From NCBI RefSeq assembly GCF_000026105.1, contig NC_008027.1, forward strand, positions 3,610,501 to 3,674,500: a stretch of 64,000 nucleotides of DNA, read 5' to 3'. Positions within the stretch are counted from its first letter, which is position 1. Every line of letters begins with the position of its first letter. Source of the stretch: Pseudomonas entomophila L48 (GTDB lineage: Bacteria > Pseudomonadota > Gammaproteobacteria > Pseudomonadales > Pseudomonadaceae). Positions 1 to 64,000 of the stretch are shown piece by piece. The translations under genes were made by a program, and so were the position numbers. The notes beneath the pieces are model-generated. The model worked only from the letters and a program-made list of their open reading frames with translations. It made no database searches and was not told where the DNA came from.

Positions 1-26
1 CGCAGATCGGTCAGGTCGAAGTGCAC
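1..26 (-). CDS. LysR-family regulator, N-terminal fragment
   Basis: Only the first nine codons are inside the window. On the minus strand a GTG codon at 26-24 follows a GGAG ribosome-binding site at a normal distance and reads MHFDLTDLR. That opening resembles LysR-type regulators, whose helix-turn-helix starts with 'DL..F'. It is divergent from the EamA transporter at 128, the usual arrangement for a LysR regulator and its target. Family assignment rests on nine residues and context only. Confidence 0.45.
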
Positions 27-127
27 GGGCTTCTCCAAATCAGAACGCTACGTTCGAGAAAAAGCGATTCTAGCGCGACAACCTTCTATTCAGAATAAGC
101 CACGCCCTCACCTGCATCGGATTCGCC

Positions 128-1084
128 ATGACCCACCTGCCCGCCCCGCTACAACGCGCCCTCGCCAACGGCAGCCTCTATGCCGTGCTCGCGGCACTGG
201 GTTTCAGCTTCAAGGCCATCTTCGTCAAGCTCGCCTATGCCGCAGGTTCGGTGGATGCCATCAGCCTGCTGGCCTTGCGCATGGCCCTGTCGTTGCCGCT
301 GTTCGACTGGCTGGTGTGGTCCAGTCGTCGCCAGGGCGGCGCGCCGCTGACGTTGAGCGACGGGCTGCGCGTGGCCCTGCTCGGGCTGTTCGGTTACTAC
401 CTGGCGAGCCTTTTCGACTTCTATGGGTTGCAGTACATCAGCGCCGGGCTGGAGCGGCTGATCCTGTTCACCTACCCGACCCTGGTGCTGCTGATCCAGG
501 CCGTCGCCCAGCGCGAGCGCCCCACCCTGCGCACGCTGGCGGCCATGGGCCTGTGCTACCTGGGGCTGGGTATTGCCTTCGTCCATGACATCGCCAGCTC
601 GGGTGTCGGCAGCCAGGTGATCCTCGGTTCGCTGTGGGTGTTCGCCAGCGCGGTGACCTACGCGCTGTACTACTCGGGCACCGGGGCGATGCTCAAACGC
701 ATGGGTTCGATGCGCCTGGCCGGGTTATGCGGCACGGCGTCGTCGTTGATGGTGCTGGGCCATTACCTGTTGGTGGCGGACGTTGCACCCCTGCTGCAAC
801 TGCCGAGTGCGGTATGGATGTACGCAGCGTTGATGGCGCTGTTTTCCACGGTGCTGCCGATCTACTGGGTGGCCCTGGCGATCCAGCGCCTGGGGCCGAC
901 CCACACGGCGGCGGTGGGCAACCTGGGGCCAGTGCTGACGGTGCTGGCGTCGTGGGCGATCCTCAACGAGGAGATCTCGCTGTACCAGGTGGCCGGGTTG
1001 GCGCTGGTACTGTTCGGGGTTTCGCGGTTGAAGCCGGCGAAGAAGGAAGCCCCTTCCTCCTCGGCCGAAGAAGCGGCGGCGTAG
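128..1084 (+). CDS. EamA/DMT-superfamily transporter
   Basis: This 318-aa inner-membrane protein has about ten hydrophobic segments arranged as two EamA repeats, the size and layout of drug/metabolite transporters of the RhaT/YdcZ type. The N-terminal repeat begins near residue 15 (YAVLAALGFSFKAIFVKLAY). The second repeat runs from about 160 to 300 and ends with the typical 'LNEEISLYQVAGLALVLFG' signature. The C-terminus is a short charged Lys/Ala/Ser tail. The family exports or imports small metabolites, and the substrate cannot be read from sequence. It is divergent from a LysR-type regulator, which probably controls it through the 27-127 intergenic region. Confidence 0.85.
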   Translation: MTHLPAPLQRALANGSLYAVLAALGFSFKAIFVKLAYAAGSVDAISLLALRMALSLPLFDWLVWSSRRQGGAPLTLSDGLRVALLGLFGYYLASLFDFYGLQYISAGLERLILFTYPTLVLLIQAVAQRERPTLRTLAAMGLCYLGLGIAFVHDIASSGVGSQVILGSLWVFASAVTYALYYSGTGAMLKRMGSMRLAGLCGTASSLMVLGHYLLVADVAPLLQLPSAVWMYAALMALFSTVLPIYWVALAIQRLGPTHTAAVGNLGPVLTVLASWAILNEEISLYQVAGLALVLFGVSRLKPAKKEAPSSSAEEAAA

Positions 1085-1201
1085 TTACCCCCAGGACCGC
1101 GCTGTCGCATAGGGTACAGAGCTGCGAGCCCCCTCAAATCTTGCACGCTCCCACGGGGAATCGCGTAAATCCCGAGCATTGTGCAAGACAGTCGCTCCCA
1201 A

Positions 1202-1921
1202 TTACGCCGTGGGGCCTCGGCGGGTTCCGACGATGATGCTCTGGTCGCGTAGTTGCTCCAGCAGCATCAAGCCCTGGCGCTGCACCTCATCATTACCCAG
1301 TGCCCGCAAGCGCTCACGCCCGCTGCCCGGCAGCCCCATCAACAGTTGCCAGGCCATCGGCGCCACCCGGGCGAATCGCACCTGCAGCCCCGCGTCGCGA
1401 TAGACCAGCAACAAGGTCGGTGCCCCGGGCGGCTCGACTGGCTGGAAATCCTGCCCGATGCGCTCCACCGGCCAGCGATAGGCCAACACCCGCGCCACGC
1501 ACGAAAGCAGCGGCTCGCCGTCGAGCAGGTCCCCCAAGGGGTCATGCGGCGGATCCTCGGCATCGCTCAGGTACAGCTGCGCCTCGATCCATTCGTAATG
1601 CGCCAGCTCCAACTGCCAGGGCGCATCGAGCTCGATCCCTTTCAGGTAGTCGATGAACGCCGTGGCGACTTCGCTGAACAGCGGGGTCTGGCTGCGGTAG
1701 TGCGCGTAGAAATCCTGCACCCGCGCCTGCCAGCGCGCCTCCCCCAAGGTACTGCGCAACACCGGAAAACTGCCGGCCAGCAAGCCTTCGACAGTGCCAA
1801 AGAACAGTTCACGATAGACCGCCAGGCGTCGCGCCTCGATGCCCGGCGGCGGTGGATTGGCAACGGGGTCGCGCAGGTGCCGGGCCAGGGTGAACTGCTG
1901 CTCACGCAGGGAATCAGCCAT
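1202..1921 (-). CDS. HvfC-like DUF2063 partner protein of MNIO enzyme
   Basis: This 239-aa protein begins MADSLREQQ. An open frame continues upstream, but the ATG at 1921 overlaps the stop of the DUF692 gene, so it is the likely start. The N-terminal half carries the DUF2063 pattern: [24 protein letters not shown] around residues 30-53, followed by [16 protein letters not shown]. In characterised MNIO systems this partner supplies precursor-peptide recognition and works with the oxidase on Cys-containing repeats. It is the last gene of the three-gene operon hvfA-hvfB-hvfC, and the overlap implies coupled translation. Family assignment is strong; biochemical role is by homology. Confidence 0.85.
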
Positions 1922-2747
1922 GGCGCGGCCCTCCATGGCGCTGTTGCAGGTCACGAATACGGGCCGTTTCGGCCAGCAGCTCGGCCAGCGGCGGGTAGTT
2001 GAAGTCACGTTCGAGCACGGTCGGCTGCGCGCCAAACCGTTCACAAGCCCGGGCGAACAAGGCCCAGACATCCTCCTTGACCGGCGCGCCGTGGGTGTCG
2101 ACCTTGAGGTCGGGCGCTTCGTCGTAGTGGCCGGCCACATGCATGCCCACCACTCGCTCGCGTGGGATGCCCGCAAGGAAGGCATGTGCCTCGTAGCGAT
2201 GGTTGCAGGCATTGACGAAGACATTGTTGACGTCCAGCAGCAAGTCGCAATCGGCTTCATCGAGTACCGCGCGAATGAAGTCCAGTTCGCTCATGGCCTG
2301 GTACGGCGCGGCGTAGTAGCTGATGTTCTCTACCGCAATGCGCCGCCCCAGCAGATCCTGGGCCTGGCGGATGCGTGCCGACACATGGTGGACAGCCTCT
2401 TCGGTGAACGGGATCGGCAGCAGGTCGTAGAGGTGACCATCGTCACTGCAATAGCTCAGGTGCTCGCTGTACAGGTTCACCTGATGGCGGTCGAGGAAGC
2501 GCCGGGTGAGCCCAAGGAACGCCTCGTCCAGCGGCGCGGTGCCGCCCAGCGACAAGGACAGGCCATGACAGGCGATGGGAAAGCGCTCGGCCAGGCATTC
2601 AAGTTTCTGGCCAAAGGCACCGCCAACGCCAATCCAGTTTTCCGGGGCGCACTCCAGGAAGTCCACCTCGCCCGCTTGCATCTCCAGCAGTTCGGGCAGC
2701 AGGCCTCGGCGCAAGCCGAGCCCGGTATGCAACGGGGTGTCGATCAT
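1914..2747 (-). CDS. HvfB-like DUF692 multinuclear iron oxidase (MNIO)
   Basis: This 277-aa TIM-barrel enzyme belongs to the DUF692/MbnB/HvfB family, which oxidises Cys residues in ribosomal peptides at a di/tri-iron centre. Family metal-ligand motifs are visible: [10 protein letters not shown] (His61), [30 protein letters not shown] and DTHGAPV. I chose the ATG at 2747 ([15 protein letters not shown]) because homologues begin there and a GGAG lies about 10 nt upstream; the frame stays open for 18 more codons. It lies 67 nt downstream of the EGKCG-repeat precursor gene and overlaps the DUF2063 gene. The likely reaction is conversion of precursor cysteines into oxazolone/thioamide-type groups, as reported for Haemophilus HvfABC. 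Confidence 0.9.
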
Positions 2748-2775
2748 GATGGGAAGGCTCCAGCTAGGCGACGGG

Positions 2776-2807
2776 CCGACCGTGGCGCATATCGGCGCCA
2801 CGGTCGG
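2776..2807 (-). promoter_or_regulatory. Intercistronic hairpin between precursor and MNIO gene
   Basis: A perfect 13-bp inverted repeat (2776-2788 with 2795-2807) encloses a 6-nt loop. It begins 7 nt past the stop of the precursor gene on the minus strand. There is no T-tract after it, so it is not a classical terminator. It could act as a partial attenuator or an mRNA 3'-end stabiliser, making precursor transcript more abundant than enzyme transcript. Confidence 0.6.
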
Positions 2808-2814
2808 GTGCAGG

Positions 2815-3309
2815 TCAGGAATTGCCGGTCAGATGGCTGAACAGCCCGTCGGGCATCGCCTTGCCGTTGGCCTTGTAGATCGCCGCCAGGTGGTCGGCGG
2901 CTTCCTGTTCGGAGATCAAGCCATCGTGGTTGCTGTCGATCTTGTCGAAGTCAGCGGCGCGGTCCTTGGCCACCACGAGGAACTCCTCGCGCGAGACCTT
3001 GCCGTCGTGATTGCTGTCGGTGCGCGCGAACGAGGCGTCGCCGCACTTGCCTTCACCGCATTTGCCCTCGGTGCCGGCCTTGGCGCTGGCACCACACTTG
3101 CCCTCGCCACACTTGCCCTCGGCGCCGGCCTTGGCACTGGCGCCGCATTTGCCCTCACCGCACTTGCCCTCGCCAGGTGTCTTGGCCGAAGCCAGTTGGT
3201 AACCCTGGCTCAGGGGTTCCACGGCGAAGGCGGAATTACCCAGGACCATGCCGCCGAGCAGGGTGGCGCCGAGCAGGCCGAGCGTATTACGGGTGGTTTT
3301 GGTTTTCAT
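2815..3309 (-). CDS. HvfA-like EGKCG-repeat RiPP precursor fused to EF-hand pair
   Basis: This 164-aa secreted protein has three parts. Residues 1-29 form a signal peptide ending SAFA. Residues 47-90 carry six EGKCG units in three pairs (Cys50/55, 67/72, 84/89) separated by ASAKAG(A/T) linkers. Residues 98-109 and 125-136 are two canonical EF-hand loops ([12 protein letters not shown] and [12 protein letters not shown]). EGKCG repeats are the hallmark of the HvfA/bufferin family, whose cysteines are modified by MNIO enzymes and which bind copper. The start ATG at 3309 follows GGAG at 7 nt. The EF-hand fusion suggests a calcium-dependent or larger structural form of the peptide; that part is inference. 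Confidence 0.85.
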
Positions 3310-3314
3310 GGTGT

Positions 3315-3343
3315 AGCTCCACGGGTGGTTGAAAAGTGGAGCC
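3315..3343 (-). promoter_or_regulatory. 5'-UTR hairpin covering the precursor gene's Shine-Dalgarno
   Basis: On the minus-strand transcript, bases from 3343-3336 (GGCUCCAC) pair with 3322-3315 (GUGGAGCU) across a 13-nt loop, giving seven Watson-Crick pairs plus one G-U. The downstream arm contains the GGAG ribosome-binding site of the EGKCG-repeat gene. The geometry would hide the site when folded, as in translational switches or RNA thermometers. No experimental support. Confidence 0.45.
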
Positions 3344-3447
3344 ATTTGGCCTGGGCGGTGTGTCGCGGGTGTATCGCGCAGCAGCGGGTTTTGTATGAAA
3401 GCAGCACAAGACGAGCGTTGGATACAGTGCGATACAAGGAGTTGAGC

Positions 3448-3540
3448 ATCGTGGCAGCGGGTTTGCCCCGCGATAGCGCAAATAGCTGCGCACAATCTGC
3501 CTGGTGGGCAGCCATCGCGGGGCAAGCCCGCTTCCACGAT
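3448..3540. repeat. REP pair, GCGGGCTTGCCCCGC class
   Basis: Two inverted copies of a Pseudomonas REP (a GCGGG-TTGCCCCGCGAT core at 3457-3474 and its complement near 3514-3532) face each other. The outer arms read ATCGTGG and CCACGAT. The pair occupies the gap between the RiPP precursor promoter region and the end of the DUF4174 gene. Confidence 0.85.
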
Positions 3541-3560
3541 GGCCTCAGTCGCCTGCGTGA

Positions 3561-4121
3561 TCAGTCGTCGAGCGGTTTGGGTGGCGCCGCGGGCTTGGCC
3601 GGCTTGGCCGATTTACCGGGCTTGCTCTCCTTGGGCGCGGGCTCCGGGACACTGGCCACCGGCTCCGGCGCCGTGACCGCTTTCTCGCTGGCGGGCAGTT
3701 CATCGACCGCCTTGAAGATCACCTGCGGGTCGATCTTCTCGCCGCTGTCATCGTCCTTGAGAATGTGCCGCTCGCCATCCTTGCCCACCAGGATCACCTT
3801 GGTGCCCTTGCTGGCACCCAGCTTGAGCTCGCGGATCAGGGCCATGGTGGCCTGCTGCTCGAGGTTCTTGTCCTCGCGCTTGCCCATCATGTTGGCAACG
3901 CTGTACAGCACCAGGTTGCGCTCGGTGAAGCCCGCCCGGGTGGCCGGGTCCTCCAACGCCTGGTTCAGGCCACGCAGGGTCGGATCGGCCGTGCTTGGGG
4001 CAATGATGACCAGCGGCCTGGCCTTGCCCAGCTCCTTGGCCAGCGGTGCGTCACTGTCTGCGGCCAGCAGCGGCCCGGCGATGGCGATCAGGGTGGCAAA
4101 GGTCAATGACCGAACGAGCAT
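3561..4121 (-). CDS. Secreted DUF4174-family protein
   Basis: This 186-aa protein has a signal peptide (MLVRSLTFATLIAIAGPLLA). A DUF4174-type thioredoxin-like core covers residues 30-135: PLVIIAPSTADPTL, then RNLVLYSVAN, KVILVGKDGE, and 'DPQVIFKAVDELP'. A low-complexity Pro/Lys/Ala/Glu tail follows from about 140. DUF4174 proteins sit in the periplasm and have no settled function; there is no CxxC, so it is not a thiol oxidoreductase. The ATG at 4121 is preceded by AAGGAG. It is upstream of the RiPP operon on the same strand but separated by about 250 bp and a REP pair, so co-transcription is uncertain. Confidence 0.75.
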   Translation of the reverse strand: MLVRSLTFATLIAIAGPLLAADSDAPLAKELGKARPLVIIAPSTADPTLRGLNQALEDPATRAGFTERNLVLYSVANMMGKREDKNLEQQATMALIRELKLGASKGTKVILVGKDGERHILKDDDSGEKIDPQVIFKAVDELPASEKAVTAPEPVASVPEPAPKESKPGKSAKPAKPAAPPKPLDD

Positions 4122-4193
4122 GCGTATCTCCTTGTTCTCTCGATAACACCAAAGACTGCGGATCAGGGAGAAAGATCCGACGCGGGAGCCTAA

Positions 4194-4215
4194 ACCACCT
4201 GATCAAACAGGTGGT
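4194..4215 (-). terminator. Possible terminator after the NEL ligase gene
   Basis: An 8-bp inverted repeat (ACCACCTG/CAGGTGGT, 6-nt loop) lies about 110 bp past the minus-strand stop at 4329 and is followed by a short TT run. The T-tract is poor, so termination strength is doubtful. Confidence 0.35.
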
Positions 4216-4328
4216 CAGGCGAAAGGTAACTGGCCATTACCGGATCGCCCCTGACCCGCCGCGGCCTCCCCGCGAAACCGCCCACGGCTGACCTGAGCAT
4301 AGTCCAACGCCACTGCCCGCGAGGCGCT

Positions 4329-7300
4329 TCAGTGCAGGGCGACCTGCCAGGTACGCGCGCTCCGGGTCAAGGCTTCGCGGGTCAGTGCCAGCAAGGTGTC
4401 GTGCTCGCGCTGGCGGATCCGCGCCTGCAGCCGTTCGATGGCGGAGTCCGGCGCGTTCAGGGCGAGCAGGTCGTCGAGCTCGTCGTGGTAAGCCTGGGGC
4501 ACGCGCAGCCGTTCGGCGAAGGCGCCTTCGAGGTACTGCCGCCAGAACCCCAGCCCGACCATCCATTCGGTGATCGCGTTCTCGGTCTGGGCCGCGACGA
4601 TACGGTTGCGTGCCCAGGCGATGTCGGCGGGCGTGAGGTTGGCCACCCCACGGTAGAGCATGCCCTCGAGGGCCAGCGGCAGGTCCAGCTCGTCTCGCAG
4701 GTCAAGGCGATAGGCCAGCGCCACTTCGAGCGACTCCACGCCGGCGGTCGGCATGGCCTCGGCATGGGCCCAGGCCAGTTCGTCGAGCTTCTGCAAGCGC
4801 CACAACTGGCCACCGAGATGCACAAGCGCCTGCTCGCGATTGCCCGCCAACTGGCCGTGCTCGGCCCGCCAGACCTTCAGGCGCACTTCCAGGTCGCTGA
4901 AGCGGAAGGTGGCGCTGTCTTCGCAACGGGTCACCACCGCGTTGTCGAACAGCGTTTGCCGCAACTCGACGTGTTTCTGCATACCCAGCATCATTCGGCG
5001 CACCCGATCGGCCAGATAGCGGGCACTGAAATCGCCCTGGAAATCGGCCGACCCCGTCAACTCAGCCAATAGATGAAAAAAGGCGCGGGAGTCTTCCAGG
5101 CCTTCAAGATCGCTCCAGACGGCCGCCATCTCATCGCGTACCTCAGGCTCCACCAGGTCGAGCCAGCGTAGTTGAATGGGTACCTGACTGCCCGTGACGG
5201 CATGCCACGCTGACACGGCCTGGTCGTTCGCCGCCAGCAGGTTGCCGAACATCAGCACCCGGCCCCGGCGCCACAGACGTGATTGATGCAGGCCCTCCGG
5301 CAGCGTAGCGATGCCGTTGTCGCTCAAGTCCAGCGTATGCAGCCTGGGCAACTGCAGAACTCCGAAGGGCATGTCGTCGATCTGCGTCTGGGCCAGCAGC
5401 AGTGCGTTGAGCTTGGGCATGCCAAGCACCGAGAACGACCTGCGCAATGGGTTGTGCGACAAGTTGAGGTAGACCAACGACCTGCAGCCCATCAGGGTCA
5501 GGGTCTGCCCGGCATCCAGGGTAATTCGGTTACTGGACAGGTCCAGCACTTGCAGGTGCTCGTTCAGCGCCAGCGACAACGGCAGCTGTTGCAACTTGCA
5601 GCCGGTGATCTCCAGCGTGCGCAAGTTAGGGAACGCACGCAGGAAGTCGTCCGGGATCAGGCGCAACCGCATCGCGCGTAGGGCCAGGCTCGACACATGA
5701 GGAAAGCTGACCTGAGGGGGAATGCTCGGTAGCTGCTGCAGGCGACTGGCGGTCTGGGTCAGCAGGTACCCGCCCTCAACGGTCTCGCCACTGGCAAGCT
5801 CCGGGATCAGGAAGCGCCAGCAGTCCATAAGCCCCTGTCCCAGTTCGCGCCGGGCGTCCCACTCCGTGGTGGCGAAGGCCTTGCGCTGCCAGGTCTTCAG
5901 GGTCTTGGCCAGGAGGGCGTGCTGTTGCTCCAGCACGCCCAGTTCGGCATCGGCGTAGCGCCCCGCCTGCTGTACCTGTTCGAACCAGCCCTGCATCTGT
6001 GCATCGCTGAAGGCCGGGTACAAATCGCGCAACCTGGCCGACAGGGCCCTGGGCCTGTTGTTGGAGCGGCCGAGCCAGCGGCGCCAGCCGCTGAGCGGAT
6101 AACCGATGCGGCCATCATCGAGCCGTTGCGGCGCCAGGAACGAGGTAGCTGGACGCTCAAGGCCAAGTGCCTCGGCAACGGCCTGGCGTTGCTCCGGTGT
6201 CTGGCGTGCCAGCTCTGTGCGCAAGCCCGCGGCGAACGGCTCGTCGATAGCCATCGCGGCACGCTGCTCGACGGAATAGCCCTGGGCCAGTGTTTCGAAC
6301 AGTTCCCCCGGTGTGCCCAGCACATTCCCGTTCCTCTCCCTGAGCACGAACTCGCCGCCGCGATGGACCAAGTGCAGTTCGCGTCCTGTACCGTCGGTGC
6401 TCAGCAGCGGCTCGCTGGCCTCGCCATCGAACAGCTGCCAGCGCACCGCCGTGGTGGAGGCCGGTTTTTTCCCGAGCAGGGTCAGCACCACGCGCGCCAA
6501 GTCGAGGTTCTGCGGGGTATCGAAGGCCAGTGCCTCCAGCACCCTGGCCATGCGTATGCGCCTGACTCGGGTAGCGGCTGCCTGGGCCATCGCCAGGGGA
6601 ACCTGGTCATGCTCGACCAAGGCTTGCCGATCACTGTCGCGGGCTGCACGGAGCAACGCCTGGGCAGCGGCACGATGCAGACTGGCAAAGTCGCGCTGCA
6701 GCACCCGAGTCGCATCGGTGGGTGGGTATTGCTCGTCGTACAGGCGTTGCAGCAGGTTGCGCCGTCGGGCCCAGAGGTGCTCCCCCAGCGCTTGGTCATC
6801 CATCCGTGCGGCACCCGGCAACGCCCTGGCCTCGGCCAGCATTGACAGGTCGGTGATATCAGCTCCCGAACGCAATTGGCCAGCCAGGCCCTGGATGCGC
6901 TCAGCCAGCGCCATGCGGTTCACCGTGTCGAGCAGTTCGGCATGCGCAGGCCTGCCAAGCACATGCAGGCCCCGCAAATGACTGGCATCCAGGCCATGGA
7001 TGAACAGGGCCTGGTCGATCCGCGCATCGTCCAGCGTGGCGAACTCGCCACCGAGGCGACGGAACATCCTGTGGCGGTCCTCCCACTCCAGTGGCGACTC
7101 GTCCCATACTCGCCAGGCTCCCGCCGTGTTGTGCCGCAGCAGCGGCCCATGCCCCTGGCGTGGACGCAATTGCCATTGCTCATCCGAAACGCGTTGAATC
7201 ACGGGATAATGGTGCCCCTCCATGTTGATCCAGTGGCGGTCGCCCTGGCGCAAGATACCCTGCTCGTCCATCACCGCATCGGCAGGCGGTGCCTCGCTGC

Positions 7301-8804
7301 GAAAGGGCACCAGGTCGCCATTCCACAGCTTTTCACTGCCATCCTCGAGACGCGCCGCCACCAGTTCGTCCACCGGGTGCCAGGCCCGGCGAACCGCCGC
7401 CACCCCCGCCACGGTACCCCCCACCACGGCCACGGTCCTGCCAACCGCCAGGGCATGGTCGAGCGCCGCCTTGGTATCGCCGTCCTGCCAGTCCTCGACC
7501 GCCTGGAACGTTTCCTTCAACAGGTCCCAGGCCATCACCGCCAGCAACGCGGCGCCGATCTGCGGCACGAACAACCCAGCCAGGCCCAGTAAGGTCCAGC
7601 CTTCGGCAACCAGCTGCTTGTCATGGGCAACCTGTACCGCACGATCGAGCTGCGCCACCGGTGGCGCGATCACTGCGGCGTCATCCTTGATCTGTGCGAT
7701 GCAGGCGCTGGCCAGGTGCTCGAACAACGCAGCGGGGTAGGCTTGCATGTGTTCATCCAGGTCGCGGGTGGCCCAGTTGGTCACGTCACCCAAACGCTCA
7801 TCAACCTTGGCGAAAAAGCGCTGGCTGTCGCGACGCTTCACGAAACGTCGGAAGAAGCGCTGGTACTCGGCCTTGCGCAAACGCATGCCCAGCACCCGTC
7901 GGGCAAACGCCTCCAGGTCATCACAGGCACTCCAGGGCCCCTGCGGGTCACCCGGGATGTACACCAGCACACGCTTGCTGGTATCGCGCAACCAACCCTT
8001 GTCGATCACATCCAGCACGACGATCTGCTGCAGGTCGCAACCGAAGGCCCGCAATTGCTTGGCGATGACTGGCGCCCCCGCCAGCGACCCCGGCTTGCCA
8101 TCGTGATACAGGCCGGTCACCAGCGCCAGTTCGGCCTCGCTCAGCACGCCATCGACCTTTGCCTTGCAGGCATCGACCAACAGGTTGGCCCGCTGCAGTT
8201 GGGTGAGCAACGACTTGACGCCCTGCCCGTTGATCTCGGCGTCCAGTACACCGGCCAGGTGCTCCTGGTAACGCTTGCCCAGGTCCAGCTCACGGCACAG
8301 CGCGGCAAACCCCAGCGCACCGGGACGCGCCAGTCCCTTGCCTGCCGCATCGACCACGGCATTGCGGCGCGGCTGGCCACCGACGCCGGTTTCCTGCACG
8401 GTGAAGTTGCACAACGCCGCCTCGAGCAGCGGTATCTCGTAGTCGTCGGTGCCCTGCAAGGGATAGCGCCCCGCGACCAGGCCACCTTCGTTCGCCAGGT
8501 GGAAGTACTGCCGTCGCAGGTACAGCATGTCAACTGCGTGATCGACCTGGTAACGCTCGGCCAACGCCTGCTGCAGCAGAGGCCGGGTGAACGCGTCGAT
8601 CCCCTGCAGGCGTGCGAACACCTTGCCCAGCGCCTGCCGGCAGGCCAGGCTGGTCTTCAGCGCCTCGCTCAACACGCTGAACTGCGCCGGGGTCAGCCCA
8701 CTCATCCACGACGGCAGGCGCCGGGCGATCAGCCGGTCCTGATACGCCTGTTCGATGGCCAGCGTGTCGACGCTCGTTGCCGGTTGCTTGGCAGTAGTGC
8801 CCAT
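4329..8804 (-). CDS. NEL-type E3 ubiquitin-ligase-like effector with leucine-rich repeats
   Basis: This 1491-aa protein starts at ATG 8804, which has GGAGGTAC upstream; an in-frame ATG six codons earlier lacks a good site. The first ~900 residues resemble the dermonecrotic-toxin/DUF6543 region of large Pseudomonas effectors, with hydrophobic segments around 400-480. About five to six leucine-rich repeats lie at roughly 1030-1175 (for example LQVLDLSSNRITL, LHTLDLSDNGIATLP). The C-terminal ~300 residues match the Novel E3 Ligase domain of IpaH/SspH, with its catalytic CxD motif as CED (Cys1294). NEL ligases ubiquitinate eukaryotic host proteins. No signal peptide or secretion genes are visible here, so the delivery route is unknown. 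Confidence 0.85.
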   Translation of the reverse strand: MGTTAKQPATSVDTLAIEQAYQDRLIARRLPSWMSGLTPAQFSVLSEALKTSLACRQALGKVFARLQGIDAFTRPLLQQALAERYQVDHAVDMLYLRRQYFHLANEGGLVAGRYPLQGTDDYEIPLLEAALCNFTVQETGVGGQPRRNAVVDAAGKGLARPGALGFAALCRELDLGKRYQEHLAGVLDAEINGQGVKSLLTQLQRANLLVDACKAKVDGVLSEAELALVTGLYHDGKPGSLAGAPVIAKQLRAFGCDLQQIVVLDVIDKGWLRDTSKRVLVYIPGDPQGPWSACDDLEAFARRVLGMRLRKAEYQRFFRRFVKRRDSQRFFAKVDERLGDVTNWATRDLDEHMQAYPAALFEHLASACIAQIKDDAAVIAPPVAQLDRAVQVAHDKQLVAEGWTLLGLAGLFVPQIGAALLAVMAWDLLKETFQAVEDWQDGDTKAALDHALAVGRTVAVVGGTVAGVAAVRRAWHPVDELVAARLEDGSEKLWNGDLVPFRSEAPPADAVMDEQGILRQGDRHWINMEGHHYPVIQRVSDEQWQLRPRQGHGPLLRHNTAGAWRVWDESPLEWEDRHRMFRRLGGEFATLDDARIDQALFIHGLDASHLRGLHVLGRPAHAELLDTVNRMALAERIQGLAGQLRSGADITDLSMLAEARALPGAARMDDQALGEHLWARRRNLLQRLYDEQYPPTDATRVLQRDFASLHRAAAQALLRAARDSDRQALVEHDQVPLAMAQAAATRVRRIRMARVLEALAFDTPQNLDLARVVLTLLGKKPASTTAVRWQLFDGEASEPLLSTDGTGRELHLVHRGGEFVLRERNGNVLGTPGELFETLAQGYSVEQRAAMAIDEPFAAGLRTELARQTPEQRQAVAEALGLERPATSFLAPQRLDDGRIGYPLSGWRRWLGRSNNRPRALSARLRDLYPAFSDAQMQGWFEQVQQAGRYADAELGVLEQQHALLAKTLKTWQRKAFATTEWDARRELGQGLMDCWRFLIPELASGETVEGGYLLTQTASRLQQLPSIPPQVSFPHVSSLALRAMRLRLIPDDFLRAFPNLRTLEITGCKLQQLPLSLALNEHLQVLDLSSNRITLDAGQTLTLMGCRSLVYLNLSHNPLRRSFSVLGMPKLNALLLAQTQIDDMPFGVLQLPRLHTLDLSDNGIATLPEGLHQSRLWRRGRVLMFGNLLAANDQAVSAWHAVTGSQVPIQLRWLDLVEPEVRDEMAAVWSDLEGLEDSRAFFHLLAELTGSADFQGDFSARYLADRVRRMMLGMQKHVELRQTLFDNAVVTRCEDSATFRFSDLEVRLKVWRAEHGQLAGNREQALVHLGGQLWRLQKLDELAWAHAEAMPTAGVESLEVALAYRLDLRDELDLPLALEGMLYRGVANLTPADIAWARNRIVAAQTENAITEWMVGLGFWRQYLEGAFAERLRVPQAYHDELDDLLALNAPDSAIERLQARIRQREHDTLLALTREALTRSARTWQVALH

Positions 8805-8950
8805 GTCGTACCTCCAGGTCAAAGTGGCGTACGAGGCTATCCACTGCCTTGGTGCAACATCGGCTAGTTAATTACCACCCACCTTGCAGGCCGCCCCCCC
8901 GAACACGCCGCGTTGGTACCTACGCGGCCAAGTGTTGAGTGACAGCTTGA

Positions 8951-8967
8951 TTAACAAAACTTAAACA
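8951..8967 (+). promoter_or_regulatory. Possible PhoP-box-like direct repeat upstream of ugd
   Basis: TTAACA-N5-TAAACA reads on the reverse strand as TGTTTA-N5-TGTTAA, one mismatch from the enterobacterial PhoP box. It sits about 110 bp upstream of ugd, a gene that is PhoP/PmrA-controlled in several Gram-negatives. The orientation is reversed and the Pseudomonas PhoP consensus may differ. The rest of 8805-9073 is an AT-richer promoter region with a T7 run at 8979-8985. Confidence 0.25.
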
Positions 8968-9073
8968 ACGCTGTGACATTTTTTTACAACTTGTCAGCCG
9001 AGGCTCTGCACGTCAGCACAGCCCTGAACGGCATTGGCCATTACCTGCCCAGATTCGATCATGGAGCTGCTAG

Positions 9074-10411
9074 ATGAAGGTGACGGTTTTCGGTACCGGT
9101 TACGTTGGCCTCACCCAGGCGGTGTGCCTGGCCCAGGTAGGGCATTCGGTGATGTGCATGGATGTCGACGCTGAACGGGTCGCCCGCTTGAACCAAGGGC
9201 ACTGCCCGATCTTCGAGCCGGGCCTGGCGGCCATGTTGGAGAAGAACCTCGAATGCGGCCGGCTCACCTTCACCACCGATGCCTGGCGCGCCAGCAACCA
9301 CGCCGGTTTGTTGTTCATCGCCGTCGGCACTCCGCCGCTCACCGATGGCAGCGCCGACCTGCGTCATGTGTTCGCGGTGGTCGACAGCATCGTCGCGCAC
9401 GCCGACGGTTCCCGGGTCATCGTCAACAAGTCCACCTCACCGGTCGGCACGGTCGACCGCATCAAGGCGCATATCGACCAGCGCGTGGCCGACAACCGTG
9501 TTTTCCAGATACTCAGCAACCCGGAATTTCTCAAGGAAGGTTCGGCCGTTGACGACTTCATGCGCCCCGAGCGCATCATCATCGGCGGCGCCGGGCCAGC
9601 CGAAGTGGAGCTGTTGCGCGAGCTCTACCTGCCATTCAGCCGCAACCGCGAAAAACTCATGGTCATGGACGCGCGCAGCGCCGAGCTGACCAAGTACGCC
9701 GCCAACTGCATGCTGGCGACGAAGATTTCCTTCATCAACGAGATCGCCAACCTGGCCGAGCATGTGGGTGCCGATATCGAGATGGTGCGCCGCGGCATCG
9801 GCTCGGACCCGCGCATCGGCTACGACTTCATCTACCCCGGCTGCGGCTTCGGCGGCTCGTGCTTCCCCAAGGATCTGCAGGCGCTGCGCAAGTGCGCCGA
9901 GGCCGAAGGCTTCGAACCGCACCTGCTGCGGGCAGTGGAGTCGGTCAACGAACGGCAGAAGAACCGCCTGTTCGACAAGATCGCCCGGCACTACCCCGAG
10001 GGTGTGCAAGGCAAGGTTTTCGCCGTCTGGGGCCTGGCCTTCAAGCCCAACACCAACGATATCCGCGAGGCCTCCAGCCGCGTGCTGATCGAAGCCCTGT
10101 GGGCCGCGGGCGCAAGGATCCAGGCCCATGATCCCCAGGCCATGGCGGAAATCCAGCGGCACTATGGCGAGCGCGCGGACCTGCGCCTGGTGCACTGCAA
10201 GGACGACGCGCTGGAGGGCGCCGACGCCCTGGTGATCGTGACCGAGTGGCAGGACTACCGGGTGCTCAACCTGGACCAGGTGCCGCAGTTGCTGGCCGAC
10301 CGGGTAGTGTTCGACGGCCGCAACCTGTTCGAACCCGAGCACATGGCCGCCGCGGGCCTCACGTACTACGGCATCGGCCGTGGCCAGGCGCAGCCGCCAT
10401 GCCCGTACTGA
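9074..10411 (+). CDS. ugd: UDP-glucose 6-dehydrogenase
   Basis: This 445-aa cytoplasmic enzyme oxidises UDP-glucose to UDP-glucuronate with two NAD+. The N-terminal Rossmann motif is GTGYVG (residues 7-12). Other family signatures include NKSTSPVGT, the PERIIIGG loop, the central-domain motif KYAANCMLATKISFINE, and the nucleophile Cys263 in GGSCFPKDL. Length is typical. It opens a five-gene operon: its 3' end overlaps the next gene by 13 bp, so UDP-glucuronate probably passes directly to the 4-epimerase. Confidence 0.95.
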   Translation: MKVTVFGTGYVGLTQAVCLAQVGHSVMCMDVDAERVARLNQGHCPIFEPGLAAMLEKNLECGRLTFTTDAWRASNHAGLLFIAVGTPPLTDGSADLRHVFAVVDSIVAHADGSRVIVNKSTSPVGTVDRIKAHIDQRVADNRVFQILSNPEFLKEGSAVDDFMRPERIIIGGAGPAEVELLRELYLPFSRNREKLMVMDARSAELTKYAANCMLATKISFINEIANLAEHVGADIEMVRRGIGSDPRIGYDFIYPGCGFGGSCFPKDLQALRKCAEAEGFEPHLLRAVESVNERQKNRLFDKIARHYPEGVQGKVFAVWGLAFKPNTNDIREASSRVLIEALWAAGARIQAHDPQAMAEIQRHYGERADLRLVHCKDDALEGADALVIVTEWQDYRVLNLDQVPQLLADRVVFDGRNLFEPEHMAAAGLTYYGIGRGQAQPPCPY

Positions 10412-11409
10412 TCACCGGCGCCGCCGGCTTCATCGGCTTCCACCTTGCCCGGCGCCTGTGCCAGGAGGGCCTGGAGGTGGTGGGCATCGACAACCTCAAC
10501 GCCTACTACAGCGTCGAACTCAAGCACGCACGCCTGAAGCAGCTGGCCGAATGGCCGAACTTGCGCTTCGTGCCCCTCGACATCGCCGACCAGGACGCGC
10601 TGCTGCAACTGTTCGCCGCGCACGCTTTCACCGAGGTGATCCACCTGGCCGCCCAGGCCGGGGTGCGCTATTCCCTGGACAACCCCGGCGTGTACGGCCA
10701 GTCGAACCTGGTGGGTTTTCTCAACATGCTCGAAGCCTGCCGCCAGTATCGCCCCCGCCACCTGGTCTACGCCTCCAGCAGTTCGGTCTATGGCGCCAAC
10801 GCCAAGCTGCCGTTCTGCATCGAAGACCCGGTGGAGCAACCGGTCTCGCTGTACGCCGCGAGCAAGCGCGCCAACGAACTGATGGCCCACAGCTACGCGC
10901 ACCTGTACCAGATCCCCATGACCGGCCTGCGTTTCTTCACCGTGTATGGCCCCTGGGGCCGCCCGGACATGGCGCTGTTCAAGTTCACCCAGGCCATGCT
11001 CGAAGGCCGGCCGATCGACCTCTACAACCACGGCCGGATGGGCCGCGACTTCACCTACATCGACGACATCGTCGAAAGCATCCGCCGCCTGCGCGTCAAG
11101 CCGCCCAAGGCCAGCGAAGGGCAGCCGCCCTGGCAGCTGTTCAACATCGGCCGCGGCGAACCCGTCGAGCTGCTGAGCTTCGTCGAATGCCTGGAGGACG
11201 CCCTGGGCATCAAGGCACAGCGCAACTACCTGCCGTTCCAGCCGGGGGACGTGCACCAGACCTGGGCCGATGTGTCTTCGCTGGCGCACTGGATCGATTT
11301 CTCCCCGAGCACCTCGCTGGAACACGGTGTGCGGGCATTCGTCGGCTGGTACCGGGACTTCTACACCGCTACCCGCCGTGCAACCACGACAACAACACAG
11401 GAAGCCTGA
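10399..11409 (+). CDS. UDP-glucuronate 4-epimerase-like SDR enzyme
   Basis: This 336-aa protein starts at ATG 10399, inside the end of ugd. It is an extended short-chain dehydrogenase with the NAD motif GAAGFIGFHLA at residues 7-17 and the catalytic YAASK motif. The signatures AGVRYSLDNP, RFFTVYGPWGRPDMA and GRDFTYIDDIVE are characteristic of UDP-glucuronate/galacturonate 4-epimerases (LspL, WbnF, Gla). The expected reaction is UDP-GlcA to UDP-GalA. No arnA/arnB genes are nearby, which argues for galacturonate rather than aminoarabinose as the operon's sugar. Confidence 0.85.
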   Translation: MPVLITGAAGFIGFHLARRLCQEGLEVVGIDNLNAYYSVELKHARLKQLAEWPNLRFVPLDIADQDALLQLFAAHAFTEVIHLAAQAGVRYSLDNPGVYGQSNLVGFLNMLEACRQYRPRHLVYASSSSVYGANAKLPFCIEDPVEQPVSLYAASKRANELMAHSYAHLYQIPMTGLRFFTVYGPWGRPDMALFKFTQAMLEGRPIDLYNHGRMGRDFTYIDDIVESIRRLRVKPPKASEGQPPWQLFNIGRGEPVELLSFVECLEDALGIKAQRNYLPFQPGDVHQTWADVSSLAHWIDFSPSTSLEHGVRAFVGWYRDFYTATRRATTTTTQEA

Positions 11410-12141
11410 ATGACCGAACCCCTTGACCTGTCGGTACTGATCCCCGCGAAGAACGAGGTCGACAACCTGCCCTCGCTGCTGGCGGAAATCCGTACTGCAT
11501 TGGCGAATGAGCGCTATGAAGTGCTGGTGGTCGACGACGGCAGCAGCGACCAGACCCTGGCCATGCTGCAACGGTTGAAAAACGAAGGCTTCCAGCCATT
11601 GCGCATCCTGCGCCACGAGCGCTCGCTGGGCCAGAGCACATCGATCTGGCATGCCGCCCAGGCCGCCCGTGGCCGCTGGCTGGCGACCCTGGATGGCGAC
11701 GGCCAGAACGACCCGGCGGACATCCCCGGCATGCTCGCGTTGGTGCGCGGCAACGAGGGCGTCAAGCTGGTGGCCGGCCACCGCGTCAACCGCCGCGACA
11801 CGGCCAGCAAGCGCTGGGCCTCGCGCTTGGCCAACGGCCTGCGCAGCCGCCTGCTGAAAGACGCCACCCCCGACACCGGCTGCGGCCTGAAGCTGATCGA
11901 GCGCGCGGCCTTCGTCGGCCTGCCCTATTTCGACCACATGCACCGCTTCATCCCGGCGCTGATCCTGCGCCACAACGGCCGCATGCTGGTGCACCCGGTC
12001 AACCACCGCCCACGGCATGCCGGCATCTCCAAGTACGGCAACCTCGACCGCGCGCTGGTCGGCATTCTCGATTTGTTCGGGGTCTGGTGGCTGATCCGCC
12101 GCACCCGCCTGGACGCCCGTCCACAGGAGCTCGAAGGATGA
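11410..12141 (+). CDS. DPM1-like family 2 glycosyltransferase (probable polyprenyl-P-GalA synthase)
   Basis: This 243-aa GT-A enzyme has the nucleotide-binding motif LVVDDGSSDQT and the metal-binding acidic motif LDGDGQNDP. It lacks the C-terminal membrane helices of ArnC and GtrB, resembling the short DPM1/RgtE type. RgtE makes dodecaprenyl-phosphate-galacturonic acid in Rhizobium. The gene begins immediately after the epimerase stop, and its stop overlaps the start of the next gene (ATGA). Given the neighbours, the donor is probably UDP-GalA and the acceptor a polyprenyl phosphate at the inner membrane. The sugar identity is inferred. Confidence 0.8.
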   Translation: MTEPLDLSVLIPAKNEVDNLPSLLAEIRTALANERYEVLVVDDGSSDQTLAMLQRLKNEGFQPLRILRHERSLGQSTSIWHAAQAARGRWLATLDGDGQNDPADIPGMLALVRGNEGVKLVAGHRVNRRDTASKRWASRLANGLRSRLLKDATPDTGCGLKLIERAAFVGLPYFDHMHRFIPALILRHNGRMLVHPVNHRPRHAGISKYGNLDRALVGILDLFGVWWLIRRTRLDARPQELEG

Positions 12142-12410
12142 CCCGCGAAACCCTCTGGCTGATCATCGGCTTCGCCGGCCAGGCCGTGTTCACCGGCCGC
12201 TTCGTGCTGCAGTGGCTGTACAGCGAATTCAAGCGCCGCAGCGTGATCCCGGTGGGTTTCTGGTACCTGAGCATGCTCGGCAGCGCGTTGCTGCTGACCT
12301 ACGCCATCTACCGCCAGGACCCGGTGTTCATCCTCGGGCAGGCCTTCGGCATCCTGGTCTACCTGCGCAACCTGCAGCTGATCGCCCGTTACAAAGAGCA
12401 GAAGGAATAG
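12138..12410 (+). CDS. LABN-domain small membrane protein (RgtF-like)
   Basis: This 90-aa protein has about three transmembrane segments and matches the lipid-A-disaccharide-synthase N-terminal (LABN) domain: GFAGQAVFTGRFVLQWLYSE, then SVIPVGFWYLSMLGSALLL and GILVYLRNLQLI. Stand-alone LABN proteins accompany DPM1-like and ArnT-like transferases, and Rhizobium RgtF is required with RgtE for dodecaprenyl-P-GalA. It overlaps the transferase gene by 4 nt and precedes the ArnT-like gene by 3 nt, so all are co-translated. It is probably a membrane anchor or flippase-like partner; mechanism unknown. Confidence 0.85.
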   Translation: MTRETLWLIIGFAGQAVFTGRFVLQWLYSEFKRRSVIPVGFWYLSMLGSALLLTYAIYRQDPVFILGQAFGILVYLRNLQLIARYKEQKE

Positions 12411-12413
12411 CCC

Positions 12414-13985
12414 TTGCCACGGATCAAGACGCTCGGCGTCGAACGATTGGCGCTGGTCGCCCTCGCCTTGCTGCTGATCGGCGCCGGTATCGGCTGGCGC
12501 CAGCCGATGAACGTCGATGAAGAACGTTTTCTCGGCGTCGCCCTGGAAATGCTGCAGAACGGCAACTGGTTCATCCCGCACCGCGCCGCGGAGATCTACG
12601 GCGACAAGCCGCCGCTGTTCATGTGGACCGTGGCCCTGTTCACGGCCCTGACCGGGTTGCCCAAGGTCGCCCTGTACCTGCCCGGGCTGCTGTCGGCGGC
12701 GACCATCACCCTGGTCCTGCATGACCTCGGCCGACGCCTGTGGAACCGGCGGATCGGGCGTATCGCCGCGCTGCTGTTCCTGGCCACCTACCAGACCTAC
12801 AGCATCCTGCGCACCGGGCAGATCGACAGCTTCCTGTGCCTGTGGGTGGCGCTGGGCCTCTACGGCATGGTCCGCCACCTGCTGCTGGGGCCGGCCTGGG
12901 GCTGGTTCTACCTGGCCTGCGCGGCCATGGGGCTGGGCATCATCAGCAAGGGCGTGGGTTTCGTCCCGGCGCTGATGCTGCTGCCCTACGCCTGGGCCGT
13001 GCGCCGGGGCTGGCGCGGGGTCGTGGCCATGCCCGGCCAGGGCTGGCGCTGGAGCCTGGGGTTGGTCTGGCTGCTGCTTGGCTGCGCGGTGTGGCTGCTG
13101 CCGTTGCTGGTGTCGATCGCCCAGGGCGGTGGCGCGGCGGAGCTGGCCTACCTGAAGGAGATCTTGCTGCGCCAGACGGCCAATCGCTATGCCAATGCCT
13201 GGGACCACCGTGAACCGTTCTGGTACTTCTTCGTCGAGGTCATTCCCAAGTACTGGCTGCCCCTGATACTGGCCCTGCCGTGGCTGGTGCCGGCATGGCG
13301 CAAGCAGCTGCAAAAGCGCGACGGGCGTATTCTCCTGCTGCTCGGCTGGGTGGCGCTGGTGCTGCTGTTCTTCAGCTTGAGCAGCGGCAAGCGCAAGCTC
13401 TATATCTTCCCGGCGCTACCAGGCCTGGTGCTGGCCATCGCGCCGCTGGTGCCCTGGCTGCTCAAGCGCTGGTTCCAGCAACGGCCGGTCTGGCGCAAGG
13501 TGTTCGTCACGGTCGCGGTGGTGTGGTTCTGCCTATGGTTCGCCCGAGGTTTCGTAGAGCCCGCCAAGGAAGGCCGCAACCCCCACGAAACCCTGATGGC
13601 CGATGCCGCGCGGGCCACCGGTGGCGCCGAGCTGGTGCTGGTCAACTGGCGCGAGGGGCATTGGCTGTTCGCTCGCCAGCCGATCATTCATTTCGGCTTC
13701 GCTGGCCGCTCCACCGCAGATACGGCGGTCTACTGGTTACGTCGCCACCCCAGAGCCTATGCGCTACTTCCAGCCAACGAAGTGGGGCGCTGCTTCAGCG
13801 CCGATAAGGCCCGCAGGTTGGGCGATACCTCTCGGTCCAAGTGGTTTTTGGTCAATGCCGATGCCGACAATGGCCAGTGTCACGTTACTGCCCCCACACA
13901 GGTCTTTTCATTCAGCTGGGCCAGCTCGTCCCAAACGCGCGCTCAATGTGAGTGCCTAGCATGGAAATGGGCAGCCAACAGGTGA
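12414..13985 (+). CDS. ArnT-like GT83 lipid A glycosyltransferase
   Basis: This 523-aa multi-spanning protein probably starts at TTG 12414, three bases after the LABN gene. The periplasmic-loop acidic motif NVDEERFLGVALEM (residues 33-46) and 'GDKPPLFMW' are typical of ArnT/RgtA-C enzymes, which move a sugar from a polyprenyl-phosphate carrier onto lipid A or core in the periplasm. About eleven hydrophobic segments precede a soluble C-terminal domain from about residue 380. With the upstream genes, galacturonic acid is the likely sugar. The last ~40 codons have less biased composition than the body, near the junction with the AT-rich gene that follows. Confidence 0.85.
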   Translation: MPRIKTLGVERLALVALALLLIGAGIGWRQPMNVDEERFLGVALEMLQNGNWFIPHRAAEIYGDKPPLFMWTVALFTALTGLPKVALYLPGLLSAATITLVLHDLGRRLWNRRIGRIAALLFLATYQTYSILRTGQIDSFLCLWVALGLYGMVRHLLLGPAWGWFYLACAAMGLGIISKGVGFVPALMLLPYAWAVRRGWRGVVAMPGQGWRWSLGLVWLLLGCAVWLLPLLVSIAQGGGAAELAYLKEILLRQTANRYANAWDHREPFWYFFVEVIPKYWLPLILALPWLVPAWRKQLQKRDGRILLLLGWVALVLLFFSLSSGKRKLYIFPALPGLVLAIAPLVPWLLKRWFQQRPVWRKVFVTVAVVWFCLWFARGFVEPAKEGRNPHETLMADAARATGGAELVLVNWREGHWLFARQPIIHFGFAGRSTADTAVYWLRRHPRAYALLPANEVGRCFSADKARRLGDTSRSKWFLVNADADNGQCHVTAPTQVFSFSWASSSQTRAQCECLAWKWAANR

Positions 13986-14032
13986 TGAGGTCGCTGAATA
14001 TTCGGCAACCTGGGGGAAAGGCTGCCGATGGT

Positions 14033-15397
14033 TCACTTAATTCTGAATATATTCCTCAGGGCAAGGCCCACGAGAAAAATAAGTAGCAAGGAGATAGACT
14101 TCTGCAGCACTATGACAATGGTTGCAGCGAGGCTGATAAAGCCATCACTGGCAATAAGCGCCAACCTGAGAGGCTCAGCCATTTTCTCAAGACCAGGCAA
14201 CGGGATCGCCTGCAGTACAGCAAATTCAACACCTGCCATATTGAAGCTGCAGCGCTGGGTGGTAGGTAGACAATGTGTTGCCCACGACAGTACTGCATAA
14301 ATGCATGAAAACAGAATGAAGGATGCCAAGTAGGCAAACAAGGGCCTCGACAGACTGGAGCCATAACGGGAGAGTTTTTCGTAGAAGTAGAACAGGCAGC
14401 GCCTTGCGCCTTTCTGTCCATGGGCAATTTCCGCCATTTCCAACTGAAAGAACATATGTTCCTCTTGAGGCGCTTGTAGCTGGCTAAAGGAGAGCCGCAG
14501 GTTGCGATAAGTTCTGATGTAAAAATCCTTACCTGTTGCCGGCGGAAAAACAACGGCTTTAAATGACATATCCTGATGAAGTGCACAACCAAAAAAATCT
14601 GGAGGTTGATTGAATGTAACGCCATCAAAAATGGTAGTATCGCGAAACTCACGATTCTTGAAGCTAACGAAACCCTTGAAGACACTTCGCTCAAAGGAAA
14701 TCTTATTGAATGTTTTACTCGTTGATCCGTAAGGTATCCAGTCCACCGCATCGACTGTAGGGTCCTGGATAGTTTCAAAACAGACGCCATCTGCAAAAAA
14801 ACAATCAGAGAAATTTATATCAGAACCAAATTTCACTCCATTGAAACGCACAGAATGACCAAACGAAGACCCTGAAAAATCGTTATTCCCTTCAAACTCC
14901 GCATAATCAAAGTCAATCCAGTCATCCAGCTGGATCGACACCAGCTTTGTATACCTTGAAAATTTGGCATGCTTGAAGCTCGAGCGCGCGTCCACTGCAG
15001 CATTGGAAAAATCAGATGACTCCCCAAAGACAGCTCGCTCAAACGAAGTGTGACGCGGAAATATTGCATTTTTAAAGTCCGCTCCCGCTCCAAACTTGAA
15101 ACCATCGAAGCATATTTCCCCGCCAAAATCCCACTGCTTCCCGTTAAAATCGACACTCGAAAAATCAGCAATGTTTACGTGATCAAAGTGACCATAGCGT
15201 TCCGCCGGAAATTTATCTCTCCAAGCGTTCCAGACAGTAGCGCCCAATTTGGCGAGTGCCATGCAACCTGCTTTGCTGATGCGCTCAGGCGTACCATGCT
15301 CTTCGCATTGAAAGAACATCACCAGTTGCTCCCTGATATGTTCCTCAATACCAGCGAGTCGTGTCCGGATGTCCGTGTGTTCCTGAGTTTCTGACAT
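14033..15397 (-). CDS. Pentapeptide-repeat membrane protein, AT-rich, probably acquired
   Basis: This 454-aa protein begins at ATG 15397 (MSETQEHTDIRTRLAG), with a weak GGGG upstream; a TTG five codons earlier is an alternative. Residues ~75-310 consist of degenerate pentapeptide-like units in which every fifth position is Phe (DFSSVDFNGKQWDF, ADFKNAIFPRHTSFERAVF). This should form a right-handed quadrilateral helix. The C-terminal ~130 residues hold three or four hydrophobic helices. The gene is much richer in A/T than everything around it and uses codons that the neighbours avoid, suggesting transfer. Related membrane pentapeptide proteins occur in accessory islands; function is not established. 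Confidence 0.7.
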   Translation of the reverse strand: MSETQEHTDIRTRLAGIEEHIREQLVMFFQCEEHGTPERISKAGCMALAKLGATVWNAWRDKFPAERYGHFDHVNIADFSSVDFNGKQWDFGGEICFDGFKFGAGADFKNAIFPRHTSFERAVFGESSDFSNAAVDARSSFKHAKFSRYTKLVSIQLDDWIDFDYAEFEGNNDFSGSSFGHSVRFNGVKFGSDINFSDCFFADGVCFETIQDPTVDAVDWIPYGSTSKTFNKISFERSVFKGFVSFKNREFRDTTIFDGVTFNQPPDFFGCALHQDMSFKAVVFPPATGKDFYIRTYRNLRLSFSQLQAPQEEHMFFQLEMAEIAHGQKGARRCLFYFYEKLSRYGSSLSRPLFAYLASFILFSCIYAVLSWATHCLPTTQRCSFNMAGVEFAVLQAIPLPGLEKMAEPLRLALIASDGFISLAATIVIVLQKSISLLLIFLVGLALRNIFRIK

Positions 15398-15617
15398 GCT
15401 GTGCCCCAGCAAAAATGATTGTTTTAGAAGGTGACCATCCCACCTAACAGCAGGCAGTTTGGTGGGATCTTCGCAGATATCTGGACTCAGTGGGTTTTAC
15501 CCGCCTTTTTTGACTACCGGCAGGTTGAACCGAGCCTCATACTCCCTACAATGATAGCAATATGGCATCACCCAAGTTCCAACACAACCCTGCCATCCTT
15601 CAACACCCGTGCGAAGT
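15398..15617. other. Intergenic region at the edge of the AT-rich gene
   Basis: The 220 bp between polB and the pentapeptide gene are mixed in composition. A short inverted repeat (GATCCCACC near 15434 and GGTGGGATC near 15461) and a T6 run near 15505 are visible. No gene, att site or transposase remnant was recognised. Confidence 0.4.
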
Positions 15618-17984
15618 CTAGAAGTTGAAACTCAGCTGTTTCAGGCTTCGTAAATCGACGGTCCGCTCGGCGACAAAGGGCAGGATGGCGTCGGCCACCG
15701 GCTGCAACTGCCGGGTCAGGTAGTGCTCGTGGTCGATGGGCGCCTGGCGGTTCTCCAGTGGCTCGGGGCCGGCCGTGGTGATGACGTAGCTGATCCAGCC
15801 GCCGCGTTGATACTGCAGCGGGCGCCCGAGGCGACGGTTGTATTCATCCGCCAGGCGCGCGGCACGCACATGGGGCGGCACGTTGCGCTGGTAGTCGGCC
15901 AGCGGACGGCGCAGGCGCTTGCGGTAGATCAGCAGTTCGTCCAGCTCTCCGGCCATCGTGCGCTCCACGTACTCGCGCAGGTAGTCGCGATAGGGCTGGC
16001 CACGAAAGATCCGCCCATAGAGTTCCTGCTGGAACTGCCGGGCCAGCGGCGACCAGTCGGTGCGCACCGACTCCAGCCCCTTGTAGACCATCTCCTCGCT
16101 GCCGTCGACGCGGCGCACCAGGCCGGCGTAGCGCTTCTTGCTGCCCTCTTCCGCGCCACGGATGGTCGGCATCAGGAAACGCCGGTAGTGGGTTTCGTAC
16201 TGCAGTTCCAGGGCGCTTGCCAGGCCCATGGTTTCGCCCAGGTGCAGCCGCCACCACTGGTTGACCTCGGCCACCAGTTCGCGGCCGATGCGTGCAGCAG
16301 CGTCCTCGTCGTGGGCGCCTTTGAGCCAGACGAAGGTGGAGTCGGTATCGCCATAGATCACGTCGAAACCGCGCGCCTCGATCAACAGCCGGGTCTGGCG
16401 CATGATCTGGTGCCCGCGCATCGTGATCGACGAGGCCAGGCGCGGGTCGAAGAAGCGGCAGCCGCTGGAACCCAATACCCCGTAGAAGGCGTTCATGATG
16501 ATCTTCAGCGCTTGCGACAGCGGCGCGTTGCCGTCGCGCTTGGCCGCCTCGCGCCCCTGCCACACACGCTCGACGATGGCCGGCAGGCAATGTTGGCGGC
16601 GCGAGAAACGCGCGCCCCGGAAACCCTCGACCGAATGCGCATCGTCCGGCTGGCGCAGCCCTTCGACCAGGCCCACCGGGTCGATCAGGAAGGTACGGAT
16701 GATCGACGGGTACAGGCTCTTGTAGTCCAGCACCAGCACCGAGTCGTACAAGCCCGGCCGCGAGTCCATGACGAAACCGCCTGGGCTGGCTTCGCCTTCG
16801 CGGCTGCCAAGGTTGGGCGCGACATAGCCCATGCGGTGCATGTGCGGGATGTACAGGTGGCAGAACGCGGCCACCGAGCCGCCGCTACGGTCCACCGCCA
16901 GGCCGGTGACCGATGCGCGTTCGAGGAGGAAGTCGAGCAGCCGGGTGTGGGCGAAGATCCGCGTGACCAGCTCGCAGTCCTTGAGGTTGTAGCGGGCCAG
17001 GGCCGGCTTGTCCTCGGCGAACATGCGGTTGATCTCGTCCATGCGCTGGTACGGCGTGTCGATGGCCTTGCCCTCGCCCAGCAGCTGTTGGGCGACGCTT
17101 TCCAGGCTGAACGAAGGGAAGCTCCAGGTCGCCGAACGCAGCGCCTCGATGCCATCGATCAGCAACCGGCCGGGGGCCTCGGCGAAGAAGTGGCTGCGGC
17201 TGCCGTGCTCGCGCAGATGCATCGGCGCGCCATCGCGGCCCAGGCACAACGGCACGTTCAGGCGCTGGGCGTGCTCGTGGAGCAGGCGCAGGTCGAACTG
17301 CACCAGGTTCCAGCCGATGATCGCATCGGGGTCGTGGCGGGCCAGCCACTGGTTGAGGCTGTCGATCAGCGCGGCGCGGTCGGCGCAGTAATGCAGGTTG
17401 AAGTCCACCTCGCAGACCGCGCCGTTGGCCGGGCCGAGCATGTAGACGTCGCGCTGGCCGCAACCTTCCAGGGCGATGCTGTACAGCTCGCCGCGCTCGC
17501 TGGTTTCGATGTCCAGCGACACCAGGCGCAGTGGTGGGCGGTAGTCCGGGTCGGGCTTGAGCTGGGCGTCGAGCAGCACGCCCTGGGCGTCGAGACGGCC
17601 ATCGAAACGCACTGGGGCGGTAATGAAGCGCTCCATCAAATAGCGCTCGGGTGGGCGGATATCAGCCTCGTAGACCTCCACCCCAGCCGTGCGCAGGCGC
17701 TTGTCGAGGGCGATCAGCTGGCGGTGCTGCTGGCAGTACAGGCCCAGCACCGGGCGCTGGTCGAAGTCGCGCAGTTGCAGGGGTTTGAGCTCGACGCCCT
17801 GCTCGCCCGCCAGCAATGCCCTGGCGTGTTCGGCATGCTCGACGGGGATGAACGCCACCGAGGGCTGCGCGGCCAGGCGCAGCCGTCGTGGCCCCTGGTC
17901 GGTGGCCAGCCAGTACTCCACGCAAGTGCCTTCGGGCGTGTCATGCCAATGACGGGTTAGGACAAAGCCCTGTTGCAGCTGCAC
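15618..17984 (-). CDS. polB: DNA polymerase II
   Basis: This 788-aa family-B polymerase has full length for bacterial Pol II. The proofreading exonuclease comes first, with ExoI LDIET near residue 155 and Exo[14 protein letters not shown] near 220. The polymerase follows, with motif [11 protein letters not shown] near 420, motif [16 protein letters not shown] near 495, and motif C YGDTDS (Asp546-Ser549), plus KKRYAGL near 610. Pol II is the SOS-induced polymerase for replication restart and some lesion bypass. I see no clear LexA palindrome upstream, although 17985-18050 was only scanned by eye. The gene stands alone. Confidence 0.95.
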
Positions 17985-18050
17985 CGCGTGAACCTCGGGT
18001 CGTCATGCTCGATGGCTGATTCTACCGCCTAACCGCGCCAGACGATGCAT

Positions 18051-18137
18051 TCCTGTGGGCGCCGGCTTGCCGGCGAACCAGACGATGCGGTGGTTGGCAC
18101 CGGCGTCGCCGGTGTTCGCCGGCAAGCCGGCTCCTAC
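18051..18137. repeat. REP pair, GCCGGCTTGCCGGC class
   Basis: Inverted copies of the element (18055-18078 and 18113-18137) with the core GCCGGCTTGCCGGCGAAC face each other between polB and the MFS gene. The second copy ends at the MFS stop codon region. Confidence 0.85.
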
Positions 18138-19339
18138 CTTGCGCCTGCTACAAACCCCGCTTGCCGCCCGCTGAAGGCCAGCAACCACGCCACGGCAACC
18201 AACACGAGCACCACCGCGCCAAACGACCCTGCCCCCGCGCCCGTCAACAACAACCCGCCCACGATCCCGCCCAGGGCAATCGCGCTGTTCCACACCGTCA
18301 CCAACATCGACTGGGCGACATCCCCGCCCTCGCCCGCCGCGTCGGCGCAGGCCGTCTGCAGCAAGGTCGGCGCACCGCCATAGGTCAGCCCCCACAAGGC
18401 CACGCTGGCATGCACCAGCCAAGCCGAACCCTGCACATGCCCAAGCGCCAGGGTCGCCAGGGCGAAGCCGCCCAGGCTTATCAGCACCAGCCCACGCAGG
18501 CGTCGGTCGACACCCAGCCCGACCAGCACGATCCCCGCCAGCGAGGCCAGGCCGAAGGTCATCAGCACCTGGCCAACCTCGCCCGCCATGCCCGCGGCCG
18601 CCAGCAGCGGCACGATGTAGGTGTACAGAATGTTATGCCCAAGGATCCACGCCAGGATCACCAGCAGCACCCTCGCCACCCCCGGCGTGCGCAGTACCTG
18701 CATCGCCGCCGGGCGCTTGCCGGCCACCTGCCCCGGGAAGTCCGGTACGGCCCGCAGCACCCAGGCCGCCAACAGCAATGCGGCCAGGGTCACCACCACG
18801 AAGGTGGCACGCCAGCCCAGCCAGGCCCCCAGCCAGGTGGCAATGGGCAGCCCCAATGACAGGGCGATGGGTTGCCCGAGCATGGCCACCGCCATCGCCT
18901 TGCCCTGCTGCGCCGGCGCCACCATGCGCCGCGCATGCCCGGCGATCAGGCCCCAGGCCAGGCCGCCGGCGGCGCCACTCAGAAAGCGCAGCGCCAGCGT
19001 CAGGTAGTTGTCGGTGGACAGCACGGTCAAGCCGTTGAACAGGATGAAACCGCCAATGGCCAGAAACAAGGCACGACGGCGCCACCAACCCTGGGTCAGG
19101 GTCACCAGCGGGATGGCAGTGAGCAGCGAGCCCAGTGCGTAGGCGGTGACCCACTGCCCGGCCATGGCTTGGCTGATCGCCATGCCATCGGCGATCTGGT
19201 CGAGCAGGCCCGCCGGCAACGTTTCACTGAGAATCGCGATGAAACCGGTCAGGGCCAGGGCCAGCAGGCCGCTCAACGGCAGCCTTGTGGCGCTGGCGGC
19301 GGGTTCATTGACGCTGGCCGCGGTGGATGTCGAATTCAT
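18134..19339 (-). CDS. MFS transporter, AraJ/SotB-like
   Basis: This 401-aa protein has twelve predicted membrane helices and the DHA1-type opening LPAGLLDQIADGMAISQAMAGQW, close to the sugar-efflux/arabinose-efflux (AraJ, SotB, YdhP) branch. The loop motif RRALFLAIGG follows TM2. ATG 19339 has AGGAGG upstream. Substrates of this branch include sugars and antibiotics; none can be assigned. It is divergent from a LysR-type regulator at 19454, which probably controls it. The last codons abut a REP element. Confidence 0.85.
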   Translation of the reverse strand: MNSTSTAASVNEPAASATRLPLSGLLALALTGFIAILSETLPAGLLDQIADGMAISQAMAGQWVTAYALGSLLTAIPLVTLTQGWWRRRALFLAIGGFILFNGLTVLSTDNYLTLALRFLSGAAGGLAWGLIAGHARRMVAPAQQGKAMAVAMLGQPIALSLGLPIATWLGAWLGWRATFVVVTLAALLLAAWVLRAVPDFPGQVAGKRPAAMQVLRTPGVARVLLVILAWILGHNILYTYIVPLLAAAGMAGEVGQVLMTFGLASLAGIVLVGLGVDRRLRGLVLISLGGFALATLALGHVQGSAWLVHASVALWGLTYGGAPTLLQTACADAAGEGGDVAQSMLVTVWNSAIALGGIVGGLLLTGAGAGSFGAVVLVLVAVAWLLAFSGRQAGFVAGAR

Positions 19340-19453
19340 GGGTGCCTCCTGGGTTCAATCGAGGCAAGCATCTTGCGGCGTTGCGATATTGCGGAAAAAG
19401 CCGGGTAGAATTCCGCTCACCCAGGACATCGATGTCCGCAATCGGAGTGCAAC

Positions 19454-20365
19454 ATGGACAGCCTCAGCGGCTTCGTGGTCTTCAACCGGGTTGCCGAAAC
19501 CCGCAGCTTCGTCGCGGCCGGCCAATCCCTGGGCATCAGCGCCTCGGCGGTGGGCAAGCGCGTGGCGCGCCTGGAGGCCCGGCTGGGGGTACGCCTGTTC
19601 CACCGCAGCACCCGCAGCATCACCCTGACCGCCGAAGGCGCGCTGTTCCTCGAGCGCAGCCGGCGCATCCTGGCCGAGATCGAGGCCACCGAACAGGCGC
19701 TCTCGCAAGCCAGCGGCACGCCACGCGGGCGACTGCGGGTCAGCCTGCCGCAGGTGACCGGGCTGGTGATGCCGGCACTGGCCGAGTTCATGGCGCGCTA
19801 TCCGGATATCGAGCTGGACCTGGACTTCAGCGACCGCATGGTGGACATCGTCGGTGAAGGCTTCGATGTGGTGATGCGCGGCGGCCAACCCCTGGATTCG
19901 CGCCTGAACGCCAAGTTCCTCGGGCACTTCCAGCATTGCCTGGTGGCCTCGCCGCAGTACCTGCGCGAGCGCGGCACGCCGCAGCATCCGCGTGAGCTTG
20001 CCGCGCACAGTTGCCTGCATTACCGCTTCCCCAGCAGCGGCAAGCTGGAAACCTGGCCGCTGCGCCGGGAACACCCCGAGCAGGACTACGACATCCCCAT
20101 CTCGATGGTCTGCAACCACGTCGAGACGCGGGTCTGCTTCGCCCTCAATCACCGCGGTATCACCTGCCTGCCGGACTTCAACGTGCGCAAGGAACTGGCC
20201 AGCGGCAGCCTGGTGAGCGTGCTCGACAGCTTCATGGAGCGGCGCGGCAGCTTCTACCTGCTGTGGCCGTCGGGCCGGCAGATGCCACCGAAGCTGCGGG
20301 TGTTCATCGACTTCATGCTCGAACGGGTGCTCCCCGCGACCCAGGTCAGCCGTACAGGTAGTTGA
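19454..20365 (+). CDS. LysR-family transcriptional regulator
   Basis: This 303-aa protein begins with the LysR winged helix (residues 5-65: FVVFNRVAETRSFVAAGQSLGISASAVGKRVARLEARLGVRLF). A periplasmic-binding-type effector domain follows, with the DsdC/AaeR-like pattern 'IELDLDFSDRMVDIVGEGFDVVMRGG'. ATG 19454 has GGAG upstream. It is divergent from the MFS transporter, its likely target. Its last 20 bp overlap the 3' end of the convergent LysR gene. Confidence 0.9.
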   Translation: MDSLSGFVVFNRVAETRSFVAAGQSLGISASAVGKRVARLEARLGVRLFHRSTRSITLTAEGALFLERSRRILAEIEATEQALSQASGTPRGRLRVSLPQVTGLVMPALAEFMARYPDIELDLDFSDRMVDIVGEGFDVVMRGGQPLDSRLNAKFLGHFQHCLVASPQYLRERGTPQHPRELAAHSCLHYRFPSSGKLETWPLRREHPEQDYDIPISMVCNHVETRVCFALNHRGITCLPDFNVRKELASGSLVSVLDSFMERRGSFYLLWPSGRQMPPKLRVFIDFMLERVLPATQVSRTGS

Positions 20366-21266
20366 TGTCCCGGTGCGGCAACGGCGGTACCTGGGCCAGC
20401 AGGAAGTCACGCAGTTTCTGCATCTGCCGGGCCTTCGGGCTGGATTTCAGCCAGGTCATGTAGTAACCGTCGCCGGTGGCCACCGCATGCGGGAAGGGGG
20501 TGATCAAGTTGCCAGCCGCCAGATCGGCGCTGGCCAGCACCAGGTCGACCACGGAGATGCCCAGGCCCTGCTGGGCCGCCGAAATACCCTGGTCGAGGGT
20601 GTCGAACACCTGGCCCTGGTCGATGCTGATATCCAGCGCGTCCATGCGCGCCAGCCAGCGCCGCCAGTCGCGCCGGTCCGGTGAAGGGTGCAGGAATTCG
20701 CAGTGCCTGAGCGCCGCCAGCTCCGGCGCGGGGCTGTCGAGGTACTCGGGGTGGCAGACCGGAATCAGCCATTCATCGAACAGCTTCAGGCTCTCCACGT
20801 CCGCCGGGAAACGCCCGTTGCCCAGCAGGATGGCGCAGTCGTAGGGCTCGGAATAGAAGTCCACCGCATCGATGTCCATCCACACACTCGACAACTGCAC
20901 CGAACAGCTGTTGTCGACCTTCTTGAAACCATCCAGGGCCCTTAGCAACCAGCGCACGGTCAATGTCGACGGTGCCTTCAGGCGCAGGCCGTAGCGGTCC
21001 TGGCGCAACAGCGCGCAGGCGTTCTCGATGATCTTGAAGCCGACCTTGAGCTCCTGGGCCAGCAGTTGGCCGTGCTCGGTCAGGCGCAGCTTGGGGCCGC
21101 GCCGCTCGAACAGGTCGCAGCCGAACATGGCTTCAAGCGTCTTGATGTGGTGGCTGACCGCGCCCTGGGTGAGCGCCAGCTCCTGCGCCGCGCGGGTGAA
21201 AGAGCCGTAGCGCGAGGCCACTTCGAAGGCACGCAGGGCGTGCAAGGCTTGAATCCGTTCCGACAT
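20346..21266 (-). CDS. GcvA-like LysR-family regulator
   Basis: This protein of about 306 aa has an N-terminal helix-turn-helix (LHALRAFEVASRYGSFTRAAQELALTQ... SHHIKTLE) typical of the GcvA/AmpR branch. The start is ambiguous: ATG 21266 (MSERIQ) fits homologues, but in-frame ATGs at 21275 and 21284 also exist and none has a strong ribosome-binding site. It is divergent from the YqcI/YcgG-LysE-SGNH cluster at 21438, with a 170-bp AT-rich shared promoter region, so it is the probable regulator of that cluster. Confidence 0.85.
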   Translation of the reverse strand: MSERIQALHALRAFEVASRYGSFTRAAQELALTQGAVSHHIKTLEAMFGCDLFERRGPKLRLTEHGQLLAQELKVGFKIIENACALLRQDRYGLRLKAPSTLTVRWLLRALDGFKKVDNSCSVQLSSVWMDIDAVDFYSEPYDCAILLGNGRFPADVESLKLFDEWLIPVCHPEYLDSPAPELAALRHCEFLHPSPDRRDWRRWLARMDALDISIDQGQVFDTLDQGISAAQQGLGISVVDLVLASADLAAGNLITPFPHAVATGDGYYMTWLKSSPKARQMQKLRDFLLAQVPPLPHRDINYLYG

Positions 21267-21437
21267 CGGCGCCATCCAGAGCATGAGTGAGGCTAATAGT
21301 AGGTCATAGTTCCAGGCGTTTTACAACGCGGGATGCATCTCGGAAAATGCCGGTAAATAACAATTATCTATAGCCAAACCGCCTGAATAATACGGAAAAG
21401 TTATTTAACGCTGCATTTGGATAGATCTGGGGAAATC

Positions 21438-22214
21438 ATGTTTACGGGTTATGGAAACTGCTACCGCCTGGATGCGCTAGAGCTGGCCGATGAACATGTG
21501 CAGAACAGACACCACTGGACGCACAAGACCATAGAACACTTCAAGGAAACCCTCGCCCACCCCGACTTCCCGTGCCTGTTCGGGCGCAAGGCGGTCACCG
21601 CGCGCACCTGCCACATCATCTTCGCCCGGGCGCAGCAACTGGCCGACGACATCGCCCGGGGGCTGGCCGACTACGTCCGCACCGTCGAACCGCTGCCGAT
21701 AAAGCAGCGCATCGGCCATCCGCTGCTGGTGTTCCTCGAGACTGCACCGAACACCACGCTGAGTGACCAGCAGGCCCTGGCCTGGGATGTGCTGCGCCAG
21801 GTCCATGCCCGCGACCCGCAGCCCTGGCCTGAAGCCGTCCCCCAGGACCCGCACGACGCGCACTGGTCGTTCTGCTTCGCCGGCATGCCGTTGTTCATCA
21901 ACATGAGTTTCCCCGGCCACCTACAGATGAAGAGCCGCAACCTGGGCAAGCACATCGCCTTCGTCATCAACGCCCGCGAGAGCTTCGACGAAGTCGCCAG
22001 CGCCCAGACCGAAAGCGGCCAGCGCATCCGCGCGCGCATCCGCGACCGGGTCCGTCACTACAACGATGGCGTGATGCCAGACACCCTCGGCTTCTTCGGC
22101 CACGGCGACAACTTCGAATGGAAACAGTACCAACTGCAGGAACCCGGCTCGCTGAACCCCGCGCGCTGCCCGTTCCATACACAAGCAACAGCTGACTCAC
22201 TGATCGAGAACTGA
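21438..22214 (+). CDS. YqcI/YcgG-family protein, GntA-like heme N-hydroxylase candidate
   Basis: This 258-aa protein carries the family signature HPDFPCLFGRKAVTA near residue 40. Downstream blocks are 'HWSFCFAGMPLFINMSFPGH' and 'SRNLGKHIAFVINARESFDE'. The YqcI/YcgG family was long uncharacterised, but one member, GntA of guanitoxin biosynthesis, is a heme-dependent N-hydroxylase of a guanidino amino acid. The same fold is expected here; the substrate may differ. ATG 21438 follows GGGGA. Two bases separate it from a LysE exporter gene, and a LysR gene is divergent, so the product may be an exported N-oxygenated amino-acid derivative. Confidence 0.75.
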   Translation: MFTGYGNCYRLDALELADEHVQNRHHWTHKTIEHFKETLAHPDFPCLFGRKAVTARTCHIIFARAQQLADDIARGLADYVRTVEPLPIKQRIGHPLLVFLETAPNTTLSDQQALAWDVLRQVHARDPQPWPEAVPQDPHDAHWSFCFAGMPLFINMSFPGHLQMKSRNLGKHIAFVINARESFDEVASAQTESGQRIRARIRDRVRHYNDGVMPDTLGFFGHGDNFEWKQYQLQEPGSLNPARCPFHTQATADSLIEN

Positions 22215-22216
22215 AC

Positions 22217-22840
22217 GTGAATACCGCACTGACCGCCACCTACGCCCTCACCGTCCTGCTGCTGATCGCCACCCCAGGCCCAGTGGTGGCCCTGATCGTC
22301 AACACCGCCGCTGCCTCCGGCTCGCGCAAGGCCCTGTTCACCGCCGTCGGCACCAACTGGGCGTCGCTGGTGCTGATCGGCGCCGCCGCCTGGATCATCA
22401 TGACCAGCGCGGCCATCGACAAGGCCTGGCTCAACGGCATGAGCCTGCTGGGGTGCCTGTTCATCGGCTACATCGCCGTGGGCACCCTGCGCGAGGCCCT
22501 GCAGGCGCCGGTCGAGGTCGCCCCCAGCACGGTGCCGGCAGGCCGTGGCGGCCTGGTCCAAGGGTTCATGGTGGGTATCTCCAACCCCAAGGACATCATC
22601 TTCTTCATCTCCTTCTTCCCGCAGTTCATCCAGATTACCGAGTCGTTCGGCAAGAGCATGGTGGTGCTGTCGCTGCTGTGGATCGCCATCGATTTCGCCG
22701 TGCTCAGCCTGTACATCTTCGCCATCGGCAAGATCGCCTCGCAGCGCAGCAGCCGGCTGATCAGCCTGGCCTCCGGGGTCGCGCTGCTGCTCATCGCCAT
22801 CGTCGGCCTGGGCTACAACCTCAGGGAACTGGCGGCCTGA
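22217..22840 (+). CDS. LysE/RhtB-family amino-acid exporter
   Basis: This 207-aa inner-membrane protein has six hydrophobic segments and the family opening 'LLLIATPGPVVALIVNTAAASGSRKAL'. The FMVGISNPKDIIFFISFFPQF block is typical of the LysE/RhtB superfamily. It is separated by 2 nt from the YqcI/YcgG gene and by 28 nt from the SGNH-like gene. Members export amino acids and derivatives; here the cargo is plausibly the product of the neighbouring enzyme. Confidence 0.9.
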   Translation: MNTALTATYALTVLLLIATPGPVVALIVNTAAASGSRKALFTAVGTNWASLVLIGAAAWIIMTSAAIDKAWLNGMSLLGCLFIGYIAVGTLREALQAPVEVAPSTVPAGRGGLVQGFMVGISNPKDIIFFISFFPQFIQITESFGKSMVVLSLLWIAIDFAVLSLYIFAIGKIASQRSSRLISLASGVALLLIAIVGLGYNLRELAA

Positions 22841-22868
22841 GCCCATTGCCCATCAACCAGGAGCGCCC

Positions 22869-23954
22869 ATGACGATCCTCGACACCCCGGTGGCAGACCC
22901 CATGGGCAGCACCCATCCCCTGCAGCACGACTACCAGCGCTTCCTCCAGCTGGGCAGCCGGCGCATTCCGCACACGCTCTACGTGCATGAGCGCGGCTAC
23001 CGCTCCGGCACCATCAACACCGACGCCCTGGGCATGCGCTACAGCCATTTCGCCGGCAAGCGCTTCTCGGTCGCCGAGCGCGGCGGCCTGGCGCGGGTCA
23101 ACCTGCTGGTGGGCGGCTCGACCGCCATGGGCATCGGCGCCAGCTCCGACGAACATACGGTGGCCTCGTACCTCTCGCTGCTGACCGGCGAGATCTGGCT
23201 CAACCTGGCCGGCTGCGGGCTCAACGCCACCCAGGAACTGCTGATGTTCCTCACCCACCAGCACCGCTTCGGCCAGATTGGCCATGTCGTGGTGTTCAGC
23301 GGGCTGAATACGCTGGCGCAGGAAACGCTGGGCGAGATAATGACCAGCGCGCAAACCGGGCAACAGGACTTTTTCAACCGCTTCCATGAAGGCGTTCAGC
23401 CCACCGAGGAACCGCGCCGCGACTCCTTGTGGCAGCGCCTGGGCCATGCCCTGGCGCCGCGTCGCCCGGGGCCCTGCCCCGCACTGGAGCCGGTGTCCAG
23501 CCCCGACAAGCGCCTGATCCGCGCCGCCGACAGCATCGGCCGCACACTGCGCCAGTGGGACCGCCTGCTGGCCGACGGCCACACCACCCTGACCTTCATC
23601 CTCCAGCCCCTGCTGCCCTGGTGCAGGGAAGCGCTACCCACCGGCGAGCAGGCCATGCTCGAACGGCTCGAACAACAGCCGTCCAATTTCGATCGCCTCA
23701 TCGATGGCGCCTTCGACAGCCAGTTGCACATGGCCTTCTTCCGCCGTATCAAGAGCCAGGCCGACCCCGTCCCCTGCTACGACATGAACAGCATGCTCAG
23801 CAGCTCGCCGGTGTTCGCTGAAAGCCTGTTCGCCGACCGCCTGCATTTCAACGATCTGGGCAACAACGCCCTGGCCAAGGTGATCACCGCCAAACTTGGC
23901 CTGGCCCAGGAAAAATACGCCCAGCGCAAGGTCACGCCGATCAAGCTCGTCTGA
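22869..23954 (+). CDS. SGNH-hydrolase-like protein in the GntA-like cluster
   Basis: This 361-aa protein has no signal peptide. It shows an SGNH-like block I as GGSTAMGIGASSDEHT (Ser near residue 80) and a block V as DRLHFNDLGNNALA near 320, containing the Asp-x-x-His pair. Between them, 'IWLNLAGCGLNATQELLMFL' and 'HVVVFSGLN' resemble blocks II-III. SGNH enzymes are esterases or O-acyl transferases. A weak memory links similar Pseudomonas proteins to the annotation 'inducer of phenazine'; I do not rely on it. ATG 22869 follows AGGAG. It is third in the LysR-controlled cluster. Confidence 0.6.
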   Translation: MTILDTPVADPMGSTHPLQHDYQRFLQLGSRRIPHTLYVHERGYRSGTINTDALGMRYSHFAGKRFSVAERGGLARVNLLVGGSTAMGIGASSDEHTVASYLSLLTGEIWLNLAGCGLNATQELLMFLTHQHRFGQIGHVVVFSGLNTLAQETLGEIMTSAQTGQQDFFNRFHEGVQPTEEPRRDSLWQRLGHALAPRRPGPCPALEPVSSPDKRLIRAADSIGRTLRQWDRLLADGHTTLTFILQPLLPWCREALPTGEQAMLERLEQQPSNFDRLIDGAFDSQLHMAFFRRIKSQADPVPCYDMNSMLSSSPVFAESLFADRLHFNDLGNNALAKVITAKLGLAQEKYAQRKVTPIKLV

Positions 23955-24047
23955 TAAGGAATTCCCCGACTATCGTCGAGCACACTCGGGTGGATAGAAT
24001 AGGCCGGTCATCGCCCCTGATCCGCCTGAGGCACCCGCGCCCCCGTC

Positions 24048-24785
24048 ATGACCATCGAAGCCGCCCCCAAGCGCCGTAGCGCCCACGCAGCCCTGCTGCC
24101 GCTGCTGCTGACCTCCTTCGCTGCGCAGGCGCTCGACGTGAGCATCGACCCGCATGCCGACCTGCTCTATCGCCAGGCCCTCCCCCTGCTGGAGCAAGCC
24201 GACAACCAGGACGACACGGCCAGCCCCCTGCGTACCAGCGCCGGCGACCCGGAGCTCAGCCGCCAGGGCCAGGCCCTGGCCCGCACCCTGCCCACCGCGG
24301 TGGCGTTGCTGAAGAAGTCTGTCGCCCTCGACCACCCGGTGGCCCAGTATCGCCTGGCCCTGTACTACACCACCTATCTACCAGCCGGGCAGATTGCCGA
24401 CGCCGCCTGCCCGCTGCTCGAAGCCAGCCTCAAGCAGGGTTTCGCGCCACCGGCCCTGGCCATCGCCCGCTGGTGCTCGCCCTACAGCGCCAGCCCTGCC
24501 TATCGCCAGGCGCTGGAGGCGATCCCCAGCATGGCCACCCTGTACGCGCCCTACTACCCCCAGCCGGCGACGCACCTGGCTTGCAGCCGCAGCCGGCCGC
24601 AAGGGCTGGAAATGCAATGGGGGCGCCAACGTGATTACCAGGCCGAGGTCTACCGCCTGCTCGGCGAGCTGGACCCGCAACAGCGCCAGGCGCTGATGCA
24701 GAAGGCCGTGGACATCAACGGCTGCGCCGCGGCGCAGCAACGCCTTGTAGGAGCCGGCTTGCCGGCGAACACAACACCTCGATAA
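24048..24785 (+). CDS. Secreted Sel1/TPR-like protein with REP-encoded C-terminus
   Basis: This 245-aa protein has a signal-like hydrophobic stretch (residues 14-28) ending AAQA. An alpha-helical repeat region resembles Sel1 (AVALLKKSVALDHPVAQYRLALYY near 85-108; LLEASLKQGFAPPALAIARW). The last twelve residues, VGAGLPANTTPR, are read from a REP element. The natural stop has apparently been overwritten or displaced by that insertion. No start-linked ribosome-binding site is obvious at 24048. Sel1 proteins mediate protein-protein contacts in the envelope; no specific role can be assigned. Confidence 0.65.
   Translation: MTIEAAPKRRSAHAALLPLLLTSFAAQALDVSIDPHADLLYRQALPLLEQADNQDDTASPLRTSAGDPELSRQGQALARTLPTAVALLKKSVALDHPVAQYRLALYYTTYLPAGQIADAACPLLEASLKQGFAPPALAIARWCSPYSASPAYRQALEAIPSMATLYAPYYPQPATHLACSRSRPQGLEMQWGRQRDYQAEVYRLLGELDPQQRQALMQKAVDINGCAAAQQRLVGAGLPANTTPR
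24746..24770 (+). repeat. Single REP inside the 3' end of a gene
   Basis: One copy of the GTAGGAGCCGGCTTGCCGGC class forms the last codons of the preceding secreted-protein gene. No inverted partner of the same class follows; the next element is of the GGCTTCAGCC class. Confidence 0.85.
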
Positions 24786-24809
24786 CGGTCACTGATCTGG
24801 CACGCCCCC

Positions 24810-24895
24810 TGTAGGAGCGGCTTCAGCCGCGACCACCCGCGAAGCGGGTGCCGGACACCCCGCTGCCTGCATCGCGGCTGAAGCCGCTCCTACAG
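24810..24895. repeat. REP pair, GCGGCTTCAGCCGC class
   Basis: Inverted copies (GTAGGAGCGGCTTCAGCCGC and its complement) flank a short CG-rich stem around ACCCGCGAAGCGGGT. The pair fills the gap upstream of azlC. Confidence 0.9.
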
Positions 24896-24975
24896 GCCAA
24901 ACAAGCAAGATCGTTCAAGCCAGCCCTTCGCCCCTCTGGCATGCTGGCCTGCCCTGTCGAGCCGTTGCCTTGCCC

Positions 24976-25674
24976 ATGTCCAGCCCGCCTATCGCCCGTC
25001 ACGCCTTCCTCAAAGGCGCCATCGCCATCCTGCCGCTGTCCCTGGCCGTCGCCCCCTGGGGCCTGCTGGCCGGCTCCATGGCCATCGAAGCCAACCTCAG
25101 CGCCTGGGAGGGCCAGGGCCTGTCCGCCATCGTCTTCGCCGGTGCCGCGCAACTGGTGGCCATCGGCATGCTCAAGGGCGGCGCCAACCTGTTCTCGATC
25201 CTGCTCACCACCCTGCTGCTGACTTCGCAGCACCTGCTCTACGGACTGTCGATGCGCCCGGTGATGTCCGGCCTGCCGACCCGCTGGCGGCTGGGCCTGG
25301 GTTTCCTGCTCACCGATGAGTTCTTCGCCCTCACCAGCCACCACGACCAACAGCAGTTCAACCGCTGGTACGCCCTGGGCGTCGGCCTGACGTTCTATGT
25401 AGCGTGGAACCTGTTCACCCTGGCCGGCATTGTCCTCGGCCAGAACATCCCGCACCTGGACCAACTGGGCCTGGACTTCTCCATCGTCGCCACCTTCGTC
25501 GCGCTGATCGCGCCGCTGGTACGCAACCTGCCGACCGTGGTGTGCGTGGCGGTGTCGCTGTTCTGCTCGGTGCTGTTCAGCTACTGGCACTGTGAAACCG
25601 CCCTGGTGGCCGCCGGCCTGCTGGGCATGGCCGCAGGCTTCGTCTGCCAGAAATTCTCCGGAGGCCGCTCATGA
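24976..25674 (+). CDS. AzlC-family branched-chain amino acid exporter subunit
   Basis: This 232-aa protein has about six membrane helices and the AzlC signatures 'ILPLSLAVAPWGLLAG', 'IVFAGAAQLVAIGML' and 'TSQHLLYGLSMRP' plus 'LTDEFFAL'. ATG 24976 gives the conserved family start; a TTG two codons upstream is in frame. AzlC pairs with the small AzlD to export branched-chain amino acids or analogues. Its stop overlaps azlD (ATGA), and azlD overlaps the AraC-type gene, forming a tight three-gene operon. Confidence 0.9.
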   Translation: MSSPPIARHAFLKGAIAILPLSLAVAPWGLLAGSMAIEANLSAWEGQGLSAIVFAGAAQLVAIGMLKGGANLFSILLTTLLLTSQHLLYGLSMRPVMSGLPTRWRLGLGFLLTDEFFALTSHHDQQQFNRWYALGVGLTFYVAWNLFTLAGIVLGQNIPHLDQLGLDFSIVATFVALIAPLVRNLPTVVCVAVSLFCSVLFSYWHCETALVAAGLLGMAAGFVCQKFSGGRS

Positions 25675-25985
25675 TCTGGCTGCTGATCTTCGCCATGGGC
25701 GCGGTGGTGTTCCTCAACCGCTACGCCTTCCTCGAACCGCGCCTGCCGCTGCGCCTGAGCTCCAACGCGCGGCAGTTCCTCGGCTTCGCCGTGCCTGGCA
25801 TGCTCACGGCGATCTGCGGGCCGATCATCTTCCTGCCCGGCCACCAGCTCGACCTGAGCCCGCTCAACCCCTACCTGCTCGGCTCACTGGTGGCCATCAC
25901 CCTGGTGCTGTTGACCCGCAGCGTGTTGCTGAGCATGCTGGCGAGCATGCTGATCTTCTTCCTCCTGCGCAGCTGGCTGGCATGA
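25671..25985 (+). CDS. AzlD-family branched-chain amino acid transport subunit
   Basis: This 104-aa protein has three to four membrane helices and the AzlD pattern FAMGAVVFLNRYAFLEPRLP and 'FAVPGMLTAICGPIIFLP'. It begins within the stop of azlC and ends within the start of the AraC-type regulator, so all three are probably translationally coupled. Confidence 0.9.
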   Translation: MIWLLIFAMGAVVFLNRYAFLEPRLPLRLSSNARQFLGFAVPGMLTAICGPIIFLPGHQLDLSPLNPYLLGSLVAITLVLLTRSVLLSMLASMLIFFLLRSWLA

Positions 25986-26818
25986 GCACGCCCCTGCGCG
26001 AACAAGCCCACCTGTGGCAGGCGCCCGCCCTCGGCGACGTCGAGATGCTGCACGCCCGCTACATCCAGCAGCGTTTTGCCCCGCACGTGCATGAAGGCTA
26101 TGTGTTCACGGTGATCGAGTCCGGCGCCCAGCGTTTCTGGCACCGCGGCAGCGAGCACCTGGCGCCGGTGGGCAGCATGGTGCTGATCAACCCCGACGAG
26201 TTGCACACCGGCGCCACCGCCCACGAGGCCGGCTGGCGCTACCGCGGTTTCTATCCCGAGCACGAGCGGGTCACCGGCGTGCTCGAGGAGCTGGAGCTGG
26301 GCCGCCACGGCCTGCCTCGGTTCAAGGACAGCGTGATCCAGGACCCGGCCCTGGCCGCCGCGTTCAGCCAGTTGCACCAGCTCTCCGAGAGCAACGCCAG
26401 CGCCTTGGAGCAACAGACCGCCTGGCGCCATGCCGTGCTCGCCCTGGTGCAGCGCCACGGCCATTGCGCCGAGCCCGCCGCCCCCGGCAACGAGCCACTG
26501 GCCGTGGCCCGGGCCCGTGAGCTGCTGGAGAGCCAACTGGCCGAACCGCCATCGCTGGAAGCCCTCGCGGCTGCGGTTAACCTCTCCCCGTTTCACTTCG
26601 CCCGGGTGTTCCGTCAGGCCACCGGCCTGCCACCCCATGCCTGGCTCAAGCAGCGCCGCCTGGCGCGCGCAAGGGAGCTCCTGAGAAGTGGCCTGCCGGC
26701 CCTGGAAGTCGCTTTCGTCCTGGGCTTCGCCGACCAGAGCCACCTCAGCCGCCAGTTCAAGCAAGCCTACGGGGTCACGCCCGGGGCCTATCGCCAGGCT
26801 TGCCTGGGCCTGGCATAG
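25982..26818 (+). CDS. AraC-family regulator linked to azlCD
   Basis: This 278-aa protein has an N-terminal cupin-like sensor (residues 20-110: FAPHVHEGYVFTVIESGAQRFWHRG, VLINPDELHTG). The C-terminal AraC double helix-turn-helix starts near 180 (LEALAAAVNLSPFHFARVFRQ ... EVAFVLGFADQSHLSRQFK). It overlaps azlD by 4 nt. The His-rich sensor pattern is common in AraC regulators of AzlCD-type exporters, so it probably activates the exporter in response to an amino acid or analogue. Confidence 0.9.
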   Translation: MSTPLREQAHLWQAPALGDVEMLHARYIQQRFAPHVHEGYVFTVIESGAQRFWHRGSEHLAPVGSMVLINPDELHTGATAHEAGWRYRGFYPEHERVTGVLEELELGRHGLPRFKDSVIQDPALAAAFSQLHQLSESNASALEQQTAWRHAVLALVQRHGHCAEPAAPGNEPLAVARARELLESQLAEPPSLEALAAAVNLSPFHFARVFRQATGLPPHAWLKQRRLARARELLRSGLPALEVAFVLGFADQSHLSRQFKQAYGVTPGAYRQACLGLA

Positions 26819-26877
26819 CGCTCAGGCAGGTCGGTGGGGCGCTGCTACACTCAAATGGCTGAACGGAGGATCCCGCC

Positions 26878-27105
26878 ATGTCCGAACGAGAGCTCACCAC
26901 CTTGATATCGCTGATGAACCAGCGCCAGGCCTGCCTGAGCAGCGCCTGCAAGGAGATCGCCGACTGGATCGACCGGCAGGGCGACGTGCCCGCCGCCGGG
27001 AAGATCCGCGCCAGCCTCAAGGCGCTGGAAGCCGACGAGGCCCAGGTGCGCAAGACCCTGACCTCGCTGAGCATCGAACGGCCACTGCCTCGTTTCCGCA
27101 GCTGA
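26878..27105 (+). CDS. Small helical protein, function unknown
   Basis: This 75-aa hydrophilic protein (MSERELTTLISLMNQRQACL...) has a clear ribosome-binding site, GGAGG, nine bases before the ATG. Two predicted helices rich in Leu, Ala, Glu and Lys dominate; two cysteines lie at 19 and 24. It stands alone between the azl operon and a REP pair. The strong start signal and high-GC third-position pattern make it a real gene, but I recognise no family. Confidence 0.7.
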   Translation: MSERELTTLISLMNQRQACLSSACKEIADWIDRQGDVPAAGKIRASLKALEADEAQVRKTLTSLSIERPLPRFRS

Positions 27106-27141
27106 CTGCCCCCGCAGACTTATCGGGATTTACGCCCTTCC

Positions 27142-27228
27142 CTGTAGGAGCGGCTTCAGCCGCGATGCAGGCGACGCGGTGTATGGCACCCGCTTCGCGG
27201 GTGATCGCGGCTGAAGCCGCTCCTACAG
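27142..27228. repeat. REP pair, GCGGCTTCAGCCGC class
   Basis: Inverted copies of GTAGGAGCGGCTTCAGCCGC flank a central ACCCGC-TTC-GCGGGT hairpin between the 75-aa gene and the 3' end of the PCu(A)C gene. Confidence 0.9.
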
Positions 27229-27260
27229 AGATGGCGCAGGGCTTGAGCTGGTGCAGTCGA

Positions 27261-27740
27261 TCAGTGGTTCATGTGCATATGGTCGTGCCCGCTGCTCTCG
27301 GCGGTCAGCGCACGCACTGGCGCTTGAACCTGCAACGTCTCTTTCGCGCCCTTGGCATCCTCGATGGTCAAGGTCAGCGGCACCTGCTCACCTTCCTTCA
27401 CCTGCTGGTTCAGGCCCATCAGCATCACGTGCAGACCATTTGGGTCCAGCGTCACCGCCTTGCCGGCCGGCAGCTCGACCGCCTTCACTTCACGCATGCC
27501 CATCACGTCACCGTTCATGGTCATCTCGTGTACCTGCACGGTCTTGGCCACGGGCGAAGCAACGCTTACCAGCTTGCTGTCGCTGCTGGCGGTGAGGGTC
27601 ATGAAGGCACCGGTGGACTGCTGGTGCGGCACGCTGGCGCGCACCCAGGCGTCGCTCACGGTGGTCTGGGCCAGGGCCGGCAGGGCCAGGCTCATCAGGG
27701 CCAGGGCGGCCAGGCCGCGCTTGATCGGTTGCATCGACAT
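27261..27740 (-). CDS. PCu(A)C periplasmic copper chaperone
   Basis: This 159-aa protein has a signal peptide ending ALAQ. The PCu(A)C copper site H-M...H-M is visible in VHEMTMNGDVMGMREV and 'DPNGLHVMLMGL'. A Met/His-rich tail (GHDHMHMNH) adds likely Cu(I)/Cu(II) ligands. The family delivers copper to the CuA centre of cytochrome oxidase. The start is directly abutted to the SCO stop; ATG 27734 is an alternative. Partnership with SCO in one operon is the standard arrangement. Confidence 0.93.
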   Translation of the reverse strand: MSMQPIKRGLAALALMSLALPALAQTTVSDAWVRASVPHQQSTGAFMTLTASSDSKLVSVASPVAKTVQVHEMTMNGDVMGMREVKAVELPAGKAVTLDPNGLHVMLMGLNQQVKEGEQVPLTLTIEDAKGAKETLQVQAPVRALTAESSGHDHMHMNH

Positions 27741-28349
27741 TCAGCAGATCTCCATCAGGGTGACCAGGTCCTCGGCGCATTCCTGGGCGTTCAGGGAATG
27801 GCCCAGGCTCAGGCGCAGGGTGCCACGCGTATCGTAGACGTAGCTGGTGGACGAGTGAGAGATGGTGTAGGTATCGCCGGCCGGGACCTTTTCGTAGAAC
27901 ACCCTGAACTCCTTGGCCACCTCGGCGATTTCTTCCGGGGTGCCGGTCAGGGCGATGATCGAAGGGTCGAAGGCCTTGGTGTAGGCGTCGAGCACTTCAG
28001 GGGTGTCGCGTTCCGGGTCGAGGGTGATGAACACCGGCTGGAACAGGTCGCGGTCACGGCCCCGGAGGATCTTGCGGATCTGCGCCACACGCGCCAGCGC
28101 AGTCGGGCAGACCGCCGGGCACTGGGTGAAGCCGAAGAAGATCATCGGCATCGAGCCGTAGAAGCTCGACAGGGTGCGCTCGTTGCCTTGCGGGTCCTTG
28201 AGCTTGAACTTGCGCCCGAGGATTTCGTTGCTCATGTTCTTGCCGTACTTGAAGTCCAGGCCGCGGGCCGGGCTGCAGCCCGCCAGCAAACCAAGCCCCA
28301 GTACGCCCATCCCGGCGACTACCGCGCGCCGGGTCAACAGATCAGTCAT
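27741..28349 (-). CDS. SCO-family copper chaperone lipoprotein
   Basis: This 202-aa protein begins at ATG 28349. The first 25 residues form a lipoprotein signal with lipobox LLAGC (Cys25). The thioredoxin-like domain has the copper-binding CPAVC motif (Cys77, Cys81) and the third ligand His in YTISHSSTSY. SCO proteins insert copper into or reduce CuA of cytochrome oxidase in the periplasm. The frame is open further upstream but without signal-peptide logic. Its stop touches the PCu(A)C start. Confidence 0.93.
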   Translation of the reverse strand: MTDLLTRRAVVAGMGVLGLGLLAGCSPARGLDFKYGKNMSNEILGRKFKLKDPQGNERTLSSFYGSMPMIFFGFTQCPAVCPTALARVAQIRKILRGRDRDLFQPVFITLDPERDTPEVLDAYTKAFDPSIIALTGTPEEIAEVAKEFRVFYEKVPAGDTYTISHSSTSYVYDTRGTLRLSLGHSLNAQECAEDLVTLMEIC

Positions 28350-28540
28350 GGAACCATCCTTTACAGGGAAGGTGCCGGCCCTTGGGGTGGGCCGAGCGAA
28401 AACCGGCGCATTCTGGCATGACACCCCCTGGGCATCTACCCGACCTAGGGGGAATCGGGCTGCAGCCCTTTGAATACGGGGCGCGACCGGTTGTCGCAGG
28501 GATTGAATCCGTAACAGTTTGTTGCTAGGAGTCAATGAAA

Positions 28541-28606
28541 TTCGCCGGCAAGCCGGCTCCTACAAGTACAGCGCGGTCCACTGTAGGAGCCGGCTTTGCC
28601 GGCGAA
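28541..28606. repeat. REP pair, GCCGGCTTTGCCGGC class
   Basis: Two inverted copies lie in the 284-bp gap between the nfuA 3' end and the SCO gene. The remaining sequence (28350-28540) shows no gene. Confidence 0.9.
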
Positions 28607-28633
28607 AAGGCCAGTGCGAACACCCACTAACTA

Positions 28634-29227
<594 letters not shown>

Positions 29228-29275
29228 TCACAGACTTGCCGGCAGTGTACGCCAACCCGGCCTTCGAACAAAGTC

Positions 29276-30310
29276 CTAGCATTTGACTCGGGATAGCGCC
29301 AAGGCCGGTTCCCGCGCAGGTTCCACTGCGACCCAGCCCTGCAGGCGCCGGTACAGGCCACGTTCCAGCCATTGGTAGCTGAGCCACGACATTAGTCCGA
29401 TTGACGGCACGCAGATCGCAAATACCAAGTACGGGTTCAACTGCAGCCGCTGGCTGGCGAACAAGCCGCCGTACAGCACCAGCACATGGACCAGGTACAC
29501 CGAGTAGGAGCAATCGCCCAGCGCCTTGAGCACCCGGTTGCCCTTGAACCACGGCTCCAGGGCGATGAACGCCAGCACCACCAGCGCGCTGGGCAGGCCC
29601 CAGTGCAACAGGCGCTGGGAGGCATCCAGGTGATACAGGGCGAAACCGGCCACGCCCAGCAGCGCCAGCGGCAACCACAGGCCCTCGCGGATCAGCCCCC
29701 GGCGATAGAGCACGCCCAGGCCGATGCCCAGCAAGAACTCATAGACGATGTCGTTGTTGTAAAAGCGGCTCAGCACGCCCAACCGGCCCAGCACCTCGCT
29801 GACCAGCAGCAACGCCGCCGTCACCAGCAACAGGTGATGGCGCTGGCGCACCAGGAAGGCCAGGCCGAACAGCAGGTAGAAGAACATCTCGAAATTCAGT
29901 GTCCAGCCCACGTTGAGGGTCGGGTACAGGCCGTAGCCACCGGGGTTTTCCGCCGGGATGAACAGCAGTGACAGCAGCAGGTGCTGCCAGGCGAACACCT
30001 GGTGCGGCATCCAGCGGCTGGCGACCAGCATCAGCGCCGCCATCAGCAGGGTGTAGAACCAGTAGGCCGGAACGATGCGCAGGGCGCGGTTGAGCAGGAA
30101 CCGCCCAGGGGCGATGGCCTTGTCGCGGGTCGAGAGGTAGATCACCAGGCCGCTGATGACGAAGAAGATGTCCACCCCGACCGCCCCGCGATCGCTGAGC
30201 AGTTGGCCAAGGGGGCCGGTGGCGTGGAAGTCGAAGAAGATCTGCATAAAGTGGTGGCAGACCACCACCCAGGCGGCGAATGCCCGGAGTGCCTGAAGCG
30301 AATACAGCAT
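29276..30310 (-). CDS. Acyltransferase-3 family membrane protein
   Basis: This 344-aa protein has about ten membrane helices. Its opening 'LQALRAFAAWVVVCHHFMQIF' contains the conserved catalytic-site His. 'GAVGVDIFFVISGLVIYLS' and the R..R..P.Y motif (RALRIVPAYW) are also present. The family (OafA, NolL, ExoZ type) acetylates or acylates cell-surface sugars from the cytoplasm; this member lacks a C-terminal SGNH domain. It lies alone between nfuA and a REP pair, so its target glycan cannot be inferred. Confidence 0.88.
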   Translation of the reverse strand: MLYSLQALRAFAAWVVVCHHFMQIFFDFHATGPLGQLLSDRGAVGVDIFFVISGLVIYLSTRDKAIAPGRFLLNRALRIVPAYWFYTLLMAALMLVASRWMPHQVFAWQHLLLSLLFIPAENPGGYGLYPTLNVGWTLNFEMFFYLLFGLAFLVRQRHHLLLVTAALLLVSEVLGRLGVLSRFYNNDIVYEFLLGIGLGVLYRRGLIREGLWLPLALLGVAGFALYHLDASQRLLHWGLPSALVVLAFIALEPWFKGNRVLKALGDCSYSVYLVHVLVLYGGLFASQRLQLNPYLVFAICVPSIGLMSWLSYQWLERGLYRRLQGWVAVEPAREPALALSRVKC

Positions 30311-30356
30311 GAAATACCCTGCGATTGCCGGTGAGTTCGGGCCTTGCGTCGCGATC

Positions 30357-30411
30357 GTTCGCCGGCAAGCCGGCTCCTACGTGGGTTGTAGGAGCCGGCT
30401 TGCCGGCGAAC
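30357..30411. repeat. REP pair, GCCGGCTTGCCGGC class
   Basis: Two inverted copies with a 7-nt spacer form one nearly perfect palindrome between the acyltransferase and cti. It probably folds as a long hairpin in read-through transcripts. Confidence 0.9.
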
Positions 30412-30474
30412 GGGCTGCACAACACCCACCTGCCTCTCCGACCGCAGCATGCCGGGAAAGGTCAGGCCACCCGA

Positions 30475-32775
30475 TCAGAGGTTCTCGTAGCGGTTCATGT
30501 CCAGCACCCCCGCCTCCACCGGATCGGTCTCCTGGATATAGCGGTTCAGGTCATGGAAGTAGCGCCAGAACTCCGGGTGGCTGCGGCGTACGCCCCAGCG
30601 CATGACGATGCGCTCGAACTTGGCCGTGTCGTCGCGGGCCGCTTCCAGGTCCTCGACGAACTCCGGCACCTCCTTCGCAGGCACGTTGAAGATGAAGTTC
30701 GGGTAGCTGCTGAGCACGCCCGGCACCAGGGTCAGGGTGTCCAGCCCCGGCTGGTAGCGGTAGGCCTCGCCCAGCAGGAACGCCACGTTGCTGTGGGCAC
30801 GGTTGCGCAGCAGGCTGTACACCTGGCGCTGGCCGCCCTGCCCTTCGATGCGCAGCATCGTCGCCTCGGGCAACTGGTCGATCACTTTCAGGCCCGCGGC
30901 CGGGCGCGACACCAGGCGGCTGAGCGACTGCTCGACGTCGCGGAACTCTTCGCTCATCTGCGGTCGCGAGCAATAAGCGCTCAGGCAGCGGTTGATCGGA
31001 TCTGGCGCGGCATTCAGGCTGCCGGTGCGCTGCAATAGTTTCAGGCCGAAATCACGCTTGGGGTCGTGCTTGTCCAGCTTCAACGCGCTCGGGGTGCTGG
31101 TGTCGATGTCCTCGTAGTCCATCCACATCTTCACCTTGCCGCTGTTCTGGTACCAGTTGCCCAGGATCTCACTGCGCTTGCCGGCCGGCATCAGGCGCAG
31201 GAAATTGACCTCAGCGCCATTGCGGATCAGGTCGAAGTACAGGCGCGTCTGCAACTGATGCGAGACGTTGCCGAACACATCGAAGTTCACCGCCAACTGA
31301 TAGTAGGTGCGCTCGAACAGCGGGTAGTCGAACAGCCACATGGTCAGTGGCACGTCACCGATCAGGCCCTTGGTCACCGAGGCGCTGTCGAAGTGGCGGA
31401 AGATGCTGAGCAAGGCGTTGTCGTTGCCCGCCCACAGCGTCGACCAGCTCGGCGCCGGCTGCTCGGCGTAGGCCTCGCGGCGCAGCGCCTCGTACTCGTT
31501 GCGCTTGTCGCGGTAGGCATGCCAAAGGCCCAGCACGCTGCCGACGTCGTCGATCTGGCCGGGCATGGCCAGCAACGGCGTGGCCTCGCCCCGGTACTTG
31601 GCGTCGGTGATGTACAGGTCGTGGGCCGGCTCCTGGAACAGCGCCCAGAAGTTGTCGCGGATCACGTCGGTGGCGATCTGCCCGCGGCACACCGGGCCAC
31701 GGATGAAGGTGCGCACGAAGTACTCGGCGTTGTCCAGCATGAACTGGTAGCGGGCCACCGCCGGGATCGCCTCGAAGGTCTCGAACGGGTTGGCGCGGTG
31801 CCGCGGGCCGTAGCCGGGCAGCGCGCTGGCATGCCAGTCGCCGCTGTAGAACAGCTGCTTGACCCGCTTGAGCTTCTGCGGGCCCATCGGGTAGGTGATG
31901 TGGGTCTTGTGGACGATCACGCCCTGCACCGGCACCAAGCGGTAATAGAAGTCGGTGCCCGGTGGATCATTGGGGCGGCGGGTGGCGATCAGGTCGACCG
32001 GCCGGCCGCTCGGGGTGCGCGAACGCACCCACTGGAAGAAGTGGCCCTGCTCACCGCCGACGAAATAGATGTGGGCCAGGAACAAATGCTCGTACAGCCA
32101 ACGGGCAACCAGTGCCTCGGTCGAGCCCGGGCGGTTGAGCAACTCTTCCCATTCGAAGATCTGCCGGGCTTCCGCCGCGTTGGGCACGAACTGGGTCTTC
32201 TCCACCGGCGCGCCAGCCGCCAACCAGCGTTGCAGCGTCTGGTACTCCTGGTCGGTCAGGCCGGTGACCGCCAGCGGCATGCCCTCCTTCGGATGGGCAC
32301 CGGCATAGGCGTCGAACTCGTGGGGCATGGGGCACATGTTGTTGCGGTTGAGCCCCAGCACGATCTCGTCCGGCAGCTTGGCGTTGGGCGTGAGCGGTGT
32401 CTTGTGGCCCAGCTCGAGCATGCGCGCCATCAGCGCGGCCTGGCTGCCCTGCTTGTCCAGCACCGAGTAGAACCCGGCCTTGCGCCAGCCGGCCTCGTCG
32501 TGGGCGTCGTAGAACAGCCGCGTGGTGGGCACCGCCTGGCTGCGCTCGCCCTGGTACACCGGCACCTTCGAGGCGCCACGCTCGGCGCCCTCGGCGCTGC
32601 CCAGGTTGAGCTGGCAGGCGGCATCGTTGCAGGCGTGGCAGGCCACGCACTTCTCGGTGAAGATCGGTTGGATGTCCCGGGTGTACGAAATCGCCGGGCT
32701 CGATTGGGGGGCCTGCGCGAACGCCACGCCACTGATCAGCAGGGCGAAGACGCTGGCAAGTATGCGAAGCAACAT
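30475..32775 (-). CDS. cti: Periplasmic cis/trans unsaturated fatty acid isomerase
   Basis: This 766-aa protein, the expected Cti size, begins at ATG 32775, which has AGGA upstream; an in-frame ATG at 32805 lacks a site. Residues 1-20 form a signal peptide ending AFAQ. A cytochrome-c-type heme motif CVACH (Cys43, Cys46, His47) follows, continuing as ACNDAACQ. Cti isomerises cis-unsaturated acyl chains of membrane phospholipids to trans within the periplasm, stiffening membranes against solvents and heat. It is characteristic of P. putida and relatives. It is divergent from metH with a 172-bp shared upstream region, the same arrangement as in P. putida. Confidence 0.95.
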   Translation of the reverse strand: MLLRILASVFALLISGVAFAQAPQSSPAISYTRDIQPIFTEKCVACHACNDAACQLNLGSAEGAERGASKVPVYQGERSQAVPTTRLFYDAHDEAGWRKAGFYSVLDKQGSQAALMARMLELGHKTPLTPNAKLPDEIVLGLNRNNMCPMPHEFDAYAGAHPKEGMPLAVTGLTDQEYQTLQRWLAAGAPVEKTQFVPNAAEARQIFEWEELLNRPGSTEALVARWLYEHLFLAHIYFVGGEQGHFFQWVRSRTPSGRPVDLIATRRPNDPPGTDFYYRLVPVQGVIVHKTHITYPMGPQKLKRVKQLFYSGDWHASALPGYGPRHRANPFETFEAIPAVARYQFMLDNAEYFVRTFIRGPVCRGQIATDVIRDNFWALFQEPAHDLYITDAKYRGEATPLLAMPGQIDDVGSVLGLWHAYRDKRNEYEALRREAYAEQPAPSWSTLWAGNDNALLSIFRHFDSASVTKGLIGDVPLTMWLFDYPLFERTYYQLAVNFDVFGNVSHQLQTRLYFDLIRNGAEVNFLRLMPAGKRSEILGNWYQNSGKVKMWMDYEDIDTSTPSALKLDKHDPKRDFGLKLLQRTGSLNAAPDPINRCLSAYCSRPQMSEEFRDVEQSLSRLVSRPAAGLKVIDQLPEATMLRIEGQGGQRQVYSLLRNRAHSNVAFLLGEAYRYQPGLDTLTLVPGVLSSYPNFIFNVPAKEVPEFVEDLEAARDDTAKFERIVMRWGVRRSHPEFWRYFHDLNRYIQETDPVEAGVLDMNRYENL

Positions 32776-32947
32776 GTGCCGAAAGTCCTGGTTTCTGAAA
32801 GCCATCACGATATGCCTGACCGGGTCCTGGGTGCTGGGGCATGCGCCAACATGAAGGAAATTCATGCAAAACGGCGGCACGCCTAAAATCCGTGCAGCTT
32901 TGTTATTATTCGGCACCTTCTGATATTCGCCCGACCAGGTAGTTCCT

Positions 32948-36655
<3,708 letters not shown>

Positions 36656-36718
36656 GCCCCGTCGTCGACGATCCTGGTGGGAACAAAACACTGCTCCCGT
36701 TGACCCAACGAGGATCTT

Positions 36719-36854
36719 GTAGGAGCGGGCTTGCCCCGCGAACACCGGCTCTGCCGGTGCCAGGCTCCGCGTCGCCTGATTCGCGGCTGAAGCCGCTCCT
36801 ACAGGGCCGTGCAAACCAAACCCCCACCCGGTAGGAGCCGGCTTGCCGGCGAAC
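36719..36854. repeat. Mixed REP cluster (three classes)
   Basis: Three REP copies of different classes sit side by side: GCGGGCTTGCCCCGC at 36719-36743, the complement of GCGGCTTCAGCCGC at 36781-36803, and GCCGGCTTGCCGGC at 36831-36854. Each of the first and third is followed by a small ACCGGC-GCCGGT stem. They fill most of the 355-bp gene-free interval after metH; the remaining part has no recognised feature. Confidence 0.85.
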
Positions 36855-37010
36855 ACCGGCACAGCCGGTGCAATCCTCCGCACCGCCTCCTCGCGGGTCG
36901 GGCAACCCGGAGCACAAATCCCACAGCCCCGCACCTAGCATTTCTACCAGTAGCCGCCAACACCAAGGCGCGCTAAAGAGGATCATCTCTCCTCCCACGG
37001 CAGCCCCAGC

Positions 37011-37283
37011 ATGCACTCTCGGCTCTACATCGCTTTCCACCTGCGCTGGATCATCAGTTACTTCCTCGAGCAGAGCCTGCACCAGATCCGCCCCGACATT
37101 TCCCTTGGCGAACTGGGTGCCGACAGCTTCGACATGTTCGAGCTACAAGCGCTGATCGAAGAAACCTTCGGCATCCTGATCCACCAGCCACTGCGCCCCT
37201 ACCTCACCTTCGCCGAACTGGTCGACCTGATCTTCCGGACCATGCCCGAGCCAGAAACATCGGCAGGGCCGCCCCTCACCTGA
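37011..37283 (+). CDS. Stand-alone acyl-carrier-protein-like protein
   Basis: This 90-aa protein contains the ACP core ISLGELGADSFDMFELQALIEETFGI. Ser39 is at the phosphopantetheine-attachment position, and the 'LGADS..... L...IEE.FGI' pattern is intact. The N-terminal ~25 residues are more aromatic than in a housekeeping ACP. ATG 37011 has only a weak upstream site, so the start is uncertain. It converges on the acyl-CoA synthetase gene, with two bases between the stops. Possible roles are a dedicated carrier for a small acyl or aminoacyl pathway. Confidence 0.65.
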   Translation: MHSRLYIAFHLRWIISYFLEQSLHQIRPDISLGELGADSFDMFELQALIEETFGILIHQPLRPYLTFAELVDLIFRTMPEPETSAGPPLT

Positions 37284-37285
37284 CA

Positions 37286-38959
37286 TCATCGCCCTGCCAG
37301 CTCCTCGACACTGATCTCCTGCATCCGAAACTTCTGCACCTTCCCCGTCACCGTCATCGGAAATTCATCGACAAAGCGGAAATGCCGCGGCGTCTTGAAA
37401 TGCGCCAGCCGCGCCTTGCACCACTGCTGCAACTCCTCCGCCGTGGCACTGTGCCCCGGGTGCAAGCGAATCCACGCCACCACCTCCTCGCCATACTTGC
37501 TGCACGGTATCCCCACCACCTGCGCCTCGGCCACCGCCGGGTGGGTGTGGAAGAACTCCTCCAACTCCCGCGGATAGATGTTCTCGCCGCCACGGATGAT
37601 CATGTCCTTGTTGCGCCCGACGATGCGCACATAGCCGTCATCGTCCATCACTGCCAGGTCGCCGGTATGCATCCACCCAGCCGGGTCGAGGGCGTCATGG
37701 GTGGCCTGCAAGTTGTCCCAGTAGCCGAGCATCACGCTGTAGCCCCGGGTGCACAACTCGCCGATCTCGCCACGGGCAACGATGCGCCCATCGACATCCA
37801 CCAGCTTGGTCTCCAGCTGCGGATGGGTGCGGCCGACGGTGGTCACGCGCAGTTCCAGGCCGTCGTCGGGGCCGGTCTGCAGCGACACCGGGCTGGTCTC
37901 GGTCATGCCATAGGCGATCTGCACCTCGGCCATGTGCAGTTGGTCGATCACCTTGCGCATCACCTCGATCGGGCAGGTGGCGCCGGCCATGATGCCGCTG
38001 CGTAGCGTGGACAGGTCCAGCGCGGCACGGCTGGGGTGGTCGAGCAAGGCGATGAACATGGTCGGCACGCCATAGAGGATGCTGGCACGCTCCTCGGCCA
38101 CGGCGCGCAGGGTGAGCTCGGCGTCGAAGGCGTCGTTGGGGTAGATCATGGCGCTGCCGTGGGTGATGCAGCCCAGGTTGCCCATGACCATGCCGAAGCA
38201 GTGGTACAGCGGCACCGGGATCACCATGCGGTCGCGCTCGGTCAGGCCCAGGCTCTCGCCGACCATGTAGCCGTTGTTGAGGATGTTGTAGTGGCTCAGC
38301 GTGGCGCCTTTGGGTGCGCCGGTGGTGCCGGAGGTGTACTGGATGTTCACCGGCTGATCGAATTGCAGGCCCTGTTGCCGGGCTTCGTAGGCGACTACCT
38401 CAACCTCCCCTGCCCGCCCGGCCAGCGCGGCCCAGGGCAGGAAGCCAGCGGGTGGCTCGGCGGCCAGGCTGATCACGCCGCGCAGGTCGGGCAGGCGTTC
38501 GCTGGCCAGCTCGCCCAGGGCATGGCTCGCCAGCTCAGGCACTAGTTCCTGCACCATCGCCTGGTAGTCGGAGCTCTTGAAGGCATCCGCGCACACCAGC
38601 CAGCGGCAACCGGACTGGCGCAGCACGTATTCCAGCTCGCCCACGCGGTAGGCCGGGTTGATGTTGACCAGGATCGCACCAACCTTGGCCGTGGCCAGTT
38701 GCAGGATGCACCACTGGGCGCAGTTGGGCGCCCAATTGCCGACCCGCTCGCCGACCTCCACGCCCAGCGCCATCAAGGCCCGGGCGTGCACATCGACCTC
38801 GGCGGCCAGCTCGCGCCAGCTGTAGCGCAGGTGCTGGTGGCGCACCACCAGCGCCTCGCGCTCGCCGTGGCGGGCGACGGTGGCGTCGAAGGCCTGGCCG
38901 ATGGTCTGGGTGAGCAAGGGTTTGTCCTGGCGGCCGCGTGTGTAGCTTGGTTGAGGCAT
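37286..38959 (-). CDS. AMP-binding acyl-CoA synthetase
   Basis: This 557-aa adenylate-forming enzyme has motif A3 IQYTSGTTGAPKGATLSH near 190, 'YGMTETSPVS' near 345, the 'GDLAVMDDDGYVRIVGRNKDMI' hinge near 440, and the C-terminal catalytic Lys in 'TGKVQKFRM'. It resembles ACSF2/FadK-type medium-chain acyl-CoA ligases. ATG 38959 follows AAGGGAT. It is divergent from liuABCD and shares the palindromic LiuR-type sites between them, suggesting it activates a branched or medium-chain acid (for example isovalerate or acetoacetate) feeding leucine catabolism. The substrate is inferred. Confidence 0.88.
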   Translation of the reverse strand: MPQPSYTRGRQDKPLLTQTIGQAFDATVARHGEREALVVRHQHLRYSWRELAAEVDVHARALMALGVEVGERVGNWAPNCAQWCILQLATAKVGAILVNINPAYRVGELEYVLRQSGCRWLVCADAFKSSDYQAMVQELVPELASHALGELASERLPDLRGVISLAAEPPAGFLPWAALAGRAGEVEVVAYEARQQGLQFDQPVNIQYTSGTTGAPKGATLSHYNILNNGYMVGESLGLTERDRMVIPVPLYHCFGMVMGNLGCITHGSAMIYPNDAFDAELTLRAVAEERASILYGVPTMFIALLDHPSRAALDLSTLRSGIMAGATCPIEVMRKVIDQLHMAEVQIAYGMTETSPVSLQTGPDDGLELRVTTVGRTHPQLETKLVDVDGRIVARGEIGELCTRGYSVMLGYWDNLQATHDALDPAGWMHTGDLAVMDDDGYVRIVGRNKDMIIRGGENIYPRELEEFFHTHPAVAEAQVVGIPCSKYGEEVVAWIRLHPGHSATAEELQQWCKARLAHFKTPRHFRFVDEFPMTVTGKVQKFRMQEISVEELAGR

Positions 38960-39023
38960 GGCGATCCCTTCTTGTGGTTGTTCTGGGCATGACTGAAGCA
39001 GGCGGCAATTACTCTGGCGCAGA

Positions 39024-39039
39024 TTTACGTTTACGTAAA
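39024..39039. promoter_or_regulatory. LiuR-type (MerR family) operator, site 1
   Basis: A perfect palindrome, TTTACGT-TT-ACGTAAA, lies 65 bp upstream of the acyl-CoA synthetase start. It fits the form of LiuR (MerR-family) operators known for liu/ivd genes. MerR regulators bind such dyads between -35 and -10 elements. The liuR gene itself is not in the window. Confidence 0.65.
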
Positions 39040-39073
39040 GGTTATGTTCCGATTGACACGTTCGAAAGGCAGG

Positions 39074-39089
39074 TTTACGTTAACGTCAA
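39074..39089. promoter_or_regulatory. LiuR-type (MerR family) operator, site 2
   Basis: TTTACGTTAACGTCAA, a near-perfect palindrome, lies 50 bp from site 1 and about 157 bp before liuA. The repeated ACGT half-sites suggest each divergent promoter has its own operator for one regulator. Confidence 0.6.
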
Positions 39090-39108
39090 CCACGCATCAC
39101 GCCGACCC

Positions 39109-39198
39109 TGTAGGAGCGGGCTTGCCCCGCGATGAGGCCGGACCAGGCAGTACTGCTGGCCGTTCTGACGGGCATCGCGGGGCAAGCCCGCTCCTACA
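39109..39198. repeat. REP pair, GCGGGCTTGCCCCGC class
   Basis: Inverted copies stand between the operator sites and the liuA start, so they lie inside the probable 5' leader of the liu operon rather than after a gene, which is unusual for REPs. Confidence 0.9.
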
Positions 39199-39245
39199 GG
39201 GCCGGCGTGGTACCTCGAATTTCAAGAACAAGAAGGTGCCCGCAC

Positions 39246-40409
39246 ATGCATTACCCCAGCCTGAACTTCGCCCTGGGCGAGACCATCGACATGCTCCGCG
39301 ACCAGGTGCGCACCTTCGTCGCCGCCGAGCTGGCGCCGCGCGCCGCGCAGATCGACCACGACAACCTGTTCCCCGCCGACATGTGGCGCAAGTTCGGCGA
39401 CATGGGCCTGCTGGGCATCACCGTCCCTGAAGAATACGGCGGCGCCGGCCTGGGCTACCTGGCCCACGTGGTGTCGATGGAAGAGATCAGCCGCGCCTCG
39501 GCCTCGGTGGCCCTGTCGTACGGCGCCCACTCCAACCTGTGCGTCAACCAGATCAATCGCAACGGCACCCACGAGCAGAAACTCAAGTACCTGCCCAAGC
39601 TGATCAGCGGCGAACACATCGGCGCCCTGGCCATGAGCGAGCCCAACGCCGGCTCCGACGTGGTGTCGATGAAGCTGCGCGCCGAGAAACGCGGCGACCG
39701 CTACGTGCTCAACGGCAGCAAGACCTGGATCACCAACGGCCCCGACGCCAACACCTACGTGATCTACGCCAAGACCGACCTGGACAAGGGCCCCCACGGC
39801 ATCACCGCATTCATCGTCGAGCGCGACTGGAAAGGCTTCACCCGCAGCAACAAGTTCGACAAGCTCGGCATGCGCGGCTCCAACACTTGCGAGCTGTTCT
39901 TCGATGACGTCGAAGTGCCGGAAGAAAACATCCTCGGCCAGCTCAACGGCGGTGTGCGCGTGCTGATGAGCGGCCTGGACTACGAGCGCGTGGTACTCGC
40001 CGGTGGCCCCACCGGCATCATGCAGAGCTGCATGGACCTGGTGGTCCCGTACATCCACGACCGCAAGCAGTTCGGCCAGAGCATCGGCGAGTTCCAGCTG
40101 ATCCAGGGCAAGATCGCCGACATGTACACCCAGCTCAACGCCAGCCGCGCCTACCTGTACGCCGTGGCCCAGGCCTGCGACCGCGCCGAGACCACCCGCA
40201 AGGACGCCGCCGGGGTGATCCTGTACACCGCCGAGCGCGCCACGCAGATGGCCCTGGAGGCGATCCAGATCCTCGGCGGCAACGGCTACATCAATGAATT
40301 CCCGGCCGGCCGCCTGCTGCGCGACGCCAAGCTGTACGAGATCGGGGCCGGCACCAGCGAGATCCGCCGGATGCTGATCGGCCGCGAACTGTTCAACGAA
40401 ACCCGCTGA
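39246..40409 (+). CDS. liuA: Isovaleryl-CoA dehydrogenase
   Basis: This 387-aa FAD enzyme of the acyl-CoA dehydrogenase family begins [18 protein letters not shown] at ATG 39246. Signatures include [18 protein letters not shown] and '[18 protein letters not shown]', the catalytic base Glu247 in [15 protein letters not shown] (the position specific to isovaleryl-CoA dehydrogenases), and '[20 protein letters not shown]'. It converts isovaleryl-CoA to 3-methylcrotonyl-CoA in leucine breakdown. It heads liuABCD, with 19 nt to liuB. Confidence 0.95.
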
Positions 40410-40428
40410 GCACAAGGAACCGGCGCAC

Positions 40429-42036
<1,608 letters not shown>

Positions 42037-42039
42037 CCC

Positions 42040-42855
42040 ATGAGCGACTTCGCGACTATCGAACTGGTCAAGGACCCTCGCGGCTTCGCCACCCTGTGGC
42101 TGAGCCGGGAAGACAAGAACAACGCCTTCAACGCGCAGATGATCCGCGAGCTGATCGTCGCCCTCGACCAGATCGCCGAGGACGCCAGCCTGCGCTTCGT
42201 GGTGCTGCGCGGCCGTGGCCGGCATTTCAGTGCCGGCGCAGATCTAGCCTGGATGCAGCAGTCGGCCGAGCTGGACTTCAACACCAACCTTGACGACGCC
42301 CATGAACTGGGCGAGCTGATGTACGCCCTGCACCGGCTCAAGGCGCCGACCCTGGCCGTGGTGCAAGGCGCGGCCTTCGGCGGCGCGCTGGGGCTGATCA
42401 GCTGCTGCGACATGGCCATCGGCGCCGAAGACGCCCAGCTGTGCCTGTCGGAAGTGCGCATCGGCCTGGCCCCGGCGGTGATCAGCCCATTCGTGGTCAA
42501 GGCCATCGGCGAGCGCGCAGCGCGCCGCTATGCGCTCACCGCCGAGCGTTTCAGCGGTGTGCGCGCCCGTGAGCTGGGCCTGCTGGCCGAGGTGTGCCCG
42601 GCCGCCGAGCTGGACGCGCAGGTCGAGGCCTGGGTCGACAACCTGCTGCAGAACAGCCCCCAGGCCCTGCGCGCCACCAAGGACCTGCTGCGCGAAGTGG
42701 ACGATGGCGAGCTGAGCCCGGCCCTGCGCCGCTACTGCGAGAACACCATCGCCCGTATCCGCGTCAGCACCGAAGGCCAGGAGGGCTTGCGCGCCTTCCT
42801 GGAAAAACGCCGCCCCGCCTGGCAAACCGAGCACAAGAAGGAGCCGCGCCCATGA
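42040..42855 (+). CDS. liuC: Methylglutaconyl-CoA hydratase (enoyl-CoA hydratase family)
   Basis: This 271-aa crotonase-fold enzyme shows the oxyanion-hole pattern HFSAGADLAWMQQSAELDF near 65 and 'VQGAAFGGALGLISCCDMAI' near 110, with 'LSEVRIGLAPAVISPFV'. In the liu operon it hydrates 3-methylglutaconyl-CoA to HMG-CoA. Three bases follow liuB's stop, and its own stop overlaps liuD by 4 nt. The HMG-CoA lyase (liuE) is not here; in P. putida it lies elsewhere. Confidence 0.93.
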   Translation: MSDFATIELVKDPRGFATLWLSREDKNNAFNAQMIRELIVALDQIAEDASLRFVVLRGRGRHFSAGADLAWMQQSAELDFNTNLDDAHELGELMYALHRLKAPTLAVVQGAAFGGALGLISCCDMAIGAEDAQLCLSEVRIGLAPAVISPFVVKAIGERAARRYALTAERFSGVRARELGLLAEVCPAAELDAQVEAWVDNLLQNSPQALRATKDLLREVDDGELSPALRRYCENTIARIRVSTEGQEGLRAFLEKRRPAWQTEHKKEPRP

Positions 42856-44816
42856 GCCGCCCCACCCTCACCACCCTGCTGGTCGCCAACCGTGGCGAGA
42901 TCGCCTGCCGGGTGATGCGCACCGCCAAGGCCCTGGGCCTGACCACCGTGGCCGTGCACAGCGCCACCGACCGCGAGGCGCGCCACAGCCGCGAAGCGGA
43001 CATCCGCGTCGACCTGGGCGGCACCAAGGCGGCTGAAAGCTACCTGATGATCGACAAGCTGATCGCCGCGGCCAAGGCCAGCGGTGCCCAGGCGATCCAC
43101 CCGGGCTATGGCTTCCTCTCGGAGAACGCCGGTTTCGCCCGCGCCATCGAACAGGCCGGGCTGATCTTCCTCGGCCCACCGGCCAGTGCCATCGATGCCA
43201 TGGGCAGCAAGTCAGCGGCCAAGGCGCTGATGGAGGCTGCCGGCGTGCCGCTGGTGCCGGGCTACCACGGCGAGGCCCAGGACCTGGACACCTTCCGCGC
43301 CGCCGCCGAGCGCATCGGTTACCCGGTACTGCTCAAGGCCAGCGCCGGGGGCGGCGGCAAGGGCATGAAGGTGGTCGAGGACGAAAGCCAGCTGGCCGAC
43401 GCCCTGGCCTCGGCGCAGCGCGAGGCGCAGTCGTCGTTCGGCGATGCGCGGATGCTGGTCGAGAAGTACGTGCTCAAGCCGCGTCATGTGGAAATCCAGG
43501 TGTTCGCCGACCAACATGGCAACTGCCTGTACCTCAACGAACGTGACTGCTCGATCCAGCGCCGCCACCAGAAAGTGGTCGAGGAAGCGCCGGCGCCGGG
43601 CCTCTCCCCGGACCTGCGCAAGGCCATGGGCGAGGCCGCAGTACGCGCGGCCCAGGCCATTGGTTATGTCGGCGCCGGCACCGTGGAGTTCCTGCTCGAT
43701 GCCCGGGGTGAGTTCTTCTTCATGGAGATGAACACCCGCCTGCAGGTGGAGCACCCGGTCACCGAAGCCATCACCGGGCTCGACCTGGTGGCCTGGCAGA
43801 TCCGCGTGGCCTGTGGCGAGCCGCTGCCGATCACCCAGGATCAGGTGCCGCTGATCGGCCATGCCATCGAGGTGCGGCTGTACGCGGAAGATCCGGCCAA
43901 TGAATTCCTGCCGGCCACCGGTACCCTGGCGCTGTACCGCGAGTCTGCGCCGGGCGAAGGGCGCCGGGTGGACAGTGGCGTCAGCGAGGGCGATGTGGTG
44001 TCGCCGTTCTACGACCCGATGCTGGGCAAGCTGATTGCCTGGGGTGAGGACCGCGAGCAGGCGCGTCTGCGGTTGCTGGCGATGCTCGATGAGTTCGCCA
44101 TTGGCGGGTTGAAGACCAATATCGCGTTCCTGCGCCGCATCCTGGCGCACCCGGCGTTTGCGCAGGCGGAGCTGGATACCGGCTTCATTCCGCGTCATCA
44201 GGACGTGTTGTTACCTGCACCCCAGGCGTTGCCTGCGCAATTCTGGGAAGCCGCCGCCGAGGCCTGGTTGCAAAGCGAGCCTGCGCAGCAGCGCCAGGAC
44301 GACCGCGCCTCGCCGTGGGCGGCCCGCGATGGCCTGCGCCTGGGTTTGCCGGCGCGCAGTAGCCTGCACTTGCAGTGTGAGGGGCATGAGCAGGCGGTGG
44401 CACTGGAGCGCAGCGCGCCTTCGACCTATCGGTTGGTGGGTGAGCAGCTGTACCACGATCAGGACGGCCTGCGTCGTCGTCACCTGGCGGTGCGCCGGGG
44501 CGGTACGCTGTACCTGCAATGGCAGGGTGAATTGCATGCCGTCAGCGTTCATGACCCGATTGCTGCGGCGGAAGCCAGCCACAGCCACCAGGGCGGGCTG
44601 GGCGCGCCCATGAACGGCAGCATCGTGCGGGTGCTGGTCGAGCCGGGGCAAGTGGTGGAAGCCGGGACCGCGCTGGTGGTGCTGGAGGCGATGAAGATGG
44701 AGCACAGTATTCGGGCGCCCCATTCTGGGATGGTGAAGGCGCTGTTCTGCCAGGAGGGGGACATGGTCAGCGAAGGGACAGTGCTGGTCGAGCTAGAGGC
44801 GGAGTCTGCTCAATAG
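42852..44816 (+). CDS. liuD: 3-methylcrotonyl-CoA carboxylase, biotin-carrying (alpha) subunit
   Basis: This 654-aa protein joins a biotin carboxylase (ANRGEIACRVMRTAK at the N-terminus; ATP-grasp KASAGGGGKGMKVV near 165; 'FFMEMNTRLQVEHPVTE' near 290) to a C-terminal biotinyl domain with VLEAMKMEH (biotin Lys615). It carboxylates its biotin with bicarbonate and ATP for LiuB. ATG 42852 overlaps the liuC stop. It ends just before a REP pair. Confidence 0.95.
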   Translation: MSRPTLTTLLVANRGEIACRVMRTAKALGLTTVAVHSATDREARHSREADIRVDLGGTKAAESYLMIDKLIAAAKASGAQAIHPGYGFLSENAGFARAIEQAGLIFLGPPASAIDAMGSKSAAKALMEAAGVPLVPGYHGEAQDLDTFRAAAERIGYPVLLKASAGGGGKGMKVVEDESQLADALASAQREAQSSFGDARMLVEKYVLKPRHVEIQVFADQHGNCLYLNERDCSIQRRHQKVVEEAPAPGLSPDLRKAMGEAAVRAAQAIGYVGAGTVEFLLDARGEFFFMEMNTRLQVEHPVTEAITGLDLVAWQIRVACGEPLPITQDQVPLIGHAIEVRLYAEDPANEFLPATGTLALYRESAPGEGRRVDSGVSEGDVVSPFYDPMLGKLIAWGEDREQARLRLLAMLDEFAIGGLKTNIAFLRRILAHPAFAQAELDTGFIPRHQDVLLPAPQALPAQFWEAAAEAWLQSEPAQQRQDDRASPWAARDGLRLGLPARSSLHLQCEGHEQAVALERSAPSTYRLVGEQLYHDQDGLRRRHLAVRRGGTLYLQWQGELHAVSVHDPIAAAEASHSHQGGLGAPMNGSIVRVLVEPGQVVEAGTALVVLEAMKMEHSIRAPHSGMVKALFCQEGDMVSEGTVLVELEAESAQ

Positions 44817-44819
44817 CTG

Positions 44820-44893
44820 TTCGCCGGCAAAGCCGGCTCCTACAAGGGTCCGCGCCTGGCGCACAATCTGTAGGAGCCGGCTTTGCCGGCGAA
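44820..44893. repeat. REP pair, GCCGGCTTTGCCGGC class
   Basis: Inverted copies occupy the space between the convergent liuD and S24-repressor genes, leaving almost no other sequence; they could serve both transcripts as 3' structures. Confidence 0.9.
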
Positions 44894-44904
44894 GGCCATC
44901 TCTC

Positions 44905-45561
44905 CTATAGCACGCCGTGCATCCTCACCACGACGCCGAGAAACTCGCACCCCTCCTCGCAGAGCACGGTCGGATACAAGGTATTGAGCGGCCTGAGCAT
45001 CCGCTGCCCGCCCTCTTCGATCAACTCCCTCAGCACCGCTGGCTTGCCAGGCTGCCTGGCCACCACCAACCTGCCCGGCGCAACCTCGATCCCCGCATCC
45101 ACCAAAACCAGCACCCCCTGCGGCAAACTCCTGCCACTGGCGGCGTTCATCGAGTCATTCTCCACCGGTAACCAGAATGCATTACCGGCAGGCATATAAC
45201 CGGTCAGCTCCTGGGTTTCACTGGACTCGGGCAACGCGCCCTGCAGGTCGGCCCAGCTCAACACCGGAAAGCGAAAACTGGCATGGCGCATGGCATTGAC
45301 CGAAAGCGGCCGCTCCACCGCGTAAACACCCCGCTCCTCGCGCGCCATGATGTCGCGCTCGACCACCATCACCCGCGCCTCCAGGTACACCAGCCCAAGC
45401 TGCTCCAGCTTTTCGTTGACGGTCTCCAGGGTCGGCCGGCGCGTGCCACGCAACCAATGGCCGAGGCCGCCTTGGGTCATGCCCAGCCGTTCGGCCAGTT
45501 GGTACTGCTTGAGGTTGTGCTCGCGCTTGTAGCGCGACAGAAATTCGATCCAGTTTTCCAT
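44905..45561 (-). CDS. XRE/S24-type repressor with altered autocleavage residues
   Basis: This 218-aa protein has an N-terminal helix-turn-helix (residues 5-60: NLKQYQLAERLGMTQGGLGHWLRG) and a LexA/CI-type C-terminal domain. The nucleophile Ser137 is present in PVENDSMNA. At the position of the catalytic Lys (by alignment to PrtR/LexA-type VTFKQ... and ...GRRYLKPLN) this protein has Arg178. The usual Ala-Gly cleavage pair after SW is replaced by DLQG. It may therefore be a repressor that is not self-cleaved. The start is uncertain: ATG 45561 lacks a good site, and ATG 45594 is in frame. It is divergent from the DUF6124-like gene. Confidence 0.8.
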   Translation of the reverse strand: MENWIEFLSRYKREHNLKQYQLAERLGMTQGGLGHWLRGTRRPTLETVNEKLEQLGLVYLEARVMVVERDIMAREERGVYAVERPLSVNAMRHASFRFPVLSWADLQGALPESSETQELTGYMPAGNAFWLPVENDSMNAASGRSLPQGVLVLVDAGIEVAPGRLVVARQPGKPAVLRELIEEGGQRMLRPLNTLYPTVLCEEGCEFLGVVVRMHGVL

Positions 45562-45690
45562 GGCGGTGAACGATACGGACTGGATGAACGGCATCAATAC
45601 ACATCTGGAATTATCTTAGCAGACAAAATTAATACATATTGACCTAGTATCGGTATTCCTTGTCCTTGAAGGGATTTCACAGGTGCTGGA

Positions 45691-46005
45691 ATGAACAAAC
45701 CGATAAACGAAGATACAGATCTCGACGAAGAAGCCGCCCGCCGCGCCCTCGACTACTACCTCAACCCCACCCCCACCGCCGCTGAGCTGGAGCGCTCGCT
45801 CTGGACCCTGCGCGAAGGCGTGACCGCCACGCAAGCCAGCGAGCAGGCCATGGCCCTGCTGCGCTGCGCCTCGGCCACGGCACAGGAAACCGGCGCCCAT
45901 CTGCAGGGCACGACGCGGGAAGTGGTGTATGCGCTGATGCACATGATCAACATGGCCCGCGCGTTACTGGAACAGCGCAATGCCATGGAGAAAACGTCGA
46001 TCTGA
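45691..46005 (+). CDS. DUF6124/DUF3077-like small protein
   Basis: This 104-aa hydrophilic, mostly helical protein has a central region (SLWTLREGVTATQASEQAMALLRCASATAQE) resembling a family abundant in fluorescent pseudomonads and usually named DUF6124 or DUF3077. No enzymatic motif or signal peptide is seen. It is divergent from the S24 repressor, with 129 bp between starts, so the repressor may control it. The role is unknown. Confidence 0.65.
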   Translation: MNKPINEDTDLDEEAARRALDYYLNPTPTAAELERSLWTLREGVTATQASEQAMALLRCASATAQETGAHLQGTTREVVYALMHMINMARALLEQRNAMEKTSI

Positions 46006-46102
46006 AGGGAGAACGTGATAGCCGACGAACGGCAATGGCCCCGATTGCCGGGGACTGGAGGTGCGTCAGAAGGATTTTTTTACCGGAACGCGGAAAAATC
46101 AT

Positions 46103-46130
46103 TTGACTGGCAAATGATAACGATTATTAT
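46103..46130 (+). promoter_or_regulatory. PrrF promoter with Fur box
   Basis: A sigma-70 promoter (TTGACT at 46103-46108, TATTAT at 46125-46130, 16-bp spacing) is overlapped by AAATGATAACGATTATTATTG at 46112-46132, a good Fur box of the GATAATGATAATCATTATC type. Fur-Fe2+ bound here would block transcription, giving sRNA synthesis only when iron is scarce. Confidence 0.85.
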
Positions 46131-46136
46131 TGCACT

Positions 46137-46253
46137 CAGCAGGTCGCGAGACCCGCTGGATAACCTGCAACGTCCTCAGGTCGGACGCTCAGATTATCTC
46201 CTCATCAGGCTAATCACGGTTTTTGACCCGGCTTTTTGCCGGGTCTTTTTTTT
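46137..46253 (+). ncRNA. prrF: PrrF iron-responsive small RNA
   Basis: The segment contains the highly conserved PrrF core (CTCAGATTATCTCCTCATCAGGCTAATCACGG, near 46189-46219), a 5' stem around GGTCGCGAGACC at 46142-46153, and a strong terminator. PrrF is an Hfq-dependent RNA that represses mRNAs of iron-containing proteins (sodB, sdh, acn and others) during iron starvation. The exact 5' end is estimated from the -10 element. Only one copy lies here, whereas P. aeruginosa has two in tandem. Confidence 0.9.
46225..46253 (+). terminator. PrrF rho-independent terminator
   Basis: An 8-bp stem GACCCGGC/GCCGGGTC with a T5 loop is followed by eight T residues, a textbook intrinsic terminator that also serves as Hfq-binding tail. 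Confidence 0.95.
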
Positions 46254-46349
46254 GGCTCTTCAGGCTAATGAAGATCGTTGATGGCCGCGATGATAGCAAA
46301 AATGTGTCAACACGTGAACGCTCATTACAAAAGTTTGCGGAATCAGCAC

Positions 46350-46367
46350 TTGAGAATCAATCTCGTT
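46350..46367 (+). promoter_or_regulatory. Second Fur-like box upstream of the sigma/FecR hybrid gene
   Basis: TTGAGAATCAATCTCGTT contains the GAGAAT-N-ATTCTC-type core with one imperfect half and lies about 70 bp before ATG 46436. It suggests iron control of the downstream gene, but the match is weaker than at prrF. Confidence 0.4.
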
Positions 46368-46435
46368 AAGGCTAAGCTGGCTCCGCATCAAGGAAGATGC
46401 CCCCACCCCTCAATTTCATGAGCAAGGAGCTGTCC

Positions 46436-46954
46436 ATGACCCGCCTGCTGCTGCCCCTTGAGCACGACCCGCGCACCGCCGAGCAAACCCGCGACGACGC
46501 GTTGCTGCACGCCCTCAAGCGCCTGCCCCGTCGGGTCCAGCAAGTGTTCCTGCTCAACCGTCTTGACCAGGTCGGTTTCGCCGAGATCGGCGAACGCCTC
46601 GACCTGCCCTTGATCAATATCGAACGCCACATGAACCAGGCCCTGCAGACCGCCCGTGCGCCGGGGGATGCCCTGGCGAGTGTTGCTGGCCAATGGTACG
46701 TGCGCCTGCAGAGCCCGCAGGTGACCGCCAGTGAACGCATCGATTTTCGCCGCTGGCTGGATGCCGACCCCGACCACCTGCGTGCCTTCCACGAAACCGA
46801 ATTGCGCTGGCGCAGCCTGCTTGCACCGGCGCGGCAGCTGGGGCACGACGGCTGGTACCAGCAAGGGCGGGCGGCACTGTCGCTGGGTGGCTGCTCGATT
46901 GCCGTGGGGTTTGCCATTGCAGCCCTGACCGCATTGGGTTTGCTGTCCCTGTAG
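46436..46954 (+). CDS. Sigma-region-4 / FecR-N (DUF4880) hybrid membrane protein
   Basis: This 172-aa protein starts at ATG 46436 with AGGAG seven bases upstream. Residues 18-68 resemble ECF sigma region 4 (ALKRLPRRVQQVFLLNRLDQVGFAEIGERLDLPLINIERHM), without a region 2. Residues 78-125 match the DUF4880 N-terminal domain of FecR anti-sigma regulators (AGQWYVRLQSPQVT...FRRWLDADPDHLRAFHETELRW). A single hydrophobic helix ends the protein, where FecR would continue into its periplasmic signalling domain. The stop codon is supplied by a REP element. It may be a remnant or a true sigma/anti-sigma chimera regulating iron uptake. Confidence 0.75.
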   Translation: MTRLLLPLEHDPRTAEQTRDDALLHALKRLPRRVQQVFLLNRLDQVGFAEIGERLDLPLINIERHMNQALQTARAPGDALASVAGQWYVRLQSPQVTASERIDFRRWLDADPDHLRAFHETELRWRSLLAPARQLGHDGWYQQGRAALSLGGCSIAVGFAIAALTALGLLSL

Positions 46955-47034
46955 GAGCGGCTTCAGCCGCGATGCAGGCAACGCGGTGCCAGGCCCCGCC
47001 TCGCGGGGGATCGCGGCTGAAGCCGCTCCTACAG
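46950..47034. repeat. REP pair, GCGGCTTCAGCCGC class
   Basis: Inverted copies follow the sigma/FecR hybrid gene; the TAG in GTAGGAGC of the first copy is that gene's stop codon. Confidence 0.9.
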
Positions 47035-47123
47035 AGGGCGTGCCAAATGGTTTGCCAGGGATGGGAGCCCGCCGCCAAGCGGTGTAGAGTACGGTCACAA
47101 CAAACGCCAACAGGAGGCTGGCA

Positions 47124-48272
47124 ATGACCGTGACGCTCTCCCCGCTGCACATCGACTGCGATTTCGACTCCGGCAACATTCTGGTCAAGGACGCCAGTAA
47201 CCCGGCGCACGTCCACCTGGACATCCGCAAGGACAGCCACAGCGACCACTTCCAGTGGTTCCACTTCAAGGCCAGCGGCCTCACCCCAGGCCAGGCCCAC
47301 CGCTTCAGCCTGGACAACGCCCATGCTTCCTCCTACAAGAACGCCTGGGACGGCTACCACGCCGTGGCCTCCTACGACCAGCAGACCTGGTTCCGCGTGC
47401 CCAGCCAGTTCGACGGCAAGGCGCTGAGCTTCGAGCTCAAGGCCGAACACGAGCAGGTCTGGTTCGCCTACTTCGAGCCCTACCCCCGCGCCCGCCACAA
47501 CCAATTGGTCGAGCGCGCCCGGCAGATCCCAGGCGTCGAGCTGCTGGCTAGCGGGCGTAGCGTGCAGGGCCGCGATATCCCGCTGCTGCGCGCGGGCAAC
47601 GGCGCGGCTGGCAAGCGCAAGCTGTGGATCATCGCCCAGCAGCACCCGGGCGAGCACATGGCCGAATGGTTCATGGAAGGTGTGATCGACGCCCTTGAAG
47701 CCAATGGCCCGGTCATCCAGCAACTGCTGGCCAAGGCCGACCTGTACCTGATCCCCAACATGAACCCGGATGGCGCGTTCCTCGGCCACCTGCGCACCAA
47801 CTTCAAGGGCAAGGACCTCAACCGGGCCTGGCAGGACGCCAGCGTCGAGCTGAGCCCGGAAGTGTTCTTCGCCCAGAGCCAGATGAAGCTGCATGGCGTG
47901 GATGCGTTCATCGATGCCCACGGCGACGAAGAGATTCCCCATGTGTTCACCGCCGCCTGCGAGGGCAACCCGGGGTACACGCCGCGAATCGAGAAGCTGG
48001 AAGAGCAGTTCCGCAGCACCCTGTGCAGCCTGACGCCGGACTTCCAGACCAAATACGGCTACACCCGCGACGAGCCGGGCCAGGCCAACATGACCCTGGC
48101 CTGCAATGCCGTGGGCCAGGCCCATGACTGCCTGTCGCTGACCCTGGAAATGCCGTTCAAGGACCATGACGATGCGCCGAATCCGCGTACCGGCTGGTCG
48201 GGCGAGCGGTCGAAGGCGTTGGCTGGAGCGGTGCTGGAAACGCTGCTGAAGATGGTAGACGACCTGCGCTGA
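47124..48272 (+). CDS. M14-type cytosolic carboxypeptidase
   Basis: This 382-aa protein has no signal peptide. An N-terminal beta domain (residues 1-130) precedes a zinc carboxypeptidase domain with QQHPGEHMAEWF (zinc ligands His and Glu), NPDGAFLGHLRTNFKGKDLNR (Arg/Asn substrate site), 'FIDAHGDEEIPHVF' (third ligand His) and catalytic Glu in 'LSLTLEMPFKDH'. This is the bacterial relative of eukaryotic AGBL/CCP peptidases. The physiological substrate in bacteria is unclear. ATG 47124 follows AGGAGG. It is a single gene between two REP loci. Confidence 0.9.
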   Translation: MTVTLSPLHIDCDFDSGNILVKDASNPAHVHLDIRKDSHSDHFQWFHFKASGLTPGQAHRFSLDNAHASSYKNAWDGYHAVASYDQQTWFRVPSQFDGKALSFELKAEHEQVWFAYFEPYPRARHNQLVERARQIPGVELLASGRSVQGRDIPLLRAGNGAAGKRKLWIIAQQHPGEHMAEWFMEGVIDALEANGPVIQQLLAKADLYLIPNMNPDGAFLGHLRTNFKGKDLNRAWQDASVELSPEVFFAQSQMKLHGVDAFIDAHGDEEIPHVFTAACEGNPGYTPRIEKLEEQFRSTLCSLTPDFQTKYGYTRDEPGQANMTLACNAVGQAHDCLSLTLEMPFKDHDDAPNPRTGWSGERSKALAGAVLETLLKMVDDLR

Positions 48273-48288
48273 GCAACACGCCTCCCTT

Positions 48289-48404
48289 TGTGGGAGCGGC
48301 CTTGTGTCGCGAAAGGGGCGCGGAGCGGCCCCGGGATCTGTGCATCAACGCTGAGATCCTGGGGGCGCTCCGCGCCCCTTTCGCGACACAAGGCCGCTCC
48401 CACA
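48289..48404. repeat. Long REP palindrome, GCGGCCTTGTGTCGCGAAAGG class
   Basis: Two 40-odd-base arms (48290-48332 and 48361-48404) are inverted complements of each other, with a 28-nt centre. Their sequence differs from all other REPs here. They separate the carboxypeptidase from the end of the pilus operon. Confidence 0.9.
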
Positions 48405-48417
48405 GGAGTGGTGTTAC

Positions 48418-49386
48418 TCAAAACTGCACATCCAGAATCACGTTATCGGTATAGGTCGCCGCCGGCGGCGTGGCCTGGTCGGTGTACACCTTGGCGTTGT
48501 AGTTGAACACCTGGCTCCCCGTGCCGGTGCCCGCCCCCGGGTTCACATCGGCATCACTGCTCGCCCGCCGCGCCGTGGTCAGCGAGCCCCAGCGCACCGC
48601 GCCGGCACTCTTGAAGATGTCGTAGGCCAGGTAGTTGTTGGCCGCCGACTTCATCCGCCGCCGCCCGCCCGAGACGTTCTGCCCGTCGTCCAACCCCACG
48701 GTGTAGGTGCTGCCCTTGGTGCACGACAGGCTGACGCTCTGGCTCACGGTGCCGAACCCCGCCACCACGGGTGCACTGCCGAAGCTGATGTTGGGTGTGG
48801 TGATCTGGCAGTCGTTGGTCACCGTGAGGCTGACCACGATGCTCTGGTTGCCGCTGCCGATGTCGCGCCCCAGGCATAGGTTGCCGATGCCGATGCCCGA
48901 GCAGTAGTTCCAGCTCCAGGCGATGTTCAGGGTTTCCTGGTACACACCCGCCGCGACGTTGGCGCCAACCACGGTCTTCAAGTACAGCGGCACGGTCTTG
49001 GGGCTGCTGCCATTGAGCAACCCAAGGGCGTCGAGGATGCCGTTGCGGGCGAAGTCGAACTGCACGCCGCGGCTGATCGGGTAGCTGGTGGTGTTGTCGG
49101 CATAGATCGTATAAGGGATGACATCGCCGGTCGGCCCCACCAGCCCGCTGGTGGCGGAGGTGATGGTGGCGTAGAAGTGATCGGAGCTGACCAGCAACGA
49201 CAACAGCGAGCCGGTGCACTGCAACCCGGCGTTGGTGGTGGAGGCGTTCTGTACCGTGGTACGCACCAGGGTCGAGTTGATCGAGCCAAAGGCCGCCGGG
49301 GCGGTGGCCACCGACGAACACAACGCCCAGGCGGCACCGTCTGGCAGCAGCAAGCTACCCAGCAGCAATGCCTTGAGCACCTTCAT
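48418..49386 (-). CDS. Spore-coat-U-domain tip adhesin (CsuE/CupE6-like)
   Basis: This 322-aa secreted protein starts at ATG 49386, overlapping the usher stop. Signal peptide residues 1-22 end AWAL. Two spore-coat-U-like domains follow, about 25-165 and 175-322, each with a Cys pair. The two-domain form is typical of the tip adhesin at the end of Csu/CupE operons, while shaft pilins have one domain. The last residues VILDVQF form the donor-strand-type beta end. It is the last gene of the seven-gene operon. Confidence 0.88.
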   Translation of the reverse strand: MKVLKALLLGSLLLPDGAAWALCSSVATAPAAFGSINSTLVRTTVQNASTTNAGLQCTGSLLSLLVSSDHFYATITSATSGLVGPTGDVIPYTIYADNTTSYPISRGVQFDFARNGILDALGLLNGSSPKTVPLYLKTVVGANVAAGVYQETLNIAWSWNYCSGIGIGNLCLGRDIGSGNQSIVVSLTVTNDCQITTPNISFGSAPVVAGFGTVSQSVSLSCTKGSTYTVGLDDGQNVSGGRRRMKSAANNYLAYDIFKSAGAVRWGSLTTARRASSDADVNPGAGTGTGSQVFNYNAKVYTDQATPPAATYTDNVILDVQF

Positions 49387-51725
49387 CGACACACCAAAGG
49401 GCCGATCAGCGGGATCGGCCCCTCCCCTTCGGGTAAGTCGAACGCCACCTGGCACTGCCCACCATCAGCCTTGTCCACGACCAGGCGGTTATGGGGCGCC
49501 AGGTTCTCCAGGTACACCAGCCCGTCCCAACCCACCACCGCCTCGCTGCCACTCTCCTGGTGCAGTACATGACTGCCCAGCTTGAGTGCCTGCTGGTCAC
49601 TGTCGACCAGCACCAGGCTCGCCGCCCGTACCTGCCTGAGCGGGAACTCCAGCAAGTAGCCGCTGCCCCGGCGCACGGCCACGCGCTGCTCCACCTGCGG
49701 CGCCAGCACATCGGCCGGCAACTCCATCGGGTCGATCTCGTACTTGCCCCGGTAATAGCCGCTGCTGTACGGCACCAGCAGGTGGCCGTTGCGGTCGGTG
49801 CGGCCGATCTGCTGGTTCTCGTAGCGCACCGGCACGTCGGCGTAACCACTGGTGCTGACCACCACGAAAGCGTCGTCGATGCGGTTGGCGGCGAACAGCC
49901 CGGCATCCATCAGCACCAGCGAACCGCTGGCATCGGCCCAGCGGGTCATCTCGCCGCTGCTGCCGTAGACCCCGGCCTGCAACTGCACCGACTGCAGGCG
50001 CCAGGTCACGTCGGCCTGGCGATAGGCATCGCGGTTGCCGCCGGTGGCGTAACCGAGGTTGTAGCCCACCCCGCCGCCGACCGGCACGGCGCGACTGTAG
50101 TTGACCCGCTGCAAATCCTGGCCGTCCTTGCTGCGTTCGGCGCTGAAGGCCAGGGTGCCGCGCAGGTCGAAGGGGATCACCAGTTGCGCCTGCACCGCCC
50201 ACTGGCTGTCGCCGACCTCGCGGTTGGCCGACAGGTACAGGCTGCTGTTGCCCCACAGCGGCTTGCTCCAGCTCAGGTTGACCAGCCGGGTACGCGTGCC
50301 GTCGCCGGCGCGCACATCGAAGTAGCCGGCACCCAGGCTGCCATAGCGATCCAGGTTCAGGCTCAGGGTGGCCTGCTCGCTGCGCTGGCTCAGGCGGGTG
50401 TAGGGGCTGTCGACCAGCGACAGGTCGGCGTAGTCGCCGTGGCGTTGCACGCGCTGGTAGTTGAAGCCGATGCGCCGGCTGTTGTACTGGTAGCCCAGCG
50501 CTACCTGCTGGCCCGTGTCGCCCTCGAATCGGCTCTGCGCCACCGCCGCGTTGAGCACGCCGAAGTTGCCCAGGCGCAGGTTGCCGCCCAGGCCGCCGAG
50601 CATCATCGACTGGGCGGTTTCGGCGTGGGTTTCCAGGGTGAAGTAGTCGGAGACACCGTGGCGCAGGCTGGCCGACGCCACGCCCGGGCCATAACCAAAA
50701 TCGCGCACGGCATAGTCGCGGCGCAAACTGCCAGCCGCCACCGAGAAATCCGAAAGTCCCTTGGCCAGCAGACTGCTGGTGACATAGAACGGCAAGGTGG
50801 TGGACACCTGCCGGCCGAGGGCGTCGGTGGTCACCACCACCGCCTCGCCGGCACCGTTGATGAACGGCACGTTGGTCAGCGTGTAGGGGCCCGGCTGCAA
50901 CTCGGTGGTGCTGCTCTTGTAGCCGTTGATGAACAGGTCCAGCGAGGTCGGCACCGCCGCTTCGCCGGCAAAGGCCGGCAACGGGTAGGTGACCAGGTCG
51001 GGACGGGCACTGAAGTCCCGCGACAACTGCAGCCCGCCAACGCGCACCGAGGTGGTCCAGGGCAGCGCGCCGGTCACCAGGTCCCCCACCTCGTAGGTGA
51101 GCAGACGCTGGTCATCGGTGTAGCGGAACGTGGTGTCGTAGCGCAGGAAGCCCTGGCGGCCGTTGTCCTGGGCGCCGTTGAACGACTGGCGCCACTGCCC
51201 GGTGGTGGAGAACGTGCCCCAGTCATCGAACAGGCGCAGCTCGTTCCAGGCGGCGAGGTAGCTGCCGCCTTCGTCGGTGTCGTTGAGGTAGGCGTCGTAG
51301 TTGAACAATGCTCCAAAGCTGCTGCGGGCATCGCTGGCCGGGTACAGGCTGCGGTCACCCAGCTGCTGCTCGGGCAGCCAGGCCGGCGGCACCTGCAGCA
51401 GCAGGCGCTGGTTCTGGCTGTCATAGTCGCTGTGCAGACCGGGGATATCCTCCAGCGCCACTTCGCCACGCGGGTCGCCCGGCAGCTTGATCCCGGCGCC
51501 GCGCAACACCTCGCTGTCCAGGTACAACCGCCCGGCGCGCTGCTGCACCGGTACCAGCTCAGCCTTGCCCACCTGGTTCACCAGCAGGTCGAGGTACAGC
51601 GTCGCATCGGTGATGGCGGCACTCTCGGTGGGGGGCGGCGGCAGTTCGTCGGCCACGCCCAGGCCAGGGCCCAGCACCGCCAGGCCCAGCCACAACCGGT
51701 GCGTTGCCACCCGCACCCAGCTCAC
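49383..51725 (-). CDS. Fimbrial outer-membrane usher (CsuD/CupE5-like)
   Basis: This 780-aa protein has an N-terminal signal (ending GVADE) and the usher N-domain LYLDLLVNQVGKAELVPVQQ. A 24-strand barrel pattern with plug follows from about 150, with typical phrases 'PFYVTSSLLAKGLSDFSVAAGSLRRDY' and 'VDSPYTRLSQRSEQATLSLNLDRYG'. The GTG at 51725 is the only good upstream start but has a weak ribosome-binding site, so the start is provisional. It assembles pilins delivered by the chaperone and overlaps the tip-adhesin gene by 4 nt. Confidence 0.9.
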   Translation of the reverse strand: MSWVRVATHRLWLGLAVLGPGLGVADELPPPPTESAAITDATLYLDLLVNQVGKAELVPVQQRAGRLYLDSEVLRGAGIKLPGDPRGEVALEDIPGLHSDYDSQNQRLLLQVPPAWLPEQQLGDRSLYPASDARSSFGALFNYDAYLNDTDEGGSYLAAWNELRLFDDWGTFSTTGQWRQSFNGAQDNGRQGFLRYDTTFRYTDDQRLLTYEVGDLVTGALPWTTSVRVGGLQLSRDFSARPDLVTYPLPAFAGEAAVPTSLDLFINGYKSSTTELQPGPYTLTNVPFINGAGEAVVVTTDALGRQVSTTLPFYVTSSLLAKGLSDFSVAAGSLRRDYAVRDFGYGPGVASASLRHGVSDYFTLETHAETAQSMMLGGLGGNLRLGNFGVLNAAVAQSRFEGDTGQQVALGYQYNSRRIGFNYQRVQRHGDYADLSLVDSPYTRLSQRSEQATLSLNLDRYGSLGAGYFDVRAGDGTRTRLVNLSWSKPLWGNSSLYLSANREVGDSQWAVQAQLVIPFDLRGTLAFSAERSKDGQDLQRVNYSRAVPVGGGVGYNLGYATGGNRDAYRQADVTWRLQSVQLQAGVYGSSGEMTRWADASGSLVLMDAGLFAANRIDDAFVVVSTSGYADVPVRYENQQIGRTDRNGHLLVPYSSGYYRGKYEIDPMELPADVLAPQVEQRVAVRRGSGYLLEFPLRQVRAASLVLVDSDQQALKLGSHVLHQESGSEAVVGWDGLVYLENLAPHNRLVVDKADGGQCQVAFDLPEGEGPIPLIGPLVCR

Positions 51726-51784
51726 ACACGATGTCCAACCATTGCCGGGTCCTCCCTGGCCCCTGACAGACGTTCACCCGCGTA

Positions 51785-52561
51785 TCACTGGCCCTGCTTG
51801 ATGGCCTGCGCCGCGTCCTGGCCATTGACCCGGCCCTTGAGCACACTGGCTGCCCCGAGCGCGCCCGGGGCAGGCCAACGCATGCTGGCGCCAGGCAACA
51901 CATAGCCCAGCAAGCCTTCGACCAGCGGTTTATCCTGCCCGCCCTGCTGCAACACCACATCGGTCAACCGGGCATGCACGGGCCCGGTGTTGCGCAGTTC
52001 GACATAGGGTTTGCCCTCCACGGTCACCGCACGCCAGCTCAGCTGCGGCTTGCCGACCCCTTCGGCGCTGCGCTTGCCCTCCGGGTCGGGCTTGCCCCAC
52101 AGCCCTTCGCCGTAGACGAACAGCGGCACCGAGTAACGCATCTGCAGGCGGATGGCCGCCTTCGGCCCGTCGCTGGCGGTGTCGGCCGGCAAGGGCGAAG
52201 GGATCTCGTCGATGATGATGCGGTAGGCCTGCTCCTGGCCGGCCGGTGAGCTGCCGGTACGGGTCAGCCGGATCAGTTGTTTCTGCCCCGGCGCAATATT
52301 CGCCACCGGTGGGCTGCCGATGATCTCGCGCTGGTTCTGGAACTGCTCCTGATACTCGCCCTGGCGCCAGGCGAACACCCGCACCTGCAGGCTGGTCGGC
52401 GCCGACCCACGGTTCTCCAGCCACAGCGCGCCGGCCTTCTGGTCGGCTTCCAGCACCGGGTCGATCGGCCAGATCAGCACCGACGTGGCGGCCATGGCAG
52501 GCGCGCCGGCCAGCAGCAACATCCCGATCAGTCCCCGCGCCAGTTTCGCGCCTGCCCCCAT
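51785..52561 (-). CDS. Periplasmic pilus chaperone (CsuC/CupE4-like)
   Basis: This 258-aa protein begins with a signal peptide (MGAGAKLARGLIGMLLLAGAPAMA). The PapD-type chaperone pattern includes VLIWPIDPVLEADQKAGALWLENRG, 'IGSPPVANIAPGQKQLIRLTR' (the conserved Arg/Lys donor-strand edge) and the C-terminal 'YVELRNTGPVHARLTDV'. It caps spore-coat-U pilins in the periplasm. ATG 52561 follows GGAGAGGGGC. It belongs to the archaic (alternative) chaperone class. Confidence 0.9.
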   Translation of the reverse strand: MGAGAKLARGLIGMLLLAGAPAMAATSVLIWPIDPVLEADQKAGALWLENRGSAPTSLQVRVFAWRQGEYQEQFQNQREIIGSPPVANIAPGQKQLIRLTRTGSSPAGQEQAYRIIIDEIPSPLPADTASDGPKAAIRLQMRYSVPLFVYGEGLWGKPDPEGKRSAEGVGKPQLSWRAVTVEGKPYVELRNTGPVHARLTDVVLQQGGQDKPLVEGLLGYVLPGASMRWPAPGALGAASVLKGRVNGQDAAQAIKQGQ

Positions 52562-52598
52562 GCCCCTCTCCTTCTGCTCGTCGATTGCGGCGGCTGGT

Positions 52599-53096
52599 TC
52601 ACCAGGCCACCGTCACTTGCACCACGTCGGTGTAGGTCCCGGCCGGCAAGGTACCGGTCAGGGTCGTGCGGCCGTAGACCGGCAGCTTGATCGCAGTCGG
52701 GTCGCTGTAGCTCACGGCAACGCTGCTGCCTATCCCCAGGCTCTGGGTATAGGCCGCGTCGCGGTAAAGCTGGTAGGCGAGCACTTGCGTACCGCCGCTG
52801 CGCTTGAGGTAGCGATTGCCGCTGGCGCTGTTCTGGCCACCGTCCAGGCTCATGCTCACCGCTACACCCGGGGTGCACTGGAAGGTCACCGTGGTGCCGC
52901 CGAGCGAGGTACTCAGGGTGGCGGTGGACAACGCCGACTGGGTGCCGAAATCGAGCACGCCGTAGTTGGTCACGCCGCCCACCACCAGGCAGCCGGCAAC
53001 GATCTGCGCACTGACCTGGAATGTGCTGCTGGTCGCCGCCTGCAACATGCCCGGCACGACCAGGCACAAGCCTGCGCACAGCGCCCTGCCGGCCAT
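52599..53096 (-). CDS. Spore-coat-U-domain pilin subunit (fourth in operon)
   Basis: This 165-aa secreted protein has a signal peptide (ending MLQAATSS) and a single spore-coat-U domain with paired Cys (VAGCLVVGGVTNYGVLDFG ... FQCTPGVAVSMSLDGGQN). It ends TYTDVVQVTVAW, the hydrophobic strand exchanged between subunits. Its start lies three bases after the stop of the preceding pilin gene. It is probably a shaft or adaptor subunit. Confidence 0.85.
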   Translation of the reverse strand: MAGRALCAGLCLVVPGMLQAATSSTFQVSAQIVAGCLVVGGVTNYGVLDFGTQSALSTATLSTSLGGTTVTFQCTPGVAVSMSLDGGQNSASGNRYLKRSGGTQVLAYQLYRDAAYTQSLGIGSSVAVSYSDPTAIKLPVYGRTTLTGTLPAGTYTDVVQVTVAW

Positions 53097-53099
53097 GGC

Positions 53100-53633
53100 T
53101 CAGAAGCTCAGCTCGACGGCCACCGTATCGGTGTAGGTACCCGCCGGCAGACCGGCCTTGCCCTTGGCCTGGCCATACAGGTTGACCGTCTGCGCCACGC
53201 CCGTGCTGGTCGGCAGGGTGATGGTGCCGTCGATGGCCAGCAACTGGGTGTGCCCGGCGTCGGTGTAGAAGTCATAGGGCACGAAATTGCCCGAACCATC
53301 GGCCAGGGCCCGGGTCCCGCCGGCGGACTGCGAGTCATGGGCGCCGGCACGCACCTTGATCGTCGGTACCGTGCCTGCCGAGCAGAGAATGCTCATGGCG
53401 CCGCCACCGCCGCCGAGCACCTGGCCATTGGCGGTCGTGAACAACGAGTCCTGGGTGCCGAAGTTGAGGCTGCCGAAGTTGAGCCCCGAGGTGCCGCCGC
53501 TGCCATTGACCTGGCAGGCGGCGGTGAGGATCAGGGTCGAGCTGATCGTGCCGGTCACGGTGGCGGCCTGGGCATTGGCTGCCAGGGCCAGGCCGAGGCC
53601 TGCGAGGATGCAGCGGGTGAGGTGCTTGGGCAT
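53100..53633 (-). CDS. Spore-coat-U-domain pilin, likely CsuA/B-like major subunit
   Basis: This 177-aa protein has a signal peptide ending AQAA and the N-terminal strand VTGTISSTLILTAACQVNG, closest in style to CsuA/B, the major pilin. The domain is Gly-rich (LGGGGGAM) and ends TYTDTVAVELSF. ATG 53633 has AAGGAG upstream, stronger than those of its neighbours. That fits higher expression, although in Csu operons the major pilin gene is normally first and here it is third. Confidence 0.8.
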   Translation of the reverse strand: MPKHLTRCILAGLGLALAANAQAATVTGTISSTLILTAACQVNGSGGTSGLNFGSLNFGTQDSLFTTANGQVLGGGGGAMSILCSAGTVPTIKVRAGAHDSQSAGGTRALADGSGNFVPYDFYTDAGHTQLLAIDGTITLPTSTGVAQTVNLYGQAKGKAGLPAGTYTDTVAVELSF

Positions 53634-53651
53634 TGCGAATCTCCTTGCGTG

Positions 53652-54197
53652 TTACCAGTCCAGGGTCACCCGTAGGGTGTCGCGATACAGCCCGACAGGC
53701 AGGGCGCGCGGCTGCGCGACCACCACGCCGTAGATGGGCACGGGCACTTGCTCGGTGTTGCTGATGGTGAAGGTGCGGGCCTGGCCGATGCCGTAGCGGC
53801 TGTTGCCACCTGGGTCGACCGCCAGTTGATAGGGGATGAGTTCGCGGCCATTGCTCAGGCGGCGCACGCCATCGCTGCCATTGAGCCCGCCGTTGATCCG
53901 CACGCTGAAAGCGCGCACCTGAGGGGTGCAACTGATCTGCAGGCTGCCCTCGGCGCCGGCCTCGTCCACGCGGCTGGTCAGCGCCTGGTCCCAGGTCGGG
54001 CCGCGCGAACCGAAGTCCATCACGCCGGGGTTGCCACCCACGGTCGGTTGCTGGCTGTTGATCTCGCAGGCGGCGCTGATCACCAGGCGCGCCTGGATAA
54101 AGCCGGTGCTGGTGCCATGGGCCACACTGCCGGGCAGCAGCAGCGGGCCCAGTGTGAGCAGCAGGATCGAGGTGCGTTGCAATGCGTCCTTGTGCAT
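53652..54197 (-). CDS. Spore-coat-U-domain pilin subunit (second in operon)
   Basis: This protein of about 181 aa has a signal peptide (LLLTLGPLLLPGSVAHG). The spore-coat-U domain includes VISAACEINSQQPTVGGNPGVMDFG and ends 'RDTLRVTLDW'. Two ATGs are possible: 54197 has AGGGG six bases ahead, while 54203 touches the site and is less likely. It probably forms a minor pilin such as CsuA or CsuB. Confidence 0.85.
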   Translation of the reverse strand: MHKDALQRTSILLLTLGPLLLPGSVAHGTSTGFIQARLVISAACEINSQQPTVGGNPGVMDFGSRGPTWDQALTSRVDEAGAEGSLQISCTPQVRAFSVRINGGLNGSDGVRRLSNGRELIPYQLAVDPGGNSRYGIGQARTFTISNTEQVPVPIYGVVVAQPRALPVGLYRDTLRVTLDW

Positions 54198-54206
54198 GGG
54201 CATCCC

Positions 54207-54734
54207 CTACCAGGTGACCGTGACTTTGAGCAGGTCGGCGTAGAGCCCGGCGCGGGGTACCCAGGCCAGGCTGTCGATTCGTGCGAAAAGAGGGAGTTCG
54301 ACCGAGCCGCTGTCCGGCACCCGTGCCGATTGCGCCACGTCCACCGCCAATGGCTGGCGCCAGGCGGCGTCGCGGTACAGACGGTAAGGGATTGGCCGGG
54401 CGTTGCTGTCGCGGCTGGCCAGGTAGCGAAGCTCGCCGACACCGCCATGCTGTCCGCCATCGACGCGCACCTGATAAGGCGTGTCGGGGTTGCATTCCAG
54501 GCGTGGTGGCCGCTGGCTGAGCAGCACCCCACTCAAGGGCGCGCCCGAACCGTCCAGGCGTGCGGCACTGCCCAGATCGATCCGGCCCAGGGCCTGCGCA
54601 CCGGCATCGCGCTGCTGGTTGACCAGCATGCAACCGCGCTGCACGCGGATCTGCACCTCGACGAGAAAGTCCGCCGCCACGGCACCGCCGCTCAACCACA
54701 GGCCCAACAGCCCGGCCATCCAGCGCTCCGTCAC
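54207..54734 (-). CDS. Spore-coat-U-domain pilin subunit (first in operon)
   Basis: This 175-aa secreted protein starts at GTG 54734, eight bases after an AAGGA site (the ATG at 54719 is an alternative). A short signal peptide (GLLGLWLSGGAVAADF) precedes one spore-coat-U domain with Cys residues in 'VQRGCMLVNQQ' and 'RLECNPDTPYQVRVDGGQ', ending 'YADLLKVTVTW'. It opens the operon, so the promoter lies in 54735-55004, a stretch also upstream of bphP. Confidence 0.82.
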   Translation of the reverse strand: MTERWMAGLLGLWLSGGAVAADFLVEVQIRVQRGCMLVNQQRDAGAQALGRIDLGSAARLDGSGAPLSGVLLSQRPPRLECNPDTPYQVRVDGGQHGGVGELRYLASRDSNARPIPYRLYRDAAWRQPLAVDVAQSARVPDSGSVELPLFARIDSLAWVPRAGLYADLLKVTVTW

Positions 54735-55004
54735 CTGTCATTCCTTGTCTGTATGCGTTGAGCTTGAGCGTAGCAGTGGGATTGGCGCAGAGTGGCCGTG
54801 CGCCACCGCTCTTTGGCATTAATTCCTTGGATGGAGCCACCAGAAATATCCGAAAAAATCAGTGCTTGAAGCAGCATCCCTTCAAATACCCACCCCTCAA
54901 ATAGTCATATGCCGACAAACCGGCCATGGTTCTGATACCTTGCAGGGCGACTATCCTGTGCCATACGCACCCTGTGCGTGGACGGACCCTGCCAGGAGCA
55001 CCTC

Positions 55005-57245
55005 GTGACCACTGCCCCGCTTTCCCTCGACCAGGCCATCGAACGCTGTGCCCAGGAACCTATCCAGGTACCGGGCAGCATCCAGCCCCATGGCTTTCTA
55101 CTGGTGCTGGACAACACCAGCCTGCGCATCCTCCAGGCCAGTGAAAACACCGAACGCTGGCTCGGCGTGCCGGCCCTGGAACTGCCAGGCCGGGCATTCG
55201 ACGCACTGGTCAGCGAAGACTTCGACCTGCGCCAGCACCTGACGTCCCTGCCGGAAGACGAGATATTCCCCTTCCACATCGGCGATGTCCGCCTGCGCGA
55301 AGGTGCCCCCTGCCAGGCGCCGCTGCGGGTATTGGCCCACCGCCACGACCAGGTGCTGATCCTCGAGTTCGAGCCCTGCCGCGGCTCGGCCAAGGGCGAC
55401 TACTACCCCCTGGTGCGGGCCTTCGTCAGTACCCTGCACCAGGCCACCAGCATCGAGGACTTGCTGCAGCAGTCGGTACGCCAGATCAAGCGCATCACCG
55501 GTTTCGGCCGGGTCAAGGCCTACCGCTTCGACACCGAAGGCAATGGCACGGTGCTCGCCGAAGACGCCGACCCGGGCTATCCCCAGTACCTGGGGCTGTG
55601 CTTCCCGGCCTCCGACATCCCGCGCCAGGCCCGCGAGCTGTACCGCATCAACCGCATCCGGGTGATCGAGGACGCCGACTACCAGGCCTCGCCGCTGGTA
55701 CCTGCCGCCAACCCGCGCACCGGCAAGGCCCTGGACATGAGCTTCGCCTCGCTGCGCAGCGTGTCCCCGGTGCACCTGCAGTACATGCGCAACATGGGCA
55801 CCCTGGCGTCGATGTCGCTGTCGATCGTGGTCGACGGCAAGCTCTGGGGCCTGCTGTCGTGCCACCACGACCAACCGCGGGCCGTGGACTTCCAGACCCG
55901 CACCGCCTGCGAACTGCTGGCCAATGTCCTGTCGCTGCAGATCGAGGCCCACGAGTCCCACAACAGCACGCGCTTGCTGCTCGACCTGCGCCAGCGCATC
56001 GTGCACATGCTTGCTTCGATGGCCGACCAGGACAGTGTCGGCGACGGCCTGCTCGCCCTGCCCGAAGTGATGCTGCAGTTCGCCGATGCCACGGGCGCAG
56101 CAATCATCAGCGCCGAGCGTTGCGACCTGATCGGCGACACGCCACCGGCGGCGCAGGTCAACGCCCTGGTGCACTGGCTGGCCCAGCGCGGCGAAGACCT
56201 GGTGTTCCACACCGACAACGCGCAGCGCGACATCGACGTGCTGCCGGAGCTGGGCCAGCATGCCGCAGGCGTGCTGGCCGTGGCCATCTCGCAGCTGCAC
56301 TCGCACTACCTGCTGTGGTTCCGCCCGGAGCAGGCGCGCACGGTGAACTGGGCCGGGCGCCCGGAAAAGCAGGTCGCCCCCCTGGGCAACCTCAACCCGC
56401 GCCACAGTTTCGAGCGCTGGCAGGAAGAAGTCCGCGGGTTCAGTGCCGCCTGGCACCCGCTGACCCTCGAAGGCGTGCGGGAGCTGCGCGGCGCGGTGCT
56501 CGGCATCGTCCTGCGCAAGGCCGAGGAACTGGCCCAGCTGGCCGGCGAACTGAAACGGTCGAACAAGGAACTCGAGGCCTTCTCCTACAGCGTGTCCCAC
56601 GACCTGCGCGCGCCGCTGCGGCACATCGCCGGCTACAGCGAGCTGCTTGGCGAAATCGAAGGCGAACACCTGACCGAGCGCGGCAAGCGCTTCCTCGGGC
56701 ATATCGGCGAAGCCGCGCAATTCGCCGGCACCCTGGTGGACAATCTGCTCAATTTCTCGCAGATGGGCCGCTCGGCGCTGCGCCTGTCGGATGTCGACCT
56801 CAATACCCTGGTCGATACCATCCGCACGGAGATGGCCCCCGACTACGCCGGCCGGTCGATCCTCTGGGACATCGCCGCGCTGCCCAAGGTGATCGCCGAC
56901 CCCGCCTTCATCAACATGGTCCTGCACAACCTGATCGCCAATGCCGTCAAGTACACCCGCCAGCGCGACCCGGCACGCATCGAGGTGGGTGCCGTGCAGC
57001 ACCGGCACGAGATCGAGGTGTACGTGCGCGACAATGGCGTGGGCTTCGACATGGCCTATGCCGACAAGCTGTTCGGGGTGTTCCAGCGCCTGCACCGCAT
57101 GGAGGAGTTCGAGGGCACCGGCATTGGCCTGGCCAGCGTGCGGCGGATCATCGAGCGCCATGATGGCCGCGTCTGGGCCCAGGGCTGCCAGGGCCAGGGC
57201 GCCAGCTTCCACTTCACCCTCCCCCGTCAACCGATGACCGCCTGA
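55005..57245 (+). CDS. bphP: Bacteriophytochrome histidine kinase
   Basis: This 746-aa sensor starts at GTG 55005, six bases after AGGAG; a longer frame upstream lacks a site. Domains are PAS (residues ~15-115), GAF (~140-310), PHY (~320-500) and histidine kinase (~515-745). The biliverdin-binding Cys15 sits in IERCAQEPIQVPGSIQPHG. The GAF signature 'DIPRQARELY' contains the conserved chromophore Asp. The kinase His532 is in SVSHDLRAPLRH, with the ATPase N-box near 650. It senses red/far-red light through biliverdin and phosphorylates the next gene product. No heme oxygenase gene (bphO) adjoins it here. Confidence 0.95.
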   Translation: MTTAPLSLDQAIERCAQEPIQVPGSIQPHGFLLVLDNTSLRILQASENTERWLGVPALELPGRAFDALVSEDFDLRQHLTSLPEDEIFPFHIGDVRLREGAPCQAPLRVLAHRHDQVLILEFEPCRGSAKGDYYPLVRAFVSTLHQATSIEDLLQQSVRQIKRITGFGRVKAYRFDTEGNGTVLAEDADPGYPQYLGLCFPASDIPRQARELYRINRIRVIEDADYQASPLVPAANPRTGKALDMSFASLRSVSPVHLQYMRNMGTLASMSLSIVVDGKLWGLLSCHHDQPRAVDFQTRTACELLANVLSLQIEAHESHNSTRLLLDLRQRIVHMLASMADQDSVGDGLLALPEVMLQFADATGAAIISAERCDLIGDTPPAAQVNALVHWLAQRGEDLVFHTDNAQRDIDVLPELGQHAAGVLAVAISQLHSHYLLWFRPEQARTVNWAGRPEKQVAPLGNLNPRHSFERWQEEVRGFSAAWHPLTLEGVRELRGAVLGIVLRKAEELAQLAGELKRSNKELEAFSYSVSHDLRAPLRHIAGYSELLGEIEGEHLTERGKRFLGHIGEAAQFAGTLVDNLLNFSQMGRSALRLSDVDLNTLVDTIRTEMAPDYAGRSILWDIAALPKVIADPAFINMVLHNLIANAVKYTRQRDPARIEVGAVQHRHEIEVYVRDNGVGFDMAYADKLFGVFQRLHRMEEFEGTGIGLASVRRIIERHDGRVWAQGCQGQGASFHFTLPRQPMTA

Positions 57246-57259
57246 GGCCGCCGCCCATC

Positions 57260-57721
57260 ATGCTCAAGCCCATCCTGCTGGTCGAAGACAACCCCCGGGA
57301 CCTGGAACTGACCTTGCTGGCCCTGGAACGCAGCCAACTGGCCAACGAAGTCGTCGTCGTGCGCGACGGCGCCGATGCCCTGGACTACCTGCTGCGGCGC
57401 AATGCCTTTACCGAGCGCGCCGACGGCAACCCGGCGGTGATGCTGCTGGACCTCAAACTGCCCAAGGTCGACGGCCTCGAGGTGCTCAGGGAGGTGCGCG
57501 CCACCGCACAACTGCGCAGCATCCCTATCGTCATGCTGACCTCTTCGCGCGAGGGGCCGGACCTGCGGCGCGCCTATGAGCTGGGGGTCAACGCCTACGT
57601 GGTCAAGCCCGTGGAGTTCAAGGAGTTCGTTACCGCGATTTCAGGCCTGGGGATGTTCTGGGCCGTGCTCAACGAGCCGCCGCCCGGCTCGCTGCGCCTG
57701 AACCGTCGCGACGACCACTGA
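57260..57721 (+). CDS. Single-domain response regulator, Rcp-like
   Basis: This 153-aa protein is one receiver domain: acidic pocket LLVEDN, phospho-acceptor Asp64 in VMLLDLKLPKVDG, Thr in 'IVMLTSSREG' and Lys in 'YVVKPVEF'. There is no output domain. It matches the phytochrome-associated Rcp/BphR group, which accepts phosphate from BphP. It is 14 bp from bphP and 10 bp from the hybrid kinase, so the three form an operon. Confidence 0.92.
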   Translation: MLKPILLVEDNPRDLELTLLALERSQLANEVVVVRDGADALDYLLRRNAFTERADGNPAVMLLDLKLPKVDGLEVLREVRATAQLRSIPIVMLTSSREGPDLRRAYELGVNAYVVKPVEFKEFVTAISGLGMFWAVLNEPPPGSLRLNRRDDH

Positions 57722-57731
57722 GGCAGTCACC

Positions 57732-60122
57732 ATGCACACGACGCCACTGAAACTGCTGATGGTCGAAGACAGCTCCATGGACGCCGAGCTGATCCTGATG
57801 CGCCTGGAGCGCAGTGGCTTGCAGGTGCAGTCGCGGCTGGTATTCGACCACGTCGGCGCCGAACACGCCCTGCGCATGGGCACCTTCGACCTGATTCTGT
57901 GCGACTGCGTGCTGCCCGCCTCCTCGGGCACCGAAGTGCTGGCCATCGCCCAGCGCATCGCGCCGGATACGCCGTTCATCTTCCTCTCCGGCATCTATGG
58001 TGAAGAGCACGCGGTGGAGATGATCCGCCTGGGCGCCACCGACTACGTACTGAAGAAGAACCTGCCGCTGCTGCCCAAGGCCGTGCATCGAGCCCTGACT
58101 GAAGTGCAGGAACGTCAGCGTCGGCGCCGCGCCGAGGAGGCCCTGGCCGACATGGAGGCCCGCGCGCGGATCGCCATCGACGCCGCCGGCATGGGCAGTT
58201 GGGACTACAGCCCACAGGATGGCCGCATGCAGTGGGATGTGCGCTGCAAGACCCTGTTCGGCCTGCCCGCCGACACCGAGATGAGCCTTGAAGTGTTCTA
58301 CGCAGGCATTCACCCCGAAGACCTGCCCAGTGTGCATGACGCGGTCGAGCGGGCCATGCATGAGGACAGCGGCGGCCATTACCGGGTCGAATTTCGCAGC
58401 GCCCCAGCTGGCGCGCTCGAGCCGCGCTGGTTGCTCTCCAGTGGCCAGACCCAATTCGTCGATGGCCAGTGCGTGCGTTTCTCCGGCGTGCTGCAGGACA
58501 TCCATCAGCAACGCCAGGCCACCCGTGCCCTGGAACAACTCAATGAGATACTCGGCGAACGGGTCGAGCGCCGCACCCGCGAACGCGACCGCGCCTGGGA
58601 ACTGTCCCAGGACCTGCTGGCGGTGCTCAACAAGGACCTTACACCCGTGGCGTTGAACCCGGCGTGGGAGGCGAGCCTGGGCTTCACCCGCGAACGCCTG
58701 GGGCAGATCCCGCTGCTGCAACTGCTGCCGGAAGCTGACCAGCAAGCCTTTCTCGCCGAGATCGGCGCCCTGTCCGAGGGCCGCACCAGCGTGCGCTTCG
58801 TCGGCCGCATCCTGCATGCCGGCGGCCAGCCGCGCTGGCTGTCGTGGGTGGTGGTGCCGGATGACAGCCTTCTGTATGTGGTGGCCCGCGATATCTCCAG
58901 CGAGCGCGAGTCGGCGCTGGAACTGGCCGAGGCCAACACCCGCCTGCGCGAACAGATCGACGAACGCGAACGCATCGAAGCGGCGCTGCAGCAGATGCAG
59001 CGCCTGGAGGCGGTCGGCCAGCTCACCGCCGGGGTGGCTCACGATTTCAACAACCTGCTGACGGTCATCCTCACTGGCGCCAGTTTTCTCAAGAACGACC
59101 TGGACAAAGGCCTGCTGGACAAGGCCCATGGCCGCCTGAAACACATTCGCGAAGCCGGCGAACGTGGCGCCAAGCTCACCGCGCAACTGTTGGCGTTTTC
59201 CCGCAAGCAACGCCTGGAGCCGGTGCCCCTGAACCTCAACCGCACCCTCGGCGGGCTGGAGGAACTGCTGTGTCGCACCCTGGGCGGCCGTGTCTCGGTG
59301 CGCCTGGACCTGGATACCCACCTCTGGTTCGCCCTCACCGACCCGACCCAGACCGAGATGATCATTCTCAACCTGGCGATCAATGCCCGCGATGCCATGC
59401 CCGACGGTGGCCAGCTGACCCTGGCGACCCGCAACACCCGAGTGAGCGCCCAGCCTCAGCGCCCGCAAGATCCGGAACCCGGCGACTATGTGATGCTGAC
59501 CATCAGCGACACCGGCTGCGGCATGAGCGAAGAAGTGGCGGCCAAGGTTTTCGAGCCCTTCTTCACCACCAAGGACATCGGCAAGGGCTCCGGCCTGGGT
59601 CTGGCCCAGGTGTTCGGCTTCGCCAAGCAGAGCGGCGGTGGGGTGCGTATCGACACGGCACCCGACCGCGGCACGCAGGTCAGTGTGTACCTGCCCTCGG
59701 TCAGGGCCCAGGCTGATCACCCCGCACCGGACCTGGACAAGGGCCGCCCGCTGGCCGGTGGCGGCGACCGCAGCATCCTGCTGGTGGACGACGACCATCT
59801 GGTGCGCGAAATGATCGGCGATGTGCTGCGCCGCCAGGGCTATCGGGTGCGCCAGGCGCACAACGGTGAACAGGCCCTGGCGTTGCTTGATGACACCACC
59901 GACCTGCTGCTGACCGACTTCGCCATGCCCGAGCTCAATGGCGCGCAACTGGCACGAGCGGCACGAGAACGCTACCCGCAGCTGCCCGTGGTGTTTCTGA
60001 CCGGCTACGCTGAACTGGACGGCGAGGAACTGCCAGGCAGCCTGGTGATCCAGAAACCCGTGCACGAACAAGTGCTGGCCCTGGCGTTGGCCGAGTTGTT
60101 GGAAATCGGGAACCTGAAATGA
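57732..60122 (+). CDS. Hybrid sensor histidine kinase (REC-PAS-PAS-HK-REC)
   Basis: This 796-aa cytoplasmic protein begins with a receiver (Asp58 in LILCDCVLP), followed by a PAS domain near 140-260 (IAIDAAGMGSWDYSPQDGRMQWD), a coiled coil, a second PAS near 300-400, and an NtrB-class histidine kinase with His437 in GVAHDFNNLLTVILTGASF. It ends with a receiver (Asp729 in LLLTDFAMPEL). No membrane segment is seen. It probably relays the phytochrome signal, since its N-terminal receiver can accept phosphate. The output is unknown. Confidence 0.92.
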   Translation: MHTTPLKLLMVEDSSMDAELILMRLERSGLQVQSRLVFDHVGAEHALRMGTFDLILCDCVLPASSGTEVLAIAQRIAPDTPFIFLSGIYGEEHAVEMIRLGATDYVLKKNLPLLPKAVHRALTEVQERQRRRRAEEALADMEARARIAIDAAGMGSWDYSPQDGRMQWDVRCKTLFGLPADTEMSLEVFYAGIHPEDLPSVHDAVERAMHEDSGGHYRVEFRSAPAGALEPRWLLSSGQTQFVDGQCVRFSGVLQDIHQQRQATRALEQLNEILGERVERRTRERDRAWELSQDLLAVLNKDLTPVALNPAWEASLGFTRERLGQIPLLQLLPEADQQAFLAEIGALSEGRTSVRFVGRILHAGGQPRWLSWVVVPDDSLLYVVARDISSERESALELAEANTRLREQIDERERIEAALQQMQRLEAVGQLTAGVAHDFNNLLTVILTGASFLKNDLDKGLLDKAHGRLKHIREAGERGAKLTAQLLAFSRKQRLEPVPLNLNRTLGGLEELLCRTLGGRVSVRLDLDTHLWFALTDPTQTEMIILNLAINARDAMPDGGQLTLATRNTRVSAQPQRPQDPEPGDYVMLTISDTGCGMSEEVAAKVFEPFFTTKDIGKGSGLGLAQVFGFAKQSGGGVRIDTAPDRGTQVSVYLPSVRAQADHPAPDLDKGRPLAGGGDRSILLVDDDHLVREMIGDVLRRQGYRVRQAHNGEQALALLDDTTDLLLTDFAMPELNGAQLARAARERYPQLPVVFLTGYAELDGEELPGSLVIQKPVHEQVLALALAELLEIGNLK

Positions 60123-60146
60123 AAAAAATCGCCAGCCGGCGATTTT
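60122..60146. terminator. Bidirectional intrinsic terminator
   Basis: A 9-bp stem AAAATCGCC/GGCGATTTT with loop AGCC starts at the hybrid-kinase stop. On the minus strand it is followed by a T-run and terminates the tRNA-Gln transcript. Confidence 0.85.
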
Positions 60147-60172
60147 GATTTGCTTTGAAAGCAGAGAAGAAA

Positions 60173-60247
60173 TGGCAGGGGCGGCTGGATTCGAACCAAC
60201 GCATGGCAGGATCAAAACCTGCTGCCTTACCGCTTGGCGACGCCCCT
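60173..60247 (-). tRNA. tRNA-Gln (anticodon TTG)
   Basis: The minus-strand sequence folds into a 75-nt cloverleaf with encoded CCA. The acceptor stem is AGGGGCG/CGCCCCT, the anticodon loop reads TTTTGAT (anticodon TTG, codon CAA), and the T-arm contains GGTTCGAATCC. It is transcribed toward the shared terminator. Confidence 0.97.
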
Positions 60248-60653
60248 GTATCGGATATGACAAGCGCCTGATGCGCTGCCAACCTGACAATTCACCGCAA
60301 GCTCCGTGTGTTGCTGTGCGGGAATGGCCGGCACTTTAACAACCTTTTTCCAAGGTGGGAAGCTTTTTTTTAAAAAAAAATCATAGAAAAACAGCAGGTT
60401 AGTCGCCGGCGCCGGATTATGCGGTGATCATTTCAAGCGAACGGTGACGCAGCACATGCGCGAGCATCGGCGATGGATGCGCCAAACTGCAGCGTATTTT
60501 TGCACCCGTACAGGCGCCAGAGTGAGTCGGTGTCCACATGGCTGTTGAGCGTACCCACACCGACCATCACCAGCCCCACGAAGCCCACCGCCCGCGGATA
60601 TCCCTTCCGCAGGCGGCTCTCACGTGAGCTTCACGGCCAGGACATATCACCCG
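60248..60653 (-). other. Gene-poor interval with a possible degenerate reading frame
   Basis: An A/T-rich stretch with T- and A-runs at 60345-60380 is probably the tRNA promoter side. On the minus strand, around 60440-60620, a frame reads KGYPRAVGFVGLVMVG then GTLNSHVDTDSLWRLYG and ends ...ASPFA; it has no good start and looks like a remnant of a membrane-protein gene. No function assigned. Confidence 0.3.
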
Positions 60654-60767
60654 CTATTGATGGCTGACCCAATACACCGCCGTGACCACCACCAGCACGA
60701 TCAGACACAGGATCGCCCAGGCATCGACACTGCTGTCAGCTTTGCGGACCTTGCTTGAATTTCCCAT
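60654..60767 (-). CDS. Small single-span membrane protein (37 aa)
   Basis: The short gene reads MGNSSKVRKADSSVDAW, followed by a hydrophobic helix (AILCLIVLVVVTAVYWV) and ends SHQ. The GAGG site lies eight bases before ATG 60767. The arrangement (charged N-terminus, one helix, short tail) is typical of small stress or complex-associated inner-membrane proteins. The strong ribosome-binding site supports it; function unknown. Confidence 0.7.
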   Translation of the reverse strand: MGNSSKVRKADSSVDAWAILCLIVLVVVTAVYWVSHQ

Positions 60768-60852
60768 TGCATTACCTCTTGTAGTGGTTATGGGAATGCA
60801 CTTCGCAAGCAGCAGTTAAGTCCAGCAATGCCCTTCACTCAAGCAGGGTCTT

Positions 60853-61929
60853 TCAGTAGTCGACGGGTGACATGAGGAAGGGATAGCGAAAATCCGCTGC
60901 CCGTCCTTCGGCGCTGTAACGGTGAAAATCGATACCGTGGCCGTCCTGATCCAACAGCCTCAACCAGCGCCGGGCCTTGTCCACGTCGATCAGTTGCAGC
61001 GATGGCACCTGGTGCTTCTGCTGCCCGTCGCGGTCCACTGCCAGGCCCAATGCGTCATCATGCAACATCACCATGGCCCAACCGCCCATGGTGAAATGCC
61101 CGCCCATCAACACCCCCAGGCGCCCATCGATACGCGCCCGCAGCGCCTCGGGCGAGCTGTTGACCGCGCTGAACACCACATCGCGCCCCGGCACCCGGCC
61201 CGCCGCCTCGAACGCCCGCATGGCACCGAAGGCCATCTCGTCGTTGGCCGACCACACCAACTGCGTGCCCGGGTAGCGCTCCAGCAGCATCTGCGCCTGC
61301 TCGAAGGCGCGCTGGCGACTCCAGCCGCCATACACCACCTGGCGCAGGCGGACCTGGGGATAGTCGGCCAGCGCCCGGCGCATGCCCAGTTCGCGCAACT
61401 GCGAGGCGGGCGTGGTTTTCACGCCGGCGAACGCCAGCAGGTCGACCGGGCCATCGGCAGGTGGCAACTGCGCGACCATCGCCTTGAGCATCTGATAGCC
61501 GGCCTCCTCGTCATTGCTGACGAGGGTGCCGAGAATCCGCGGGTACTTCTCCGGCTGGGACTGGGTGCTGCGCAACTGGTCCTCGGTCAGCCCATTGTTG
61601 ACCAGGAACAGCTTCACCCCTGTGCCACGGGAAAGGCGGATAACCTCCGGCGCCACGTACTGTTCGTTGACCAGCACCAGGTAATCGGGGCGTTGCGGCC
61701 CCTGCAGCACCGCACGGGCCAAGGTCAGCGTGCGGTCGGCACTGCGTTCGCTGTACTGCACGCGCAGCGCCATCCCCAAGTCCTTGGCGGCGGCCTGCAT
61801 GAAACGCGAATAGTCGACCCAGAACGTTTCGTTGGAATAGCCCGGGTTGAGAAACACCACCGAGGCAGCCTGCGCGCCGACTGCCAGCGGCAGGCTCAGG
61901 CACAGGCCCTGGCACAAGGCCTTGAGCAT
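60853..61929 (-). CDS. Orphan periplasmic sugar-binding-like protein
   Basis: This 358-aa protein has a signal peptide (ending AQAA) and a type-I periplasmic-binding fold of the ribose/LacI-like class (VVFLNPGYSNETFWVDYSRFMQAAAKDLGM; LVWSANDEMAFGAMRAFEAAGRVPGRDVVFSAVN). No ABC transporter permease or ATPase gene adjoins it. Such solitary proteins may serve as ligand sensors for membrane kinases or diguanylate cyclases rather than transport. The ligand is not predictable. Confidence 0.85.
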   Translation of the reverse strand: MLKALCQGLCLSLPLAVGAQAASVVFLNPGYSNETFWVDYSRFMQAAAKDLGMALRVQYSERSADRTLTLARAVLQGPQRPDYLVLVNEQYVAPEVIRLSRGTGVKLFLVNNGLTEDQLRSTQSQPEKYPRILGTLVSNDEEAGYQMLKAMVAQLPPADGPVDLLAFAGVKTTPASQLRELGMRRALADYPQVRLRQVVYGGWSRQRAFEQAQMLLERYPGTQLVWSANDEMAFGAMRAFEAAGRVPGRDVVFSAVNSSPEALRARIDGRLGVLMGGHFTMGGWAMVMLHDDALGLAVDRDGQQKHQVPSLQLIDVDKARRWLRLLDQDGHGIDFHRYSAEGRAADFRYPFLMSPVDY

Positions 61930-62012
61930 GCGGTTACATCCCTGCGAAACAAACCTCGGATTATAGACAGGTGGCGTACCGGAACGGACAAATGCCAGTC
62001 AGTCTCACTTAG

Positions 62013-62060
62013 TCCAAATGGTTCTTTTCATATGCAAAAACATCACTTTAGCGCATAAAC
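62013..62060 (+). promoter_or_regulatory. AT-rich cysI promoter region, possible CysB site
   Basis: A stretch rich in A and T (near-palindrome TTTTCATATGCAAAA at 62027-62041, then ATCACTTTAGCGCATAAAC) lies 85-135 bp before cysI, in a position typical for CysB activator binding. CysB sites have a loose consensus, so this is tentative. Confidence 0.3.
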
Positions 62061-62145
62061 CCACTCTGCTATCGTTCCTCGGCTCCGACCCGGAGTGCGC
62101 GGCCGTGCGCGCGATTAGCTGCATGCAGCCTGAGACAGGACTTAT

Positions 62146-63798
62146 ATGTACGTATACGACGAGTACGATCAGCGGATCATCGAGGACCGCGTCAAGCAGT
62201 TCCGTGATCAGACCCGCCGCTACCTGGCCGGTGAGCTGAGCGAAGAAGAATTCCGCCCTCTGCGCCTGCAGAACGGCCTGTATATCCAACGTTTCGCGCC
62301 GATGCTGCGTGTCGCCGTGCCCTATGGCCAGCTGAACGCCCGCCAGACCCGCATGCTGGCGAAGATCGCCCGCGACTACGACAAGGGTTACGCGCACATC
62401 AGCACCCGCCAGAACGTGCAGTACAACTGGCCAGCGCTGGAAGACATCCCGGAAATCCTGGCTGAACTGGCCACCGTGCAGATGCACGCGATCCAGACCA
62501 GCGGCAACTGCCTGCGCAACGTCACCACCGACCAGTTCGCCGGTGTCGCCGCCGACGAGCTGGTCGACCCGCGCCCTTGGTGCGAGATCGTCCGCCAGTG
62601 GACCACCTTCCACCCCGAGTTCGCCTACCTGCCGCGCAAGTTCAAGATTGCCGTCAACGGTTCGAGCGACGACCGCGCCGCCATCGAAGTGCACGACATC
62701 GGCCTGGAGCCGGTGCGCAACGAAGCGGGTGAACTGGGCTTCCGCGTCCTGGTCGGCGGCGGCCTGGGCCGTACGCCGGTGATCGGTTCGTTCATCAACG
62801 AGTTCCTGCCCTGGCAGGACCTGCTCAGCTACCTGGACGCCATCCTGCGCGTGTACAACCGTTACGGTCGCCGTGACAACAAGTACAAGGCGCGGATCAA
62901 GATCCTGGTCAAGGCGCTCACCCCGGAAGTGTTCGCCGAGAAGGTCGAGGCCGAGATGGCCCACCTGCGCGGCGGCAGCACCACCCTGACCGAAGCGGAA
63001 GTCGAGCGCGTGGCACGCCACTTCATCGACCCCGACTACCTGGCGCTGGACAACGTCGACTACGGCGCGCAGGACCTGGAGCACCCTGGCTTCGCCCGCT
63101 GGCGTTCGCGCAACACCCGCGCCCACAAGAAGCCGGGCTACGTCGCCGTCACCCTGTCGCTCAAGCCCACCGGCGTCGCCCCGGGCGACCTGACCGACAA
63201 GCAGCTCGACGCCGTCGCGGACTTCGCCGAACGCTACAGCTTCGGCTTCCTGCGCACCTCCCACGAGCAGAACATCATCCTCGCCGACGTCGAGCAGCGC
63301 CAGTTGCACGCCCTCTGGCTGGAACTGCGCGAGCAAGGCTTCGCCACCCCGAACATCGGCCTGCTGACCGACATCATCTGCTGCCCGGGCGGTGATTTCT
63401 GCTCCCTGGCCAACGCCAAGTCGATCCCGATCGCCGAATCCATCCAGCGCCGCTTCGACGACCTGGACTACCTGTTCGACATCGGCGAGCTCGACCTGAA
63501 CATCTCCGGCTGCATGAACGCCTGCGGCCACCACCACGTCGGCCACATCGGCATCCTTGGCGTGGACAAGAAGGGCGAGGAGTTCTACCAGGTCTCGCTG
63601 GGCGGCAATGCCGCCCGCGACGCGAGCCTGGGCAAGATCCTCGGCCCTTCCTTCGCCCAGGACGACATGGCCGACGTGATCGAGAAACTGATCAGCGTGT
63701 ACGTCGAGCAGCGCACCGAAGACGAGCGCTTCATCGACACCTACCAGCGGATCGGCATCGACCCCTTCAAGGAACGCGTCTATGCAGCGAATCATTAA
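62146..63798 (+). CDS. cysI: Sulfite reductase hemoprotein (ferredoxin-type)
   Basis: This 550-aa protein has the two-fold repeated nitrite/sulfite-reductase architecture. The active-site basic motif is 'HISTRQNVQYNWP', with TSGNCLRNVT. The siroheme-[4Fe-4S] cysteines lie in ICCPGGDFCSLANA (Cys413-x5-Cys419) and NISGCMNACGHHHVGH (Cys456-x3-Cys460). It reduces sulfite to sulfide for cysteine synthesis. This single-chain form is fed by ferredoxin and pairs with a DUF934 protein, unlike enterobacterial CysIJ. It overlaps the next gene by 17 bp. Confidence 0.96.
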   Translation: MYVYDEYDQRIIEDRVKQFRDQTRRYLAGELSEEEFRPLRLQNGLYIQRFAPMLRVAVPYGQLNARQTRMLAKIARDYDKGYAHISTRQNVQYNWPALEDIPEILAELATVQMHAIQTSGNCLRNVTTDQFAGVAADELVDPRPWCEIVRQWTTFHPEFAYLPRKFKIAVNGSSDDRAAIEVHDIGLEPVRNEAGELGFRVLVGGGLGRTPVIGSFINEFLPWQDLLSYLDAILRVYNRYGRRDNKYKARIKILVKALTPEVFAEKVEAEMAHLRGGSTTLTEAEVERVARHFIDPDYLALDNVDYGAQDLEHPGFARWRSRNTRAHKKPGYVAVTLSLKPTGVAPGDLTDKQLDAVADFAERYSFGFLRTSHEQNIILADVEQRQLHALWLELREQGFATPNIGLLTDIICCPGGDFCSLANAKSIPIAESIQRRFDDLDYLFDIGELDLNISGCMNACGHHHVGHIGILGVDKKGEEFYQVSLGGNAARDASLGKILGPSFAQDDMADVIEKLISVYVEQRTEDERFIDTYQRIGIDPFKERVYAANH

Positions 63799-64000
63799 GA
63801 ACAACCAGATCGTCGACGAAACCTGGCACCTGCTGCCCAAGGACGTTTCCATTGACGAACTGACCAACTGCGACGACTACATCGTGCCGCTGCAACTGTG
63901 GCGCGACCACCCGAGCCTGCTCAAGGCTCGCGACGGCGGCCTGGGCATCTGGCTGGACAGCGACGAGGAAGCCGAGGAAATCGGCGAAGACGTCGAGCAC
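63782..64000 (+). CDS. DUF934 protein, CysI-associated (5' part)
   Basis: The first 73 codons are present (MQRIIKNNQIVDETWHLL... GGLGIWLDSDEEAEEIGEDVEH) and the gene runs off the window. DUF934 proteins are regularly encoded next to ferredoxin-type CysI and are thought to assist sulfite reduction. ATG 63782 lies inside the cysI 3' end, indicating translational coupling. Confidence 0.92.
   Translation, partial: MQRIIKNNQIVDETWHLLPKDVSIDELTNCDDYIVPLQLWRDHPSLLKARDGGLGIWLDSDEEAEEIGEDVEH

Follow-up and report, generated by a model that had tools for sequence, protein, structure and literature searches.

A two-EF-hand EGKCG precursor of the EfhP type, with an HvfB-type MNIO and an HvfC partner, in Pseudomonas entomophila

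The minus strand of a 64-kb stretch of the chromosome of Pseudomonas entomophila, a soil-type Pseudomonas, carries three genes at positions 1202-3309 that, according to ORF translations and profile scans, encode a 164-aa precursor, an MNIO and a DUF2063 partner. This whole stretch is referred to below as the window. We consider it probable that the operon yields a periplasmic protein under BfmR control, carrying thiooxazoles for Cu(I) binding and equipped with a Ca2+-folded sensing or docking domain, which would place it, as an EfhP-type protein, in the HvfA/oxazolin (Buf_EGKCG) RiPP family. By analogy with characterized relatives, the precursor would be modified and would bind Cu(I), and the binding of Ca2+ and Cu+ may be coupled. 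A preliminary description of this DNA had delimited the span correctly and had read in it a 164-aa gene with a signal peptide, six EGKCG motifs and two intact EF-hand loops, followed by DUF692 and DUF2063 genes, a reading that the Pfam and NCBIfam scans confirmed.

The precursor gene (2815-3309, minus strand), assigned to the EfhP/HvfA family by Pfam and NCBIfam, begins with an ATG at 3309 and ends with a TGA stop codon at 2815-2817. The MNIO gene (1914-2750, minus strand; 278 aa from an ATG at 2750) matches PF05114 (DUF692) at 5.7e-102 in the Pfam scan and scores 418.9 bits against the HvfB profile NF003818 (cut-off 360), and its end overlaps by 11 bases the gene for the 240-aa DUF2063/HvfC partner (1202-1924, minus strand), which scores 250 bits against NF050145 (cut-off 142). 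Together with the match of the precursor to NF050137, KCGExKCG_twice (64 bits, cut-off 19.5), these scores support the earlier proposal of an MNIO RiPP operon of the HvfABC type whose precursor bears a calcium-binding module. The window MNIO remained below the BufB cut-off (271.7 versus 310 bits), and no DUF2282 match was found in the EF-hand precursor by the Pfam scan. In the same genome (one contig, 5.89 Mb), a second MNIO lies at a separate locus, L002, whose neighbours, as judged by eye, are ORFs for a cysteine peptide and for DUF2063-like, DoxX-like and sigma-factor-like proteins, forming a Buf1-like cluster; this MNIO is only 37-38% identical to that of the window. Because the Buf1-like cluster of this genome is a separate locus, we ruled out that the window precursor is a Buf1 precursor.

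The precursor is built of three parts. Residues 1-29 (3223-3309, minus strand) are basic, then hydrophobic, and end at an A-F-A/V site (...NSAFA/VEP); as read by eye, both the segment and its cleavage site fit a Sec signal peptide. The stretch after it is conserved, with L33, Q35, G36 and Y37 invariant or nearly so in two alignments (A1 and A2). The six EGKCG motifs (residues 47-90; 3040-3171, minus strand) are the predicted targets of the MNIO, given the NF050137 match and the sequence, and form three pairs that start at residues 47, 64 and 81, a period of exactly 17 residues, the third pair running directly into the EF domain. In pairwise comparisons the three repeat units share 44, 36 and 35 of 51 bases; because the codons differ between units, the array is not a raw DNA-repeat artefact, and a chance repeat was ruled out as its source. 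The EF region matches Pfam EF-hand_5 at 3.5e-9 and contains two canonical 12-residue loops with ligands at positions 1, 3, 5 and 12, loop 1 at residues 98-109 (2983-3018, minus strand) and loop 2 at residues 125-136 (2902-2937, minus strand). A search for a solved structure of a close relative found none, the best matches being general EF-hand proteins at 0.001 or worse.

In the preliminary description, the calcium module was regarded as absent from the known small precursors, a view that the literature does not sustain. EfhP (PA4107) of P. aeruginosa is a member of this family that has been studied as a Ca2+ sensor since 2014 (PMC4053335); its operon, with DUF692 and DUF2063 genes, was printed in that paper, and its four EGKCG repeats were printed in 2024 together with a proposal of dual Ca2+ and iron sensing (PMC11559002, mBio). 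On EGKCG peptides (HvfA and fontiphorin), 5-thiooxazole formation and Cu binding have been reported (PMC13097082, PMC13419390). Since the EfhP operon, its EGKCG repeats and the thiooxazole chemistry are already in print, the EF-hand/EGKCG fusion is of a known kind, and the literature on EfhP and on the EGKCG/EF-hand family ruled out an undescribed fusion. Our search of the literature found no report of modification on any EF-hand member, nor, in what it found, a joint look at Ca2+ and the modified cysteines of EfhP.

EfhP resembles the window precursor in its two EF-hands and in its gene order, PA4107-4106-4105 with DUF692 and DUF2063, and a 155-aa P. aeruginosa protein of the EfhP kind (P0088) is 66% identical to the window precursor over 94% of the query. 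EfhP has four cysteine motifs, whereas the window precursor has six with shorter spacers; in addition, unlike the EfhP operon, the window operon is flanked upstream by a DUF4174 gene, and the BfmR and DoxX orthologues of its genome lie elsewhere. A second close match is provided by the Buf_EGKCG/EF-hand chimaeras (for example, WP_187711723.1), which likewise have a signal or TM helix, EGKCG motifs, two C-terminal EF-hands and associated MNIOs. This EF-hand precursor type is described as devoid of 17-residue repeats (PMC12452194), whereas the window precursor has an exact 17-residue period and thus combines the published first type (17-residue repeats) with the second (EF-hands). We read the mismatch as a limit of the printed description and not as exclusion from the family; of 232 EF proteins, 30 contain at least one 17-residue period and three contain at least two. 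HvfA, or oxazolin, of Haemophilus influenzae has three motifs and six modified cysteines (PMC13097082, PMC13419390). The window operon resembles those of HvfA/oxazolin and of fontiphorin/gonophorin (captophorins) in that its HvfB and HvfC score above the NCBIfam cut-offs; unlike these systems, its precursor adds EF-hands and does not reach the strict HvfA equivalog NF050188 (47.2 bits, cut-off 95), and no DoxX/HvfX gene adjoins the operon in the window ORF list as inspected by eye. According to the literature, the bufferins Buf1 and Buf2 are, like the predicted product of the window operon, Sec-exported, MNIO-modified, copper-binding RiPPs.

We then compared 244 distinct precursors, comprising the best 120 of 4594 homologues, the query and the precursors in fetched loci. 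Because the homologues were collected with an EF-bearing query, a procedure that biases the set towards retained EF-hands, the share of EF-bearing proteins in this set is not a population estimate. Both loops are canonical in 232 of the 234 EF-bearing distinct homologues, one loop being lost or altered in the other two (P0051 and P0070), and the remaining ten precursors have no EF loops. Degenerate EF-hands, which the preliminary description had named as a finding that would count against it, were thereby ruled out. The EF domain is under purifying selection, with a median dN/dS of 0.106 in 45 pairs from ten close homologues (the window and L073-L081), and the number of KCG motifs ranges from 1 to 8 among the 232 two-loop homologues. 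Among named genomes, drawn from the best 80 of 377 relatives, the fusion occurs in Pseudomonas, Stenotrophomonas, Lysobacter, Rheinheimera, Steroidobacter and a Paucimonas MAG, and many of the precursor homologues carry the NCBI name HvfA family RiPP metallophores.

Precursor and enzyme proved to be closely associated. Among 198 Pseudomonadaceae genomes, 44 encode an EF-hand precursor with KCG motifs, and a close MNIO (at least 390 bits to the window MNIO; the next-best score below this set was 351.5 bits) is present in 43, all among those 44; these counts are not independent, as the genomes share descent. The single exception, G127, shows only two pieces that match a close MNIO gene, and motifs are fewer in its precursor than in those of its relatives. 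At 26 of the named loci, no MNIO gene directly follows the precursor; a close MNIO (66-87% identity) is encoded in all 26 genomes, within the same fetched locus in three cases.

These counts bear on the proposal that the protein is primarily a sensor of Ca2+, and perhaps of iron, in which the EF-hands would signal, the EGKCG motifs would bind or sense iron as free thiols, and the MNIO would have another substrate or a minor role. When efhP is deleted, the way in which Ca2+ regulates iron uptake changes, and the EfhP authors proposed that the four EGKCG repeats sense iron (both PMC11559002); in addition, the ligands of the EF loops hardly vary. In the published passages of PMC4053335 and PMC11559002, the efhP phenotypes concern the regulation of Ca2+ and iron as well as virulence traits; copper is not among them. 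We nevertheless regard this explanation as unlikely, given that 43 of the 44 genomes with the precursor also encode a close MNIO, that unlinked precursor and MNIO loci mostly share a promoter half-site (see below), and that EGKCG becomes a thiooxazole in HvfA and fontiphorin (PMC13097082, PMC13419390).

To place the window MNIO, we built a quick tree of 121 of the 125 MNIOs collected, excluding four distant ones, with SH-aLRT support and without bootstrap. The EF-associated MNIOs, including that of the window, all fell in one clade of 110 rows (SH-aLRT 99), of which 79 have a linked EF-hand precursor, 28 lack a directly upstream precursor and three have an EF-less precursor; nine EF-less rows and two outgroup rows lie outside it. 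The MNIOs of the three EF-less operons (L048, L153 and L154, whose precursors contain 6, 5 and 8 KCG motifs, respectively) are 82-87% identical to the window MNIO, and the DUF4174 neighbour is kept. Since they are nested within the 14-row clade of the window MNIO itself (SH-aLRT 100), parsimony indicates that the EF module was lost in these operons; in the precursor-MNIO gaps (54-110 bases), no EF pattern was found in any frame. All three genomes encode an EF-hand precursor with KCG motifs elsewhere (L049, L120 and L111), as does a fourth genome (L095/L155), the MNIO of which has no adjacent precursor. These four elsewhere-encoded precursors group in a 26-row P. nitroreducens-type EF set (support 99, 76-column alignment) and not with the window precursor. 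The operon precursor can thus do without the EF module, whereas the genome, in this sample, cannot.

The EF-less orthologues allowed two explanations of the EF pair to be weighed. The first holds that the EF-hands are a follower domain recognized by the MNIO/HvfC complex during biosynthesis, and the fact that the EF-linked MNIOs form a clade of their own would agree with it. EF-less precursors, however, directly precede MNIOs of the same clade, which indicates that the EF module is probably unneeded for MNIO recognition; moreover, HvfA, which has no EF-hands, is still modified, and its signal sequence promotes this (PMC13419390). We therefore consider this explanation very improbable, and a role as maturase recognition element was rejected as unlikely on account of the EF-less orthologues with no EF pattern in their gaps.

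The second holds that the EF pair is a folded tail only, serving protease protection or periplasmic retention, in which Ca2+ would be structural, without gating or signalling. The three EF-less operon precursors, and two related genes (L051 and L052) in which KCG motifs flank the EF pair on both sides, indicate that the array can work without or around the EF pair, and the Kd of EfhP for Ca2+, 13.7 uM (PMC9132961), suggests that the domain would be mostly loaded where periplasmic Ca2+ is millimolar. Loss would be expected more often under this explanation, yet the three EF-less-operon genomes all retain an EF copy elsewhere, and Ca2+ raises the hydrophobicity of EfhP, as in sensors, according to the authors of that study (PMC9132961). 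The module seems to be needed by the cell, since all 43 sampled Pseudomonadaceae genomes with the MNIO clade keep at least one EF copy. A tail without signalling is accordingly possible but, in our judgement, rather doubtful; it overlaps with the explanation that we prefer, so that the two are not mutually exclusive. The earlier suggestion of a surface-retained protein found no support, EfhP having been assigned to the periplasm on the basis of SignalP 5.0 (PMC9132961, 2022) or predicted to have an inner-membrane anchor (PMC4053335, 2014), whereas a calcium-gated modified protein, suggested along with it, is possible.

The promoter of the window operon contains putative BfmR sites. In P. aeruginosa, BfmR binds TACAA-N3-GATACA, with GATACA as the half-site and GATACAnnGC as an earlier motif, and efhP is the gene most activated by it (PMC8025907, PMC4148453). 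Three GATACA half-sites, which on the published motif form a putative BfmR operator (3370-3436), are located 66-127 bases ahead of the precursor ATG, at 3370-3375 (minus strand), 3421-3426 and 3431-3436 (both plus strand); the last two form the direct repeat GATACAGTGCGATACA, and the GATACAnnGC form is present at 3421-3430. The full TACAA-N3-GATACA is absent from this promoter, and a sigma-70 promoter scan of 1000-4300 gave no match. The window as a whole contains ten GATACA sites versus 8.7 expected, which is chance level, and three of the ten lie at 3370-3436, so that it is the clustering and not the total that stands out. In the whole 5.9-Mb genome, GATACA-N4-GATACA occurs once, at the precursor gene, and the reversed control does not occur. 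The genome encodes a BfmR orthologue with 91% identity (next best, 49%) that has three GATACA sites upstream, and a DoxX gene, approximately 10.5 kb before the window, that is 74% identical to the one beside the operon of P. aeruginosa PA7 and whose gene pair is preceded by one GATACA.

The half-site is conserved among relatives. Within 300 bases upstream, 68 of the 81 linked EF-hand precursors have GATACA, as do 33 of the 34 unlinked ones, with means of 2.2 and 3.3 sites per upstream region (shuffled sequences, 0.07 and 0.12), and the three EF-less operons have 3-4 sites upstream; the full TACAA-N3-GATACA is confined to 7 of the 81 linked loci and 4 of the 34 unlinked ones. Of the 28 MNIO genes that have no precursor directly upstream, 26 are likewise preceded by GATACA, and at the other two loci the precursor follows the MNIO. 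No GATACA was found upstream of the six distant MNIOs, the nine sister-clade MNIOs or the seven sister-clade operons in the precursor test. In many Pseudomonas, the two genes lie apart, yet the GATACA half-site is found upstream of most precursors and of most MNIO genes. Control by BfmR is not universal, because 13 of the 81 linked loci have no GATACA; these are of Stenotrophomonas type, most of those of Lysobacter, and those of Steroidobacter, P. carbonaria and the partly decayed L045. In 27 genomes, GATACA-N4-5-GATACA occurs at 112 sites versus 4 for the reversed control. Of the 112, 43 lie within 400 bases before an EF-hand precursor, in 25 of 26 genomes, as assigned by position alone with the contig not matched, and 16, in 16 genomes, lie within 3 kb before an MNIO with the contig matched, 5 of them within 400 bases; the remaining 53 sites are unassigned. 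Motif conservation thus suggests that BfmR acts on the window operon; among the matches listed in our literature search, none linked BfmR with DUF692, MNIO or HvfB.

We propose that the response regulator BfmR, of a two-component system, would switch on the operon through the GATACA direct repeats, and that the precursor would be made with a Sec signal that doubles as a leader, as in relatives in which the signal sequence favours modification (PMC13419390). In the cytosol, the HvfB-type MNIO and its HvfC partner would convert the EGKCG cysteines into 5-thiooxazoles, after which the modified protein would be exported and would lose its signal by cleavage. Once in the periplasm, the rings derived from the cysteines would bind Cu(I), and the EF-hand pair would bind Ca2+ and become a folded module that may retain the protein or dock it to a partner.

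A bolder version, which we think improbable as a whole, is a two-metal maturation switch. The EF-hands would be unfolded in the low-Ca2+ cytosol, leaving the precursor accessible to the MNIO and fit for Sec export; periplasmic Ca2+ would then fold them, pull the modified array across and expose a docking surface through which the Cu(I)-loaded protein would engage a partner from the BfmR stress response. If so, the Ca2+ signalling of EfhP would be a read-out of a modified copper protein, and the EF copy kept elsewhere under the same kind of operator would reflect selection that keeps the switch. EfhP has been called a Ca2+ sensor, and its Ca2+-binding was studied with a truncated protein, made in E. 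coli without its signal peptide (PMC9132961); if the family consists of thiooxazole copper RiPPs, as we favour, that work would have seen an unfinished protein. The relatives offer natural controls: closely related MNIOs belong to operons that have the EF module and to others that lack it, precursor and maturase genes that lie apart share one half-site, and in one lineage the EF pair has motifs on either side. The comparisons made here suggest joint control of the precursor and MNIO genes and bear on how the calcium module is exchanged.

Between the precursor and MNIO genes lies a gap (2751-2814, minus strand) with a hairpin that has a perfect stem of 13 bp and is strong in the window (z -3.43). 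It is patchy in relatives, with a perfect stem of at least 9 in 24 of 88 distinct gaps and z below -2, against mononucleotide shuffles, in 27 of 88; possibly, it tunes the level of the enzyme relative to that of the precursor.

The gene upstream of the precursor (3561-4121, minus strand) encodes a DUF4174 protein, as identified by the Pfam scan and the neighbourhoods of the MNIO tree; the preliminary description was silent on this gene, on the promoter sites and on the published family. A DUF4174 gene is the upstream neighbour in 13 of the 14 rows of the window's own MNIO clade and was seen in no other row of the tree, and the arrangement matches that of the P. putida/P. entomophila group (group II) with a DUF4174 gene described in 2014 (PMC4053335).

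A gene for a DUF4174 protein (3561-4121, minus strand) lies upstream of the precursor operon. In the quick tree of MNIOs, the clade that holds the window's own MNIO has 14 rows, and such a gene was found in 13 of them, the EF-less operons included. None was detected in the remaining tree rows, where some loci extend only ~1.5 kb past the match. The precursor and MNIO genes are separated by a region carrying a 13-bp perfect hairpin (2751-2814, minus strand), and many relatives also have hairpins, of variable sequence, in this gap. For the EF-less operons of the sister clade, no perfect stem of at least 6 was found in any of the seven gaps compared, six of which are short (37-49 bases).

The MNIO gene has decayed at two loci, L043 (genome G127) and L045 (G136), where only fragments of it remain beside the EF precursor. 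The G127 precursor has EGKRG at the position of its relatives' EGKCG and a shorter array than theirs; G136 contains a second, intact copy (L046). Two further precursors, at L051 (2578-2985) and L052 (2445-2837), carry KCG motifs on either side of the EF-hand pair, an arrangement of which no description was found in the literature, as far as the sources were accessible.

A second MNIO locus in the same genome as the window operon (L002, C1:3534545-3538330) is a Buf1-like bufferin cluster, in which the ORFs beside the MNIO were read by eye as encoding a cysteine peptide together with DUF2063-like, DoxX-like and sigma-factor-like products; the BfmR half-site GATACA was absent upstream of its MNIO. 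Elsewhere in this genome, about 10.5 kb outside the window, one GATACA lies upstream of a gene pair resembling PA4103-PA4104 (membrane protein plus DoxX; L197, C1:3598097-3601567). Such a pair adjoins the efhP operon in P. aeruginosa PA7 (L192). Within the window, the gene at 4329-8822 (minus strand) encodes a 1497-aa protein that resembles an injected effector or toxin; it combines ToxA_N and leucine-rich repeats with an NEL (E3 ligase) domain at the C-terminus.
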